A DNA stretch of 55,461 bases from an uncultured Actinomycetes bacterium (lineage in GTDB: Bacteria; Actinomycetota; Acidimicrobiia; Acidimicrobiales; RAAP-2). Below are positions 1 through 55,461 of the stretch, piece after piece. The stretch lies in assembly GCA_903874965.1 (NCBI GenBank), contig CAIQUD010000016.1, positions 1 through 55,461 of the forward strand, written 5' to 3'. The number at the start of each line of letters is the position of its first letter. Position 1 is the first letter of the stretch. The position numbers were made by a program, and so were the translations under genes. The notes below the pieces were generated by a model. It had not been told where the DNA came from, ran no database searches, and saw only the letters and a list, made by a program, of their open reading frames with translations.

Positions 1-650
1 ACCAGCTCTTCGACCTCAGGCCTCGGGACCCGCTCGACCAGCAGTCCGGATCGAGCATCACAAAGGAGCGCCTCGCCGGGCCGAAGCTTCACGCCGAGGA
101 GTGCATCGGCGAATTCAGCGACACGTTCGTCGTCACCACGGCCGAAGATGATGGCGCGCCGTCCGTCTTCGAGGGTCTCTTTGAAGGTGACGATCTCCCC
201 CATGGCAGTGCCTGAGCGAGCAAGGACGACAGAGAGTGACTCGTTGAGTACTACCTCATCGCCCTTCGTCAATTGACCTGGATCAAGTTCAGGGTGCAAG
301 GCAACCCGCACCTTGCGGCCTCCTGAAAGAACGTCCACGGTGCCATCTTCGTTGACACCAATGAACGTGCCATAGGCGGCTGGAGGTTGACTGAGCTTCT
401 CGACTTCATCGCGAAGGGATGCCAATTGTTCCTTGGCCTGTTGCAACGTGTACGCCAACTTCTCGTTCCGAGATGAAGCCTGCGAGAGTAGACCGCGCGT
501 CTCGAGCAGGCGCTCTTCGAGATCAGAAACCCTGTCGGGGGCATCTTGAAGACGACGTCGCAGATCGCGCACCTCGTCTTCTGCTCTCCGCAACTGACCG
601 GCGAGCTCTTGCTCGGTTGCCGCGCGCTCCTCGTCACCCATCGGTGCCAT
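1..650 (-). CDS. mpa: Proteasome-associated AAA ATPase (Mpa/ARC), N-terminal part; continues past window start
   Basis: This is the first ~216 residues of the ring ATPase that unfolds pupylated substrates for the actinobacterial 20S proteasome. Residues ~10-87 are a charged heptad-rich coiled coil, the Pup-binding region in this family. Residues ~92-210 match the tandem OB-fold interdomain, beginning YGTFIGVNEDGTVDVLSGG. The AAA module lies beyond the window. The ATG at 650 is preceded by a GGAGG at 657-661 with good spacing; an in-frame ATG at 641 is less likely. A -10-like TAGGGT lies at 670-675. trmI is nearby, as in mycobacteria, where it also lies close to mpa. The family call is firm; ARC versus Mpa is only nomenclature. 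Confidence 0.93.
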   Translation of the reverse strand, partial: MAPMGDEERAATEQELAGQLRRAEDEVRDLRRRLQDAPDRVSDLEERLLETRGLLSQASSRNEKLAYTLQQAKEQLASLRDEVEKLSQPPAAYGTFIGVNEDGTVDVLSGGRKVRVALHPELDPGQLTKGDEVVLNESLSVVLARSGTAMGEIVTFKETLEDGRRAIIFGRGDDERVAEFADALLGVKLRPGEALLCDARSGLLVERVPRPEVEEL

Positions 651-669
651 GGTCCACCTCCGTGCAATC

Positions 670-675
670 ACCCTA
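670..675 (-). promoter_or_regulatory. Candidate -10 box (TAGGGT) for mpa
   Basis: TAGGGT reads on the minus strand and would start the transcript near 663, leaving a 13-base leader that contains the GGAGG site. It sits in a 15-base element that recurs in inverted orientation at 734-748. No clear -35 is visible. Confidence 0.4.
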
Positions 676-738
676 TCGGGATGCCGGTTGAACTGTTTGA
701 GCCTCTCAGGGCTGCACCAAGTCAAGGTCGCTGCCCGA

Positions 739-744
739 TAGGAT
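739..744 (+). promoter_or_regulatory. Candidate -10 box (TAGGAT) for the ferredoxin gene
   Basis: TAGGAT sits inside CCCGATAGGATGGTT (734-748), which matches the mpa element at 666-680 (other strand) at 13 of 15 bases. The predicted leader is about 76 bases and contains an 11-codon ORF at 778-813. No strong -35 is seen. Confidence 0.35.
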
Positions 745-826
745 GGTTCGGTCAGCACAGAGCAGTCGTGCGCTGAGATGACCGTGAACATGCCGCTCAA
801 GTGGAGCGAATAAGAAAGGCTTGACC

Positions 827-1063
827 ATGAAGGTCTGGATTGACCAGGATCTGTGCACCGGCGACGGACTGTGCGAGGAGATTGCTCCCGCTGTCTTCAC
901 CTTGCTTGATGACGGTCTCGCGTACGTGAAAGACGGCGACGACATTAAGGACAGCCCCGGCGGTCAAGCTGGCATGGCAACCGTTCCAGCAGAGCTCGAA
1001 GATGCAGCAGTTGAGGCATCTGAAGAGTGCCCTGGCGAGTGCATCTTCATCGAGCGGGACTAA
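827..1063 (+). CDS. Small ferredoxin, probable [3Fe-4S] or Asp-ligated [4Fe-4S]
   Basis: This is a 78-residue acidic single-cluster electron carrier. Cys10, Asp13 and Cys16 form a CxxDxxC motif and Cys68-Pro the second motif. Asp takes the place of the usual second cysteine, as in [3Fe-4S] ferredoxins that serve actinobacterial cytochromes P450, or in Asp-ligated [4Fe-4S] proteins. An extra Cys72 follows the CP motif. I chose the ATG at 827 because AAAGG at 815-819 sits 7 bases upstream; a TTG at 821 is in frame. No P450 or reductase partner is in the window, so the redox partner is unknown. The gene is convergent with trmI. Confidence 0.88.
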   Translation: MKVWIDQDLCTGDGLCEEIAPAVFTLLDDGLAYVKDGDDIKDSPGGQAGMATVPAELEDAAVEASEECPGECIFIERD

Positions 1064-1117
1064 CTCCCCACTCGTTTTCCACCACTCGGTCGGTCAACAC
1101 GAGAACTCCGCGCATGT

Positions 1118-1139
1118 TCAGCCTGCAGAGTTCGGCTGA
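1118..1139. terminator. Possible hairpin between convergent ferredoxin and trmI genes
   Basis: TCAGCC at 1118-1123 can pair with GGCTGA at 1134-1139 around a 10-base loop, directly beside the trmI stop codon. There is no T-tract, so this is a weak candidate for a bidirectional terminator. Confidence 0.25.
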
Positions 1140-1994
1140 CTAACTTTCCAGCTCAGAGGTTTCCGGTTCCCTGGAGAACAGTGCGTGCTGGCCGAACTTC
1201 ACTTCTCGATCCTCTTCGACGACGAGTCGACGAGCGAACGTCAGAAAGCCCGTATGGGCAACCATCCTGTGGTCAGGGCGAATGCTCCTGCCTTCAATGT
1301 GCCAGGTACGACGGAGAATTTCGACCGTCTCGGCCATCCCGAAGCCATACGCGTCAAGTGCTTCACGAACCAGTGCGGTTTGGTTGATGGTCGGGAGATA
1401 GGCCATGAAGATGCCCCCAGGTCTGAGAGCAACCGCGGCATGAGGAACGACCTTGTCAGGCTCTGGCATATCCAAAAGGATCCGGTCGAGGTCTCGCTCA
1501 TCAATCCCCTCGGTGACGTCTCTCACCTTGACGTCATAGGGAACGTCGGTGCCAAGCATTGCGTGCACATTGGATTTCGCAACTTCGGCGAAGTCCTCAC
1601 GAATCTCATAGCCAATGATGGACACTCCCGCTCGAAGTGCAGCAATGGAGAGTGCACCAGATCCAACACCAGCCTCGAGCACACGCTGACCTGGAGCAAG
1701 GTCTGCAGCAATGAGAATCGCCCCAAGATCCTTCGGATAGATCACTTGAGCACCGCGAGGCATCTTCAAGACGACGTCGGAGAGCGTTGGCCGAAGCACT
1801 AAGAAGGCACGTCCCGTACTGCCAGGAATCTTTGAACCTTCGACTGCCCCAATGATCACATCGTGATCGAGAATTCCAGAATGAGTGTGGAATTGGCGAC
1901 CGGCCGTCAGGGTAATCAAGTAGCGCCGATCCTTGCCATCGACAAGGAGCACCCTTTCTCCATCTTTCAGAATGCTGGCTGAAGCTTCACTCAC
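1140..1994 (-). CDS. trmI: tRNA (adenine-58-N1)-methyltransferase TrmI
   Basis: This 284-residue SAM-dependent enzyme methylates A58 in the tRNA T-loop. Residues 1-90 are the small N-terminal beta domain, followed by the Rossmann methyltransferase with SAM motif I VLEAGVGSGAL at 105-115 and DMPEP at 175-179. Length matches bacterial TrmI (Rv2118c-like). The GTG start at 1994 overlaps the preceding stop by four bases (GTGA), so translation is probably coupled to the small gene upstream. It is the last gene of a minus-strand run of four. Proximity to mpa is a conserved actinobacterial arrangement. Confidence 0.93.
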   Translation of the reverse strand: MSEASASILKDGERVLLVDGKDRRYLITLTAGRQFHTHSGILDHDVIIGAVEGSKIPGSTGRAFLVLRPTLSDVVLKMPRGAQVIYPKDLGAILIAADLAPGQRVLEAGVGSGALSIAALRAGVSIIGYEIREDFAEVAKSNVHAMLGTDVPYDVKVRDVTEGIDERDLDRILLDMPEPDKVVPHAAVALRPGGIFMAYLPTINQTALVREALDAYGFGMAETVEILRRTWHIEGRSIRPDHRMVAHTGFLTFARRLVVEEDREVKFGQHALFSREPETSELES

Positions 1995-2218
1995 TTCGAC
2001 GTTCGCAAGCGTCGTCGTGAAGATGGCTTGGAGACAATCACGTTGAATCGCTCGCCAGGCTTCGCGGTCATCCGAGTCACGATTGCATCGTCGCGTTCAT
2101 AGAAGTAACGAATGATCGATCCAGCAAGGGCTAGCGCAAGCCAGAAAATCTGTCGTCCAGCGATGCCTCGCTTCAAGGCGATCCGAATGAGTCTCGCCAA
2201 CAGTGCGGTGAAGATCAT
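1991..2218 (-). CDS. Small membrane protein, unknown function
   Basis: This is a 75-residue basic protein with one or two hydrophobic stretches (residues ~1-16 and ~23-40, the latter IFWLALALAGSII) and a positively charged C-terminal tail rich in Arg and Lys. I do not recognise the family. It starts with an ATG that overlaps the upstream stop by one base (TGATG) and ends overlapping the trmI GTG by four bases, so it belongs to the same transcript. The positive-inside rule suggests a cytoplasmic C-terminus (inference). Confidence 0.65.
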   Translation of the reverse strand: MIFTALLARLIRIALKRGIAGRQIFWLALALAGSIIRYFYERDDAIVTRMTAKPGERFNVIVSKPSSRRRLRTSK

Positions 2219-2439
2219 CAGATGCGATGGACTTCAACGACAGATGCTCGACGACGACCCCTGCGTCGTCCCATCAGGTAAATGAGCACCGCTCCAAAGC
2301 CGAGGGTGACTCCGGCACCGACGACGATTGGTGGCAGAAAATCCTTCACGGTGTCTTCGCTTTGTCCGAGCATCTCTTTGAAGGACCGCTCGAGATCGTC
2401 ACGAGAGATCTGCTGCTTTGGGGGAATCGTGGTCGCCAT
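2218..2439 (-). CDS. Small single-span membrane protein, unknown function
   Basis: This is a 73-residue protein with a soluble charged N-terminal half (residues 1-35), one transmembrane helix (~37-56, IVVGAGVTLGFGAVLIYLMG) and an arginine-rich stop-transfer tail. I do not recognise it. Start and stop both form TGATG one-base overlaps with neighbours, marking it as the middle gene of a co-translated trio of small membrane proteins ahead of trmI. Its layout resembles small membrane proteins that accompany phage-holin-like DUFs in actinobacteria, but that is only an impression. Confidence 0.65.
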   Translation of the reverse strand: MATTIPPKQQISRDDLERSFKEMLGQSEDTVKDFLPPIVVGAGVTLGFGAVLIYLMGRRRGRRRASVVEVHRI

Positions 2440-2807
2440 CAGCTTTGCTCCTTCTTCGGTTCAGGTCGTTTGCGTGGTCGAGCTGGCCCCAAGGTAATGA
2501 GCCAAGCAGTAAAGGCGAGCACGAGAATCGCGATGAAGAACACCAACAGATAGGGCACCCACGACCAATTGCCGTGAAACACCGCCGTCTCGGTTTGCAG
2601 GGCACGGAGAATGGCCACGAGAAGGAACAAAATACCAAGACCCATTGAAAACGCGCCGACGGTTCCATAGGCAAGGAATCGTCCGAGTGCCTTGATTGGA
2701 TCGACGGTCTCTTGCTTGACGTAATCGACGACCAGCTGAATGGAGTCAGAACCAGACTCTTTGAGACGGCGCGCTCCAGCCTTCAGGCCCTCTCGGACAA
2801 AACTCAC
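2439..2807 (-). CDS. Phage-holin-like (superfamily III type) membrane protein
   Basis: This is a 122-residue protein with an amphipathic N-terminal segment (about residues 1-40) and two transmembrane helices (around 50-70 and 85-108), ending in a Lys/Arg/Pro/Glu-rich cytoplasmic tail. This layout fits the actinobacterial phage holin family/DUF1469 type, where most chromosomal members have no known role. I chose the GTG at 2807 because GGGGG lies about 6 bases upstream; an in-frame GTG at 2825 would add six residues. The GTG at 2807 overlaps the stop of a possible nine-codon leader ORF. First gene of the four-gene run ending in trmI. Confidence 0.68.
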   Translation of the reverse strand: MSFVREGLKAGARRLKESGSDSIQLVVDYVKQETVDPIKALGRFLAYGTVGAFSMGLGILFLLVAILRALQTETAVFHGNWSWVPYLLVFFIAILVLAFTAWLITLGPARPRKRPEPKKEQS

Positions 2808-2833
2808 CTCACACCCCCACCGCACTTGGTCAT
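2804..2833 (-). CDS. Possible nine-residue leaderless leader ORF
   Basis: An ATG at 2833 stands exactly six bases after TAGGCT (2840-2845) and opens a nine-codon ORF (MTKCGGGVR). Its TGA overlaps the GTG start of the next gene by four bases. If the -10 is real, the transcript starts on this ATG. The overlap would then couple the short ORF to the membrane-protein gene. It is too short to judge by codon use and could be chance. Confidence 0.35.
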   Translation of the reverse strand: MTKCGGGVR

Positions 2834-2839
2834 AGCTCC

Positions 2840-2845
2840 AGCCTA
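2840..2845 (-). promoter_or_regulatory. Candidate -10 box (TAGGCT) for the small membrane protein-trmI operon
   Basis: The first three bases of TAGGCT are the stop codon of the upstream thioesterase gene. The predicted transcription start is the ATG at 2833. Confidence 0.4.
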
Positions 2846-3250
2846 CTGACGATCTCTGTAGAGGTAGGTCGAAGAGGTTCGACCGACAAGGCGGTCTCCA
2901 TTTGCGGTGATTGATGCTTCGACGAAGGCAACTCGACTGCCACCGGAGATCACCGACGCCTCACAAACAAGCACGTCGCCGATTGCTACGGCAGCCAAGA
3001 AACTAATTTTCATCTCTGCATTCGCGACAAACACCTTGCGGTCGACGGCGTGCGTCACTGCCGCAGCACCCATGGCGGAATCGGCGAATGCGCCAAGGAG
3101 TCCTCCTTGGAGAATCCCTGCCGGATTTGCGAATTCCTCTGCAGCCACCATCTCCCAGACCGAACGCCCCGGAATGGACTTGTCGATGCATTTCATTCCG
3201 AGGGTCAAATCACAGTTCGGCGGAACTTGAATTGGTCGTCGTGGAGCCAT
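2843..3250 (-). CDS. PaaI-family hotdog thioesterase
   Basis: This is a 135-residue single hotdog (4HBT) domain protein, probably an acyl-CoA thioesterase. The central helix region NPAGILQGGLLGAFADSAMG (about residues 42-61) is the family signature, with Asn, Gly-Gly and Asp in the usual places. The substrate cannot be read from sequence; PaaI-type enzymes act on aryl- or acyl-CoA esters and work as tetramers. The ATG at 3250 lies six bases after TAGCCT and has no Shine-Dalgarno site, which fits a leaderless mRNA. It is divergent from tkt. Confidence 0.85.
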   Translation of the reverse strand: MAPRRPIQVPPNCDLTLGMKCIDKSIPGRSVWEMVAAEEFANPAGILQGGLLGAFADSAMGAAAVTHAVDRKVFVANAEMKISFLAAVAIGDVLVCEASVISGGSRVAFVEASITANGDRLVGRTSSTYLYRDRQ

Positions 3251-3256
3251 AGATCG

Positions 3257-3262
3257 AGGCTA
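3257..3262 (-). promoter_or_regulatory. Candidate -10 box (TAGCCT), leaderless start for thioesterase
   Basis: TAGCCT, then six bases, then ATG at 3250, so transcription is predicted to begin at the start codon. Confidence 0.5.
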
Positions 3263-3272
3263 CAACGCACCA

Positions 3273-3298
3273 TTGACCCCAAGAAGCCTAGGTAGGGT
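3273..3298 (+). promoter_or_regulatory. Candidate promoter for the tkt operon
   Basis: TTGACC at 3273-3278 and TAGGGT at 3293-3298 resemble -35 and -10 boxes, but the 14-base spacer is shorter than usual. The leader would be about 20 bases and contain the GGAAGGAG ribosome site of tkt. Confidence 0.35.
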
Positions 3299-3322
3299 AG
3301 GCGCGGCGGAGGAAGGAGCCCA

Positions 3323-5296
3323 GTGGCTGCAGAGGACAAGAAATTTGATCAGGATGCAATCGCGACCATTCGCGGGATTGCGATGGACGGTCCATTCAAG
3401 GCAAAGTCAGGTCACCAGGGCACGGCCATGGCGCTCGCTCCATTGGCACACACGTTGTTTTCGAGAGTCTTGAAGTTCGACGGGGCCGATACGCAATGGC
3501 CTGATCGCGACCGCCTCGTGCTGTCTGCCGGGCACGCGTCGATCTTGTTGTACACGATGCTCTTCTTGACAGGTCAAGGCCTGTCGCTCGATGACCTCAG
3601 GGAATTCCGCCAACTTGGGTCACTCACGCCAGGGCACCCGGAAGTTGGCCACACTGCCGGCGTTGAGGTAACAACTGGACCGCTCGGTCAGGGTCTTGCA
3701 AATGGTGTGGGTCTCGCACTTGCTGAGCGCTGGTTGCGAACCGAGTTTGGCGAAGACCTCTGCGAGCACATGACCTATGTCATCGCGGGAGACGGCTGTC
3801 TGCAAGAAGGCATCAGTCATGAGGCCGCCTCCTTCGCTGGCCATCAGGGTCTCGGCAAGTTGGTTGTTATCTACGACGACAACCTGATCACGATCGATGG
3901 CAAGACCGACCTGGCACACTCAACTCATGAAGCTGACCGCTTCAGGAGTTACGGATGGCACGTGATTGAGGCCGGCGAGATCGGCGAAGACTGTGACGCC
4001 ATCGAACGTGCACTTCTCGAGGCAAAGGCAGAAGTCGACCGACCTTCGCTCATCGTCCTGCGGACCCATTGTGGCTTCCCTTCACCCGACTGGACTGACA
4101 AGAAGGAAGCACATGGACTGGCATTTGGCGCCGAAGATATTGCTCGAACCAAGGCCATCCTTGGACTTCCAGTGGATGATTCCTTCACCGTGCTTCCTGG
4201 GGTTCGGGAGCACTACTTAGAACTTGGCGCCAAGGGAACGAGCCTTCACTCGGCTTGGAAGGCACGGGTTGCCCATGCCCCATCGGGAAAGAAGTACCTC
4301 GACCAGCTCCGTGGCGACATTGATGATGAGTTTGATGAACTACTCCCCTCCTATGAAGCCGGCGCCTCTGTTGCGACTCGAAATGCCCTCAAGGCATGTC
4401 TCGCTGCGACCGGAGCGACACTTCCTGGTCTCATAGCTGGGTCAGCTGACCTCACCGAGAACACCGGTGTTGCGTTGGCAGGAGCCATGCCGCTGACCCA
4501 AGACATCGGCAATGGCCGTCAGCTCTACTTCGGCATTCGAGAGCATGCAATGGGTGGAGTGATGAACGGCATGGCGCTCCATGGTGGCATGCTTCCTCTC
4601 GGTGGGACCTTCTTCGTCTTCAGTGACTATCTCCGGCCCGCAATCCGTCTCGCCGCATTGAGTGGCGCCCATGTCATCTACTCGTTCACTCACGATTCCA
4701 TCGGTGTTGGCGAGGATGGACCAACGCATCAACCCATTGAGCACTTGGCATCGCTCCGTGCCATGCCGGGACTCGAGGTCTTTCGACCAGCTGATGCGAC
4801 CGAGACGACCGGAGCATGGAGTGCTGCGGTCCACGCGTCCGGTCCCGTCGCGCTCTGTCTCTCACGGCAGAACTTGTCGGTCCTCGAAGGATCAGATGCC
4901 GCAAAGGTCGCAACCGGTGGCTACGTACTCAACCCAGGCGTCGACCGGCCGGACCTTGTCCTTATCGGGACTGGATCTGAGGTCAGTCTCTGTGTAGAGG
5001 CTGCCGCTGTCTTGCAAGGTTCTGGGATTTCGGCTCGTGTCGTTTCCATGCCTTCCCTGACACGCTTTCTTCACGCGACGAGTGACTACCGTTTGAGCGT
5101 CCTGCCAAGTGGGATTCCAAGCATTTCGGTCGAGGCGGGAAGTACCTTTGGATGGTCGAGCGTGGCAACCCACAGCATCGGCATTGATCGATTTGGGATG
5201 TCGGCACCGGCACCAGAAGTCTTCGAAGCACTAGGGATTACCGTCGAGGCCATCGTTGCCCTGGCGACAACTGTTGCCGGAGGTGGCAAGGAATGA
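3323..5296 (+). CDS. tkt: Transketolase
   Basis: This 657-residue TPP enzyme moves two-carbon ketol units in the non-oxidative pentose phosphate pathway. The N-terminal TPP-binding motif GDGCLQEG lies near residue 156 with the downstream DDN. The middle domain carries GIREHAMGGVMNGMALHGG, and the cofactor-proton-relay Glu is in IREH. DGPTHQPIEHL follows. Length is typical. The GTG start at 3323 follows GGAAGGAG at 3311-3318. The stop overlaps tal by four bases (ATGA), so tkt heads a coupled tkt-tal-pgi-fbiC operon. A start further downstream would lose conserved N-terminal sequence. Confidence 0.97.
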   Translation: MAAEDKKFDQDAIATIRGIAMDGPFKAKSGHQGTAMALAPLAHTLFSRVLKFDGADTQWPDRDRLVLSAGHASILLYTMLFLTGQGLSLDDLREFRQLGSLTPGHPEVGHTAGVEVTTGPLGQGLANGVGLALAERWLRTEFGEDLCEHMTYVIAGDGCLQEGISHEAASFAGHQGLGKLVVIYDDNLITIDGKTDLAHSTHEADRFRSYGWHVIEAGEIGEDCDAIERALLEAKAEVDRPSLIVLRTHCGFPSPDWTDKKEAHGLAFGAEDIARTKAILGLPVDDSFTVLPGVREHYLELGAKGTSLHSAWKARVAHAPSGKKYLDQLRGDIDDEFDELLPSYEAGASVATRNALKACLAATGATLPGLIAGSADLTENTGVALAGAMPLTQDIGNGRQLYFGIREHAMGGVMNGMALHGGMLPLGGTFFVFSDYLRPAIRLAALSGAHVIYSFTHDSIGVGEDGPTHQPIEHLASLRAMPGLEVFRPADATETTGAWSAAVHASGPVALCLSRQNLSVLEGSDAAKVATGGYVLNPGVDRPDLVLIGTGSEVSLCVEAAAVLQGSGISARVVSMPSLTRFLHATSDYRLSVLPSGIPSISVEAGSTFGWSSVATHSIGIDRFGMSAPAPEVFEALGITVEAIVALATTVAGGGKE

Positions 5297-6393
5297 CGAA
5301 GCTTCAAGATCTCTTTGAAGAGGGCGGGCAAAGCCCATGGCTCGATAATCTGCGACGGGACTGGATTGAAGACGGTCAACTCGCCGCCCTCATTGGCCGC
5401 GGTGTTCGTGGCATTACGTCGAATCCGACGATCTTTGCCAAGGCAATCTCGGGATCTGATCGCTACGACGAGCAATTCACCGCTGCCATCCAGTCGAAGA
5501 GCCCGAGTGAGGCGTATTGGAGTCTTGTTGCTTCTGACATTGAAGCAGCCATGAAGCTCCTCCTCCCTGTGTACGAACAATCAGGTGGACACGACGGTTA
5601 TGTGTCGCTGGAAGTTGCACCCGCACTCGCCCACGACGCAGAAGCGACCGTCGCCGCTGCCCTCCACTTACGGGAGCGCATCTCGGGCCCAAATCTCATG
5701 GTCAAGGTCCCAGGCACAAAAGCGGGCCTCGTTGCACTTCGATCACTCGTCGGCGCTGGACTCTCGATCAATGTGACCTTGCTCTTTTCGATCGACCGCT
5801 ACGACCAAGTTGTCGAGGCCTATATCAGCGGCCTTGAGGACGCACTTGCCTCGGGCATTGATGATCTCCACCTGATTGCTGGGGTTGCATCCTTCTTCGT
5901 GAGCCGGGTTGATTCGGAGATTGATGCACGTTTGACCGAACAGGGATCAGAAGAGGCACTGAGCGCACGTGGCAAAGCAGCTGTCGCCCAAGCCCATGTC
6001 GTCTATGACCACTTCCGTCATCTCTTCAGTGGTCCGCGCTGGGAAGTTCTGGCCGCTCATGGAGCACAGGTTCAGCGGCCACTGTGGGCGTCGACGTCAA
6101 CGAAGAACCCGTCATATCCAGACTTGCTCTACGTCGACAATCTGATCGGCCCACACACCGTGAACACGCTGCCTGATGCGACGCTTGAAGCATTTGATGA
6201 CCATGGCAAGGTTGCGCTCACCATTGCGAATGACGTGGCTGGAGCCACGGCGATTATCGATGGGCTCTCAGCATTCGGCATCGATCTCGAGGTTGTTGCC
6301 AACAAGCTCGAGGACGAGGGTCTCCATTCATTCGCGCAATCATTTGATGACTTGCTCATTGAGTTGGAGGCCAAGGCTGCTCAACTCAAATGA
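5293..6393 (+). CDS. tal: Transaldolase
   Basis: This 366-residue enzyme transfers a dihydroxyacetone unit from sedoheptulose-7-phosphate to glyceraldehyde-3-phosphate. Visible family motifs are SNPTIFAKAI near residue 40 and the Schiff-base lysine Lys138 in MVKVPGTKAG, followed by SINVTLLFS. Length fits the long actinobacterial/cyanobacterial type that is often fused or adjacent to a glucose-6-phosphate isomerase domain. Here the isomerase is a separate gene, overlapping tal by four bases. The ATG at 5293 overlaps the tkt stop (ATGA), giving translational coupling on both sides. Confidence 0.96.
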   Translation: MTKLQDLFEEGGQSPWLDNLRRDWIEDGQLAALIGRGVRGITSNPTIFAKAISGSDRYDEQFTAAIQSKSPSEAYWSLVASDIEAAMKLLLPVYEQSGGHDGYVSLEVAPALAHDAEATVAAALHLRERISGPNLMVKVPGTKAGLVALRSLVGAGLSINVTLLFSIDRYDQVVEAYISGLEDALASGIDDLHLIAGVASFFVSRVDSEIDARLTEQGSEEALSARGKAAVAQAHVVYDHFRHLFSGPRWEVLAAHGAQVQRPLWASTSTKNPSYPDLLYVDNLIGPHTVNTLPDATLEAFDDHGKVALTIANDVAGATAIIDGLSAFGIDLEVVANKLEDEGLHSFAQSFDDLLIELEAKAAQLK

Positions 6394-7802
6394 GCACCTC
6401 GTCAGCTGACCAACTTCTCGCGAGGCTCCTCGATCGAGACTGCACCCTTTGGCCACCGACGTCAGTCGCGCCCAATCGGCTTGGCTGGATCGATTCGCCA
6501 ATCTGGATGAAGGAGCGTGCCGATGAGCTCACGACCTGGGCATCAACGGTTGTTGCATCGAAGGTACTTCTGCTTGGTATGGGCGGATCTTCGCTTGGGC
6601 CGCTCGTCCTCGCTGGTCGCGACGGAAGAGGTGGAAAGTTCGCTTCGGGTGTTCGATCGCTGATCGTCGCCGACACCACCGACCCTTCGACCATTGGATC
6701 GCTCGACTTTGACGACACGATCGTCATCATCTCGTCAAAATCTGGTTCAACGCTTGAAACAGAGGTCCTCTTTGACTTTGCCTTGGATCGCGTCGGTGAT
6801 CCCGAGCAGTTCGTCATTGTTACCGACGCAAACAGCCCGCTTGCACAACGAGGAGCTGAACTCGGCGTCTCGAGAGTGTTCGAGAATCCAAGTGACATTG
6901 GCGGCAGGTTCTCGTTGTTCAGCTACTTCGGCATGGTGCCTGCTGCACTTCTTGGTTATGACGTCTCGTCCTTCTGTGCGGCGGCGATTGCGACCGACCT
7001 TGGCGCTGCAGCCGCTCTTGGCGAAGGCCTTGGGATTGCAGTTGGAGGAGGCCAGGACAAGCTGTTCATCACGAGCCACCCGGATGTTCCTCGATTCGGA
7101 CTTTGGGCGGAGCAGCTTATTGCTGAGTCAACGGGAAAAGATGGAACAGGGTGTATTCCTGTCCCAACGAAATCAGCCACAAGTTCAGCAGACCGCTTTG
7201 TCCTTTCACTCCCCTTTGATGACGCCGCTGATCTCGCACAAGCGTTCTTTGGTTTGGAAGTCGCGATCGCCATCTGCGGGTCAGTGCTTGGCGTCGATCC
7301 CTTCAATGAACCGAATGTCACCGAGTCGAAGGAGCGGACACTTGATCGTTTGAGCGGCTCTTCAACCTCAGAAATCCCGACCATTGAACTCGATGCCGTG
7401 AATGACTGGCTGAAGGCGACCTTGGGCCAAGGCTCCTACCTGACCGTTCAGGCCTACGTTCCCTTCGAGCAAGAGAGAGATCTCGAAGAACTACGAGATC
7501 AGCTTGCTGCTCGGTATCGGCCGATCGCCGTAACTGCTGGCTTCGGCCCTCGGTATCTCCACTCGACGGGTCAGCTGCACAAGGGAGGCCCAGCCTCCAT
7601 CGTTGCCCTTCAAGTCATTGGCGAGCGTGTGTCGTCCCTGCCAATTCCTGGTCGATCCTTTGACTTCAATACTCTGCTCGCTGCACAGGCAGACGGCGAC
7701 TACGACGCGTTGGTTGCGAGGAATAGAACCGTCGCTAGGGTCGTCGTCAGCGATGTGGCATCGCTACTTCGCATCGTGATGGGATCAAGTCCATGGAGAT
7801 GA
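6390..7802 (+). CDS. pgi: Glucose-6-phosphate isomerase (tal-pgi fusion type, stand-alone)
   Basis: This 470-residue protein has two SIS domains. The first contains GMGGSSLG (residues ~64-71) and the phosphate-binding SSKSGSTLET (~115-124), with SDIGGRFSLFS following. The second has LWAEQLIAESTGK and the late HSTGQLHKGG motif carrying the catalytic His/Lys environment. It resembles the isomerase half of tal-pgi fusions more than the E. coli enzyme. It should interconvert glucose-6-phosphate and fructose-6-phosphate. It is coupled to tal by an ATGA overlap and to fbiC by an overlap at its own stop. The family call is firm; catalytic competence is inferred from the retained motifs. Confidence 0.93.
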   Translation: MSTSSADQLLARLLDRDCTLWPPTSVAPNRLGWIDSPIWMKERADELTTWASTVVASKVLLLGMGGSSLGPLVLAGRDGRGGKFASGVRSLIVADTTDPSTIGSLDFDDTIVIISSKSGSTLETEVLFDFALDRVGDPEQFVIVTDANSPLAQRGAELGVSRVFENPSDIGGRFSLFSYFGMVPAALLGYDVSSFCAAAIATDLGAAAALGEGLGIAVGGGQDKLFITSHPDVPRFGLWAEQLIAESTGKDGTGCIPVPTKSATSSADRFVLSLPFDDAADLAQAFFGLEVAIAICGSVLGVDPFNEPNVTESKERTLDRLSGSSTSEIPTIELDAVNDWLKATLGQGSYLTVQAYVPFEQERDLEELRDQLAARYRPIAVTAGFGPRYLHSTGQLHKGGPASIVALQVIGERVSSLPIPGRSFDFNTLLAAQADGDYDALVARNRTVARVVVSDVASLLRIVMGSSPWR

Positions 7803-10114
7803 CAGGCGCACCACTGACGAGAGAACAGGCCCAAGAGTGGCTTGCTCGCCCGCTCGAAGAGCTCCTGGCCGAGGCAACGAAGGTCCGCAATGCCGCCTTC
7901 GGTTTGCTAACTACGTATTCACCCAAGGTGTTCATCCCGCTCACCATGCTTTGCCGGGATCGCTGCGGCTACTGCACCTTTGCAAAGGCGCCAGCACGTT
8001 TGACCTCCCCATACCTCTCTCCAGACGAGGTGCTCGCTCTTGCCAAATCAGGGGCGGAGGCAGGCTGTGCGGAGGCCCTTTTCACCCTCGGTGAAGCACC
8101 AGAAGACCGCTACGAGGTTGCCGCAGCATGGTTGCGTGAGCACGGTTATGGCTCGACGACGGAGTATCTGGCGGCAATGTGCAAGTTGGTTCTTGACGAG
8201 ACAGGTCTTCTCCCCCACGCCAACGCTGGTGCGATCAGTGAGGGGGAATTGCGCACCCTTCGTGCGGTAAGCGCCAGCCAAGGCATGATGCTCGAGTCGC
8301 TTCGCACAGATCTCGAGGCCCATCGACTGGCACCCGACAAGGTTCCTGCTCGAAGACTCGAGACACTTGAAGCTGCTGGCCGCTTACAGATTCCTTTCAC
8401 GACCGGCATTCTTGTTGGCATTGGAGAAGATCTCCCAGACCACATCGACAGTCTCTTTGCCATTGCCGAGAGCCACGCTCGATATGGCCACGTGCAGGAA
8501 GTAATCGTCCAGAATTTTCTGCCGAAGCCAGCGACAGCCATGTCGGACTGGCCTCCAGCGGATGACCAGGCGTTCTTGCGAATTCTTAGCCTTGCTCGTC
8601 TCATTCTCCCGACTTCCATTCACCTCCAAGCCCCGCCAAATCTCTCTGCGGACTTTGGGACGCTTCTCTCTGCAGGGATTGACGACTGGGGCGGCATCTC
8701 ACCGGTTACAGCCGATCACGTGAATCCTGAGCGTGCTTGGCCCGCGCTCGAGACCTTGCAACAAGAAACAGAGTCTTGCGGCTACCTGTTGGCTCCTCGA
8801 CTCACGATCTACCCGAAATTTGCTCGAGAACCCGAGCGATTCCTTGATCCGCAAGTAAAGACTGCGGTGTTGCGACTATCTGATGCGGATCAACTTGCTC
8901 GCGACCACCGGTGGTCGTCTGGTTCTGACTTTGATCCCCCACTCGTCCTGCGTTCGGCCGGACCAATCCGGACAGAACTTACGGAGTTGTTGAGCAGCAT
9001 TGACGCTGGACACCGACCTACAGAAGACGACTTGGTCGTCCTCTTTAGTGCACGTGGTTCCGAAGTTGGTGTGGTGGCTGAGCTTGCTGACCAATTCCGC
9101 CGAGAGGTCTCGGGGAATGACGTCACCTTCGTGCATAACCGCAATATCAACTACACCAATGTCTGCACCTTCAAGTGCAAGTTCTGCGCATTCTCCAAGG
9201 GCCCGCTATCACTCAACCTACGCGGCGATCCCTATCTCTTGGATCTCGATGAGATCACCACTCGAGTTGCCGAAGCCGAAGAGCTTGGCGCAACCGAAGT
9301 TTGCCTTCAGGGAGGCATTCATCCGAACTTTGACGGCGAGTACTACTTGGACGTCCTTCGGGCTGTCCGCAAGGCTTCGACCACCATCCACATTCACGGC
9401 TTCACCGCGTTGGAGGTCACTGAGGGTGCCCGCAGAAGCGGCGTCTCCCTCGCCTCCTACCTCACCGACTTGAAGGATGCTGGTCTCAAGACGCTTCCAG
9501 GTACCGCCGCAGAGATTCTCGATGACGAGGTTCGAAAGATCCTCTGTCCCGACAAGGTCAATACTGAACAATGGCTCGAAGCGCATCGAGTTGCCCACAG
9601 TGTTGGTCTTCGTTCCAACGTGACCATCATGTTCGGTGCGGTTGAGCGGCCAGCGTCTTGGGCCAGACACCTCATCGTGACGAGAGATCTGCAAGACGAG
9701 ACCGGTGGATTTACTGAGTTCGTGCCGCTTCCCTTCGTCCACATGGCAACGCCGATCTACCTCCAGGGCAAGTCACGACGTGGGCCGACGTTCCGTGAGA
9801 CGTTGCTGATGCATGCCGTTGGACGGATTGCGTATCACGGTTCGATCGACAACATCCAAGTGAGTTGGGTGAAGCTCGGTTCCGATGGTGTGCGTCAGAT
9901 CCTGAAGGCTGGGGCAAACGACATGGGTGGAACACTCATGGATGAGAACATCTCAAGGGCCGCTGGAGCAAGCCATGGTCAAGGTCTTCAACGAGAAGAC
10001 TTTGAAGCCATTGTGGAACCAATTGGTCGGCCTCTTGTGCAGCGTTCCACGCTCTACGTCAAGATGCCTGCGCCGACCGCCGATGCACTGGCTTCGACCT
10101 CATCGAGTCACTGA
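7799..10114 (+). CDS. fbiC: FO synthase FbiC (fused CofG-CofH), coenzyme F420 biosynthesis
   Basis: This 771-residue fusion of two radical-SAM enzymes joins tyrosine and 5-amino-6-ribitylaminouracil to make FO, the deazaflavin chromophore of F420. The CofG-like half binds a 4Fe-4S cluster through Cys52, Cys56 and Cys59 (CRDRCGYC). The CofH-like half uses Cys456, Cys460 and Cys463 (CTFKCKFC). Domain order matches mycobacterial FbiC. The ATG at 7799 overlaps the pgi stop by four bases, like the other junctions in this operon; an ATG at 7793 is also in frame. The placement behind tkt-tal-pgi suggests a link with F420-dependent glucose-6-phosphate oxidation. Confidence 0.96.
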   Translation: MTGAPLTREQAQEWLARPLEELLAEATKVRNAAFGLLTTYSPKVFIPLTMLCRDRCGYCTFAKAPARLTSPYLSPDEVLALAKSGAEAGCAEALFTLGEAPEDRYEVAAAWLREHGYGSTTEYLAAMCKLVLDETGLLPHANAGAISEGELRTLRAVSASQGMMLESLRTDLEAHRLAPDKVPARRLETLEAAGRLQIPFTTGILVGIGEDLPDHIDSLFAIAESHARYGHVQEVIVQNFLPKPATAMSDWPPADDQAFLRILSLARLILPTSIHLQAPPNLSADFGTLLSAGIDDWGGISPVTADHVNPERAWPALETLQQETESCGYLLAPRLTIYPKFAREPERFLDPQVKTAVLRLSDADQLARDHRWSSGSDFDPPLVLRSAGPIRTELTELLSSIDAGHRPTEDDLVVLFSARGSEVGVVAELADQFRREVSGNDVTFVHNRNINYTNVCTFKCKFCAFSKGPLSLNLRGDPYLLDLDEITTRVAEAEELGATEVCLQGGIHPNFDGEYYLDVLRAVRKASTTIHIHGFTALEVTEGARRSGVSLASYLTDLKDAGLKTLPGTAAEILDDEVRKILCPDKVNTEQWLEAHRVAHSVGLRSNVTIMFGAVERPASWARHLIVTRDLQDETGGFTEFVPLPFVHMATPIYLQGKSRRGPTFRETLLMHAVGRIAYHGSIDNIQVSWVKLGSDGVRQILKAGANDMGGTLMDENISRAAGASHGQGLQREDFEAIVEPIGRPLVQRSTLYVKMPAPTADALASTSSSH

Positions 10115-10314
10115 GGCTCTTCGACAAGAAGGCTTCGAGCTTTCTCGAGTGAACGACGCACCTTGCTGAGGCGCTTTTCCTCGGCTAGAAGGGCACGCCG
10201 ATCTTCTTCGCTGGCAGATGATGCCGAACGCAAGATGTCGAAGATTGCCTCGGTGAGCAATTCGATCTGTTGATCGAGCGAGGCAACCATTCCTTCAACA
10301 TCTCGAAGGGTCAC
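10108..10314 (-). CDS. Small helical protein, unknown function
   Basis: This 68-residue, strongly charged protein is predicted all-helical, with heptad-like leucine/isoleucine spacing through most of its length, suggesting a short coiled coil. I do not recognise a family. The GTG start at 10314 overlaps the acyl-CoA synthetase stop by four bases, so it is probably translated from the same message. Its 3' end overlaps the convergent fbiC stop by seven bases. The conserved-looking coupling is the main support for it being real. Confidence 0.6.
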   Translation of the reverse strand: MTLRDVEGMVASLDQQIELLTEAIFDILRSASSASEEDRRALLAEEKRLSKVRRSLEKARSLLVEEPQ

Positions 10315-11936
10315 TTGGCGGGCTTGCCAACTTCAACAACAACGAGATCGCCCTTTTCATACTGCTGACGAAGAACCTTCTTGTCGAACTTTCCAACCGA
10401 GGTCTTCGGAACGCTCGTAATGAACGTCCAACGCTCTGGAAGCCACCACTTCGCCACTCGATCGCCCAGGAACAAGAGCAGTGCCTCAGGATCTGGCGCG
10501 GCACCTTCTCGCAAGACCACACACGCAAGTGGGCGCTCGTCCCAACGGGCATCTGGCACCGCCACGACGGCTGCTTCGAAGACATCAGGGTGCGCCATGA
10601 TCGTGCCCTCAAGCTCAACCGAGGAGATCCACTCGCCTCCTGACTTGATGACGTCCTTGGATCGGTCAGAAATCGTCATGTAGCCAATGGGGTCGAGCGT
10701 GCCGACATCACCAGTCCTCAGCCAACCATCGTGGAACTTCGACGCGTCATCATCTTTGTAATACGAACCCGTGACCCATGGTCCCCGGATTTCAAATTCC
10801 CCAAGACTTGACCCGTCATTTGGCAGAACGGTGCCGTCTTCAGCGACCACTCGAACCTCGACACCAGGAAGTACCTTTCCTGCCTTGACGCGATACGCCA
10901 TTGCTTCGTCGCCTTCAGTGCCGCGAGGTGGCGTCCCAAAGGTTGCAAGGGGGCTGGTCTCGGTCATTCCCCAGCCTTGGATGAGCGTTACCCCGAATCG
11001 CCGATCAAACGCCTCAAAGAGCGCCTGCGGGACATTCGAGCCACCAGCGGTGATTGCCCGGAGCGAACTGAAGTCGACCACTTGCTCTTCAGTGGCGTGG
11101 AGGAGATCGTTCCAAATGGTCGGTACACCGCAAGCAAGAGTCGGACGGAACTCCTGGATGATTCGAGCGAGGTGAGTTCCTTGAAGGAACTGCTGTGGCA
11201 GGACAAAACTGGTGCCAGCCATAAATCCTGAATAGGGCGTTCCCCATCCATTGGCGTGGAACATTGGCACGATCAGGAGCATTGAATCGGTCTCGGTCAG
11301 ACCAATGGATCCAGCAGCCAACTGTGCCAGTGAGTGGATCCATGTCGATCGGTGGGAATACACGACTCCCTTGGGATTCCCAGTCGTTCCCGAGGTGTAA
11401 CACATTGCCGCCGCTGCACGCTCATCGAGATCGGGATACTGAAATCCCGGAGTCTGCGCATTGAGCAAGGTGTCGTAATCAAGCGTCTCGCCGAGCGCCG
11501 TGGTGTCGCCAACGCCATTCACAATGATGGTTTCGACCGTCGTTAGCTCCGACCGCACTTGGGCCAAGAGTGGAACGAGTGAGGCATCAATGATGATGAC
11601 GTTGTCTTCCGCATGATTGATGACATAGGCAAGTTGCTCAGGGAACAGTCGGATATTGAGCGTGTGCAACACGGCACCCATTGCAGGCACCGCGAGATAC
11701 GCCTCAAGATGGGTCTGGTTGTTCCAACAGAACGTGCCAACCCGATCACCCTGTCGAACGCCGAGTGCAGTTAGTGCATTGGCCAACTGATCAGCACGGT
11801 CAGCAACCTCGGCGAACGTGGAGGTGAACGAACCTTCAGCCGTCACGGTCGTCACCGTCGAGTGGCGATGCACGGTCCGGCCATGCCGCAAGATGTCGCG
11901 AATGAGTAGTGGTGCTTCTTGCATGGTGGACTCCAT
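10311..11936 (-). CDS. Acyl-CoA synthetase (AMP-forming, FadD/AlkK-like)
   Basis: This 541-residue ANL-superfamily enzyme activates a carboxylic acid to its acyl-CoA through an acyl-AMP. The P-loop YTSGTTGNPKGV is near residue 175. A later adenylate-binding stretch GWGMTETSP and the hinge GWLRTGDVGTLD are present, and the C-terminal catalytic lysine is expected in SVGKFDKK. Overall it resembles medium/long-chain fatty-acid ligases. ATGs at 11936 and 11924 both have purine-rich ribosome sites (GGGGAGGG and GGAG); I kept the longer. A -10-like TAGTAT lies at 11981-11986. Confidence 0.92.
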   Translation of the reverse strand: MESTMQEAPLLIRDILRHGRTVHRHSTVTTVTAEGSFTSTFAEVADRADQLANALTALGVRQGDRVGTFCWNNQTHLEAYLAVPAMGAVLHTLNIRLFPEQLAYVINHAEDNVIIIDASLVPLLAQVRSELTTVETIIVNGVGDTTALGETLDYDTLLNAQTPGFQYPDLDERAAAAMCYTSGTTGNPKGVVYSHRSTWIHSLAQLAAGSIGLTETDSMLLIVPMFHANGWGTPYSGFMAGTSFVLPQQFLQGTHLARIIQEFRPTLACGVPTIWNDLLHATEEQVVDFSSLRAITAGGSNVPQALFEAFDRRFGVTLIQGWGMTETSPLATFGTPPRGTEGDEAMAYRVKAGKVLPGVEVRVVAEDGTVLPNDGSSLGEFEIRGPWVTGSYYKDDDASKFHDGWLRTGDVGTLDPIGYMTISDRSKDVIKSGGEWISSVELEGTIMAHPDVFEAAVVAVPDARWDERPLACVVLREGAAPDPEALLLFLGDRVAKWWLPERWTFITSVPKTSVGKFDKKVLRQQYEKGDLVVVEVGKPAK

Positions 11937-11980
11937 GGCCCTCCCCTTCAGTCCGGCTCGACGACTCGAGCAATGGCGGA

Positions 11981-11986
11981 ATACTA
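11981..11986 (-). promoter_or_regulatory. Candidate -10 box (TAGTAT) for acyl-CoA synthetase
   Basis: It lies between the gltD stop and the synthetase start and gives a predicted leader of about 38 bases. No clear -35 is seen. Confidence 0.3.
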
Positions 11987-11987
11987 G

Positions 11988-13454
11988 TCAGCGAAGCGCG
12001 ATTTGCCCTGGGACGATCGGAGCTGGCAGGTCGGTGCGCCCCATGAGCGCTGCGTCAACCGCAGCGGCACAACTCCGACCTTCGGCGATGGCCCAAACAA
12101 TCAGGCTCTGCCCGCGTGCTGCATCCCCACAGGCGAACACCTTCGAGGAAGACGTTGCCCAGGACGCGTCGATCTTGATCGTCCCTCGGTCGCTCTGTTC
12201 GACCCCAAGCGCCTCGAGAAGGCCCGTTTCAGGCCCCGTAAATCCCATTGCCAAGAGAACAAGTTCAGCCTGAAGTGTCTCTTCAGTGCCTGGAATTGGC
12301 GCAAAGTTCCCGTCAACCGAGACGAGATCCAAATGCGTAACGCGACCCTCGCTCCCCCGGAAGGCTTTGGTCGAGACGGCATAGCGTCGATCTCCACCCT
12401 CCTCATGCGCTGAAGCCACGCGATAGATGGTTGGCCACTGAGGCCAGGGATTGGTCGATGCCCGTTGTTCTGGAGGCTTCTCCATGATTTCAAGTTGGAT
12501 CACCGAGGCTGCACCTTGACGAAGTGCCGTTCCGAGGCAGTCCGCGCCGGTGTCCCCCCCGCCAATAATGACGACGTGCTTTCCGGCGGCGTCAATTGGT
12601 GGTGCTTCGATCCGGCCCTCTTGAACAAGGTTCGAAGGTCTCAGGTATTCCATCGCCGCATGGATTCCATTGAGTTCACGCCCTTCGGTTGGCAGATCCC
12701 TCGGAACCGTTGATCCGGTCGCAAGAACTACTGCGTCATAGGTCTCAAGCACGGTCGCCGCAGCAATCGTGCTCACACCAGGAGCTGACGTACCACTGGG
12801 CGAACCCTCAATTGATGTTGAGCAGATGAACGTGACGCCCTCAGCTTCCAGTTGAGCCAACCGACGATTAACGATTTCCTTTTCCATTTTGAATTCCGGA
12901 ATGCCGTAGCGAAGGAGTCCACCTGGGGCTTCGGCACGCTCGTACACCGTCACCGCGTGACCAGCCCTACAGAGTTGCTGAGCCGCAGCAAGACCCGCAG
13001 GACCCGATCCAATGATCGCAACGCTTTTGCCGGTCGGAAGTGGTGCTTGTGCGATGACCCAGCCCTCCGCGAAGGCGCGCTCAGCAATTTCAAGCTCCAC
13101 GCGTTCAATGGTCACAGGATCTTGATTGATGCCAAGTACGCAACTGCCTTCGCAGGGAGCGGGACACAGGCGCCCAGTGAATTCAGGGAAATTATTCGTT
13201 GCGTGGAGTCGCTCAGCAGCTGTCGCCCAATCATCTCGATAGACGAGGTCATTCCACTCAGGAATCAAATTCCCAAGTGGGCAACCTTCATGACAAAACG
13301 GAATCCCACAGTCCATGCAGCGTCCTGCCTGATGCTTCGTGACTTCTTCATCAGCAGGTTCATACACCTCACGCCAGTCACGCAGTCGAACCGGCACCGG
13401 CCGTCGACGCGGCACCTCACGTCCAAACTCTAAGAAACCCGTTGGCTTACCCAC
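11988..13454 (-). CDS. gltD: Glutamate synthase (NADPH) small subunit
   Basis: This 488-residue flavoprotein passes electrons from NADPH through FAD and two 4Fe-4S clusters to GltB. Cysteine motifs are [13 protein letters not shown] near residue 47 and [10 protein letters not shown] near residue 96. The FAD Rossmann motif is [13 protein letters not shown] near residue 149, and the NADPH-binding motif is GGGDTGADC in the second half. Length is normal. The GTG start at 13454 overlaps the gltB stop by eight bases, so synthesis is coupled to the large subunit. The order gltB-gltD is the usual one. Confidence 0.96.
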
Positions 13455-16400
13455 GAGACACCGCCATCACCGCTTCCTCAACAGAACGTCCATTTGCTTC
13501 TGCAGCCGCTATTGCCTCTAAGACCTTTCGATAATCACGAGGCATTGCCTTCACAAAGTTCTGCACAGCGTCTTCCCAGGTGGCGAGCAAACGTTCCGCC
13601 TTGGTCGAACGCGTGAGTTCCTTATGTCTCGAGACCACGCCGTGCAGCCAATTTCGGTCCTCTTCAGTCAATGGTTCGAGGTCCAGCATTTCGAAATTCA
13701 CCAAGTCAGAGAACGTCCGATCCGGGTCATACACAAAGGCGACACCTCCCGACATTCCCGCGCCGAAGTTCCTTCCTGTTGGTCCCAGAACGACAACTCG
13801 ACCACCAGTCATGTACTCACAACCGTGATCACCCACACCTTCGACCACCGCAAGTGCGCCGGAATTGCGGACACAGAACCGCTCGCCGACTTGACCGGCC
13901 AGAAAGATCGATCCTGATGTCGCCCCGTAGCCAATGACGTTTCCAGCGATGACCTGCTCTGAAGCCTCGAACGGGACGCTGTCTGGTGGCGCAACGGAGA
14001 TTGTCCCTCCTGAAAGGCCTTTGCCGAGGTAGTCGTTGGCATCCCCGTGAAGTTCCAAGGTCACGCCCTTCGGCAGGAAGGCACCAAAGCTCTGGCCAGC
14101 AGAACCTGTGCATTCAAGAACAATCGAGTCCTCTGGAATGCCTTCGCTGCCAAAACGTTTCGTCAATGCAGAACCAAGTTGGGTTCCAACGGCACGATCA
14201 ACGTTGCTCACTGAAAGAGCGAAGCGCCGAGAGGTCCCTTCTTCTGCCGAGGAGAGCGCCTCGCTCAGAATTTGATGGTCGATAGCGCGATCCATTCCAT
14301 GATCTTGTGCCCGACGGTGGCGACGATCTGTTCCATGGTTGGCGGTTGCTTCGGCAAGCAGTGGCGCTAGATCGAGACCTACAGCCTTCCAATGCTCAAT
14401 CGCGCCGCTTGCCTCAATCAAATCAACGCGACCAATTGCCTCATCAATGGAGCGAAGTCCCAAGGAGGCCAAGAGTTCACGAACCTCTTCGGCCAAGAAC
14501 TCGAAGAAGGTCTCAACGAACTCTGGCTTTCCGGAGAACCGACTTCGAAGTTCAGGGTTCTGTGTGGCGACGCCGACCGGACAAGTATCGAGGTGACAGA
14601 CACGCATCATCACGCAGCCTGAAACGACCAATGGAGCCGTGGCAAATCCGAACTCCTCGGCTCCTAGGAGTGCAGCGATGATGACGTCACGCCCGGTCTT
14701 CATCTGGCCGTCAACTTGAACGACCACTCGATCACGGAGGCCATTGAGCATCAAGGTTTGCTGTGTCTCGGCGAGACCCAGCTCCCATGGACCTCCTGCG
14801 TGTTTGAGGGAGGTAAGTGGAGCAGCACCAGTTCCACCATCGTGGCCAGAAATGAGGACCACGTCTGCGTGAGCCTTGACGACACCCGCCGCCACAGTTC
14901 CGACGCCGACTTGGGCGACCAACTTCACATGCACCCGAGCTTCGGTATTGGCACTCTTGAGGTCGTAGATCAGTTGCGCCAAGTCCTCAATGGAGTAGAT
15001 GTCGTGATGGGGCGGTGGAGAGATCAGTCCTACGCTAGGTGTTGAGTGGCGAGTGGCCGCAATCCACGGCGTCACCTTGTGGCCGGATAGCTGACCACCT
15101 TCGCCAGGTTTTGCGCCCTGGGCAATCTTGATTTGGAGGTCATCAGCGTTGACGAGATAGCTCGACGTGACGCCGAATCGGCCCGAAGCAACCTGCTTGA
15201 TCGCGCTGCGTCGAGAGTCCCCGTTCGCATCGGGGGTGAAGCGAACCTCATCCTCGCCGCCTTCTCCGGTATTTGAGCGAGCGCCAAGACGATTCATGGC
15301 AATGGCGAGGGTCTCATGGGCCTCGCCGGAGATGGAGCCATACGACATCGCTCCTGTTGAGAATCGCTGAATGATGGAGGCAGCCGACTCAACTTCGTCA
15401 AGAGGAATCGGCGCTGAAGCGGACTTCAAACTGAAGAGGCCTCGCAGCGTTGAATTCGCCGCCGCTTGGTTGTCGACCAGTTGGGTGTATTCCTTGAAGA
15501 TATCGAAGCGCTTTGCCCTCGTCGCGTGCTGCAACTTAAAGACCGTCTTCGGATTGAAGAGGTGCACTTCCCCATCTCGGCGCCACTGGTACTCGCCACC
15601 AACCGCCAACTCGGCATGCGCACGCTCTGCGGGACGCTCCGGGTAGGCCTCTCGATGACGGAGCGCAACCTCTGCTGCGATCACATCAAGACCAATCCCG
15701 CCAAGTCTCGAACTGGTGCCAGTGAAGTACTGGTTGACCACCTCAGTTTTCAAGCCAACGGCCTCGAAGATCTGCGCTCCGGTGTAGGAAGCAACCGTCG
15801 AAACACCCATCTTGGACATGACTTTCAAGACACCCTTCGAGGCTGCCTTCACATAATTGCGGTGCGCTTGTCGAGGAGAAACGCCTTCAAGGGAGCCTCC
15901 AGCAATCAAGTCATCAATGGATTCAAACGTCAGGTAGGGACTGATTGCCGCTGCTCCGTAACCAAGAAGCAACGCGAAGTGATGTACCTCTCGGGCGTCT
16001 CCGGATTCGACAATGAGTCCGACTTGGGTTCTTGCTTTCTCACGCACCAAGTGGTGGTGGACGGTTGACGTGAGCAGCAACGATGGAATCGGCGCCATCT
16101 CTTTGGTCGAGTTTCGATCCGAGAGGACAATCAAGTTCGCACCTGAAGCAATGGCAGCCGAAACTTCAGCACAGACTCGATGAAGTGCCTGAGCGAGAAG
16201 GGTGGCCCCTTCGTCGGAGGCTGTCGTCGGATCCGTGTCAGGTAGTGGGAACAGCCCGTCGATCGCAAAGGCCTTAAATCCTGGCGTTTCGCCCTCTTCA
16301 TTTACATAAAGCAACTTCGCCAGATCATCCCGATCGATGACGGGATATGGAAGAACGATTTGACGGCAACTTTCCGGCTTGGCGTCTAGGAGGTTGCCTT

Positions 16401-18069
16401 CAGGTCCAACCGTTGCTGCGAGCGAGGTAACCATCTCTTCACGAATTGCGTCGAGCGGTGGATTGGTCACCTGTGCGAACAATTGCGTGAAGTAGTCAAA
16501 CAGCAACCGAGGTCTCGTCGATAGCACTGCAAGCGGTGTGTCCGAGCCCATCGACCCAATTGGTTCAGCACCGGTCTTCGCCATCGGCGCCACAATGAGA
16601 CGAAGCTCTTCTTGGGTCACCCCGAAGAGGCGCTGCCGCTGTACGACCGAGGCGTGCTGTGGCGTCAACATTCGACGCTCCGGAAGGTCGGCGAGTTGCA
16701 CCGATTGCTCTTTCAGCCATTCACCGTATGGTGCAGCAGCCGCCAGTTCGTCCTTGATGGCGGCGTCTTCGACCAGTTCCCCCTTGGCGGTGTCAATGAG
16801 GAACATTCGACCCGGCTGGAGTCTTCCCTTCCGAACAATCTTTGAAGGATCAACGTCGACCACGCCGACTTCGCTCGACAACACCACGAGCCCGTCGTTC
16901 ATCACCCAGAATCGAGAAGGACGAAGGCCGTTGCGATCGAGGACCGCACCGGCGATGGTTCCATCGGTGAACACGACCGCAGCGGGGCCATCCCAGGGTT
17001 CCATGAGCGAGGAATGGAAGCGATAAAACTCCCGACGACTCTTGTCCATCATCGGCTGGTTCTCCCAAGCCTCTGGAATCATCATCAAGACGGCATGCGG
17101 AAGGCTCCTACCGCCGAGATGCAGCAACTCAAGCACCTCGTCAAACGAAGCTGAGTCACTCATACCTGGCGTGCAAATAGGAAAGAGATCCTGAAGTTCG
17201 TCGCCGAAGAGAGGTGAAGCAAGGAGTGCCTCTCGAGCTCGCATCCAGTTTCTGTTGCCCTGCACGGTATTGATCTCGCCGTTGTGGGCAATGAAGCGGA
17301 ATGGGTGGGCCAATGGCCACGAGGGGAACGTATTGGTAGAAAATCGACTGTGGACGAGAACGATGGCGGATTCAATCCGCTCATCGGCAAGATCACAGAA
17401 ATAGGTTCGCAATTGCTCACTTCGGAGCATCCCCTTGTACACAATCATGCGACAGGACAACGAAGGGAAGTAGAGATTGCTCGACGAATGCTCAATCAAT
17501 TTACGAACGAGATACGCACGACGGTCGAGGGCGAGAGGATCTGCCCCTATTTGTTCGTCAACAGCCGAGAGAAACACCTGAAGCATCACCGGTTCGACTG
17601 ACAGTGCTCCGGCGCCAAGCGCCCCATTTTCTGTAGGAACGATGCGGTGCCAGAGAAGTTGGAGTCCCTTGCTGTCGGCAACCGTTCGCACTTCCTCAAG
17701 TGCGAAATCCGTCGAAAGCTCTCCCCCGACCATGAGGATTCCTGTGACGTAGCGTCCGACCTCAGGAAGTTCTATGCCGCTCTCCGAAGCGAGAGAACGA
17801 AAGAAGCGATCTGGAACCTGGAGAAGGATTCCAGCTCCGTCTCCTGTTGCGACTTCCGCACCAGAAGCACCGCGGTGCTCCAGGCGCTCAAGAACAGTGA
17901 GCGCTTGATCAACAAGTCCATGGCTCTTGATGCCGTGGACATTGGCGACAAGGCCCATTCCGCACGCATCATGCTCATAGGCGGGATCGTAGAGACCGCT
18001 GGCCTTCTGTTGGTTCCTCAACTGCGGGGTCATCCCTACTCGTCTCACTCGGGAGTTGGTGGTCGTCAC
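13447..18069 (-). CDS. gltB: Glutamate synthase (NADPH) large subunit
   Basis: This 1540-residue enzyme converts 2-oxoglutarate and glutamine to two glutamates. The N-terminal class II amidotransferase nucleophile is Cys36 in HDACGMG, implying removal of a 35-residue propeptide. The central region and FMN-binding synthase domain follow. The 3Fe-4S ligands are Cys1152, Cys1158 and Cys1163 ([12 protein letters not shown]). The C-terminal GXGXG beta-helix contains GLSGGTISV and GMSGGVAFV. The GTG at 18069 lacks a clear ribosome site; GTG 18048 or ATG 18033 are alternatives that keep Cys36. A -10-like TATTCT lies at 18110-18115. Confidence 0.96.
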
Positions 18070-18272
18070 GGCTTGTGGGACGACGTTGGCCCATATGCAG
18101 AACTCTCAGAATAGCAGTCTGGCTTCTCTCCTCGATCTGCGTCCGAGCGAATCCGTCGTCCCTCAACAATGGATTCACAAGGCCTCATGCGACACCAGCA
18201 TGGTCAATCCTCCTGAAAGCGTGAACGAACTTCCTCGTCTCTCCTGAGTGAAACCCAATCGAGGAGCCTCCA

Positions 18273-18278
18273 TAGGAT
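18273..18278 (+). promoter_or_regulatory. Candidate -10 box (TAGGAT), leaderless start for thiO
   Basis: TAGGAT, six bases (GAGGAA), then the thiO ATG at 18285. The purine run is too close to the ATG to act as a normal ribosome site, so a leaderless start is favoured. I see no TPP riboswitch motifs in 18070-18284. Confidence 0.45.
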
Positions 18279-18284
18279 GAGGAA

Positions 18285-19433
18285 ATGGATGTCAACGCGC
18301 TTTCTGGCCCGATGCCACCTCAGACAACGGCTGAGGCAAGCGCAACGCCGCCAACCTCCTGTGAGATTGGCATTGTCGGCGGCGGCATCATCGGACTCGC
18401 TGCAGCCTGGCGACTTGCGAGAGCTGGCCGACAGGTCGTCGTGTTCGATCCAACTCCAGGTCTAGGGGCCTCTCGGGTTGCTGGCGGCATGCTTGGTGCA
18501 ACGGCCGAGACGGGATTTGCCGAAGCATCCCAAGCCCAACACCACCAGGCCTCGAGGCAGGCATGGGATCCGTTCCTTGCTGACCTTTCGGCTGACCTTG
18601 GCAGGGCGATTGACTACGAAGCCATTGGCACGATTGCTGTTGGACTTGATGGCTCGGACATTCGCGCTATCCAACAACTCGCAACCTTTCAGGCTTCACT
18701 CGGACTGGACGTTGAACAACTCGACCGAGATGCCCTCGATGCCCTTTGTCCTGGGCTCGGACGAACTGTCGCTCGTGGTTGGTTTCTGCGAGATGACGGC
18801 GCCATTGACAACAGAGCGATTGTCGCCGATCTCTTGGACGCTTGCCGCATGAGGGGTGTCGAATTCGTGGCCACTCAGGTGAACGAGATCTCTGACTTGC
18901 GCGAGGGAACTCGAGAACTCACGACACCCAATGGTTCCTGTGCTGCGAACCTGGTCATCGTCGCCACTGGAGCAGCTCGTCTCCCGATACTTCCTCAGGA
19001 CGGTCAGTACCCGAGGATCCCTCAAGTGCATCCAGTTGGCGGAACAATTGTTCGACTCTCTGGTTCTGGATCAGTTCCGCATCTCAAGTACACCATCCGT
19101 TCGCTCGTTCACGGGAGGCCTTGCTATCTCGTTCCTCGACGCGATGGATCTGTCGTGCTCGGTGCAACTGCTGTCGAACGCGGTTACGACCTCCATGTCG
19201 ATGCTGGCGGACTCTTTCAACTCTTAGAAGATGGCCGAAGAATCTTTCCAGCATTGGATGACTACGCCATCGAGGAGATCGCGACGGGACTGCGTCCAAC
19301 GACCGACTCCCACGTACCGTTCGTCGAAGGAGTAGGCCCAGGACTCCTTGCAGCTCTGGGCCATTATCGAAATGGCTTTTTGTTGGCACCAGGAACGGCG
19401 CTCAGAATTCTTGAATTGGTAGAGGCTCCGTGA
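18285..19433 (+). CDS. thiO: Glycine oxidase ThiO (thiamine thiazole synthesis)
   Basis: This 382-residue FAD-dependent amine oxidase of the DAO family oxidises glycine to the imine used in thiazole formation. The N-terminal FAD motif GGGIIGLAAAWRLARAG is preceded by a ~25-residue extension. RVAGGMLGATAE and a C-terminal GLRPTTDSHVPFVEG and GHYRNGFLLAPGT are typical of ThiO, including the late FAD/substrate motif. It is immediately followed by thiS, overlapping by one to four bases, which supports ThiO over other DAO relatives. Unlike the common order, thiG does not follow. Confidence 0.92.
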   Translation: MDVNALSGPMPPQTTAEASATPPTSCEIGIVGGGIIGLAAAWRLARAGRQVVVFDPTPGLGASRVAGGMLGATAETGFAEASQAQHHQASRQAWDPFLADLSADLGRAIDYEAIGTIAVGLDGSDIRAIQQLATFQASLGLDVEQLDRDALDALCPGLGRTVARGWFLRDDGAIDNRAIVADLLDACRMRGVEFVATQVNEISDLREGTRELTTPNGSCAANLVIVATGAARLPILPQDGQYPRIPQVHPVGGTIVRLSGSGSVPHLKYTIRSLVHGRPCYLVPRRDGSVVLGATAVERGYDLHVDAGGLFQLLEDGRRIFPALDDYAIEEIATGLRPTTDSHVPFVEGVGPGLLAALGHYRNGFLLAPGTALRILELVEAP

Positions 19434-19639
19434 TGCCGATCAACGTGACCGTGAATGGCTGCAGCACCAACCTCCCGAGCGCTCTCACCATTGCCGAGTT
19501 ACTCGCACACCTTGAACTCCCTGACCGTGGTGTTGCCGTGGCAGTGAACCGTGAGGTCATTGCTCGATCATCATGGCAAACGATCAAGGTTGGCCCAAAC
19601 GACGCAATCGAGATTGTGAGCGCAGCGGCTGGCGGCTGA
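19430..19639 (+). CDS. thiS: Sulfur carrier protein ThiS
   Basis: This 69-residue ubiquitin-fold carrier holds sulfur as a C-terminal thiocarboxylate for thiazole synthesis. It ends in the required Gly-Gly, with VAVAVNREVI and the beta-grasp length typical of ThiS. The start is either GTG 19430 (four-base overlap with thiO) or ATG 19433 (TGATG). ThiF and ThiG partners are not in this window. Confidence 0.92.
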   Translation: MMPINVTVNGCSTNLPSALTIAELLAHLELPDRGVAVAVNREVIARSSWQTIKVGPNDAIEIVSAAAGG

Positions 19640-19658
19640 GCCGTGTAACGATAGGGCC

Positions 19659-19817
19659 ATGGCCACCATTGATGAACTTCTTGATGCGCTTGATCGGCGA
19701 CTCCTTCAAGCACTCGATGCGAAAGCTACCGGGGAAACGATCGCCCACCTTTGTGAGGCAAGGGCATGGCTTACCCATCCGAACCAGAGCCATGGCGGCT
19801 CATTGAGTCAGGGCTGA
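19659..19817 (+). CDS. Small ORF of 52 residues, unknown function
   Basis: An ATG at 19659 opens a 52-codon ORF that fills the gap between thiS and the sulfotransferase, ending eight bases before the next start. It is predicted helical (ATIDELLDALDRRLL near the start), with one Cys and a polar Gly/Ser-rich end. AGGG lies close upstream of the ATG. Codon choice resembles its neighbours. I do not recognise it, and its support is position, fit and composition. Confidence 0.5.
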   Translation: MATIDELLDALDRRLLQALDAKATGETIAHLCEARAWLTHPNQSHGGSLSQG

Positions 19818-19824
19818 GCAAACC

Positions 19825-20844
19825 ATGCGAGATCCCGAGCACGCGTGGTCGCGAAGGCTTGGCCGCATCAGCAGAGAACCTGAACGCGTCCTCAAGTGGG
19901 CAAAGTGGTACGTCACCAAGCAATCAACCGCCATTGGTCATGAGTTGTTCTTTGATCAGGATCATGATGTTTCTTCTACGGCGCTTGTTCTTGGAAGTGC
20001 ACGATCTGGGACGACCTGGGTCGCAGAAGTGCTCGCAGCCGATAGCGAGACTCGATTCATCATGGAACCCTTTGATGATCGATGTTCGCAATTTCGAGGT
20101 GGTCTTCCAGACGCGACGTATCTCTCACCTGGCGCCCACAACGATCGACTTGAGTACTTTTCCGACAGGGTGTTCTCGGGTCACTTGCGGTCCAAATGGA
20201 CGGATCAGTACAACCACGCCCGTCACCCAAGCCGTCGCGTCGTCAAAGATGTCCGAACGGTCTCGCTTCTTGGTTGGTTTGCCGCGCGATACCCATCGAT
20301 GCCAATCATCTATCTGATCCGCCACCCCTTCGCCACGGCCTGGTCAATGGCGTCACTCGGTTGGGGAACCCATGGAAGCCTCCTCGGCGAGCGCACCCGT
20401 CTCGATGCACTCACCAATGCCGAGAAGAACATCCTCCTTCCACAGGCTTTCCTCGCTGAGGTGACTCGATGGTGCGTGGAGCAAGAGCGAGGGCTTCGGC
20501 ACCTCGACCCAACCATCCACGTCGCGTTCTATGAGAACGTTGTTTCGACGCCAGAAACAGCATTCTCAGACATGGCCGACTATCTCGGAGGAAGAAGTGG
20601 CGCATGGAAGGGTTGGACACCCGATGCGTCGTTGTTTGATCGACCCTCAAAGACTTCCGTCCGCCGCGATGCTCCGCAGGCTGCCTCGCAGTGGGTTGAA
20701 TCCTGGCAGGGTGAACTGCCGCCAGAAGTGATAACGCAAGCCATTGAAATTGTCCGATCCTTTGGACTTGATGAGCTGTATGGCACTCAACCCACCCCTA
20801 ACCTTGAACCGAGCGATCTCTGGAGGAGGGATACACGGCAATGA
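19825..20844 (+). CDS. Sulfotransferase family protein
   Basis: This is a 339-residue protein with a PAPS-binding fold. The 5'-phosphosulfate loop GSARSGTTWVAEVL lies near residue 57, and the 3'-phosphate-binding region IYLIRHPFATAWSM near residue 155. The acceptor is unknown; family members in actinobacteria sulfate glycolipids, trehalose or other small molecules. No signal peptide is evident, so it acts in the cytosol or at the inner membrane face. The ATG at 19825 follows the small ORF, and the stop overlaps the next gene by four bases (ATGA). Confidence 0.85.
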   Translation: MRDPEHAWSRRLGRISREPERVLKWAKWYVTKQSTAIGHELFFDQDHDVSSTALVLGSARSGTTWVAEVLAADSETRFIMEPFDDRCSQFRGGLPDATYLSPGAHNDRLEYFSDRVFSGHLRSKWTDQYNHARHPSRRVVKDVRTVSLLGWFAARYPSMPIIYLIRHPFATAWSMASLGWGTHGSLLGERTRLDALTNAEKNILLPQAFLAEVTRWCVEQERGLRHLDPTIHVAFYENVVSTPETAFSDMADYLGGRSGAWKGWTPDASLFDRPSKTSVRRDAPQAASQWVESWQGELPPEVITQAIEIVRSFGLDELYGTQPTPNLEPSDLWRRDTRQ

Positions 20845-21521
20845 CCACGGACGTTCTCGACAATCCCCAATCTCAGAAATTGGACTCCAACGAATCGGTG
20901 AAGCCTCGTCTTCGAGGCTGGATTCATTTTGGCGCTTTCTGCGTCACCCTCACGTTGAGTGGGTTTCTCGAGTCAGCTACCTCCACCACTGGTGAGGCTC
21001 TCGCGATCGCCATCTACGTGGGTGGGCTCGCCATCATGTTTGGAACGAGTGCAATGCTTCATCTCGTAACTTGGGGTCCGAAGGGCCGCCAGCGAATGCG
21101 TCGTGCCGACCACTCGACCATCTTTCTTGGGATTGCCGGTTCGTACACGGCTATTGGTGCCATTGGGCTGACCGGAACCAACCTCAAGTTGTTGCTCGTT
21201 CTCGCATGGGGAGGAGCAATCGTCGGGATAACGATTCGGCAGTTTTTCATCGACGCGCCGAAGTGGGCTAACGCAATTCCCTATGTCGTCGTTGGTTGGT
21301 CGGCCATGCTTTTTGTCGGACCACTTATTGCCAGCCTTGGTGTCTTAGGGTTTCTCGGCATTCTCCTCGGCGGACTCGCCTATACCGCAGGAGCCATTTT
21401 TTACGGAGCGAAGCGACCGAATCTCGTTCCTGGTGTGTTCGGCTACCACGAACTGTTTCATGCCATGACCGTTGTTGGAGCCGGCATCCACATGGCAGTC
21501 ATCTGGACAATGCTGCACTAG
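20841..21521 (+). CDS. Hemolysin III/PAQR-family membrane protein
   Basis: This 226-residue protein has about seven hydrophobic helices from residue 29 to the end. Conserved polar residues match the HlyIII/PAQR family: Ser-x3-His in TSAMLH, an Arg-x-Asp-His in MRRADHS, and the C-terminal His-x3-His in GYHELFHAM. Together these should bind zinc. Bacterial members are called hemolysin III or TrhA; some influence membrane fatty-acid balance. It is coupled to the sulfotransferase by an ATGA overlap, and there is no evidence of haemolysis from sequence. Confidence 0.87.
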   Translation: MTTDVLDNPQSQKLDSNESVKPRLRGWIHFGAFCVTLTLSGFLESATSTTGEALAIAIYVGGLAIMFGTSAMLHLVTWGPKGRQRMRRADHSTIFLGIAGSYTAIGAIGLTGTNLKLLLVLAWGGAIVGITIRQFFIDAPKWANAIPYVVVGWSAMLFVGPLIASLGVLGFLGILLGGLAYTAGAIFYGAKRPNLVPGVFGYHELFHAMTVVGAGIHMAVIWTMLH

Positions 21522-21572
21522 GCCGCCCTCTGCAAGGTCGTATGACGTTCCGGGCTTGACCGAGAAGCAACC

Positions 21573-21578
21573 TAGACT
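21573..21578 (+). promoter_or_regulatory. Candidate -10 box (TAGACT) for tRNA-Pro
   Basis: TAGACT lies 13 bases before the mature tRNA. TTGACC at 21556-21561 is only 11 bases upstream, so the -35 assignment is uncertain. Confidence 0.4.
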
Positions 21579-21591
21579 GAACCAGTTGTAG

Positions 21592-21669
21592 CGGGCTGTA
21601 GCGCAGCTTGGTTAGCGCGCTTGACTGGGGGTCAAGAGGTCCCGGGTTCAAATCCCGGCAGCCCGACCA
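21592..21669 (+). tRNA. tRNA-Pro(GGG), CCA encoded
   Basis: A complete 78-base cloverleaf. The acceptor stem is CGGGCTG with CAGCCCG. The D stem is GCGC/GCGC. The anticodon stem is CTTGA/TCAAG with loop CTGGGGG (anticodon GGG, G37). The variable loop has five bases, the T stem is CCGGG/CCCGG, the discriminator is A, and CCA is encoded. Confidence 0.97.
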
Positions 21670-21723
21670 TGGAGTTGTAGGTCTGTATGAGTTGCTGGTC
21701 GAAACGAGAAGGTACGTCGTTAC

Positions 21724-23508
21724 TCAGGAGACGAAGGCGAGGCCTTCAAAGGCCCCCGACGATCGCCATTGGCTCATGAGGTCAAAGAAGGCAACCGCAC
21801 CAAGCGGATAGCCAATTCGGCCCTTCTGGTCGGCAAGGCTGACTTCCAAGCCCTCGTTGTTGTAGTAGCCAGGGGTGCATTCAGGGTCGAACATGAAGGA
21901 ACTTCGGCCGTCCCCAAGACTGTCAACCCACGCTTGTTCTGCGCGTGGTGTGGTTTCAACTCGAGTAGCACCCGTGCTTCGTGCATGTTGAATGACCGCC
22001 GCAATGGTCTTCGCACCTTCACTGAAGTTGTGCGTGATATTCGAAACAAGATTTCCAGCCTGCGCCAGACCCAAGATGAAGAAATTCGGAAACCCAGAAA
22101 CGTGCATGCCATGGAGGCTCACCATCCCCTCTCGCCAATGCTCCGACAAGGTTTCACCTCCAACACCTATGGGATCAAACCCTGATCGTCGAACCCAAGA
22201 TGTCCCGACTTCAAATCCACTGGCATAGATGAGTACGTCAAGAGCAACGTGACGGTCACCCACCACGACGCCGGTCTCATCGATTTCTGAGACTCCCGCT
22301 CCATCGGTGTCGATGAGGTGCACGTTTGGAAGGTTGAACGTCTGGAGGTAGCCGTCATGAAAGCAAGGCCGCTTGCAGAGTTGCCGATACCAAGGTTTGA
22401 GCGCTTCAGCGGTCAGGGCGTCGTGAACCTCATGATCAACCCGCTCTCGGATCTCATTCATCTTCTCGTCGTCGCTTTCTTCATAGGCCTGACGAAGGAC
22501 GACCTCGGAGGCAACGCCAGCAGCAAACAGCTCGAACGCTCGTTTGCGGATCCGGAGTGCAATGTCCGTCCATCCATCCTGCACGAGATCAACGTCTGCC
22601 TCTCCCCCGGTTTGGAGTGTTGCAAAGTTCGTCAACCACTCCTGCTGCCAACCATCTTCGAGCGACGAGAACCACTCCCGATCAATCGGCTTGTTGTTCC
22701 GAACATCAATGGATGAGGGCGTTCGCTGGAACACATACAACTCGCCAGCATCCCGTCCCAATTTCGGCACCACCTGGATTCCCGTCGCGCCGGTTCCCAA
22801 CAGCCCGACTCGGAGACTGCGCAATCGATCCATCGGGGCGCCGTTGGCATCCCCTCCGGTCACGGCGTAGTTCCAACGACTGGTGTGAAAACTCTCACCT
22901 TGAAAACGTTCAATACCCGGCACACCAGGCAACTTCGGACGGTGGAGTGGTCCGGTTCCCGCAACAACGAATGTTGCACGGATCGTGTCACCTCGATTTG
23001 TCGTTACTACCCATTGATGACGGTCCTCATCCCAAACCATCTCTTCAACTTCAGTAGAGAACAGTGCGCCGTCTTTCAAATGAAAGTGCTCGGCAATGCG
23101 TTGTGCGTGTTCGTAGATTTCAGGACCTTCGACATATTTCGCTGAAGGCATGTAGCCAGTCTCTTGAAGAAGCGGGAGATAGATCATCGCAGCGGTGTCA
23201 CACGCGGCACCTGGATAGCGATTCCAGTACCAAACCCCTCCGACATCGCCCGCACCATCAATGAGGCACAAGTCACGAACACCGACTTCACGAAGACGAG
23301 CTCCAGCGAGGAGGCCAGCAAATCCAGCGCCAATGATCGCTACCTCAACCTCACGCTGTTGCGCTGGACGCTCGGCCCACTCGACGTAAGGATCAGCCTC
23401 CATCGTCGCAAACTTGCCGGAAGCCCCAAGGTATTGGTCATTGCCATCTGCTCGGAGTCGTTTCAAACGCTCATCGCGATATTTGCTTCGGAGATCCTCA
23501 CGGTTCAC
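21724..23508 (-). CDS. Flavin-containing monooxygenase, Baeyer-Villiger type
   Basis: This 594-residue class B flavoprotein uses FAD and NADPH. The first Rossmann motif is GAGFAGLLAG near residue 58, with the family GGVWYWNRYPGAACD after it. The BVMO fingerprint appears as FQGESFHTSRWN, with Asn where Pro or Asp is usual. The second Rossmann motif is GTGATGIQV. About 50 residues precede the first dinucleotide fold, as in cyclohexanone/phenylacetone monooxygenase relatives. Substrate unknown. The GTG at 23508 has GAGAGG upstream. A -10-like TAGATT lies at 23542-23547. It is convergent with tRNA-Pro. Confidence 0.88.
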   Translation of the reverse strand: MNREDLRSKYRDERLKRLRADGNDQYLGASGKFATMEADPYVEWAERPAQQREVEVAIIGAGFAGLLAGARLREVGVRDLCLIDGAGDVGGVWYWNRYPGAACDTAAMIYLPLLQETGYMPSAKYVEGPEIYEHAQRIAEHFHLKDGALFSTEVEEMVWDEDRHQWVVTTNRGDTIRATFVVAGTGPLHRPKLPGVPGIERFQGESFHTSRWNYAVTGGDANGAPMDRLRSLRVGLLGTGATGIQVVPKLGRDAGELYVFQRTPSSIDVRNNKPIDREWFSSLEDGWQQEWLTNFATLQTGGEADVDLVQDGWTDIALRIRKRAFELFAAGVASEVVLRQAYEESDDEKMNEIRERVDHEVHDALTAEALKPWYRQLCKRPCFHDGYLQTFNLPNVHLIDTDGAGVSEIDETGVVVGDRHVALDVLIYASGFEVGTSWVRRSGFDPIGVGGETLSEHWREGMVSLHGMHVSGFPNFFILGLAQAGNLVSNITHNFSEGAKTIAAVIQHARSTGATRVETTPRAEQAWVDSLGDGRSSFMFDPECTPGYYNNEGLEVSLADQKGRIGYPLGAVAFFDLMSQWRSSGAFEGLAFVS

Positions 23509-23541
23509 GGTGCGCCTGCCTCTCGAAAGTGAACATTGCCA

Positions 23542-23547
23542 AATCTA
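23542..23547 (-). promoter_or_regulatory. Candidate -10 box (TAGATT) for the monooxygenase
   Basis: The start site would lie near the ATG of a 12-codon ORF (23498-23536) that runs into the monooxygenase start region. The -35 is unclear. Confidence 0.3.
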
Positions 23548-23704
23548 TGCCCCTACGCCGACAGCCCAATGGAGACCGGACCAACGAGCGGCAGTTCATC
23601 ATCGTGTCTACTCAGCCATCTGCCCCAGTTGCCCGAAGGTGAACTGACAAACTGACAGGGAAGGACACGGGGACGATCAACGGGTGAAAGTTGGAAACAC
23701 TTCC

Positions 23705-24643
23705 ATGAAGCGCTTTGCCGTAACGGCCGCTGCTTTGCTCACCTTCCTTTCCCAGGGAGTTACGGCAGGCGCGACCGAGAAGCTTCCCTCAGCGATCCCT
23801 CCAGCAGCTCTTGCCAGACTGATCGCCAGTTCCACAAAGATCAGCACCCTTCCAACCAAACTGACGACGCCGCTTTCCAAGGTTGAGGTCGATCGCGTCG
23901 ATCGCTATTACCTGAGTTTGAAAATTGGCTGCTACGCGATTGGAAACAGCTGCACCTTTGGAAGCTCGAAACTGAAGAAGACGCTGGTGCTTCTCGGTGA
24001 TTCACACGCAGCGATGTGGGCTCCAGCGATCATCCCTTCGGCAACGGCCGCTGGCTACAAGGTGATTGTGCAGTGGTTTCCAAATTGCCCGGTGGCTGAT
24101 GTTGTTCCTTGGGTCACCTTGAAAGGTCAGTTGGGAACCGACTGTTCAGCGTGGAGGACAAGGACTCTTTCGGCAATAGCCAACCTCAATCCCTCAATGG
24201 TGATCTTGAGCGAGGCGACAACGTTTGCCCAAAGCGACGCATCGACTCCATTCAGCCCGAGTGCTTGGCAGAGTGCCCTTCAACGCACTATTGCGGTAGT
24301 GAACAAGCCAGGCTCGAAGGTCATCATGATGGGTGATGTTCCCTATTTCGCCGTCTCGCCGGCACAGTGCCTTGCGGCACATCCAACTGACGTGCAGCAA
24401 TGTTCTACTGAGGTCGTGAATTCGATTCCCCAGGATCGACAGATGACGAGTGCGGAAAGTGGAGCCGCTGCGGCAACCCACATCGCGTTCTTCAATCCTG
24501 ATCCGCTGCTTTGCGCATCCACGTGTTCGCCAATTGTTGGTTCCACAGTCACCTTCAAGGACACCAACCACGTCGCTTCCAGCTACGCCGCAAGCATTCG
24601 CGACGCACTGTGGAAGGGCCTGATGGCAGCCAAGATCAAGTAG
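23705..24643 (+). CDS. Secreted SGNH-fold protein (possible O-acyltransferase/esterase domain)
   Basis: This 312-residue protein has a signal peptide (MKRFAVTAAALLTFLSQGVTAG, residues 1-22, cleavage near Ala). The SGNH block I is LLGDSHAAMWAP, the GDSH serine. The C-terminal DTNHVAS supplies the Asp and His. Multiple cysteines suggest disulfides. It looks like the C-terminal SGNH domain of OafA-type acyltransferases made as a free secreted protein. The ATG at 23705 fits the signal peptide better than the in-frame GTG at 23684; neither has a good ribosome site. The acyl donor partner is not adjacent. Confidence 0.8.
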   Translation: MKRFAVTAAALLTFLSQGVTAGATEKLPSAIPPAALARLIASSTKISTLPTKLTTPLSKVEVDRVDRYYLSLKIGCYAIGNSCTFGSSKLKKTLVLLGDSHAAMWAPAIIPSATAAGYKVIVQWFPNCPVADVVPWVTLKGQLGTDCSAWRTRTLSAIANLNPSMVILSEATTFAQSDASTPFSPSAWQSALQRTIAVVNKPGSKVIMMGDVPYFAVSPAQCLAAHPTDVQQCSTEVVNSIPQDRQMTSAESGAAAATHIAFFNPDPLLCASTCSPIVGSTVTFKDTNHVASSYAASIRDALWKGLMAAKIK

Positions 24644-24735
24644 TACTGCTCGCCGAGGACCTCGCCTCGCATCATTGAGCGATCAACCATCAATACTGCT
24701 CGGTGGCAGTTCCTGAATTCCGAGCCGTTGGCTTC

Positions 24736-24741
24736 TAGGGT
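24736..24741 (+). promoter_or_regulatory. Candidate -10 box (TAGGGT), leaderless start for M20 gene
   Basis: TAGGGT, six bases, then ATG at 24748. No ribosome site precedes the ATG. Confidence 0.5.
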
Positions 24742-24747
24742 ACGACC

Positions 24748-25962
24748 ATGAACTCTCTTGTCAGCCTGCTTGAAGATGCCACGACACTGCTCGACGAGAC
24801 CATTGCGTTTCGGCGTGATCTCCATGCACATCCAGAACTTGGCCTCCACTTACCCCGGACCCAGGCAGCCATTGTGAATGCCCTTGACGGCCTCGGTCTT
24901 GAATTTCATCTCGGCACGAAGCTCAGCAGCGTCACCGCCGTGTTGCGAACCGGCCGACCAGGTCCAACCGTGCTGTTGCGCGCCGATATGGACGCCTTGC
25001 CAATGCCCGAGGACACGACGTTGGCGTTCAAGAGCACGGTCGAAGGTGCCATGCACGCTTGTGGTCATGACACCCATGTCGCCATGTTGGTGAGCGCTGC
25101 AAAGCTCCTCGTTGCTCGCCAAGACGACCTCGTTGGAACCGTCGTCTTGATGTTTCAACCTGGTGAAGAGGGACATGGCGGAGCAGTACTCATGATTGAC
25201 GAAGGAATCTTGGGAGTTGGAGGGCGCGTTGACCTCGCTTTCGCCATCCATGCCACGCCATCGGTGCCAAGTGGCGTCGTCGTTACTCGTGGCGGGACCA
25301 TCATGGCCTCATCTGACGAATTCGAGATTGAGGTCATTGGCCGAGGTGGTCATGCGTCAACGCCCTATCAGGCACTCGATCCAATTCCCGTCGCCTGTGA
25401 GATCGTCCTTGCCGCTCAGTCAATGATCACCCGACGTGTCAACGTTTTTGACCCGGCGGTCATCACCGTTGCCCACGTCAGTGCCGGCACCACCAGCAAT
25501 GTCATTCCCGAAAGCGCACACCTCCATGGGACGATCCGCACGGTCTCGGCCAGGACTCGGTCCCAGGTACACGCTGATTTTGAGCAGTTAGCAACCAACA
25601 TTGCCCACGCCCATGGAGCACAGTGCGAGGTCGACCTACAACTCGGCTATCCAGTCACGGTCAATGACGTAACAATCGCGACCTGGTGTCGCTCGCTCGC
25701 CATTGGGGTCCTTGGAGAGCACGCTGCGTTCGAAATGCCTGCACCAATCATGGGAGCGGAAGACTTCAGTTACGTGCTCGAGGCCGTTCCAGGGGCAATT
25801 GTCTTTCTCGGGATGTGCCCAGAAGGAATGAACGCCCATGAAGCTCCGCCAAATCACTCAAATCGGATGACGCTTGACGAGCCAGCCATGGCACGAGGAG
25901 CTGCGCTCTATGCCGGTGTGGCACTGGCCAAGTCCGCAGAGGCGGTCGCAGACGCGTCATAG
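24748..25962 (+). CDS. M20D-family amidohydrolase/aminoacylase
   Basis: This 404-residue metallo-hydrolase resembles hippurate/N-acyl-amino-acid hydrolases. Metal and catalytic motifs are present: RRDLHAHPELG at the N-terminus, LLRADMDALPM, ACGHDTHVAML, FQPGEEGHGGA with the catalytic Glu, and the late GAEDFSY. The lid/dimerisation domain sits between. It is expected to be cytosolic and to cleave an N-acyl or amide bond; the substrate cannot be read. The start follows TAGGGT by six bases. It is convergent with corA. Confidence 0.9.
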   Translation: MNSLVSLLEDATTLLDETIAFRRDLHAHPELGLHLPRTQAAIVNALDGLGLEFHLGTKLSSVTAVLRTGRPGPTVLLRADMDALPMPEDTTLAFKSTVEGAMHACGHDTHVAMLVSAAKLLVARQDDLVGTVVLMFQPGEEGHGGAVLMIDEGILGVGGRVDLAFAIHATPSVPSGVVVTRGGTIMASSDEFEIEVIGRGGHASTPYQALDPIPVACEIVLAAQSMITRRVNVFDPAVITVAHVSAGTTSNVIPESAHLHGTIRTVSARTRSQVHADFEQLATNIAHAHGAQCEVDLQLGYPVTVNDVTIATWCRSLAIGVLGEHAAFEMPAPIMGAEDFSYVLEAVPGAIVFLGMCPEGMNAHEAPPNHSNRMTLDEPAMARGAALYAGVALAKSAEAVADAS

Positions 25963-25969
25963 ATGTCGA

Positions 25970-25989
25970 CTCGGGGATCTCTCTCCGAG
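25970..25989. terminator. Hairpin between convergent M20 and corA genes
   Basis: CTCGGGGA at 25970-25977 can pair with TCTCCGAG at 25982-25989 around TCTC (one G-T wobble), giving an eight-pair stem. There is no T-tract, so any terminator role would be of the tailless kind proposed for actinobacteria. Confidence 0.35.
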
Positions 25990-26023
25990 ACGCGTTAGAC
26001 CTCAGTGTCGAATGGTCGGTCTC

Positions 26024-27037
26024 CTAGAGCCAGTTGCGTCGTTTGAAAATGAAGTACAGCGTCGTCGACGTGACGAGCATGAGCCCAAGTGCCATTTGGT
26101 AGCCATAGCGAAAATGAAGTTCCGGCATATGGTCAAAGTTCATCCCATAGACCGTTCCAACGAGCGTCGGGGCGAAGAGGATTGCCGCCCATGAGGAGAT
26201 CTTCTTCACCTCTTCGTTTTGCAGAAGGCTCGCTGCGGTCATGTCCCTCATGTCTTGGTTCTGTTGCTGGGTGACGAGGGTGTTCTGCACCGTGAGCGCG
26301 TTCTCAAGAACCGCACGAAAGGCATCAACACGGTCCTTCACCCGGAGGGCGTGGTCATTGACGTCACGCAGGCGCTGGCGAAGCTCGAGTTCCACCTCGT
26401 ACTTCTCAAATCCATCTTCGAGGGCGTCGATCACCTCAAGGAGGGGGTGCGTTGCCCGTTGGAAGTCAATGACCTCTCTTGAGAGGTCGAAGATTCTCCG
26501 GGAGACCTTCGGATCGCCTTCAAACAACTGGTCTTCAATTTCATCAATGTCGTTCTCGAGGCCAGCGACGACGGGCGCGTACTCGTCAACAACCTGATCA
26601 ATGATGGCGTAGAGGACCGCCTCAGGACCAAGGGCGAGAAGGCCAGGTTGGCCTTCGAGTCGTTCTCGCACCCGACCAAGATCGGGAGTCTCGGCATGGC
26701 GAACCGTGATGACAAAATCTGGTCCAGTGAAGATGTGGACCTCTCCGAACTCAACCTGCTCTTCTTGGTCAAGGTATCGGGCAGGACGCAGGACTGTGAA
26801 GAGTGTCGATCCGTAGCGCTCGATCTTCGGACGCTGGTGAGCATCAACCGCATCTTCAAGAGCGAGTTCATGCAGCGAAAATTCCCTCGCCAGAACTTCG
26901 AGATCTTCTCGCTCTGGTCGATAGAGACCGATCCAAGCCATTCCGCCGTTCGCACGCATGTGCTCGAACGTCTGCTCAAGGCTGCTTGGATCCGATGCAC
27001 GCACGCCATTTACGTACAAGGCGTTCTTCACCAGCAT
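26024..27037 (-). CDS. corA: CorA-family magnesium/cobalt transporter
   Basis: This 337-residue pentameric channel subunit has a large cytoplasmic alpha/beta and long-helix domain, then two C-terminal transmembrane helices. The selectivity signature GMN occurs as YGMNFDHMPEL, just after the first helix, and the basic C-terminus follows the second. The ATG at 27037 has GGGGGAG a few bases upstream. Transports divalent cations, mainly Mg2+ (family knowledge). It is transcribed away from the MBL gene. Confidence 0.93.
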   Translation of the reverse strand: MLVKNALYVNGVRASDPSSLEQTFEHMRANGGMAWIGLYRPEREDLEVLAREFSLHELALEDAVDAHQRPKIERYGSTLFTVLRPARYLDQEEQVEFGEVHIFTGPDFVITVRHAETPDLGRVRERLEGQPGLLALGPEAVLYAIIDQVVDEYAPVVAGLENDIDEIEDQLFEGDPKVSRRIFDLSREVIDFQRATHPLLEVIDALEDGFEKYEVELELRQRLRDVNDHALRVKDRVDAFRAVLENALTVQNTLVTQQQNQDMRDMTAASLLQNEEVKKISSWAAILFAPTLVGTVYGMNFDHMPELHFRYGYQMALGLMLVTSTTLYFIFKRRNWL

Positions 27038-27077
27038 GGGGCTCCCCCGTCGTCGTCAGCACTGCCACCGAGGACCA

Positions 27078-27083
27078 ATGCTA
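27078..27083 (-). promoter_or_regulatory. Candidate -10 box (TAGCAT) for corA
   Basis: It gives a predicted leader of about 34 bases that includes the GGGGGAG ribosome site. The -35 is not convincing. Confidence 0.3.
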
Positions 27084-27145
27084 GGTGCCGAGGTTCCTGA
27101 GCGACTGCATTGCTGCGCATCACTTCGAGTTCATCGCAAATTTCG

Positions 27146-27151
27146 TAGAGT
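27146..27151 (+). promoter_or_regulatory. Candidate -10 box (TAGAGT), leaderless start for MBL gene
   Basis: TAGAGT, seven bases, then GTG at 27159. TTCGAG lies 16 bases upstream as a possible -35. This favours 27159 over earlier in-frame starts. Confidence 0.4.
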
Positions 27152-27158
27152 GACAGCC

Positions 27159-28463
27159 GTGCACCCACTTGAACTTTCGACCAAAGTCCTCGACTCCGGC
27201 GTGGCGGATGAACCCGTTAACCGGATCACCAACGAACTGAGTGAGCTAGCCGATGGTCTAGCCATCGTGGAGAGTTTCAGCCACAGTGTCGTCTTCGACT
27301 CTGGCGACGGCCTTATGTGTTTCGATGCGTCTGGTGCAGGCAGCGGGAAGGGTGTTGTCGAGTCGATCAGAGGTTGGTCCAACGAGCCGATTTCACATCT
27401 CGTCTACACCCACGGCCACGCCGACCACATCGGTGGCAGTTTTGCCTTCGGCGCAGACGCAGAAGCCCGAGGCGGAACACCACTGGAAGTCATTGGCCAC
27501 CGCAAGGTCTTGGACCGGATCGATCGTTACCAAACCACCAATGGATGGAACGTCTCAATCAATCAACGGCAATTCGGAGGGGTCCGGAGCGAAATGGGCC
27601 TCGATCTCGGCGAGAACCTGCAACAGTTCCTACCCAAGGCAACGCTCATTCCAAGTACCACCTTCGACCAAGAGCTGAAGGTGACCGTTGGCGGAACAGA
27701 GATTGAACTCCACCACGCTCGAGGCGAGACCGATGATCACCTTTGGGCCTTTTTCCCTGAACAACGGTGGATTTTCTCCGGTGACTTCATTATTTGGAAT
27801 TACCCGAACGCTGGAAACCCACAAAAGGTGCAGCGCTATGCACTTGAGTGGGCAACAGCGCTCCGTCGCATGATTGCGCAGGCGCCGACGCTTCTCGTTC
27901 CTGCCCATGGCCTGCCGATTGAAGGTGAAGCGAGAATCGCTGGCGTCCTCAGTGACATGGCCACGACGCTTGAGACGCTGGTCCACCAAGTCGTTGCGAT
28001 GATGAACGCAGGCGAGACCCTCGACACCATCATCCACAGCATCTCCGTGCCCGAGGATCTCTTGGCGAAGCCATTCTTACGTCCTCTCTACGACGAGCCT
28101 GAGTTCGTCGTCCGCAATATCTGGCGTCTCTACGGTGGCTGGTGGGATGGCGCGTCATCCCGGCTCAAGCCCTCGCCCGACTCGGTATTGGGCTCGGAAA
28201 TTGCGCAGCTTGCTGGTGGACCTGAGGTGCTCATTGCAAGAGCACTGGAACTTGTTCCAACCGATCTCCGTCTCGCCTGCCACCTTGCCGATCTCGCGGG
28301 ATGGGCCGCTCCGGGCAGCGTCAAGGTCCATGAGGGTCGAGCAGAGGTCTACGACGCTCGTCGTCGAGCAGAGCTCTCGCTGATGGCGAAGGGCATTTTC
28401 ACCGCAGCCGCTCGTGAGTCGAAGGACATTGTCAAACAAGCTGCATCAGGAATCACTGACTGA
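27159..28463 (+). CDS. Metallo-beta-lactamase fold hydrolase, alkylsulfatase-like
   Basis: This 434-residue protein has the zinc motif THGHADH (His85, His87, Asp89, His90) and a later HGLPI region supplying another His. The segment YGGWWDG is the signature of the alkylsulfatase dimerisation domain, followed by a helical C-terminal region. It most resembles SdsA-type secondary/primary alkylsulfatase relatives, though shorter, so the substrate is uncertain. In-frame sequence upstream to 26958 is antisense to corA and not conserved-looking. I chose GTG 27159 from the -10 spacing; GTG 27150 is close. It is convergent with the fibronectin-III gene. Confidence 0.85.
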   Translation: MHPLELSTKVLDSGVADEPVNRITNELSELADGLAIVESFSHSVVFDSGDGLMCFDASGAGSGKGVVESIRGWSNEPISHLVYTHGHADHIGGSFAFGADAEARGGTPLEVIGHRKVLDRIDRYQTTNGWNVSINQRQFGGVRSEMGLDLGENLQQFLPKATLIPSTTFDQELKVTVGGTEIELHHARGETDDHLWAFFPEQRWIFSGDFIIWNYPNAGNPQKVQRYALEWATALRRMIAQAPTLLVPAHGLPIEGEARIAGVLSDMATTLETLVHQVVAMMNAGETLDTIIHSISVPEDLLAKPFLRPLYDEPEFVVRNIWRLYGGWWDGASSRLKPSPDSVLGSEIAQLAGGPEVLIARALELVPTDLRLACHLADLAGWAAPGSVKVHEGRAEVYDARRRAELSLMAKGIFTAAARESKDIVKQAASGITD

Positions 28464-28480
28464 GCGGAAGTGAAGCATCC

Positions 28481-28507
28481 AGCAACGGCACGACACGCTT
28501 GGTTGCT
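28481..28507. terminator. Weak stem-loop between convergent MBL and fibronectin-III genes
   Basis: AGCAAC at 28481-28486 pairs with GTTGCT at 28502-28507 around 15 bases, and the second arm reaches into the stop codon of the downstream gene. No T-tract. Low confidence. Confidence 0.2.
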
Positions 28508-31500
28508 AGTGGATTGAAATCACCTTGAGCGCCAAGAGAATGGTGGCGACTGCGAGGATTGCTCCTCCGAGTCTCGTCATCCAAGTCTTTGGCCACGGGT
28601 CACCCTTGAAGCCCTCGAGGTATTTCAGAATCGTTGCCGTCGTGAGCAGTAAGAGAAGGTCCCAACCAAGGAAGTCTTGAGCTCCAAGGTGGAAGGAACG
28701 CGTCAAGACAACTGCCAAGACCTGACCTGTCAGCACCAGAACTCCGAACTTCGGCAATGTCTTCGGAGCAAATCTATAGACCCAGGTAACTCTTGGGAAC
28801 GACTTCGTGAGTCTTGGAGCTAGCGCGTACAAGACGTAGATCGGAACGAGCGCCCAGACCTGCCACACATTGCCGACAAGCGCTTCACCGACGAGCAGCA
28901 TGAAGATTGACCGGATGACAATACCGACTGCGTCAGCCCTTGCTGTCGTTGGAACTGGATCAATTCGACTCATAGCGGTTCGTCTTGGATAGAGCCAGAG
29001 CGCAACATCCTCAAGGAGAAGACGAGCAAACACCACACCAGCTGCCAGGAAGCCGAATGCTTGGTGCTCGCTCACGATTGGCAGATTGAGCCCTGTAAGG
29101 CCAGGGAGAGCTTCGATCAATTTTGATGTCAAATAGAACGCAAAGAATGGCGTTAAGACATGGTCGCCGATTCTCAGCCACCACGCGTGAAGGCTGGTCG
29201 GAACGTCACGGTGGAAAGGCCGCAAGTGCGAAATCATGACGGGAAGTGCCGCCCAGAGCGTTCCAATGAGGAGGAGGCCGAGCAACGAGCGATAGGAATC
29301 GATATGGCCTGTTGCAAGAGCAAGGCCACCGTAGACCGCTACACCGATCGCACCAGCGGCCGCGTCGAAGAGGCCAATTGCCAGCAGCACGCCGAAGAGG
29401 ACGCCTCCAGCGGGCACGGCACCAAAGTGGTTCTGCAATGCGAGCGCAGGTGCGAGGACGATCGCAAGTGCGATCAGCAGCATCGATGCTGATCCAAACA
29501 TTGCTCGCAAGTACGCCCCGTCAGCAAATGATCCTTGTGCCAACGATGAATACCGTCCTGCCGACGTTGGCACTTTGGTACCCAAGCGATCAATCAGCAA
29601 CAAGCCAGGAAGTTGCCAGGTGAGCGATCGATCGCCTATGCCTTCACCAACGAGGGATACATGGTGGTGATGCACTTCAATCTGATGAGGAGCCTCCTTC
29701 TCACGCTCTCCCTCATGCTCCTCAGTCGTTCCACTGCCGACTGAACGCTCAGAAGTAACCGACTCACCTTCTGTCGGCGTTCCACTGAGTGCACCTTCGC
29801 CTTCGGCACCGAGCCCTCCCGCAAGACCTCCTCCAACGCCAGCGGCTGCAGCGGCTGTCGCCGCAATAGCTGCGAGACCAGCAAGGATCCCTGCAATCTT
29901 CTTCGGGTGCTGTGCCGGAGCGTATTCCGGCGCTACCGCCGCACTCGACAGTTGTGCGCCAACGGTTGCCGGAGCAGATGCCCCAAGTTGGGAGTGAGCG
30001 ACGACTCGAAATAGATAGTGCTGCCCAGCATCAAGACCGGTGATGACGCACGAGGTCACATCACTGCCAACGACGGAGCAGGAACTAAAGGTCCCACCTG
30101 ACGCGTCAATTGCGGTCACGGTGTAGCCAGAAATTGTCGATCCGTTGTCTGATGGTGGAGGCGTCCAACTCACTAATGCCGTATCGCCCTGAAGACTGAC
30201 GTCGACGGTTGCCGGAGGATCGGGTGGCCCAATTGGCATGGCGGAAGATGTCCCCGCACTCGCACTCGACCATCCAGCGGCATTGTGCGATCGAGCGGAG
30301 AAGTTGTAGGTGACACCATTGATGAGCCCCACGACCACGCACGTTGTAGTCGGCGGGACAACGCTGCATGCCGAAGTGGCCACACCTTGACCATCGAATG
30401 CGGTCACCGTCGTTCGGTCGAGAGGAGCACCGTTGGATGCCCCGAGCGACCAGACGACCGTTACTGATCCGCTCCCAGCTTTCATATCCGTGATAGTTGG
30501 TGCAGAGGGGACACCGAAAGGAGTGATGGACGATGACGTGGCTGATGGAGGCGAACTCCCCGCATCGGTCGTTGCGACCACCGTGAAGGTCGTCGGCGTG
30601 CCATTGGTCAGTCCCTGAATGGTGCAAGAAAGCGCATTCACCGTCGTGCAGGTCAACCCTCCAGGCATGGCGGTCACCGTGAAGTCGTTGAATGCTAGAC
30701 CTCCATTCGCACCGGCACTCCATGAAACGATCGCCGAGCCATCCTCTGGTGTTGCTTGCACGTTCAGCGGAGCACTCGGTGTGGTGAAAGGAATGACTTG
30801 AGCAGATGGTGCCGAAGTCGCACCCGGCCCTGCCCCCGTCACAGCGGTGACGGTGAATGAATACCCAACACCATTGCTGAGACCGGTCACGGTGCAGGTT
30901 GTGCTCGACGCAACTGCGGTCGTGCATGTTGCCCCTCCGGGACTTGCCACAACCACGGAAGTTTGAATTGGCGTTCCACCGGTTGAAGTTGGCGGCAGCC
31001 ACGTCACAATGACTGCACCATTTGTTCCAGTTCCAGCAACGTTGGTGGGTGCCGACGATGGCGCCGAAGGTGTCACGAGTGGCGAGGAAACCGAACTCGA
31101 TGACGAACCAGCGCCGTTGTTGGATTGCACGGAGAAGGTGTAACTCTGTCCATTGCTGAGTCCGGTAATCGTGCAAGTTGTGATGGATGCGTCCGGCGTC
31201 GTGCATGAGGCGACCGCTGATCCGTGGGGGAAGCGAGACAAGCCCGGTGAGAGCACGGGCGTTGCACTCGCGGTGTAACCAGAAATTGGCGATCCACCAT
31301 CGCTAAGCGGGGCGGTCCAAGAGATGGTTGCACTTCCATTTCCAGGCTTGACGACCACATTCGTCGGAGGATCAGCCATGGTGAACGGTGTCACTGGCAA
31401 CGTGAACGCCGACGCGTTGGAGTCTCCTGCCAAATTGAAGGCAACGACTTGGAACTGATAGGCCGAGCCGTTCTTGAGGCCAAAAATTGAACAGCCGGTT

Positions 31501-33770
31501 GTTGTGCCATCGATGGTGGTGCAGGTTGCTCCCCCGGGACTCGCGGTGACTCGGTACCCCTGAATTGCATTGCCACCATCGGAAACAGACGCAATCCACG
31601 CAATGTCTGCCCGGCCATTACCAACGGTGACCCTCATCCCAGTTGGCGTATCGGGAACGGTGAAAGGCGCCGTTGAGGCAGATGGCGGCGCCGAAGTCGC
31701 AACATTGGCGAAGTTGATTGCGGTCACGACCACGCTGTAGTGCACGCCATTCGTCAACCCCAGAATCGTGCAACCGGTCGACGACGCATCCTGCGCTGCA
31801 CACGATGCTCCTCCAGGAGAGGCAACCACGGTGTAGCCAATGAGCGGCAGTCCCCCGGTTTCGAGCGGAGCTACCCACGACACAGCGATCGTCGTATTTC
31901 CTGGGGTAACTGCAACTGACGTCGGAGCACCTGGAGTTGTAAACGGCGTGGCACCTGCGGACTCGACTGATGAAACTGAGGTCCCGGCGAGATTGGTCGC
32001 GACAACTGAGATCGTGTAGGTCTCACCATTCGTAAGACCGGAAATCGTGCATCCAGTCGTCGATCCATCCGTGGTCGTGCAACTCCCGGCGCTGACCTTC
32101 TGCGACGTCCATGCTGTAGCGGTGTAGCTCGACACTGCATTGCCACCGTCGTCACCTGGTACCGTCCACGAGACCACCACCTGACCGTCAGCTGCCTGAA
32201 CCACGACATTGGTTGGTGCACCAGGAAGCGTGTAGGGCGTGGTCGACGCTGACGACGGCGAGACGGATGGACTTCCATGTCCTGTCGTTGACGAGACGAC
32301 GAATGTGTATGCCTGGCCATTGGTCAGACCTTGGACGGTGCACGTCGTGGTTGCACCACCGGACAGGCACGTTTGCCCACCTGGACTCGCCGTCACCGTG
32401 TACCCGGTGATCGGGAACCCACCCGAGCTGAGTGGTGCTGACCACGTAACGGTGACGGTTCGATTACCTGGCGCTACCGACAGACCAGTTGGCGCTCCAG
32501 GTGACGTGAAGGGAATCGACGGATCTGACGGGACTGACGCCAATGAACTACCCGCCACATTCGTTGCAACCACGCTGAAGGTGTAGGTCGTTCCATTCAC
32601 GAGACCCGCAACGAGACAAGAGGTGGTGAGACCGTCCGGCGTCGTGCAACTTCCTGCAGCAGCCCCACCAGAGGCAAAGGCCGTCACGGTAAAGGAATCA
32701 ATCGATGCTCCTCCGTCATCTAATGGCGGAGTCCATGAGACGGAGACTTCGGTGTTTCCCGGCGTCGTAACGAGTTGCGTCGGAGGAGAAGGCGGGATGG
32801 TGAGGACGAGCGGACTCGAGGGATCAGAGGGCGTCGAGGTGCCAGCCAGATTGGTTGCCGTGACCGTAAAGGTATAGGTCACGCCATTGGTCAATCCGTA
32901 GATTGTGCAGCCTGTTGCTGAGCCATTCCGCGACGCACAGGTCGCTCCGCCGGGACTTGCCGTTGCGTGGTAGGCCGTGATCGAACTTCCACCGTTAAAC
33001 GTTGGAGCCGACCAAGAGAGCGTTGCCGATCCCATCCCAGGGAATCCGGTCACGTCACTTGGTGCATTCGGGACTGTGAAGGGTTTGACCGGGAGCGAAG
33101 GGGATGATGGATCAGATGATCCCGCTTCATTGGTCGCTACCACCGTGAAGGTGTAGGAGAACCCATTCGTCAGTCCAAGAACCGTGCAAGAAGTGGTGGC
33201 TCCATCGGGAGTCGTACAGGTCTTTGCCTCTGGTGCCGAGGTGACGGTGTAACTCGAAATCGGTCGACCGTTGCTAGAAACTGGAGGTGTCCAAGAAACG
33301 TCAACCCCGCCGTTCTGTCCAACGACTGAGGTGATGGATGGTGCTGTCGGAAAGCTGTATGGCGTCTCCAACGCCGAGGGGGCTGACGGAACCGAGTCGC
33401 CAATGTTGTTGGTCGCGACAACAACGAAGGTGTAGGCCACTCCGTTGGTCAGATCGGCAACGAGACAAGAATTTGTCACTCCATCGGGCGTTACACATGA
33501 CTTACCTTCAGGCGTTGAGGTGATGGTGAATCTTGTAATTGGCGATCCGCCATCTGACAGTGGCAACGACCAACTAACCGAAGCGGCTGAGTCGTATGCA
33601 GCCACCTCAACATTGATCGGTTCGCTCGGAACGGTCTGCACTTGAGGTGATGCTCCGGCGGGCAATGATGCACTCGCGCCAAACATTATCGCCGACATCG
33701 CCGCGAGCAACACGGACACGATCCAAAGAGATCCCGTCAACTGACGACGTCTGTTCCGGAATCGCCTCAT
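28506..33770 (-). CDS. Giant secreted/membrane protein: 13 fibronectin-III domains plus polytopic membrane domain
   Basis: This is a 1754-residue protein. Residues ~1-42 are a basic start and hydrophobic signal/anchor. From ~48 to ~1275 I count 13 fibronectin-III domains, each with the W of xVSWxxP, a GLTNG-like turn and TF.V.A.N. Nearly every domain has two cysteines about 8-14 residues apart flanking TTPDGxTT, consistent with one disulfide per domain outside the cell. A helix at ~1285-1310 follows, then a charged ~100-residue linker with a four-His run. From ~1420 to 1754 there are roughly nine or ten hydrophobic helices. I do not recognise the membrane domain. Likely a surface adhesin or sensor-like protein (inference). 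The ATG at 33770 has only a weak ribosome site. Confidence 0.88.
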   Translation of the reverse strand: MRRFRNRRRQLTGSLWIVSVLLAAMSAIMFGASASLPAGASPQVQTVPSEPINVEVAAYDSAASVSWSLPLSDGGSPITRFTITSTPEGKSCVTPDGVTNSCLVADLTNGVAYTFVVVATNNIGDSVPSAPSALETPYSFPTAPSITSVVGQNGGVDVSWTPPVSSNGRPISSYTVTSAPEAKTCTTPDGATTSCTVLGLTNGFSYTFTVVATNEAGSSDPSSPSLPVKPFTVPNAPSDVTGFPGMGSATLSWSAPTFNGGSSITAYHATASPGGATCASRNGSATGCTIYGLTNGVTYTFTVTATNLAGTSTPSDPSSPLVLTIPPSPPTQLVTTPGNTEVSVSWTPPLDDGGASIDSFTVTAFASGGAAAGSCTTPDGLTTSCLVAGLVNGTTYTFSVVATNVAGSSLASVPSDPSIPFTSPGAPTGLSVAPGNRTVTVTWSAPLSSGGFPITGYTVTASPGGQTCLSGGATTTCTVQGLTNGQAYTFVVSSTTGHGSPSVSPSSASTTPYTLPGAPTNVVVQAADGQVVVSWTVPGDDGGNAVSSYTATAWTSQKVSAGSCTTTDGSTTGCTISGLTNGETYTISVVATNLAGTSVSSVESAGATPFTTPGAPTSVAVTPGNTTIAVSWVAPLETGGLPLIGYTVVASPGGASCAAQDASSTGCTILGLTNGVHYSVVVTAINFANVATSAPPSASTAPFTVPDTPTGMRVTVGNGRADIAWIASVSDGGNAIQGYRVTASPGGATCTTIDGTTTGCSIFGLKNGSAYQFQVVAFNLAGDSNASAFTLPVTPFTMADPPTNVVVKPGNGSATISWTAPLSDGGSPISGYTASATPVLSPGLSRFPHGSAVASCTTPDASITTCTITGLSNGQSYTFSVQSNNGAGSSSSSVSSPLVTPSAPSSAPTNVAGTGTNGAVIVTWLPPTSTGGTPIQTSVVVASPGGATCTTAVASSTTCTVTGLSNGVGYSFTVTAVTGAGPGATSAPSAQVIPFTTPSAPLNVQATPEDGSAIVSWSAGANGGLAFNDFTVTAMPGGLTCTTVNALSCTIQGLTNGTPTTFTVVATTDAGSSPPSATSSSITPFGVPSAPTITDMKAGSGSVTVVWSLGASNGAPLDRTTVTAFDGQGVATSACSVVPPTTTCVVVGLINGVTYNFSARSHNAAGWSSASAGTSSAMPIGPPDPPATVDVSLQGDTALVSWTPPPSDNGSTISGYTVTAIDASGGTFSSCSVVGSDVTSCVITGLDAGQHYLFRVVAHSQLGASAPATVGAQLSSAAVAPEYAPAQHPKKIAGILAGLAAIAATAAAAAGVGGGLAGGLGAEGEGALSGTPTEGESVTSERSVGSGTTEEHEGEREKEAPHQIEVHHHHVSLVGEGIGDRSLTWQLPGLLLIDRLGTKVPTSAGRYSSLAQGSFADGAYLRAMFGSASMLLIALAIVLAPALALQNHFGAVPAGGVLFGVLLAIGLFDAAAGAIGVAVYGGLALATGHIDSYRSLLGLLLIGTLWAALPVMISHLRPFHRDVPTSLHAWWLRIGDHVLTPFFAFYLTSKLIEALPGLTGLNLPIVSEHQAFGFLAAGVVFARLLLEDVALWLYPRRTAMSRIDPVPTTARADAVGIVIRSIFMLLVGEALVGNVWQVWALVPIYVLYALAPRLTKSFPRVTWVYRFAPKTLPKFGVLVLTGQVLAVVLTRSFHLGAQDFLGWDLLLLLTTATILKYLEGFKGDPWPKTWMTRLGGAILAVATILLALKVISIH

Positions 33771-33801
33771 CTTGACGCTCGTGCGATGACCATCTGGGCG
33801 T

Positions 33802-33840
33802 CGAAGGACCGGAGGAGACTCCCGGATTGAAGGCCCTTCG
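33802..33840 (-). promoter_or_regulatory. Two-tier hairpin in the predicted leader of the fibronectin-III gene
   Basis: CGAAGG (33802-33807) pairs with CCTTCG (33835-33840). Inside it, CCGGAG (33809-33814) pairs with CTCC-GG (33819-33825, one bulge) around four bases. It sits about 30 bases before the start codon. It matches no riboswitch that I know, including c-di-GMP and TPP types. Confidence 0.4.
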
Positions 33841-33851
33841 TACCTGCCGAC

Positions 33852-33857
33852 ATAATG
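33852..33857 (-). promoter_or_regulatory. Candidate -10 box (CATTAT) for the fibronectin-III gene
   Basis: Placed so that the -35 region falls inside the 17-base motif at 33868-33884. Predicted leader about 75 bases. Confidence 0.35.
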
Positions 33858-33867
33858 CTCTAAAACA

Positions 33868-33884
33868 TAGTCGGAAAAGTCCTA
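33868..33884 (-). promoter_or_regulatory. Candidate regulator-binding site TAGGACTTTTCCGACTA
   Basis: This AT-rich 17-base sequence stands out from the GC-rich surroundings and has TAG/CTA ends and GGA/TCC inner arms. It overlaps the expected -35 of the fibronectin-III promoter, which suits an activator or repressor site. I see no second copy in the window. Confidence 0.3.
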
Positions 33885-33930
33885 CTTTTTAAGGCCCTAG
33901 AGAACCGCAGCCGTTCTTCAAAACTGCTGA

Positions 33931-35868
33931 CTATCCAGGTATGCCGCTAGAAACCAGGCAAGGCGAAACTGCCGAGCCTTTGGCGGGAAAAGAACGGGCA
34001 AGTGCCGCCGCAATTCGCTTCGCTCGCTGCTGATAGCCAGCCGAGGTGAAATGGATGCCATCAGAGATATACCAGGGAGCCTGCACCTCGCTTCGCCAGT
34101 CATAGATGCGCATATTGGGGTACCTGGAGCACCCGGAAACGAGCGCTGCGTTCCACTTCTGCATCTGCACATCGGCATATGGCGAAGAATGCAACAAGGT
34201 CTTCACGGTGAGCCATAAGACGGGCTCTCCGTGAATCAGTTTCATCATTGCGTCGATCCGTGGTGCTGCGGGACTGTTTCGGAACGAAATGTTCGCCGAA
34301 TCATTCGTACCTAAGGCAAAGATCCAACAACCACGTACCCCAGATGCCCATCGAGCCGAAATCCTCTGCTGGGCGTTTGGCTGACCATTCCACGTTTCGG
34401 TCGTTGACTGCGCGCCCGCAATTTCATTGTGAAACGACTGCACTCCAACCGCAAAGAGTCGAGCTTGGATACGGTCGGCTGGATTAGGGAGATAGCTCGT
34501 TGAAATGAGCCCATCAGAGGTTGAGTCCCCATCGAACGTCAGGACCTTGCACGACGTTTTGAGGGCGTTCGTTTGGACCTGCGGCACGAGTGTCGTCGAG
34601 GTTACGAGTGTTGTCGTCGAGGCAACGGGAGGCGATGGCTTTGGGGGCTGCTTCACCGCCATGACCTGTGCAGCACCAACACCACTCACGAGGAGGAGAC
34701 TCAACAGTCCAGCAGTCGCCCCGATTCGCAGTGCCGGCTTCGTTGACGATCTGAGCAGGGAAACCGCAGCATTCCCTGCTCCGCGAAAACCGAGCGTTCT
34801 GATGGGGTTCTCCACGAACCGCCACGATAGCGAAGCAACGAGAAGGATGAGTGCCACAAGCACGCCGTCTCGAACAACTGGCACCGAGCGAAGAAACGTC
34901 GTCGGAAACGCCACAATTACCGGCAGGTGCCACAGATAGACGCCATAGGAACGTTCCCCAAGCCACCGGAGCGGAGCAATTCCAAGTAGGAGCCCTATTG
35001 ATGACCCTGGATGCACCACCACCGCCAGAAGGACAGCGGTCGCTACTGACAAGAGGAGCAATCCTCCGTGATAGAGCGAGAGTGAATATTGATCCGTCGA
35101 GACCACCAACCAGCCAATTACCGCCAATGCCGCTACGCCAGCAGTATCAAGGAGAACGCGAGCTCCTACCGGGATTGACTTTGCTCTGGCATTAGGAACC
35201 CAGAGCATTGCAAGAACAGCCCCAACGAGCAGCCCCCCAGCTCTTGTGTCGGTACCTTCGTAGGCACGGGTGTTGTCAAGACCGACATGGGACAAGAGCG
35301 CTAAAGCAATGAATGACAGTGCCGCAAGCACGCTGGTCGCCAATGCCACCCGAGCGATTTTCCCCTTGGCGAGACTCAACATGGCAAGGAGCAGAAGTGG
35401 CCACAAGAGGTAGAACTGCTCTTCGACCGCTAAAGACCACAGGTGGTCCAGAGGTCCTGGGGGTGAAAACAAGGAGAAGTAGGAGATTCCATTGATGATG
35501 GTGGTCCAATTGCTGACGTAGAACATCGCAGCAAGCGAATCACCCGCACGACTCGTGAAGTTGCCCGGTGAAAAGAGTGCCGTTGCTGCCAAAACGACCA
35601 GCAGAACCAGAATTAGCGCTGGAAGAAGTCGACGAGCACGCCGAAGCCAAAACGTTCCAAGTCCGAGATTGCCGTCCTGTCGCCACGAACGCAGAAGAAT
35701 CGAGGTAATCAGAAATCCTGAAAGCGTGAAGAAGATACCGACGCCAAGAAGGCCGCCTGAAAGCTTGGCGATGCCGAGGTGGTAGCCAACGACGACAGAA
35801 ACGGCAAGGGCTCTGACGCCATCAAGTCCTGGCAGGTAGGTCTCGCGTGCATCAACTGGGCGAGGCAT
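33931..35868 (-). CDS. Acyltransferase-3 / SGNH O-acetyltransferase (OafA-like)
   Basis: This 645-residue protein has an N-terminal acyltransferase-3 membrane domain of about ten helices, starting LPGLDGVRALAV with the key YHLG histidine, then FFTLSGFLIT and RRARRLLPAL. An extra helix near residue 385 leads to a Ser/Thr/Pro linker, and a C-terminal extracytoplasmic SGNH domain follows with FDGDSTSDG (serine) and DGIHFTSAG (Asp/His). Known relatives O-acetylate cell-surface polysaccharide or peptidoglycan. The ATG at 35868 has GGAG five bases upstream. It lies just upstream of the fibronectin-III gene on the same strand, with 160 bases between. Confidence 0.92.
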   Translation of the reverse strand: MPRPVDARETYLPGLDGVRALAVSVVVGYHLGIAKLSGGLLGVGIFFTLSGFLITSILLRSWRQDGNLGLGTFWLRRARRLLPALILVLLVVLAATALFSPGNFTSRAGDSLAAMFYVSNWTTIINGISYFSLFSPPGPLDHLWSLAVEEQFYLLWPLLLLAMLSLAKGKIARVALATSVLAALSFIALALLSHVGLDNTRAYEGTDTRAGGLLVGAVLAMLWVPNARAKSIPVGARVLLDTAGVAALAVIGWLVVSTDQYSLSLYHGGLLLLSVATAVLLAVVVHPGSSIGLLLGIAPLRWLGERSYGVYLWHLPVIVAFPTTFLRSVPVVRDGVLVALILLVASLSWRFVENPIRTLGFRGAGNAAVSLLRSSTKPALRIGATAGLLSLLLVSGVGAAQVMAVKQPPKPSPPVASTTTLVTSTTLVPQVQTNALKTSCKVLTFDGDSTSDGLISTSYLPNPADRIQARLFAVGVQSFHNEIAGAQSTTETWNGQPNAQQRISARWASGVRGCWIFALGTNDSANISFRNSPAAPRIDAMMKLIHGEPVLWLTVKTLLHSSPYADVQMQKWNAALVSGCSRYPNMRIYDWRSEVQAPWYISDGIHFTSAGYQQRAKRIAAALARSFPAKGSAVSPCLVSSGIPG

Positions 35869-35992
35869 TCATCTCCAAAAAATCAACGGTGGCTTCGTGG
35901 CAGGCGGTCAACCGGCCCCAACCCTAGTCACCGAGTTGGCGTCGCTGCGGGACGCGCCATTGGCGTTCCTTCAGGGCGGACTCTCGGAGGCA

Positions 35993-35998
35993 TAGTCT
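35993..35998 (+). promoter_or_regulatory. Candidate -10 box (TAGTCT) for the phosphotriesterase-family operon
   Basis: Gives a ~44-base leader that includes the AAAGGAG ribosome site of the first gene. The -35 is weak. Confidence 0.3.
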
Positions 35999-36047
35999 AA
36001 AGATCAAGTTGAGGGTTACTCCCTTCACTGCCAGCAAAGGAGCTCCA

Positions 36048-37028
36048 ATGTCGAATGTCGAAACCGTTCGAGGACCTATTGCCGTTGAAGATTTAGGTCG
36101 CACCTATATGCACGAACACATTTTTGTGCTGACTCCTGATGTCCAGCAGAACTACCCAGAGGAATGGGGGGCAGAGGAAGACCGGGTCAATGACGCAGTC
36201 GAGAAACTCACGGCACTTGCAGCAAGCGGAGTCTCGACAATTGTTGACCCCACCGTTGTTGGACTCGGGCGGTACCTCCCCAGAATCCAACAGGTTGCTG
36301 AGCGGGTTCCGCAGCTCAACATTGTCGTTGCCACAGGTTGTTACACCTACAACGATGTTCCGTTCTTCTTTCATCATCGAGGCCCTGCGCTCAATGAGGC
36401 CCTTGGTGTCGAAGTTCCCGACCCTATGGTTGACCTTTTTGTCCATGACATCGAGGTCGGCATCACCGGTACTGGCGTGAAGGCAGGCATGCTCAAGTGC
36501 GCAATTGACCATCAGGGACTGACTCGTGGAGTCGAACGAGTCCTTCGAGCTGTCGCCCAGACACACCTTCGAACCGGTACTCCCATCACAGTCCATACCC
36601 ACCCGGAGAGCCAGCAGGGTCTCACTGTTGAACGGATTCTCGGCGAAGAGGGTGTTGACGCTAGGCGCGTGGTGTTGGGTCACAGCGGCGACTCAACCGA
36701 CGCAGACCACCTTTCGTATTTGGCAGAAGCTGGATTCTGGCTCGGCATGGACCGTTTCGGCATCAACTTGGCGACGACCTTCGAAGCGAGGGCCGACATT
36801 GTCGTGGAACTCTGCCGTCGTGGCTACGCGTCATCAATGGTGCTGGCCCATGACGCAGCTTGCTACATCGACTGGATTGATCCCAACGTCTTGCCGTTCA
36901 TGCCTGACTGGAATTACCTCCACATTGATACGGACGTCCTCCCCTATCTACGGAGTCAGGGCGTCACTGACGAGCAACTTCAACTCATGCTCGTCGACAA
37001 TCCACGGAGGATCTTCAGCGGTGAGTAA
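36048..37028 (+). CDS. Phosphotriesterase-family metal-dependent hydrolase
   Basis: This is a 326-residue TIM-barrel amidohydrolase. Binuclear metal ligands are visible in order: HEH in TYMHEHIF (near residue 25), the carboxylated Lys in AGMLKCAID, His in HTHPES, His in LGHSGD, and Asp in AHDAACY. Relatives include phosphotriesterases, lactonases (PLL) and uncharacterised PHP proteins; phosphotriesterase activity is not implied. The ATG at 36048 has AAAGGAG six bases upstream, better than in-frame starts further up. Its stop overlaps the next gene by eight bases, so the two enzymes are probably made together. Confidence 0.9.
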   Translation: MSNVETVRGPIAVEDLGRTYMHEHIFVLTPDVQQNYPEEWGAEEDRVNDAVEKLTALAASGVSTIVDPTVVGLGRYLPRIQQVAERVPQLNIVVATGCYTYNDVPFFFHHRGPALNEALGVEVPDPMVDLFVHDIEVGITGTGVKAGMLKCAIDHQGLTRGVERVLRAVAQTHLRTGTPITVHTHPESQQGLTVERILGEEGVDARRVVLGHSGDSTDADHLSYLAEAGFWLGMDRFGINLATTFEARADIVVELCRRGYASSMVLAHDAACYIDWIDPNVLPFMPDWNYLHIDTDVLPYLRSQGVTDEQLQLMLVDNPRRIFSGE

Positions 37029-38175
37029 TTCGGTCCCGATCTCGGGATCAGTGGCTTGGGGTTTTGAGGGCGTTCGTTCTGCATTTGAAGAGAACTTCAT
37101 TTCTCGTGGTGAAGTCGGTGCCGCGGTCCATATTCGGATTCACGGTGAGGTAGTTGTTGATCTGCGAGGCGGCTGGGCTGATCCACTGGCGCATCGAGAG
37201 TGGTCAGAAGACACCTTGGTCAACGTCTATTCCGTCGGCAAAGCCTTTGTTGCGATGGCTGCCCTCCAACAGGTTGATCGCGGCCTCGTAGAGCTCGATG
37301 AGCCACTGGCACGCATTTGGCCTGAGTTTGCCAATGGTGGAAAGGAGGAGGCAACGCTCCGCATGGCGCTCTGCCATCAAGCAGGTGTTCCTGCAATTGG
37401 TCGACTGCTCAAGAACGCTGACCTCTCAAGTTGGACCACCATGGTGACCGCCCTTGAGGAGACTCCTGCTTGGTTTGAGCCCGGCAGCCAACACATGTAC
37501 CACACGAATACTTACGGTCACCTGATTGGTGAAGTAGTCCGACGAACGACTGGAAAGACGCCAGGCGTTTACCTTCGGGACCTCACCTCCTCCCTTGATG
37601 CAGACGTCCACGTAGGCCTCAGGGAGGGCGAGCTCGAGCGTTGCGCGGAGGTTCAATTCGTGAGCGACCTCGATCCGTCCACGATTGACCTTGATCAGAT
37701 GTCGGGAGACCAAGCAGTCGTCATGCGCAGCTACTTCAATCCCCCTGGCTATTCATCATTTGGCTTGGTGAATACCACCGAGTGGAGAGAAGCAGAGATT
37801 CCCTCAACCAATACCCATGCCTCGGCTGAAGGAATCGCAAAGATCTATGAAGGGCTCCTCGAGCCCGGTCGTCTTCTCTCGCCTGAGCTCCTGAAGGAAG
37901 CAACCTCAATTCAGTCCGAAGGACCATGCAAAGTCCTTGGCGAGATCGCTACGTTCGGGCTTGGCTTCACACCAACGACTCCACGACGGCCCTTTGGTCC
38001 CAATCCGGGGAGTTTTGGGCACTTTGGTACTGGTGGTGCACTCGGATTCGCCGATCCAACCGCCGGCCTTGCCTTTGGGTACGCGATGAATCACGTCATC
38101 CCGAGATGGCAGAGCACGAGGAATCAAGCACTTCGAGCAGCGGTCTACGACGCAATCGGCGGAGGATCACTCTAA
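37021..38175 (+). CDS. Beta-lactamase-like serine hydrolase (family VIII esterase type)
   Basis: This 384-residue class-C-like fold has the nucleophile in SVGK (SxxK) near residue 75, a Tyr motif in YHTNTYGH near residue 160, and the late HFGTGG loop replacing KTG. This set is typical of EstB-type esterases rather than true beta-lactamases. No signal peptide is seen, so it is probably cytosolic. The GTG at 37021 overlaps the upstream hydrolase stop and has GGAGG about 10 bases before it. Pairing with a lactonase-type TIM barrel suggests a short ester/lactone breakdown route (inference). Confidence 0.88.
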   Translation: MSNSVPISGSVAWGFEGVRSAFEENFISRGEVGAAVHIRIHGEVVVDLRGGWADPLAHREWSEDTLVNVYSVGKAFVAMAALQQVDRGLVELDEPLARIWPEFANGGKEEATLRMALCHQAGVPAIGRLLKNADLSSWTTMVTALEETPAWFEPGSQHMYHTNTYGHLIGEVVRRTTGKTPGVYLRDLTSSLDADVHVGLREGELERCAEVQFVSDLDPSTIDLDQMSGDQAVVMRSYFNPPGYSSFGLVNTTEWREAEIPSTNTHASAEGIAKIYEGLLEPGRLLSPELLKEATSIQSEGPCKVLGEIATFGLGFTPTTPRRPFGPNPGSFGHFGTGGALGFADPTAGLAFGYAMNHVIPRWQSTRNQALRAAVYDAIGGGSL

Positions 38176-38237
38176 AGATCGCATACGTATTCCGTCAGTC
38201 CTCGAGCCCATGAATTACTTCGGCCTCAAAACTTGCC

Positions 38238-38756
38238 TTAGTCGAGTTGTCGCATCTCATTGCTGAAGCGACGACCATTTTCCACATAGGACTGTGCTGA
38301 GTATTCAATGACTTCGCGTGAGCTCGCGCCTTCTTTGATGATTGCCGGGACACCAACGGCCAAGGCATCTGCGGGAACTCTCTTGCGGTTGCCAACTACC
38401 GCATTTGCTCCAACGGTCGCACCAGACTCAATGACGGCGTAGTGAAGCACGACGGAACCTGAACCAACGAGACAACCATTCTCGAGGGTGCAGCCTTCAA
38501 GATGTGCCAAGTGGCCGACGACGCAGTCATCGCCAACGATGGTCGGGAAGGTTGGACCACAGTGCACAACCGTCCCATCCTGAATGGATGTCCTGGCTCC
38601 AATTCGAATCTGTCCGTTGTCACCACGAAGAACGGCATGGGGCCAAATCGAGGACTCCGCCCCGATCACGACATCTCCAATGACCGTTGCTTGTGGATGA
38701 ACAAAGGCGGTTGGGTGAATGGAGGGAACAAGATCACCGAGTGCGTAAATAGCCAT
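38238..38756 (-). CDS. Gamma-carbonic-anhydrase-like hexapeptide-repeat protein
   Basis: This 172-residue left-handed beta-helix protein has a C-terminal helix. VVHCG carries the first zinc His and VGHLAHLEGC the second. The third His, normally five residues later, is Glu, while a His stands at +3. Such a pattern is common among actinobacterial members whose activity is untested. The ATG at 38756 lies six bases after TAGTTT with no ribosome site, so it is likely leaderless. Carbonic anhydrase activity should not be assumed. Confidence 0.87.
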   Translation of the reverse strand: MAIYALGDLVPSIHPTAFVHPQATVIGDVVIGAESSIWPHAVLRGDNGQIRIGARTSIQDGTVVHCGPTFPTIVGDDCVVGHLAHLEGCTLENGCLVGSGSVVLHYAVIESGATVGANAVVGNRKRVPADALAVGVPAIIKEGASSREVIEYSAQSYVENGRRFSNEMRQLD

Positions 38757-38762
38757 TGTCCG

Positions 38763-38768
38763 AAACTA
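38763..38768 (-). promoter_or_regulatory. Candidate -10 box (TAGTTT), leaderless start for the gamma-CA-like gene
   Basis: TAGTTT, six bases (CGGACA), then ATG at 38756. Confidence 0.45.
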
Positions 38769-38803
38769 CTCGGAGGGTCCGAGCACGCGCCTATTCGAGA
38801 GCA

Positions 38804-39001
38804 TCAATGCGAGAGCCAGGTGACAAGTTGGATAATTCGCCAGATCAAGTAGATGGCCGTGCCAAAGAGGAAGAACCAGAATCTCTTCGGGATCGGGCGG
38901 CGTTCAGGCTCAACAATCAGCGATGTGCACGTTGGACAGCGACCATCCTCGCCAATGCGATCGCTTTCGACCATGGCGACGCACGTGTCGCACCACACCA
39001 T
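38804..39001 (-). CDS. Small zinc-ribbon, single-span membrane protein
   Basis: This 65-residue protein starts with CDTC at residues 4-7 and CPTC at 22-25, forming a four-Cys zinc ribbon, followed by a basic linker and one transmembrane helix (~41-60, rich in Phe, Ile and Trp). The ATG at 39001 is four bases after the der stop, so it is probably read through from der. A longer in-frame ORF starting at 39301 would overlap der wholly and lacks family features. Function unknown. Confidence 0.7.
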   Translation of the reverse strand: MVWCDTCVAMVESDRIGEDGRCPTCTSLIVEPERRPIPKRFWFFLFGTAIYLIWRIIQLVTWLSH

Positions 39002-39005
39002 CTCG

Positions 39006-40325
39006 CTACCGGCCTCCACCGGTGCGAACACGAATCTTGATGGGTGTTGCGCCGAGCTCGAAACGCTCTCGAAGCGACCGCTCCACATAACGGAGGTACG
39101 TGGCTGGGAGTTCGCCGCTGGCGAACAGGGTGAAGGTTGGTGGGTCAATTGCCCCTTGCACGGCGTAACGAATTTTTGCACCTGGGGCTGGGTGAGCTTG
39201 CTGGAGATCACGAATTGCTCGGTTGAGCGAGCCGGTTGGAACGCGCTGGTGATACGAATCAACCGCATCCATGAGCGCCGGCAGAATCTTGTGCACGCCA
39301 AGTCCCGACTGCGCCGAAATCTTGATCACCGGAGAGGTGCCAAGGAACGCCAGTCGGTCGCCAACGGTCGCCATTATCTCCTCGCGCTGTTCAGAAGGAA
39401 CAAGCTCCCACTTGTTGAGAATCACGACTGCCGCACAACCACTGATGGCCATCCGCTCGGCCAGACGCTGATCCTGATGGGTGGCGCCTTCGGTCGCGTC
39501 AAGGACGAGCAGGGCGAGATCAGCCCGTTCGAGAGCTTCGAGGGCTCGCAGAACTGAATACTGCTCACTGCCGCGTTCCGTCCGTGCTCTTCGTCGCATC
39601 CCAGCGGTGTCGATAAAGCAGAGGGGGCCGTCCGGCGTTTCAACGACCGTATCGATCGCATCTCTCGTCGTGCCTGGCATGTCAAAGACGACAGCTCGCT
39701 CTTCGCCAATCAAGCGATTGAACAGCGTCGACTTTCCAACATTTGGTCGCCCGATAATGGCAATTCTCGGGATTGCAACATCTGCTGATTCATCTGACTC
39801 AATTGGACCAAGGGCCACGATCTGGCGAGTGACTTCGTCAAGGAGGTCACCAGTCCCACGTCCGTGCTGTGCACTGACGAGATTCGCTTCACCTAGGCCA
39901 AGCTGGAGGAATTCCCAGGCCAGTTGTTCATGACGCAGATCATCGACTTTGTTGGCCACAAGCAGCACCGGACAGGTTGCACGCTGAACGAGACGAGCAG
40001 CCTCAAGGTCCTCACCGGTCACTCCTGTTTGCACGTCCACTACGAACAACACGAGATCAGCATCCTCAAGTGCCTTCGCGGATTGCTTACTGACCTTTCG
40101 GTCAAGCTCAGAGCCTCCTGAAAGCCAGCCGCCGGTGTCAACGATGTTGAACTCAATTCCGTTCCATTCGGCATCGAGAACCTTCCGGTCGCGTGTGACC
40201 CCAGGCTCCTCCTCAACAACGGCGATGCGTCGACCAACGATTCGGTTGATGAGTGAAGACTTGCCAACATTGGGTCGACCGACGACCACCACCATTGGCT
40301 TCGTTGTTGGAAGTGGTTGGTTCAT
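39006..40325 (-). CDS. der: Ribosome-assembly GTPase Der (EngA)
   Basis: This 439-residue tandem GTPase has a C-terminal KH-like domain needed for 50S maturation. Domain 1 has GRPNVGKSS (from residue 16), DTGG and NKVD. Domain 2 has GRPNVGKST near residue 194, DTAG and NKWE. The last is unusual because the guanine-specificity Asp of NKxD is Glu. The KH-like part follows from about residue 350. The ATG at 40325 overlaps the upstream radical-SAM gene by four bases. The operon order DUF512-der matches that seen in other phyla. Confidence 0.96.
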   Translation of the reverse strand: MNQPLPTTKPMVVVVGRPNVGKSSLINRIVGRRIAVVEEEPGVTRDRKVLDAEWNGIEFNIVDTGGWLSGGSELDRKVSKQSAKALEDADLVLFVVDVQTGVTGEDLEAARLVQRATCPVLLVANKVDDLRHEQLAWEFLQLGLGEANLVSAQHGRGTGDLLDEVTRQIVALGPIESDESADVAIPRIAIIGRPNVGKSTLFNRLIGEERAVVFDMPGTTRDAIDTVVETPDGPLCFIDTAGMRRRARTERGSEQYSVLRALEALERADLALLVLDATEGATHQDQRLAERMAISGCAAVVILNKWELVPSEQREEIMATVGDRLAFLGTSPVIKISAQSGLGVHKILPALMDAVDSYHQRVPTGSLNRAIRDLQQAHPAPGAKIRYAVQGAIDPPTFTLFASGELPATYLRYVERSLRERFELGATPIKIRVRTGGGR

Positions 40326-41716
40326 GATGCGACCGCCTGAAGTGATTGATGCTGCGTGGAGGGAAGAAGTGCGCGTCGCAATGCCGCACCAGAGGTTTCG
40401 AGGACTTCAACCGGTCGGCCGAGGTCCGCAATCGTGAATCCATCGAGGAAACGGTCGCCGGAGAGGCAAACATCAGGGAGGAGAACTCGATGCGATCGAG
40501 GCACGTCCTTGAGCGCCCGTTGCAGATCCTCAGCGACAAGCAGTCCGGCAACGGAAATATTGCCACCAAAGAATCGATTCTCGACCCCTACAACGTGAAC
40601 GTCCTCGCGTCCCAGGCGTTCGAGAAGTGGTGGGAGAACTCTCGCTCCATAGGCACCGGTCAGGATGGTGACGGGACGATCGTCGGCGACTTCGTGAGAA
40701 ATCACGTGGCTTCGTTCAGCTCGATAGCCCTCAGCGGGCGCCCCATCAACTGCGGAGAAAAAGCCCGACTTCTTCGTCGTTCCCCTCTTACCAGCGGTCA
40801 ACAACTCGCGCTCGAAGGTTCGGATCATGCCAACCCCATTTTCGTGCTGCGGAACTCCGTCGTAGGCACGGAGTGCCGGCAAGGGCAGATTGGCAAGCAA
40901 GTAGTACTCATCAGAAGCGAAGACCACCTTGCGGCCAAGGAGACTCCGACATCGCTTTTGATGACGTTCAACCGATGCAATCACCGCAGCGGCTTCGGCA
41001 ACTGTGTGCGGACGCATCGTGGCTTCACCCGAGTGTGAAGAGAGGCCAAGTGGGACGACGCCAATGGTTTGGAGCTGGTGGTACTCATCGAGCAGCGTGA
41101 GCAGCGTGTCCTCGAGGACCTCTCCGTCATTGACGCCAGGACAAACAACGACCTGACCATGGATCTCAATGCCTTCTTCGAGCAGAACCTTCAGCCAGCG
41201 CAAACTCGTGGCACCCCTTGGGTTACGAAGAAGCGATGATCGTGCTGCGCCGTCCGTGGCATGAATAGAGACGTACAGCGGGGAAAGGTTCTCTTCAATC
41301 ACTCGCTCTGCGTCGAGTTCAGTGAATCGGGTGAGCGTGGTGAAGTTGCCATAGAGGAACGAAAGCCGGTAATCGTCATCCTTCAGATACAGACTCTTTC
41401 TCAATCCCTTTGGTAATTGATAAATAAAACAAAAGCTGCAGTGGTTGTCACAGGTCCGAATTCGATCAAAAACAGCAGACGAGACCTCGAGACCGACCGG
41501 AACCCCAGCGTCCTTCTTGATCACCACTCGACGATCAAGCGCCTCTCCCGGACGCCGAATCGTGAAGACCGGATCCTGGCCATCGGAGAGTTGGTGATAT
41601 TCAATGACGTCCATCGGCACCACGCCATTTATGGAGAGCAGTTCATCGTCAATTGAGATTCCAGCGACAGCAGCTGGAGATTGCCCCGCGACTGCCGTCA
41701 CCACAGGGGAGGCCAT
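40322..41716 (-). CDS. DUF512 radical-SAM protein with N-terminal PDZ-like domain
   Basis: This 464-residue protein has a PDZ-like domain at residues ~5-65 (containing GISIDDELLSING), then the cluster motif CDNHCSFCF near residue 88, which should bind a 4Fe-4S cluster, and the DUF512 C-terminal domain. Its substrate is unknown; the family is frequently next to der, which suggests a role linked to ribosome or tRNA biology (inference). The ATG at 41716 is six bases after TAACCT and has no ribosome site. Confidence 0.88.
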   Translation of the reverse strand: MASPVVTAVAGQSPAAVAGISIDDELLSINGVVPMDVIEYHQLSDGQDPVFTIRRPGEALDRRVVIKKDAGVPVGLEVSSAVFDRIRTCDNHCSFCFIYQLPKGLRKSLYLKDDDYRLSFLYGNFTTLTRFTELDAERVIEENLSPLYVSIHATDGAARSSLLRNPRGATSLRWLKVLLEEGIEIHGQVVVCPGVNDGEVLEDTLLTLLDEYHQLQTIGVVPLGLSSHSGEATMRPHTVAEAAAVIASVERHQKRCRSLLGRKVVFASDEYYLLANLPLPALRAYDGVPQHENGVGMIRTFERELLTAGKRGTTKKSGFFSAVDGAPAEGYRAERSHVISHEVADDRPVTILTGAYGARVLPPLLERLGREDVHVVGVENRFFGGNISVAGLLVAEDLQRALKDVPRSHRVLLPDVCLSGDRFLDGFTIADLGRPVEVLETSGAALRRALLPSTQHQSLQAVAS

Positions 41717-41722
41717 TTCACA

Positions 41723-41728
41723 AGGTTA
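41723..41728 (-). promoter_or_regulatory. Candidate -10 box (TAACCT), leaderless start for the DUF512-der operon
   Basis: TAACCT, six bases (TGTGAA), then ATG at 41716. Only 61 bases separate it from the divergent ispH -10. Confidence 0.45.
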
Positions 41729-41789
41729 CTCGCCTCCTCCTGCAGCCCTCACGGGGAAAACGACCCGAAATTCAGGAGGCTGGTCCAAG

Positions 41790-41795
41790 TAGGCT
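41790..41795 (+). promoter_or_regulatory. Candidate -10 box (TAGGCT), leaderless start for ispH
   Basis: TAGGCT, six bases (CTGGGC), then ATG at 41802. No ribosome site in between. Confidence 0.5.
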
Positions 41796-41801
41796 CTGGG
41801 C

Positions 41802-42857
41802 ATGACGGTGCAACGAGTGGTCCTCGCCGAACCCCGTGGATTCTGTGCTGGTGTCGAGAAGGCCATTAAGGCGTTGGCGTGGATGGTGAAGGTCTTTCCA
41901 CCGCCGGTCTACTGCTACCACGAGATTGTTCACAACCAATTCGTCGTTGATCACTTCAAAGCACAGGGCGTCCTCTTCATTGACGACATTGCTGAGGTTC
42001 CTGTTGGGGCTCCCCTCATGTTGTCGGCCCATGGATCCGCTCCAGAAGTAGTCATCGCTGCCCGGAATCGCGGAATTGTGATCGATGCGGTGTGTCCACT
42101 CGTCACCAAGGTGCACCATGAAATGAAGGTTCGAAGCGAGAAGGGCTACACCGTCCTCTACGTCGGCCATGCGGGACACGAAGAGGCTGTCGGGACCATG
42201 GCAGTAGCCCCTCAGTCCGTCCGGCTTCTCCAGCAGCCGAGTGATGTTGATGCCCTTCAGGACCTCGCCGAATCCGGCGCCCCGGTAGCGCTGCTCGCCC
42301 AAACAACGCTCTCTCACGACGAATGGCGGCACCTCATGGAACTCGCAAAAGAGCGATTCCCAGACCTTTGGATGCCGAATCGTTCCGATCTCTGTTTCGC
42401 AACGACCAACCGGCAGGCGGCATTGAAGGCCATTGCCGGCGAAGCAGATGCCGTCGTGATCCTGGGTTCTGCGAATTCTTCCAACACTGTCGCACTCGAA
42501 AAGGTTGCGAGAAGTTCTGGCTGTCAACGCGTGTACCGAGTGAATTCTGCAGCTGAGCTTCCAGATGACCTCTTCGGGACGGTTGCGATCACCGCTGGAG
42601 CGTCCGCCCCAGAGCAGCTTGTCAAGGAGGTCATTGACCGATTGGCACCTCTTGATGGGGTCTCAATTGCCTCGGTGACAACAGAAGATGAATACTTCCC
42701 TCCCCCACCTGAACTTCGAGAGATGTTGAGGGGCCTCGGAACGGCACTTGCACTCTTTCATGGACTTCCGGCAGGGGAAGATGCTGATCCAATTGCTCAT
42801 GACCGAAGTCGGTCTGCTGCAGCCGTTCTGTCATCGCTCTTATTGCCCTCGTCTTGA
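41802..42857 (+). CDS. ispH: 4-hydroxy-3-methylbut-2-enyl diphosphate reductase
   Basis: This 351-residue iron-sulfur enzyme catalyses the last step of the MEP isoprenoid pathway. The three cluster cysteines appear in PRGFCAGVEKAIK near residue 15, AVCPLVTKVHHE near residue 98, and DLCFATTNRQ near residue 200. Catalytic HEIVHN, SAHG and the EDEY-type end are present. Slightly longer than the E. coli enzyme, mainly at the C-terminus. Stands divergently to the DUF512-der operon. Confidence 0.97.
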   Translation: MTVQRVVLAEPRGFCAGVEKAIKALAWMVKVFPPPVYCYHEIVHNQFVVDHFKAQGVLFIDDIAEVPVGAPLMLSAHGSAPEVVIAARNRGIVIDAVCPLVTKVHHEMKVRSEKGYTVLYVGHAGHEEAVGTMAVAPQSVRLLQQPSDVDALQDLAESGAPVALLAQTTLSHDEWRHLMELAKERFPDLWMPNRSDLCFATTNRQAALKAIAGEADAVVILGSANSSNTVALEKVARSSGCQRVYRVNSAAELPDDLFGTVAITAGASAPEQLVKEVIDRLAPLDGVSIASVTTEDEYFPPPPELREMLRGLGTALALFHGLPAGEDADPIAHDRSRSAAAVLSSLLLPSS

Positions 42858-42896
42858 GTGCCCCAAGCCTCGCCGGGTTTCTGCGAGACTAGGGAG

Positions 42897-43454
42897 ATGA
42901 CCGCAACGAATGCCACCTTTACGGCAATGGACCACTCAACCCAAGAAGAGTGGAGCGTCATTGCCACCGAGACCGTGGCCAATCAGCCTCGCGTCGCAGA
43001 AACCGTCCTCACCATGCTGAAGGGCCTCGAATCCATCACTGACGGCTTTGCAGTCGATCAACTCGTGCACTCACTGCAGACTGCAACGAGAGCAGAAGCA
43101 GCCGGAGCAGACGAAGAAGTGATTGTTGCATCGCTTTGTCACGATCTCGGCAAGGCAATCTCCGTCGCCAATCACCCAAAGATCGCAGCGGAAATCCTCC
43201 GGCCCTACGTGCGACCAGAGGTCGCAACGATGATTGCAGTCCATCAGGACTTCCAAGGAAAGCACTACTATGCCTTCCTCGGAATGGACCCAACCCTTCG
43301 AACGAAGCACGAGGGTTCTGACTACTACGACTTGGCAAAGCAATTCGCTGATGAGTGGGACCAGAACAGCTTCGACCCGAACTTTGTGAACCAGCCCCTT
43401 GAGCACTTTGAACCAATGGTTCGCAGAGTGTTCGCTCAACCACGATCGATGTAA
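42897..43454 (+). CDS. HD-domain protein, PhnZ-like diiron oxygenase type
   Basis: This 185-residue all-helical HD-fold protein keeps the full extended ligand set: His in LVHSLQ, His-Asp in CHDLGK, His in NHPKIA, His in AVHQDFQ and a late Asp in the EWDQNSFDP region. This six-ligand set, with the HSLQ motif, matches the PhnZ/inositol-oxygenase-like mixed-valence diiron oxygenases more than phosphohydrolases. Substrate unknown. The ATG at 42897 has AGGGAG directly beside it; GTG 42858 and ATG 42927 are in frame. The glycosyltransferase starts ten bases after its stop. Confidence 0.75.
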   Translation: MTATNATFTAMDHSTQEEWSVIATETVANQPRVAETVLTMLKGLESITDGFAVDQLVHSLQTATRAEAAGADEEVIVASLCHDLGKAISVANHPKIAAEILRPYVRPEVATMIAVHQDFQGKHYYAFLGMDPTLRTKHEGSDYYDLAKQFADEWDQNSFDPNFVNQPLEHFEPMVRRVFAQPRSM

Positions 43455-43464
43455 GGACGAGGAA

Positions 43465-44265
43465 ATGGCAAAGAAGCACGATCTCGAGAAGCGACGGATG
43501 GACCTTATGCAACGCCACGTGGTGGAGCTTGCGCGCGAGGACTTCTCGAAGCGCTACCCCGGTGTGCAACTTGGCAAGACCGTTGCGCTCATTGCGGCAT
43601 ACGAAGAGGAAGAGAACATCGCCGACGTCCTCCACGCCATGCCCAAGGAAGCTTGCGGTATGCCAGTGACGACCTTGGTCGTCGTTGACGGCGGCGATGA
43701 CCGCACTGCAGAGATCGTTATTGAAGAGGGCGTCTATGCCCTCATTTTCCCGGTAAATCTCGGACACGGCGTGGCGTTGCGAGCTGGCTACAACCTTTGC
43801 ATCGACTTGGAAGTTGAGTTCATTGTCACCCTCGATGCCGATGGACAGAACGACCCCACTGAAATCCCAGTGATGCTCCAGCCACTCGTTGACGATGAGA
43901 GTGACTTCGTCGTTGGATCTCGCCGACTCGGCGTCGATAACACCAGCGATCTGTTCCGCAAGGCCGGAGTGGTGTTCTTCTCGGCAGTGGTCAATGTGCT
44001 CACTCGATCAAAGTTGACCGACACCTCCAATGGCTATCGCGCCCTTCGCATTGCCATGTTGAAAGATGTGGTGCCCCGTTGCGTTCAAGTTCAATACCAG
44101 ACCTCAGAACTCATCATCACGGCCATCCGACGTGGCTGGAGAATTTCCGAGAAGCCGACTGTTTGGTATCCACGTGCTCACGGAACGACGAAGAAGGGCA
44201 ACTCCCTCCTCTATGGCTTCCGTTACGCAAATGTCGTCTTCCGCACCTGGTGGCGTGAGCGGTAA
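43465..44265 (+). CDS. Glycosyltransferase family 2 protein
   Basis: This 266-residue GT-A fold protein resembles dolichol/polyprenyl-phosphate mannose synthases. The nucleotide-binding start IAAYEEEENI is near residue 44, VVDGGDDRT follows, and the metal-binding DADGQ is near residue 130. There is no transmembrane tail, so it probably works at the cytosolic membrane face. The donor and acceptor are unknown. The ATG at 43465 follows GAGGAA closely. It is cotranscribed with the HD-domain gene and convergent with plsC. Confidence 0.85.
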   Translation: MAKKHDLEKRRMDLMQRHVVELAREDFSKRYPGVQLGKTVALIAAYEEEENIADVLHAMPKEACGMPVTTLVVVDGGDDRTAEIVIEEGVYALIFPVNLGHGVALRAGYNLCIDLEVEFIVTLDADGQNDPTEIPVMLQPLVDDESDFVVGSRRLGVDNTSDLFRKAGVVFFSAVVNVLTRSKLTDTSNGYRALRIAMLKDVVPRCVQVQYQTSELIITAIRRGWRISEKPTVWYPRAHGTTKKGNSLLYGFRYANVVFRTWWRER

Positions 44266-44331
44266 CTCAAGTCTGAGGACATCTGCCCGACGGGTCGCTT
44301 CGTTGCGCTCAGGGCGAGGAGAACGAAGGAT

Positions 44332-45015
44332 CTACTGCTGTTTGGCGGCGTCGAATGCAACCTGCAATGCCGCAGAGAGTTCCGCCGTTGAAGCCTTGAC
44401 CGCTGAACGCTGAATCTTCCCCGTTGCGCCGAGGGGAGCAGGTTGCAGCGGGGCACCTGCGAACACCGTCACTTTCACTGGTCGAGGCAGCTTGGCACCC
44501 TTCGGCATTGCACGATCGCTGTTCGCAATGCCAACGGGAATGATGATGGACTGCGTCTTTGATGCCAAGTACGCAGCCCCCTCATGGAGCTCTGCGACCA
44601 GTGGACCTTCTTGGCGAGTCCCCTCGGGAAACAAAATCAATACCTCTCCACGTGCGAGGACCTCTTCAGCGCGTTGGAGCGATGCCCGGTCGGCAGATTC
44701 ACGGTGCACTGGAAATCCTCCCATTGCAATGAGGAATCGACCGAGAAGCGAGACCTTCCAGAGGCTGTCCTTCGCCATGAAAAACATCTTGCGTCGAGTG
44801 AGCAGCACGGGAAAGGCAAAGTCAACATTTGAACGATGAATCGGAGCAACGAGGACTCCCCCAGTCGCAGGAATCTCGAACGTGGAAACAACCTTTGGTC
44901 GAAAGAGCGCTCGGGCAACACCCATGATGATGCTGCGAGCAAAGACGTAGCCAACGGTCCTTCGAGAATCCACCTTGAAGGCGGCGTCTTTTCCGTCTGC
45001 GTGACGCTCACTCAC
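44332..45015 (-). CDS. plsC: 1-acyl-sn-glycerol-3-phosphate acyltransferase (PlsC-type)
   Basis: This 227-residue acyltransferase makes phosphatidic acid from lysophosphatidate. The catalytic HRSNVD (HxxxxD) lies near residue 60, and FPEGTR near residue 129 binds the substrate phosphate. It has one hydrophobic N-terminal stretch for membrane binding. The GTG at 45015 overlaps the cmk stop by four bases. Placement after cmk is common in actinobacteria, where a PlsC domain often neighbours cmk and der. Confidence 0.9.
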   Translation of the reverse strand: MSERHADGKDAAFKVDSRRTVGYVFARSIIMGVARALFRPKVVSTFEIPATGGVLVAPIHRSNVDFAFPVLLTRRKMFFMAKDSLWKVSLLGRFLIAMGGFPVHRESADRASLQRAEEVLARGEVLILFPEGTRQEGPLVAELHEGAAYLASKTQSIIIPVGIANSDRAMPKGAKLPRPVKVTVFAGAPLQPAPLGATGKIQRSAVKASTAELSAALQVAFDAAKQQ

Positions 45016-45638
45016 GCGAGCCAGCCCAAAATCTCACCTGTCACGTCTTCTATCGTACGCCCGGTCGTGTCGAGCACGCGTGAACCGGGCGCAACATGCA
45101 ATGGAGAAACTGCTCTCGTTGAGTCCACCTCATCGCGACGGATGATTGAGGCAGCACCTTCATCCACCCTCCGTCGAGCTCGCTCTTCAGCTGAAGCCGT
45201 GAGGTATACCTTGATCGTTGCATCCGGAAAGACGACTGAAGCAATATCTCGACCTTCGACCACTCCAGACCCATTTCGGTCCTCAACCCACTGGCGTTGA
45301 TGGCGCACGAGGACCTCTCGCACCTGAGGCGTTGCCGCAACGAGCGAAACCGCTGAATTGGTGGCATCGAGCCGGAGAAGATGTCCCACCGAAAGATCCG
45401 CAACAAGGACCTCACCATCACCCTCGACGGTGAGGGCTTCGGCCAAGGCAACGAGCGCAGCGCCATCGCTCAAATCCACGCCATGGTGGATTGCAGCGGC
45501 GGCAACTGCCCGGTACATCGCACCAGTGTCGAGTCGTTCAATCCCAAGTATTTCCGCAAGGCTTCGCGACACCGTTGACTTCCCCGCCCCAGCTGGGCCA
45601 TCGATCGCAATCACCAAGTTCGACGGCGTAGTCCTCAC
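45012..45638 (-). CDS. cmk: Cytidylate kinase
   Basis: This 208-residue NMP kinase phosphorylates CMP and dCMP. The P-loop is DGPAGAGKSTVSRSLA near residue 13, with LDTGAMYRAVA next, GRDIASVVFPDA for nucleotide binding, and the RRVDE lid. Normal length. The GTG at 45638 overlaps the aroA stop by four bases. Confidence 0.95.
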   Translation of the reverse strand: MRTTPSNLVIAIDGPAGAGKSTVSRSLAEILGIERLDTGAMYRAVAAAAIHHGVDLSDGAALVALAEALTVEGDGEVLVADLSVGHLLRLDATNSAVSLVAATPQVREVLVRHQRQWVEDRNGSGVVEGRDIASVVFPDATIKVYLTASAEERARRRVDEGAASIIRRDEVDSTRAVSPLHVAPGSRVLDTTGRTIEDVTGEILGWLA

Positions 45639-46936
45639 GATGCCTCAACCTCTACTGCCGCACCAAGGCTTCGAAGGTGCTCGAAAAACGCAGGGTAACT
45701 CGTTGAAATACACTCAATGTCTCGAACGACTACTTCAGATCCTTCATCGCTGCTCAAGGCCGCAATGGACGCCGCCATGGCAAGCCGGTGATCTCCGAGG
45801 GGATCGATCTCCACCTCAATCGGCCCGCGCTTCGCCGGAGTGACTAGGAGATCATCACCCTCAATGCGCGCCTCTCCACCAAAGCTCCGCACGAGCCGAG
45901 CCGTCGCCTCCATGCGGTCGGACTCCTTGAACCTGAGTTCACCAACGTCAACGAATCTCGTTGGCCCTTCAGCGCGAAGTGCCGCGACCGCAAGGATGGG
46001 AACTTCATCAACGGAGGGAATTTCAATGGATTGAACCGTCGTTCCGTGAAGGAGTGACGGAGCGACGTCAATGGTCAGTCGACCATCCTTCAGCGCTCGA
46101 GAAAGCGTTGCACCCATGCGTTCAAGCACCGAGAGAAACCCAATGCGCTCTTCCCCGGGATAGAGATCGAGAATCTCGACTCCTCCGGTTCTTGCCAGCA
46201 AGCCAGCAACTACCGTGAACGCCGCTTGGCTGGGATCGGTTGCAACAACCCAGTCCATCGCCCGTGGTGTGCCTGGTTGCACCGTGATGCGTCGCCCCGA
46301 GCCCTCAGGCACACTTTCGATTCCAATCCCTGCAACTTCGAGCATCTCTTCGGTGTGGGTGCGAGTCTTGACCGCTTCGACCACGGTGGTCGAGCCTTCA
46401 GCAACGAGGCCCGCAAGCAAAAGTGCCGACTTCACTTGAGCACTTGGTTCTGGAACTTCGTAGACAATGCCGTTGAGTGCTCCACCGTGGATCTCAATTG
46501 GCGGGAGAAGACGTTCACCAATGCCGTCGACGCGCGCTCCCATTAGCCGAAGGGGAATTGCCACGCGATCCATTGGACGCTTCGACAGGGACGCGTCACC
46601 AATCATCTGATGGCGACCAGGTAAACCAGCCAGAATCCCAGCGAGCAGGCGCATCGTCGTTCCAGAGTTTCCACAGTCAAGCGGACCACCTGCTGCACGA
46701 AGCGCTCCGCTCGACACCACCGTGACGAGGCCGCCATCGTCCGTGATCTCTGCACCGAGCTGACGAAAGATCTCGGCAGTTGCCAAGACATCGAGACCAC
46801 TTGAGAGGCCCGAAATCGTGCTGCTCCCATTCGCAAGGCTCGACAGCATGAGAGCTCGATGCGAGATCGACTTGTCTCCAGGAGGCGCGATTGCACCTTG
46901 CAAGTGATGGGCAGGGCGAATGGAGGCGGTGGTCAT
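45635..46936 (-). CDS. aroA: 3-phosphoshikimate 1-carboxyvinyltransferase (EPSP synthase)
   Basis: This 433-residue enzyme joins shikimate-3-phosphate and PEP in the chorismate pathway. Motifs are GDKSISHRALML near residue 20, DCGNSGTTMRLLAG near residue 90, RFKESDRMEA, and DHRLAMAASIA near the C-terminus. The GNSGTT variant resembles Gram-positive enzymes. I start at the ATG at 46936, which overlaps the tyrA stop by four bases; a longer in-frame start at 46957 lies within tyrA. Confidence 0.96.
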   Translation of the reverse strand: MTTASIRPAHHLQGAIAPPGDKSISHRALMLSSLANGSSTISGLSSGLDVLATAEIFRQLGAEITDDGGLVTVVSSGALRAAGGPLDCGNSGTTMRLLAGILAGLPGRHQMIGDASLSKRPMDRVAIPLRLMGARVDGIGERLLPPIEIHGGALNGIVYEVPEPSAQVKSALLLAGLVAEGSTTVVEAVKTRTHTEEMLEVAGIGIESVPEGSGRRITVQPGTPRAMDWVVATDPSQAAFTVVAGLLARTGGVEILDLYPGEERIGFLSVLERMGATLSRALKDGRLTIDVAPSLLHGTTVQSIEIPSVDEVPILAVAALRAEGPTRFVDVGELRFKESDRMEATARLVRSFGGEARIEGDDLLVTPAKRGPIEVEIDPLGDHRLAMAASIAALSSDEGSEVVVRDIECISTSYPAFFEHLRSLGAAVEVEAS

Positions 46937-48018
46937 GCCAGAGCCTCCAGTGTGCACCGATAACCACGCTCGACCAGCGCTCGTCGAAGGTCTTGCGAAC
47001 GGAGTTCATCAATGGTCAATTGAAGAACACCAGCTCCACCTTCGACACTGTGGGCAATCTGAAGGTCAACGACATTGACTTGGAGATCGCTCGCAACCGT
47101 CGTCACGTCAGCAAGAATTCCAGGCCGGTCCGTCACGACAACCTTCAGAAGGACAAGACTCTTTGGCACAACCTGCTTGGCCGGGAGCGCTCGACGTGCG
47201 GTCGATGATGCCGTGAGAAATCGTTCGAGCCCCGATCGGTCTCCGGTGGAGACCATGGCTCGGAGGTCATGGAGGTCGCCAATCACTTGATCCAAGGTGG
47301 CCGTAATCGCCGTGGCATTTGCCGCGCAGAGCTCCGGCCAAATCGCTGGATCACCGGCGGCAACCCGAGTCATATCCCGAAATCCTCCTGCGGCTAGCTG
47401 AAGGAGCGCTCCGTCACTTGCAGCGCCAATCACGGCGCGATGCATAAGGGTCGCGGCGAGGAGGTGCGGGACGTGGCTCACGACGGCGACCAAGCGATCG
47501 TGATCCGCCGCATCGAGCGCCAAGGGCATTGCGCCAAGTCGAGCAACAATGCTCGATAACCGGGCGTACCTCGACGCATCAGTCGTCGGACCCGGCGTTA
47601 AGACCCAAGTTGCTCCAACAAAGAGATCCGCACGTGCGCCATCGAGACCAAGTTGCTCTGACCCGGCCATTGGATGCCCACCAATGAACCTCACATCACG
47701 CATTGCTGTGACGAGCGGCACTTTGACCCCACATACATCGGTCACAATCACGTCCGCACTACGAAGCGGATTGGCGAGCACCTCGCCCACAACTTCCACA
47801 ACCGACGCTGCAGGGACACAAACCACGACAAGGTCGGCGGAAAGATCGTCACCTATTGCATCGATGATTCCGAGACGGAGGGCCTCTGCCTCTCGGGTGT
47901 CATCAAGGTCGACTCCCGAGACGCTGAATCCTTGTTCTTTGAGACCGAGGGCGACAGAACCACCAATGAGACCCATTCCAATGACGAGAACCCGCCCAGA
48001 ATCGACGGGCTGGGTCAT
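46933..48018 (-). CDS. tyrA: Prephenate dehydrogenase with ACT domain
   Basis: This 361-residue enzyme oxidises prephenate to 4-hydroxyphenylpyruvate for tyrosine. The NAD fold starts VIGMGLIGGSVA near residue 10. GGHPMAGSE and the later SHVPHLLAA carry the catalytic His residues. A C-terminal ACT domain (VTDRPGILADVTTVA near residue 290) suggests feedback control by tyrosine. The ATG overlaps the aroH stop by four bases and the stop overlaps aroA by four bases. Confidence 0.95.
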   Translation of the reverse strand: MTQPVDSGRVLVIGMGLIGGSVALGLKEQGFSVSGVDLDDTREAEALRLGIIDAIGDDLSADLVVVCVPAASVVEVVGEVLANPLRSADVIVTDVCGVKVPLVTAMRDVRFIGGHPMAGSEQLGLDGARADLFVGATWVLTPGPTTDASRYARLSSIVARLGAMPLALDAADHDRLVAVVSHVPHLLAATLMHRAVIGAASDGALLQLAAGGFRDMTRVAAGDPAIWPELCAANATAITATLDQVIGDLHDLRAMVSTGDRSGLERFLTASSTARRALPAKQVVPKSLVLLKVVVTDRPGILADVTTVASDLQVNVVDLQIAHSVEGGAGVLQLTIDELRSQDLRRALVERGYRCTLEALA

Positions 48019-48389
48019 CGGTTCAGATCATTTCGGAGGTTGGACGCTCCATGAAGAAAGACGTGTTCAACATCAACCGCGCTCCTGCGAGACCTCGCAT
48101 GGATCAGAATCCGGAGGCAACGTGGCGTGGCATTCGTGATATCGAGTTCTTGCGCGCAAATCAGTGGGACGGTGGCAAAACCAAGTTCTCGGGCAGCGGT
48201 GGCGGGGAAGACTGATACGAGGTCATTCGTTGCGGTAAACAGCACCGAGACGAGATCATCTTCGGTCAAGCCGTTTCGCCGAAGCATCTCACTAAGCAGT
48301 TCCGAGATTCTGCTCGTAATCGCCTCACGGGAGTCCTCATCGGCAGTCGTTGCTCCTCGGACGCCGCGAAGTTGCTTGAACAAGGTCAC
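48015..48389 (-). CDS. aroH: Chorismate mutase, AroH type
   Basis: This 124-residue trimeric mutase converts chorismate to prephenate, supplying TyrA. Compared with the B. subtilis enzyme it keeps the active-site Arg in VRGATT, Phe in VFPATA, Arg in ARELG, Cys and Glu in CAQELD, and Arg in RCLRIL. The Tyr corresponding to Tyr108 is Phe (HVFLHG). The GTG at 48389 overlaps the rluB stop by four bases, and its own stop overlaps tyrA. Confidence 0.93.
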   Translation of the reverse strand: MTLFKQLRGVRGATTADEDSREAITSRISELLSEMLRRNGLTEDDLVSVLFTATNDLVSVFPATAARELGFATVPLICAQELDITNATPRCLRILIHARSRRSAVDVEHVFLHGASNLRNDLNR

Positions 48390-49174
48390 GGCTGAAGGTT
48401 ACTTCGCCGTTCCGCCCTGCTCAGAGTGGTCTTTGGGCCGTTGGTGGCCAACTCGGCCAGAGCCAGCACCTCGTCAAGTGCAAGGACTCGATGCTCCCCT
48501 GGCTTGAGTGACGGATCGCTGAGTCCTCCAACCCGAACTCGAACAAGGCGAGTCACGTCGTGCCCTACTGCTGCAAGCATCCGGCGAACTTGGCGATTTC
48601 TTCCCTCGTGAATCGTCAGCTTCACCATGCCCTCGGTCACTTCGATCACCTTGGCAGGAGAAGTCACACCATCGTCCAACTCGACGCCTTCGCGAAGCGC
48701 TCGCAAACTTTGCGGACTGAGTGAACCGCCAGCAACTTCTGCGAGGTACTCCTTTTCGACACCAAAAGAGGGATGTGCCAGGAGTTGCGCAAAGGTCCCA
48801 TCATTCGTCATGAGCAACAAGCCCTCAGTATCTGCGTCGAGCCGACCAACAGAGAAGACTCTTGGTTCACTCGGAACGAGATCAACCACCGTTGGACGCC
48901 CTTGCGGATCGCTTGACGTTGACACCACACCTCGTGGCTTGTTGAGCAGATAGTGGACGAGTCCGGGAGCAGTTGGGATTGGCACACCGTCAACGGCGAT
49001 CTGTGCGGAGTCGGGATCTACTCTTCTGCCAAGAACTGCAATCTCGCCATCGACGGTCACTCGACCATCGGCGATTAAGTCCTCACAAATCCTTCGAGAG
49101 CCATACCCAGTTCGAGCCAGGACCTTTTGGAGGCGCTCTCCTTCAGCGAGTTCTTCAACCACCGGTGAGGTCAT
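48386..49174 (-). CDS. rluB: 23S rRNA pseudouridine synthase (RluB family)
   Basis: This 262-residue protein has an N-terminal S4 RNA-binding domain (RLQKVLARTGYGSRR) and a catalytic domain with GRLDADTEGLLLM, whose Asp is the nucleophile. NRQVRRML near residue 205 is the RluB/E/F signature. It modifies 23S rRNA around position 2605 in relatives. I start at the ATG at 49174, with GAGG five bases upstream, overlapping scpB by 20 bases; an upstream start at 49219 lies deeper in scpB. Next to scpAB by common convention. Confidence 0.93.
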   Translation of the reverse strand: MTSPVVEELAEGERLQKVLARTGYGSRRICEDLIADGRVTVDGEIAVLGRRVDPDSAQIAVDGVPIPTAPGLVHYLLNKPRGVVSTSSDPQGRPTVVDLVPSEPRVFSVGRLDADTEGLLLMTNDGTFAQLLAHPSFGVEKEYLAEVAGGSLSPQSLRALREGVELDDGVTSPAKVIEVTEGMVKLTIHEGRNRQVRRMLAAVGHDVTRLVRVRVGGLSDPSLKPGEHRVLALDEVLALAELATNGPKTTLSRAERRSNLQP

Positions 49175-49733
49175 CAACGCCTCGAAGTGCGTTCTCGAAG
49201 CCTTCAACCGCTTCAACACCAGGCAAGAACTCTTCCACTGGAGGCAGTTGCGTCAAAGAAAAGAGGCCGAGTCGCTCTAAGAACAGATCGGTTGTTCCAT
49301 AGAGAATTGGTTGTCCGGGTCCTTCAGCTCTTCCTGTTGCCTCGATGTAGCCACGACCTTCGAGTAACTTCACCACGCCATCCGCATTCACCCCACGAAG
49401 AGCAGCGATCTGTGCTCTCGACACTGGTTGGCGATACGCCACGATTGACAACGTCTCGAGTGCAGCCGTTGAGAGTCTGGCGGAAACGCCCCGATTGGCG
49501 AAGCGCTGCACGATTTCCGCAAGGTCGGCGGAACTTTGGAATCGGTAGCCACCTGCAATGAAACCCAATTCAAAGCCGCGCTCCTCTTCAATGCACCGTG
49601 CCTGGAGGGCAGCGGCGAGTTGATCCACTTCATGCAGCGGTATCTCGAGCAGTTCTGCAATCGTCTTCGCCGACACGGGCTCAACGGCAACCATGACAAT
49701 CGCTTCAAATGCCCGCTGTAGGTCATCCTTCAT
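49155..49733 (-). CDS. scpB: Segregation and condensation protein B
   Basis: This 192-residue kleisin-interacting protein has two winged-helix domains. Family features include AALETLSIVAYRQPVSRAQI near residue 90 and GRGYIEATGRAEGPGQPILYGTT near residue 125. It forms the Smc-ScpA-ScpB condensin complex. The ATG at 49733 overlaps the scpA 3' end by 11 bases. Confidence 0.95.
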   Translation of the reverse strand: MKDDLQRAFEAIVMVAVEPVSAKTIAELLEIPLHEVDQLAAALQARCIEEERGFELGFIAGGYRFQSSADLAEIVQRFANRGVSARLSTAALETLSIVAYRQPVSRAQIAALRGVNADGVVKLLEGRGYIEATGRAEGPGQPILYGTTDLFLERLGLFSLTQLPPVEEFLPGVEAVEGFENALRGVDDLTGG

Positions 49734-50514
49734 AACTGTCCACCATTCCTTCTGCGGTCATGAGCAACTCGCCATCATCAGCAGTTCCGATCCATTCAAC
49801 TTCCAAGTCCCCAAACGAATGCCCTTGTCCGAGCGACACACGTCCGAGTTTGCACAATTCAAGAACCGCCAGGAACCGCACAATGATCTCCAAACGAGTC
49901 GTGAGGCCAGCAACCAAGCTCCGGAAAGTGGTCTTTCCTTCGGTCGGGAGTCGCTCTGCAAGCTCAACAACCGTCGCAGCGACCGTCACCATGTCGACGG
50001 TCATGTGTGAAACGTCAACGAGTGGCTGTGCTGGCTCGATCAGAGTCCGCCGGAAGGCTTCGGCCAACTGATCAGCCGTGACACCGGCGAGGAGATCTGG
50101 AGCAATCGCCACGAAATCTTCCTCGAGCCCAGCCTCACGAGGAATTGACCGTGCGGCAAGTTCAGTCAACACGACAAAGGCGTCAGCCGCTCCTGCGTAG
50201 GCACGGCATTCGAGCAAGCGGGCCATAAGGAGATCTCGGGCCTCAAGTCCAACGAGTTCCTCATCTTCGTCGACGGCATCAGGACCCGGAAGAAGTCGGG
50301 TCGACTTCATCTCAATCAAGATCGAAGCAATCAGGAGAAATTCAGAGATCTGATCGAGCGTGAGCACCTCGCGATGCTCGAGCAAGGTCGTGACGAAGAC
50401 GTCAATGATCGGGGCAATCGCCACATCGAGGATGTCGCGCTCATGTCCCTGAATCTGTTGGAGGAGGCGTGCAATCGTGCCCTGATAGCCCTCAACTTCA
50501 ACCATGTACGTCAC
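49723..50514 (-). CDS. scpA: Segregation and condensation protein A (kleisin)
   Basis: This 263-residue kleisin bridges the Smc heads with ScpB. The N-terminal YMVEVEGYQG and a helical EFLLIASILIEMKSTRLLP block are typical; the C-terminal winged helix follows. The usual GPLDLLL after the YQG turn reads TIARLL, a divergence at the Smc-contacting helix. I start at the GTG at 50514 because it stands exactly six bases after TAGGTT and no ribosome site is present; GTG 50520 and ATG 50505 are in frame. First gene of the long scpA-to-plsC operon. Confidence 0.92.
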   Translation of the reverse strand: MTYMVEVEGYQGTIARLLQQIQGHERDILDVAIAPIIDVFVTTLLEHREVLTLDQISEFLLIASILIEMKSTRLLPGPDAVDEDEELVGLEARDLLMARLLECRAYAGAADAFVVLTELAARSIPREAGLEEDFVAIAPDLLAGVTADQLAEAFRRTLIEPAQPLVDVSHMTVDMVTVAATVVELAERLPTEGKTTFRSLVAGLTTRLEIIVRFLAVLELCKLGRVSLGQGHSFGDLEVEWIGTADDGELLMTAEGMVDSYEG

Positions 50515-50520
50515 GCCCAC

Positions 50521-50526
50521 AACCTA
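50521..50526 (-). promoter_or_regulatory. Candidate -10 box (TAGGTT), leaderless start for scpA
   Basis: TAGGTT, six bases, then GTG at 50514. It overlaps one arm of an inverted repeat (50521-50534 with 50572-50585). Confidence 0.4.
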
Positions 50527-50585
50527 GCGAACCTCTTCATGCCGTGGTTGCGACTCAGGTGTTTCGATGCCAGGTTCGCTGGGTG
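50521..50585. repeat. Inverted repeat between scpA and trpS
   Basis: AGCGAACCT at 50526-50534 and AGGTTCGCT at 50572-50580 match perfectly as inverted arms. Extended to about 14 bases they match at 12. The left arm covers the scpA -10. Possible operator or chance. Confidence 0.4.
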
Positions 50586-50614
50586 CGTTCAAGAGAGGCT
50601 CGGGATGCGCTTGG

Positions 50615-50620
50615 TAGGGT
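50615..50620 (+). promoter_or_regulatory. Candidate -10 box (TAGGGT) for trpS
   Basis: TAGGGT, five bases, then ATG at 50626. AGGG within it could also act as a ribosome site, so leaderless status is uncertain. Confidence 0.35.
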
Positions 50621-50625
50621 GTCGC

Positions 50626-51606
50626 ATGGCCCGCGTCCTCTCAGGAGTTCAACCCTCCGGCGATCTGCACCTTGGTAATTATTTGGGTGCAATTCAACAG
50701 TGGGTGGCAAACCAGGGCACCGATGACGCGTTTTACACCATTGTCGATCTTCACGCCCTGACCCAAAGCATCGATCCAGCAGAACTACGTCGCAGAACTC
50801 TCGAGACCGCAGCCGGGTTTCTTGCAGCAGGCCTTGATCCAGAACAAGTGACGGTCTTCGTGCAGAGTCACGTTCCAGCACACCCACGTTTGGCTTGGCT
50901 CCTTGAATGCACGGCGACGATGGGTGAACTCAACCGAATGACCCAGTTCAAAGACAAAGGTCGCGGAACTGATTCGGTCAGAGCTGGACTCTTTACCTAT
51001 CCGGTCCTTATGGCGGCGGACATTTTGGCCTATGACGCAGAATTCGTCCCAGTTGGGGAAGACCAGCGACAGCACCTCGAACTCACGCGGAACCTTGCCG
51101 TTCGGTTCAACCACCACTACGGCGATGTCTTCATCATTCCCGAAGCCACGATTCCGAAGGTCGCAGCAAGAGTCATGGACCTTCAACTCCCCAACCAGAA
51201 GATGTCGAAGTCCATTCCGTCGCCTCTTGGGCGCATTGACCTCTTCGAGGCCCCAGAGGATATTGCCAAGAAGATCAAGAAGGCAGTCACCGACACCGAC
51301 GGCGTCGTTGCCTATGACCTCAAGACCAAGCCTGGCGTCTCGAGTCTGCTCGATTTACTTTCGGCTGCAACCGGCACTCCCCCGAGCGAACTGGCGACCA
51401 GTTACACGCGCTATGGCGACCTCAAGGCCGACGTTGCTGAGGCCATCATCACGCTGCTCTCCCCCATGCGTGAGCGGTATCTGCAACTCATGGCAGATCC
51501 TGGTGAACTCACCGCCCTCCTTCGCCGAGGCGCTACGAAGGCTGACGAGATTGCCAATGCAACGTATGAGCGAGCAGCTAAGGCAATCGGCCTTCTTCCA
51601 CGCTGA
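50626..51606 (+). CDS. trpS: Tryptophanyl-tRNA synthetase
   Basis: This 326-residue class I synthetase has the HIGH-like GDLHLGNYLG at residues ~13-22 and the KMSKS loop in NQKMSKSI near residue 190. Length is normal for bacterial TrpRS. The ATG at 50626 is chosen because the catalytic fold starts here (MARVLSGVQPSG); in-frame sequence back to 50374 is antisense to scpA. Divergent from scpA and convergent with the protease gene, leaving an eight-base gap. Confidence 0.96.
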   Translation: MARVLSGVQPSGDLHLGNYLGAIQQWVANQGTDDAFYTIVDLHALTQSIDPAELRRRTLETAAGFLAAGLDPEQVTVFVQSHVPAHPRLAWLLECTATMGELNRMTQFKDKGRGTDSVRAGLFTYPVLMAADILAYDAEFVPVGEDQRQHLELTRNLAVRFNHHYGDVFIIPEATIPKVAARVMDLQLPNQKMSKSIPSPLGRIDLFEAPEDIAKKIKKAVTDTDGVVAYDLKTKPGVSSLLDLLSAATGTPPSELATSYTRYGDLKADVAEAIITLLSPMRERYLQLMADPGELTALLRRGATKADEIANATYERAAKAIGLLPR

Positions 51607-51613
51607 ACTTCAG

Positions 51614-52387
51614 CTAGCCGAAGAACAGCTGTGCCCACCAGTGTTCGAGATGACTCGCCAACGCGTTCACTGGTCCTCTGAAGACGAACACCACCATGAA
51701 GACAGCAATGATCGAAATTGATCGAAGCTTGAAATAGGTCGGCAAATGTCGAGCAGGCAGGAATCGCTCAATGAGCACCGAGCCATCGAGCGGAGGAATA
51801 GGCAGCAAGTTGAAGAGGCCAAGCCACAAATTCATCATTCCGACTGCGTAGAGCACCAGCATCCAGAGCGGCATGGTCGCAAATGACAGTACGAACATGG
51901 ACTTTGCTGGAACATCGGCAATTCGGCTGATGAGTAACGCGAGCGCCACGAGAAGAAAATTCATCGAGGGACCAGCGAGCGAAATCAAGACCGAATGATT
52001 CCGGGGATTTCTCGTCTTCGAAAGGTCGATCGGTACTGGCTTGGCAAAACCGAATCCTGCTCCGGTCGTCAAAATCAAGATCGCCGGCATGATGATCGTG
52101 CCAACGGGGTCAACGTGGGCAATGGGATTGAGGGTGAGGCGCCCCATGCGCTTTGCCGTGTCATCACCGCAGAGATTCGCTACAAATCCATGGGAGATCT
52201 CATGGAGAATGATGGAGGGAACAAGCACGCCGAGCAAGACTGCCGTCGTTCTCGACATCGTGTGGGTAGCAACCAGGATCACGAGACCGAGATAGAGCAG
52301 GACAAACCACACCGATGCCGGGATTTCCCCGAACGACCAAGCAGAACGGGTCGGTCGCACGACCTCTTGTTGTTCCTCGCTCTCCAT
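51614..52387 (-). CDS. Site-2-type intramembrane metalloprotease (M50B family)
   Basis: This 257-residue polytopic protein has about six hydrophobic helices. HEISH (HExxH) lies near residue 62 with the second metal ligand in the NLLPIPPLDGS motif near residue 192. Without PDZ or CBS domains, this is the short M50B form (YwhC-like) whose substrates are rarely known. The ATG at 52387 lies six bases after TAGGCT, whose TAG is the xerD stop codon. Confidence 0.9.
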   Translation of the reverse strand: MESEEQQEVVRPTRSAWSFGEIPASVWFVLLYLGLVILVATHTMSRTTAVLLGVLVPSIILHEISHGFVANLCGDDTAKRMGRLTLNPIAHVDPVGTIIMPAILILTTGAGFGFAKPVPIDLSKTRNPRNHSVLISLAGPSMNFLLVALALLISRIADVPAKSMFVLSFATMPLWMLVLYAVGMMNLWLGLFNLLPIPPLDGSVLIERFLPARHLPTYFKLRSISIIAVFMVVFVFRGPVNALASHLEHWWAQLFFG

Positions 52388-52393
52388 AAATCG

Positions 52394-52399
52394 AGCCTA
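52394..52399 (-). promoter_or_regulatory. Candidate -10 box (TAGGCT), leaderless start for the M50 protease
   Basis: TAGGCT, six bases (CGATTT), then ATG at 52387. The TAG of the box is the xerD stop codon. Confidence 0.45.
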
Positions 52400-53344
52400 C
52401 GTCCCAGATGTCATAGGACGGCCACGAGGATGAGACGTCAAGACTGCCTGTCGCAGGTGTGTGGGATCGACCTTGGTATACCGCTGCGTTGTGGCAATGG
52501 AGCGATGTCCAAGCAACTCTTGAACAATGCGAATATCGGCGCCATGGGCGAGGAGATGGGTTGCGCAGCTATGGCGAAGCACGTGTGGACTCATCACCGT
52601 CTCGAGTCCAACCACTTTCGCCCGTCGATTGAGCAGAGCAAACACGCTTTGCCGTGAAAGCCGACCACCTCGGTTCGAGAGGAATAAGGCGCCTTCATCA
52701 CTTCGACTCTTCCATTGAGCCGGGATCATTGACGCCCTCCCGTCGCTTCGAAGCCAACGCTCAATCGCCGTATCTGCAAAGGAGCCCAGCGGAACCACCC
52801 GCTCACGATTGCCCTTCCCCCGGAGGAGCAACAGTCCGTCAGATCGGTCGACATCTCCGAGATTGAGCCCAATCACCTCGCTGACTCTGGCTCCGGTCGC
52901 GTAGAGCACCTCGATGATCGCTCGATCTCGAAGCGACAGTGCATCCACTCCCGTCAATGAGTCAAGGAGGCGCGCAATTTGTTCCTCGCTCAGCGCCTTC
53001 GGCAAAGCAACTGACGTCCTGCGAGCTCCGAGATCAGCTGTTGGATCGACGGCGAGGCTGCCTTCATCAACTGCAAACCGGAAGAAGCCTCGAAGCGTCG
53101 AGGCAAGTCGAGCGAGCGAGGAACGAGCCCAGCCTTCTTGGGTGAATACGAGCAGCAACCGCTCAAGGTCTTCAGTTGACGCTTCTTCAAGCGATACGCC
53201 AACGTCGGCCAGGGTCCTCGCAGACGCCTCTAGATCACGTCGATAGGCGGCGAGGGTATTTGGCGATCTGCCCTTTTCAACCGCAAGCCAACCGAGGAAG
53301 TCCTCGGCGGTACTTGGAAGTTCGATGGACGGCTTAGATGCCAA
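52397..53344 (-). CDS. xerD: Tyrosine recombinase XerD
   Basis: This 315-residue recombinase resolves chromosome dimers at dif with XerC. The N-terminal SAM-like domain (FLGWLAVEKGRSPNTLAAYRRDL) is followed by the catalytic domain with Arg in YATGARVSE, Lys in GKGNRER, HxxR in HVLRH, His in LGHRS and the nucleophile Tyr in TQRYTKV. Start uncertain: the TTG at 53344 overlaps the nudix stop by 11 bases and gives the normal length; earlier in-frame sequence lies within the nudix gene. xerD close to scpAB is typical. Confidence 0.92.
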   Translation of the reverse strand: MASKPSIELPSTAEDFLGWLAVEKGRSPNTLAAYRRDLEASARTLADVGVSLEEASTEDLERLLLVFTQEGWARSSLARLASTLRGFFRFAVDEGSLAVDPTADLGARRTSVALPKALSEEQIARLLDSLTGVDALSLRDRAIIEVLYATGARVSEVIGLNLGDVDRSDGLLLLRGKGNRERVVPLGSFADTAIERWLRSDGRASMIPAQWKSRSDEGALFLSNRGGRLSRQSVFALLNRRAKVVGLETVMSPHVLRHSCATHLLAHGADIRIVQELLGHRSIATTQRYTKVDPTHLRQAVLTSHPRGRPMTSGT

Positions 53345-53876
53345 GTCGACGAGCAGCGAGTTGGGCGGCGAGCAACAAGGTGACGTCAGATCCATCAGCC
53401 TCAGTGAACGAGACGAGGTCAGCAAGTGACATCGTGAATCGTTCAACGAATTGCTCCTCAATGCCGTCGGGCACTGGTGGAACACTCGAAAGGCCAGTTG
53501 CGAGGTAGAGCCACGTTCGTTGATCACAGAAGCCGCTCGAATTGAGGACGCAAGCAAGAAACTCAAGGTGCTCAGCAACGAGCCCCATCTCTTCAAGGAG
53601 TTCTCTCCGTGCCGTTACCTCGAGATCCTCGTCCTGGTGATCACGGAGTCCGGCCGGCATCTCGACGACGTAACGGTCAACCGATGCTCGATATTGCCGC
53701 AACAGGTGCACTGTGCCGGCTTCGCCAACCGGCAAGACCGCTACCGCGCCGAGGTGTCGAACAACATCTCTTGTAAAGACTGAACCATCGGGTGCTTCGA
53801 TACTTCGCTCAAGCAACTCAATCGCATATCCCGTTGCTCGGTGGTCATCGCCGAGAACGGTGAACCCGGAGGTCAC
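53334..53876 (-). CDS. NUDIX hydrolase, ADP-ribose pyrophosphatase-like
   Basis: This 180-residue protein has a Nudix box starting at GLRDHQDE and ending RELLEEMGL, near residues 75-100, with one residue more than the canonical spacing between the Gly and first Glu, as in other actinobacterial ADPRase relatives. Upstream EMPAG and downstream features agree with ADP-ribose pyrophosphatase. The GTG at 53876 follows the pyrG stop by nine bases. Operon pyrG-nudix-xerD is a common actinobacterial order. Confidence 0.9.
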   Translation of the reverse strand: MTSGFTVLGDDHRATGYAIELLERSIEAPDGSVFTRDVVRHLGAVAVLPVGEAGTVHLLRQYRASVDRYVVEMPAGLRDHQDEDLEVTARRELLEEMGLVAEHLEFLACVLNSSGFCDQRTWLYLATGLSSVPPVPDGIEEQFVERFTMSLADLVSFTEADGSDVTLLLAAQLAARRLGI

Positions 53877-53885
53877 GTTGGAAAC

Positions 53886-55461
<1,576 letters not shown>

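Follow-up and report, generated by a model that had tools for sequence, protein, structure and literature searches.

A protein joining thirteen fibronectin-III domains to a putative new family of polytopic membrane modules in an uncultured actinobacterium

Polycystin-1 and the adhesion GPCRs are eukaryotic adhesion receptors in which repeat stalks stand on multi-span bases. In exosortase and rhombosortase target–enzyme pairs, an exported protein that ends in a transmembrane (TM) helix and a charged tail is found beside a polytopic membrane protein. Protein O-mannosyltransferases (PMTs; GT39) have 11 TM helices, with the N-terminus inside and the C-terminus outside. The protein studied here resembles fibronectin-III (FN3) stalk proteins (PF00041) in its thirteen clear FN3 domains, but its array differs from theirs in having a Cys pair 8-10 residues apart in each domain, and in resting on a polytopic base rather than on a single anchor or a wall-sorting signal.

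The gene belongs to a lake-type actinobacterium and lies in a window of 55,461 nucleotides, the whole stretch of DNA that was analysed. In order, its product comprises a signal peptide, 13 FN3 domains, a first TM helix (TM1), a charged linker in the cytosol and another 11 TM helices. The parts are given below, those of the C-terminal module being placed by homologue alignment, topology and conservation over 56 rows.

28506..33770, minus strand: whole gene, 1754 residues plus stop, supported by the ortholog L110 and dN/dS
33648..33770, minus strand: predicted signal peptide, residues 1-41, read from the sequence (basic n-region, hydrophobic core, small-residue c-region)
29961..33635, minus strand: 13 FN3 domains, residues 46-1270 (Pfam PF00041), one Cys pair per domain
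29904..29924, minus strand: juxtamembrane motif YAPAQHP, residues 1283-1289; its form aromatic-x-P-x-x-H/D recurs ahead of TM1 in fused homologues
29823..29897, minus strand: TM1, an Ala/Gly-rich helix, residues 1292-1316, borne by a separate partner in split systems
29523..29822, minus strand: charged cytosolic linker, residues 1317-1416, holding the conserved GD...W and D1394
29661..29672, minus strand: HHHH, residues 1367-1370, not conserved across the module family
28509..29675, minus strand: module of the family, residues 1366-1754, with 11 predicted TM helices, cytosolic N-terminus and outside C-terminus

The first-pass annotation had described a 1754-residue reading frame at 28506-33770, and these coordinates and this length are exact, on the minus strand. 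The thirteen tandem FN3 domains it reported were recovered by Pfam fn3 (PF00041) as 13 stretches at E 7e-144 and 468.8 bits against a cut-off of 25, which places the array among FN3 domains. The closely spaced Cys pair noted for each domain was also found: the protein has 26 Cys, all of them in the FN3 domains, arranged as 13 pairs whose partners lie 8-10 residues apart, and disulfides would form within these pairs. The nearest solved relatives of the domains include FN3 domains of titin, Dscam and contactin. Because the 13 domains are only 30-58% identical to one another, the array is old or fast-evolving, with no recent expansion. As annotated, a TM helix and then a charged linker with four His follow the array. 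The multi-span nature of the remainder also held, while its count of about nine or ten helices did not; hydropathy, charge and helix breaks in an AF2 model give 11. The suggestion that the four-His run binds metal is rejected because the run is not conserved, being shared only by the closest ortholog and absent from the other homologues.

A contig search returned one locus only, that of the ortholog L110 (1755 aa; genus-mate MAG G041, contig CAIXCS010000215.1, 'uncultured actinobacterium Kiruna2_bin-4386'), in which the module is 91% identical and 26/26 Cys are kept. Between the two proteins dN/dS is about 0.08 for the FN3 array and 0.046 for the module, ratios that are rough because synonymous sites are near saturation. 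Purifying selection acts on both parts, and the gene is coding, real and under constraint. As the genome is a draft in 145 contigs, assembly or gene calling might have fused two genes, but an independent MAG has the same fusion at the same length (L033/L110) and 20-odd further proteins, besides the window protein and its ortholog, are also fused to the module. The ortholog refutes such an artefact, to which we give practically no weight.

Genus-mates G029 and G049 have conserved flanks, with acyltransferase-SGNH on one side and alkyl-sulfatase-like and CorA-like genes on the other, and carry an MFS transporter gene in the slot of the FN3 gene (L123:10265-11734 and L124:10240-11754, placed by these flanks). 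This makes the FN3 gene an accessory one, which suits a variable surface protein. In the window, an acyltransferase-3 with a C-terminal SGNH/GDSL domain (33931-35868) lies 160 bases upstream on the same strand, and a separate SGNH protein is encoded at 23684-24643. We claim no functional link to the upstream acyltransferase-SGNH gene or the downstream alkyl-sulfatase-like gene, since genus-mates without the FN3 gene have both; the neighbours give no functional hint.

The first-pass annotation had called the C-terminal module unrecognised and proposed an HMM search of this part. No Pfam match in the last 474 residues of the window protein exceeds the cut-off, 38 module members have no convincing match to any family in Pfam or NCBIfam, the module consensus has no match in Pfam, and a profile search of PDB sequences returned at best a soluble enzyme (E 1.1). 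The search therefore yielded no known family, and the module stays unrecognised in Pfam, NCBIfam and PDB sequences. Within the same taxonomic family, a single sequence as query finds relatives in 29 of 150 genomes and a profile in 31 of 150; the order has them in 19 of 347 genomes and the phylum in 9 of 396. Each of the five genomes of the window's own genus has 2-5 module matches, some of them fragments. No relative was found in viral contigs, and among the open-access papers searched none links Acidimicrobiia or Acidimicrobiales to fibronectin domains or NHL modules. We collected 56 near-full-length copies. The window protein carries the features that define the family, namely DGxYLRAxxG, R1517, D1536, R/K1583, G1633, P1669 and 11 TM helices. 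Judged by its sequence, the 11-TM module is a new and recurring protein family, absent from Pfam and NCBIfam, and is to be named as new. The first-pass annotation did not recognise the architecture of FN3 domains on a multi-span part; the design is not unique to the window protein, given that 11 of 22 scanned fused homologues carry FN3. A third module copy in the window's own genome, at G000:C137:1-705, is truncated where its contig ends.

Across 41 homologues, hydropathy and the distribution of positive charge place 11 helices beyond TM1, and the helix breaks of a low-confidence AF2 model agree. Per protein, Lys and Arg number 21.6 in 140 cytosolic loop residues versus 1.1 in 40 outer residues. 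This topology, together with the signal peptide, puts the FN3 array outside the cell, as the first-pass annotation had supposed. Neither of the results that would have refuted that annotation, a known C-terminal family or a cytosolic FN3 array, was found. An outside location of both the FN3 array and the module C-terminus is strongly implied, and NHL propellers attached to that terminus would therefore be outside too. Between 91 and 100% of the 56 rows keep each of six charged residues (D1394, D1417, D1469, R1517, D1536, R1583), all on the cytosolic side; R1517, D1536 and R/K1583 are invariant and D1417, D1394 and D1469 near-invariant. No Cys, His or Ser is conserved in at least 80% of these rows except S1408 (86%). 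A profile-profile search with hhalign detected no internal repeat in the module of the kind that marks inverted-repeat transporters such as MFS and LeuT-like proteins (all probabilities <5%), although such repeats are often visible only in structures. The AF2 model, built from the two near-identical rows of the window protein and its ortholog, has 12 helices and a pLDDT of 38, which makes it unusable as a fold; in this low-confidence model the TM1 region is helix 2-31.

The module occurs in three layouts. In fused proteins, which reach 3084 aa, exported domains are followed by an Ala/Gly-rich helix and a charged linker, and the module forms the C-terminal end; their heads include FN3, MBG, RCC1, FG-GAP, TSP3-like, beta-helix and other domains. 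Stand-alone module proteins have about 390-540 aa, and in NHL-tailed proteins the module comes first and an NHL propeller is C-terminal. Nearly all heads, the NHL propeller included, are repeat-type or binding domains, and none is a clear enzyme. In a tree, one clade takes in every NHL-tailed protein, the stand-alone proteins gather mostly in a few clades, and the window protein forms a deep branch with its ortholog alone; L057, L102, L106 and L113, which lie outside those clades, are labelled stand-alone owing to contig ends, N runs or the classification cut-off.

The Cys-paired FN3 type is also found in adjacent giant proteins without the module. Five fused module genes are each followed directly downstream, on the same strand, by a gene for a giant FN3 protein without the module, the called starts overlapping (L054:11093-19001, L055:14986-17085, L050:2144-8266, L049:1-4448 and L048:5372-6280), with sizes of 2040 aa and, as a lower bound, >2636 aa. 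It may belong to the same surface system as a second component.

Directly upstream of the module gene, on the same strand, lies a small gene for an exported protein in all 17 evaluable members of the clade to which the NHL-tailed and most stand-alone copies belong. This clade has 18 rows, of which L070 begins at a contig end and was left out, and the count does not extend to eight stand-alone copies of a separate clade, whose N-terminus is basic and rich in Ala. Thirteen of the partners are called genes, that of L062 is hidden beneath an antisense ORF, and for L034 (from the window's own genome), L036 and L066 only the acidic tail is visible, running off the contig end. In several pairs the two genes overlap by 1-4 bases. 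A typical partner opens with a signal sequence and continues through a small 'GYPGP' domain and a stalk rich in Thr to a TM helix rich in Ala and Gly, and its tail is acidic or Gly-rich; its parts follow one another as in the N-terminal half of the fused proteins. The partner end before the stand-alone module gene of the own genome (L034:13590-13803) carries tandem DDGGEEDEPLNPL repeats, and the contigs of L034 and its genus-mate L036 both end within DDGGEEDEPLNPL repeats. TM1 has an Ala+Gly+Ser fraction of 0.62-0.68 in fused and split proteins alike. The motif aromatic-x-P-x-x-H/D precedes TM1 in 14 of 28 fused proteins, a count inflated by close relatives, versus 0.21 expected from their own ectodomains; in split partners the strict motif is weakly above background (3/11 versus 1.0 expected). 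The upstream gene and the module are, as read from their layout, a split form of the window protein's design. As split and fused forms both exist, we take stalk and base to work together. In another arrangement, stand-alone modules at L039:830-3937 and L044:7368-11057 lie in tandem or divergent pairs; they have basic, Ala-rich N-terminal repeats (TAARAGSAARAG) and no recognised upstream partner.

What might such a base do? It could be a transporter or channel whose exposed stalk captures a solute, with the ectodomain or partner concentrating what the 11-TM module then moves. Eleven helices, short outer loops and conserved charges in or beside the membrane would suit this, but neither Pfam nor NCBIfam matched a transporter family (nor did the consensus in Pfam), the internal repeat of many transporters was not detected, and the ectodomains are too diverse for one substrate; we regard it as rather unlikely. 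Alternatively, the module could be a membrane factor dedicated to processing or exporting its own stalk, cutting the Ala/Gly-rich TM helix or helping to insert it, in cis in the fused form. The strict pairing of module and exported single-span protein recalls target/processing pairs, two near-invariant Asp (D1417 and D1536) lie at the inner face, and Ala/Gly-rich TM helices are typical among intramembrane protease substrates. The conserved Cys/His or catalytic-type Ser that exosortases, sortases and rhomboids need is nevertheless missing, GxGD occurs in 16 and YD in 6 of 56 rows, and fusion to the substrate and an extra C-terminal propeller better suit a stable complex, so this proposal appears improbable. 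We consider equally poor the prospects of an ordinary modular surface protein whose polytopic part only anchors and stabilises it and is otherwise inactive. The accessory slot and variable heads would be expected of it, yet specific charged residues are strongly conserved across families of the order, stand-alone copies occur, and genomes of the genus have 2-5 matches each.

The explanation that we put first, at about even chances, is an exported, disulfide-stapled FN3 stalk on a dedicated 12-helix base: an adhesin or receptor whose head can be exchanged while its polytopic base is conserved. One conserved module beneath unrelated heads supports a dedicated base, and the stalk gene is the only partner found conserved with the module. 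The sequence strongly implies that the FN3 array is exported and that TM1, a small-residue helix, crosses inwards; TM1 would pack on the 11-TM module, giving one membrane unit that comes as a single chain in the window protein and presumably as two chains in split systems. Binding to a surface, a polymer or a cell would fall to the variable ectodomain; the base would hold the stalk and may relay binding to the cytosolic face. A 12-helix base exceeds the needs of passive anchoring and therefore probably has an activity of its own. The earlier choice among adhesin, transporter and sensor is thereby only narrowed, in favour of an adhesin or receptor. A bolder proposal, which we consider speculative and unlikely, is that the module represents a new kind of membrane machine. 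It would act on a dedicated single-span surface protein, or through it, whether by cleaving it within the membrane and releasing it, by exporting it or by outside-in signalling, and the window protein would be a self-contained version with stalk and machine on a single chain.

Attachment and cell contact are hardly understood in these uncultured, partly freshwater actinobacteria, whose variable surface proteins appear to be carried by an 11-helix family undescribed in Pfam and NCBIfam. Split and fused forms offer a direct test of stalk and base as one complex. If the base signals or processes, it would be a new bacterial way of coupling a surface stalk to the cell.

Among described systems, exosortase and rhombosortase pairs are alike in placing an exported protein, which ends in a TM helix and charged tail, beside a polytopic one. 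The module differs in having no conserved Cys/His or catalytic-type Ser and in often forming one chain with its partner, and the stalk tails are acidic or Gly-rich, not basic. Across the 56 rows, the catalytic Cys/Arg/His or Ser/His of exosortases, sortases and rhomboids was not found, and the YD plus GxGD pattern of presenilin and signal peptide peptidase type Asp proteases was likewise not a feature of the family (6/56 and 16/56). With the PMTs the module shares 11 TM helices and N-in/C-out topology, with no Pfam match; because its outer loops have 3-14 residues and no conserved acidic residues, it lacks room for a PMT outer active site. Polycystin-1 and the adhesion GPCRs are alike in layout only, a long beta-repeat stalk on a multi-span base; no sequence relation was found and we claim no kinship, the likeness being one of design.
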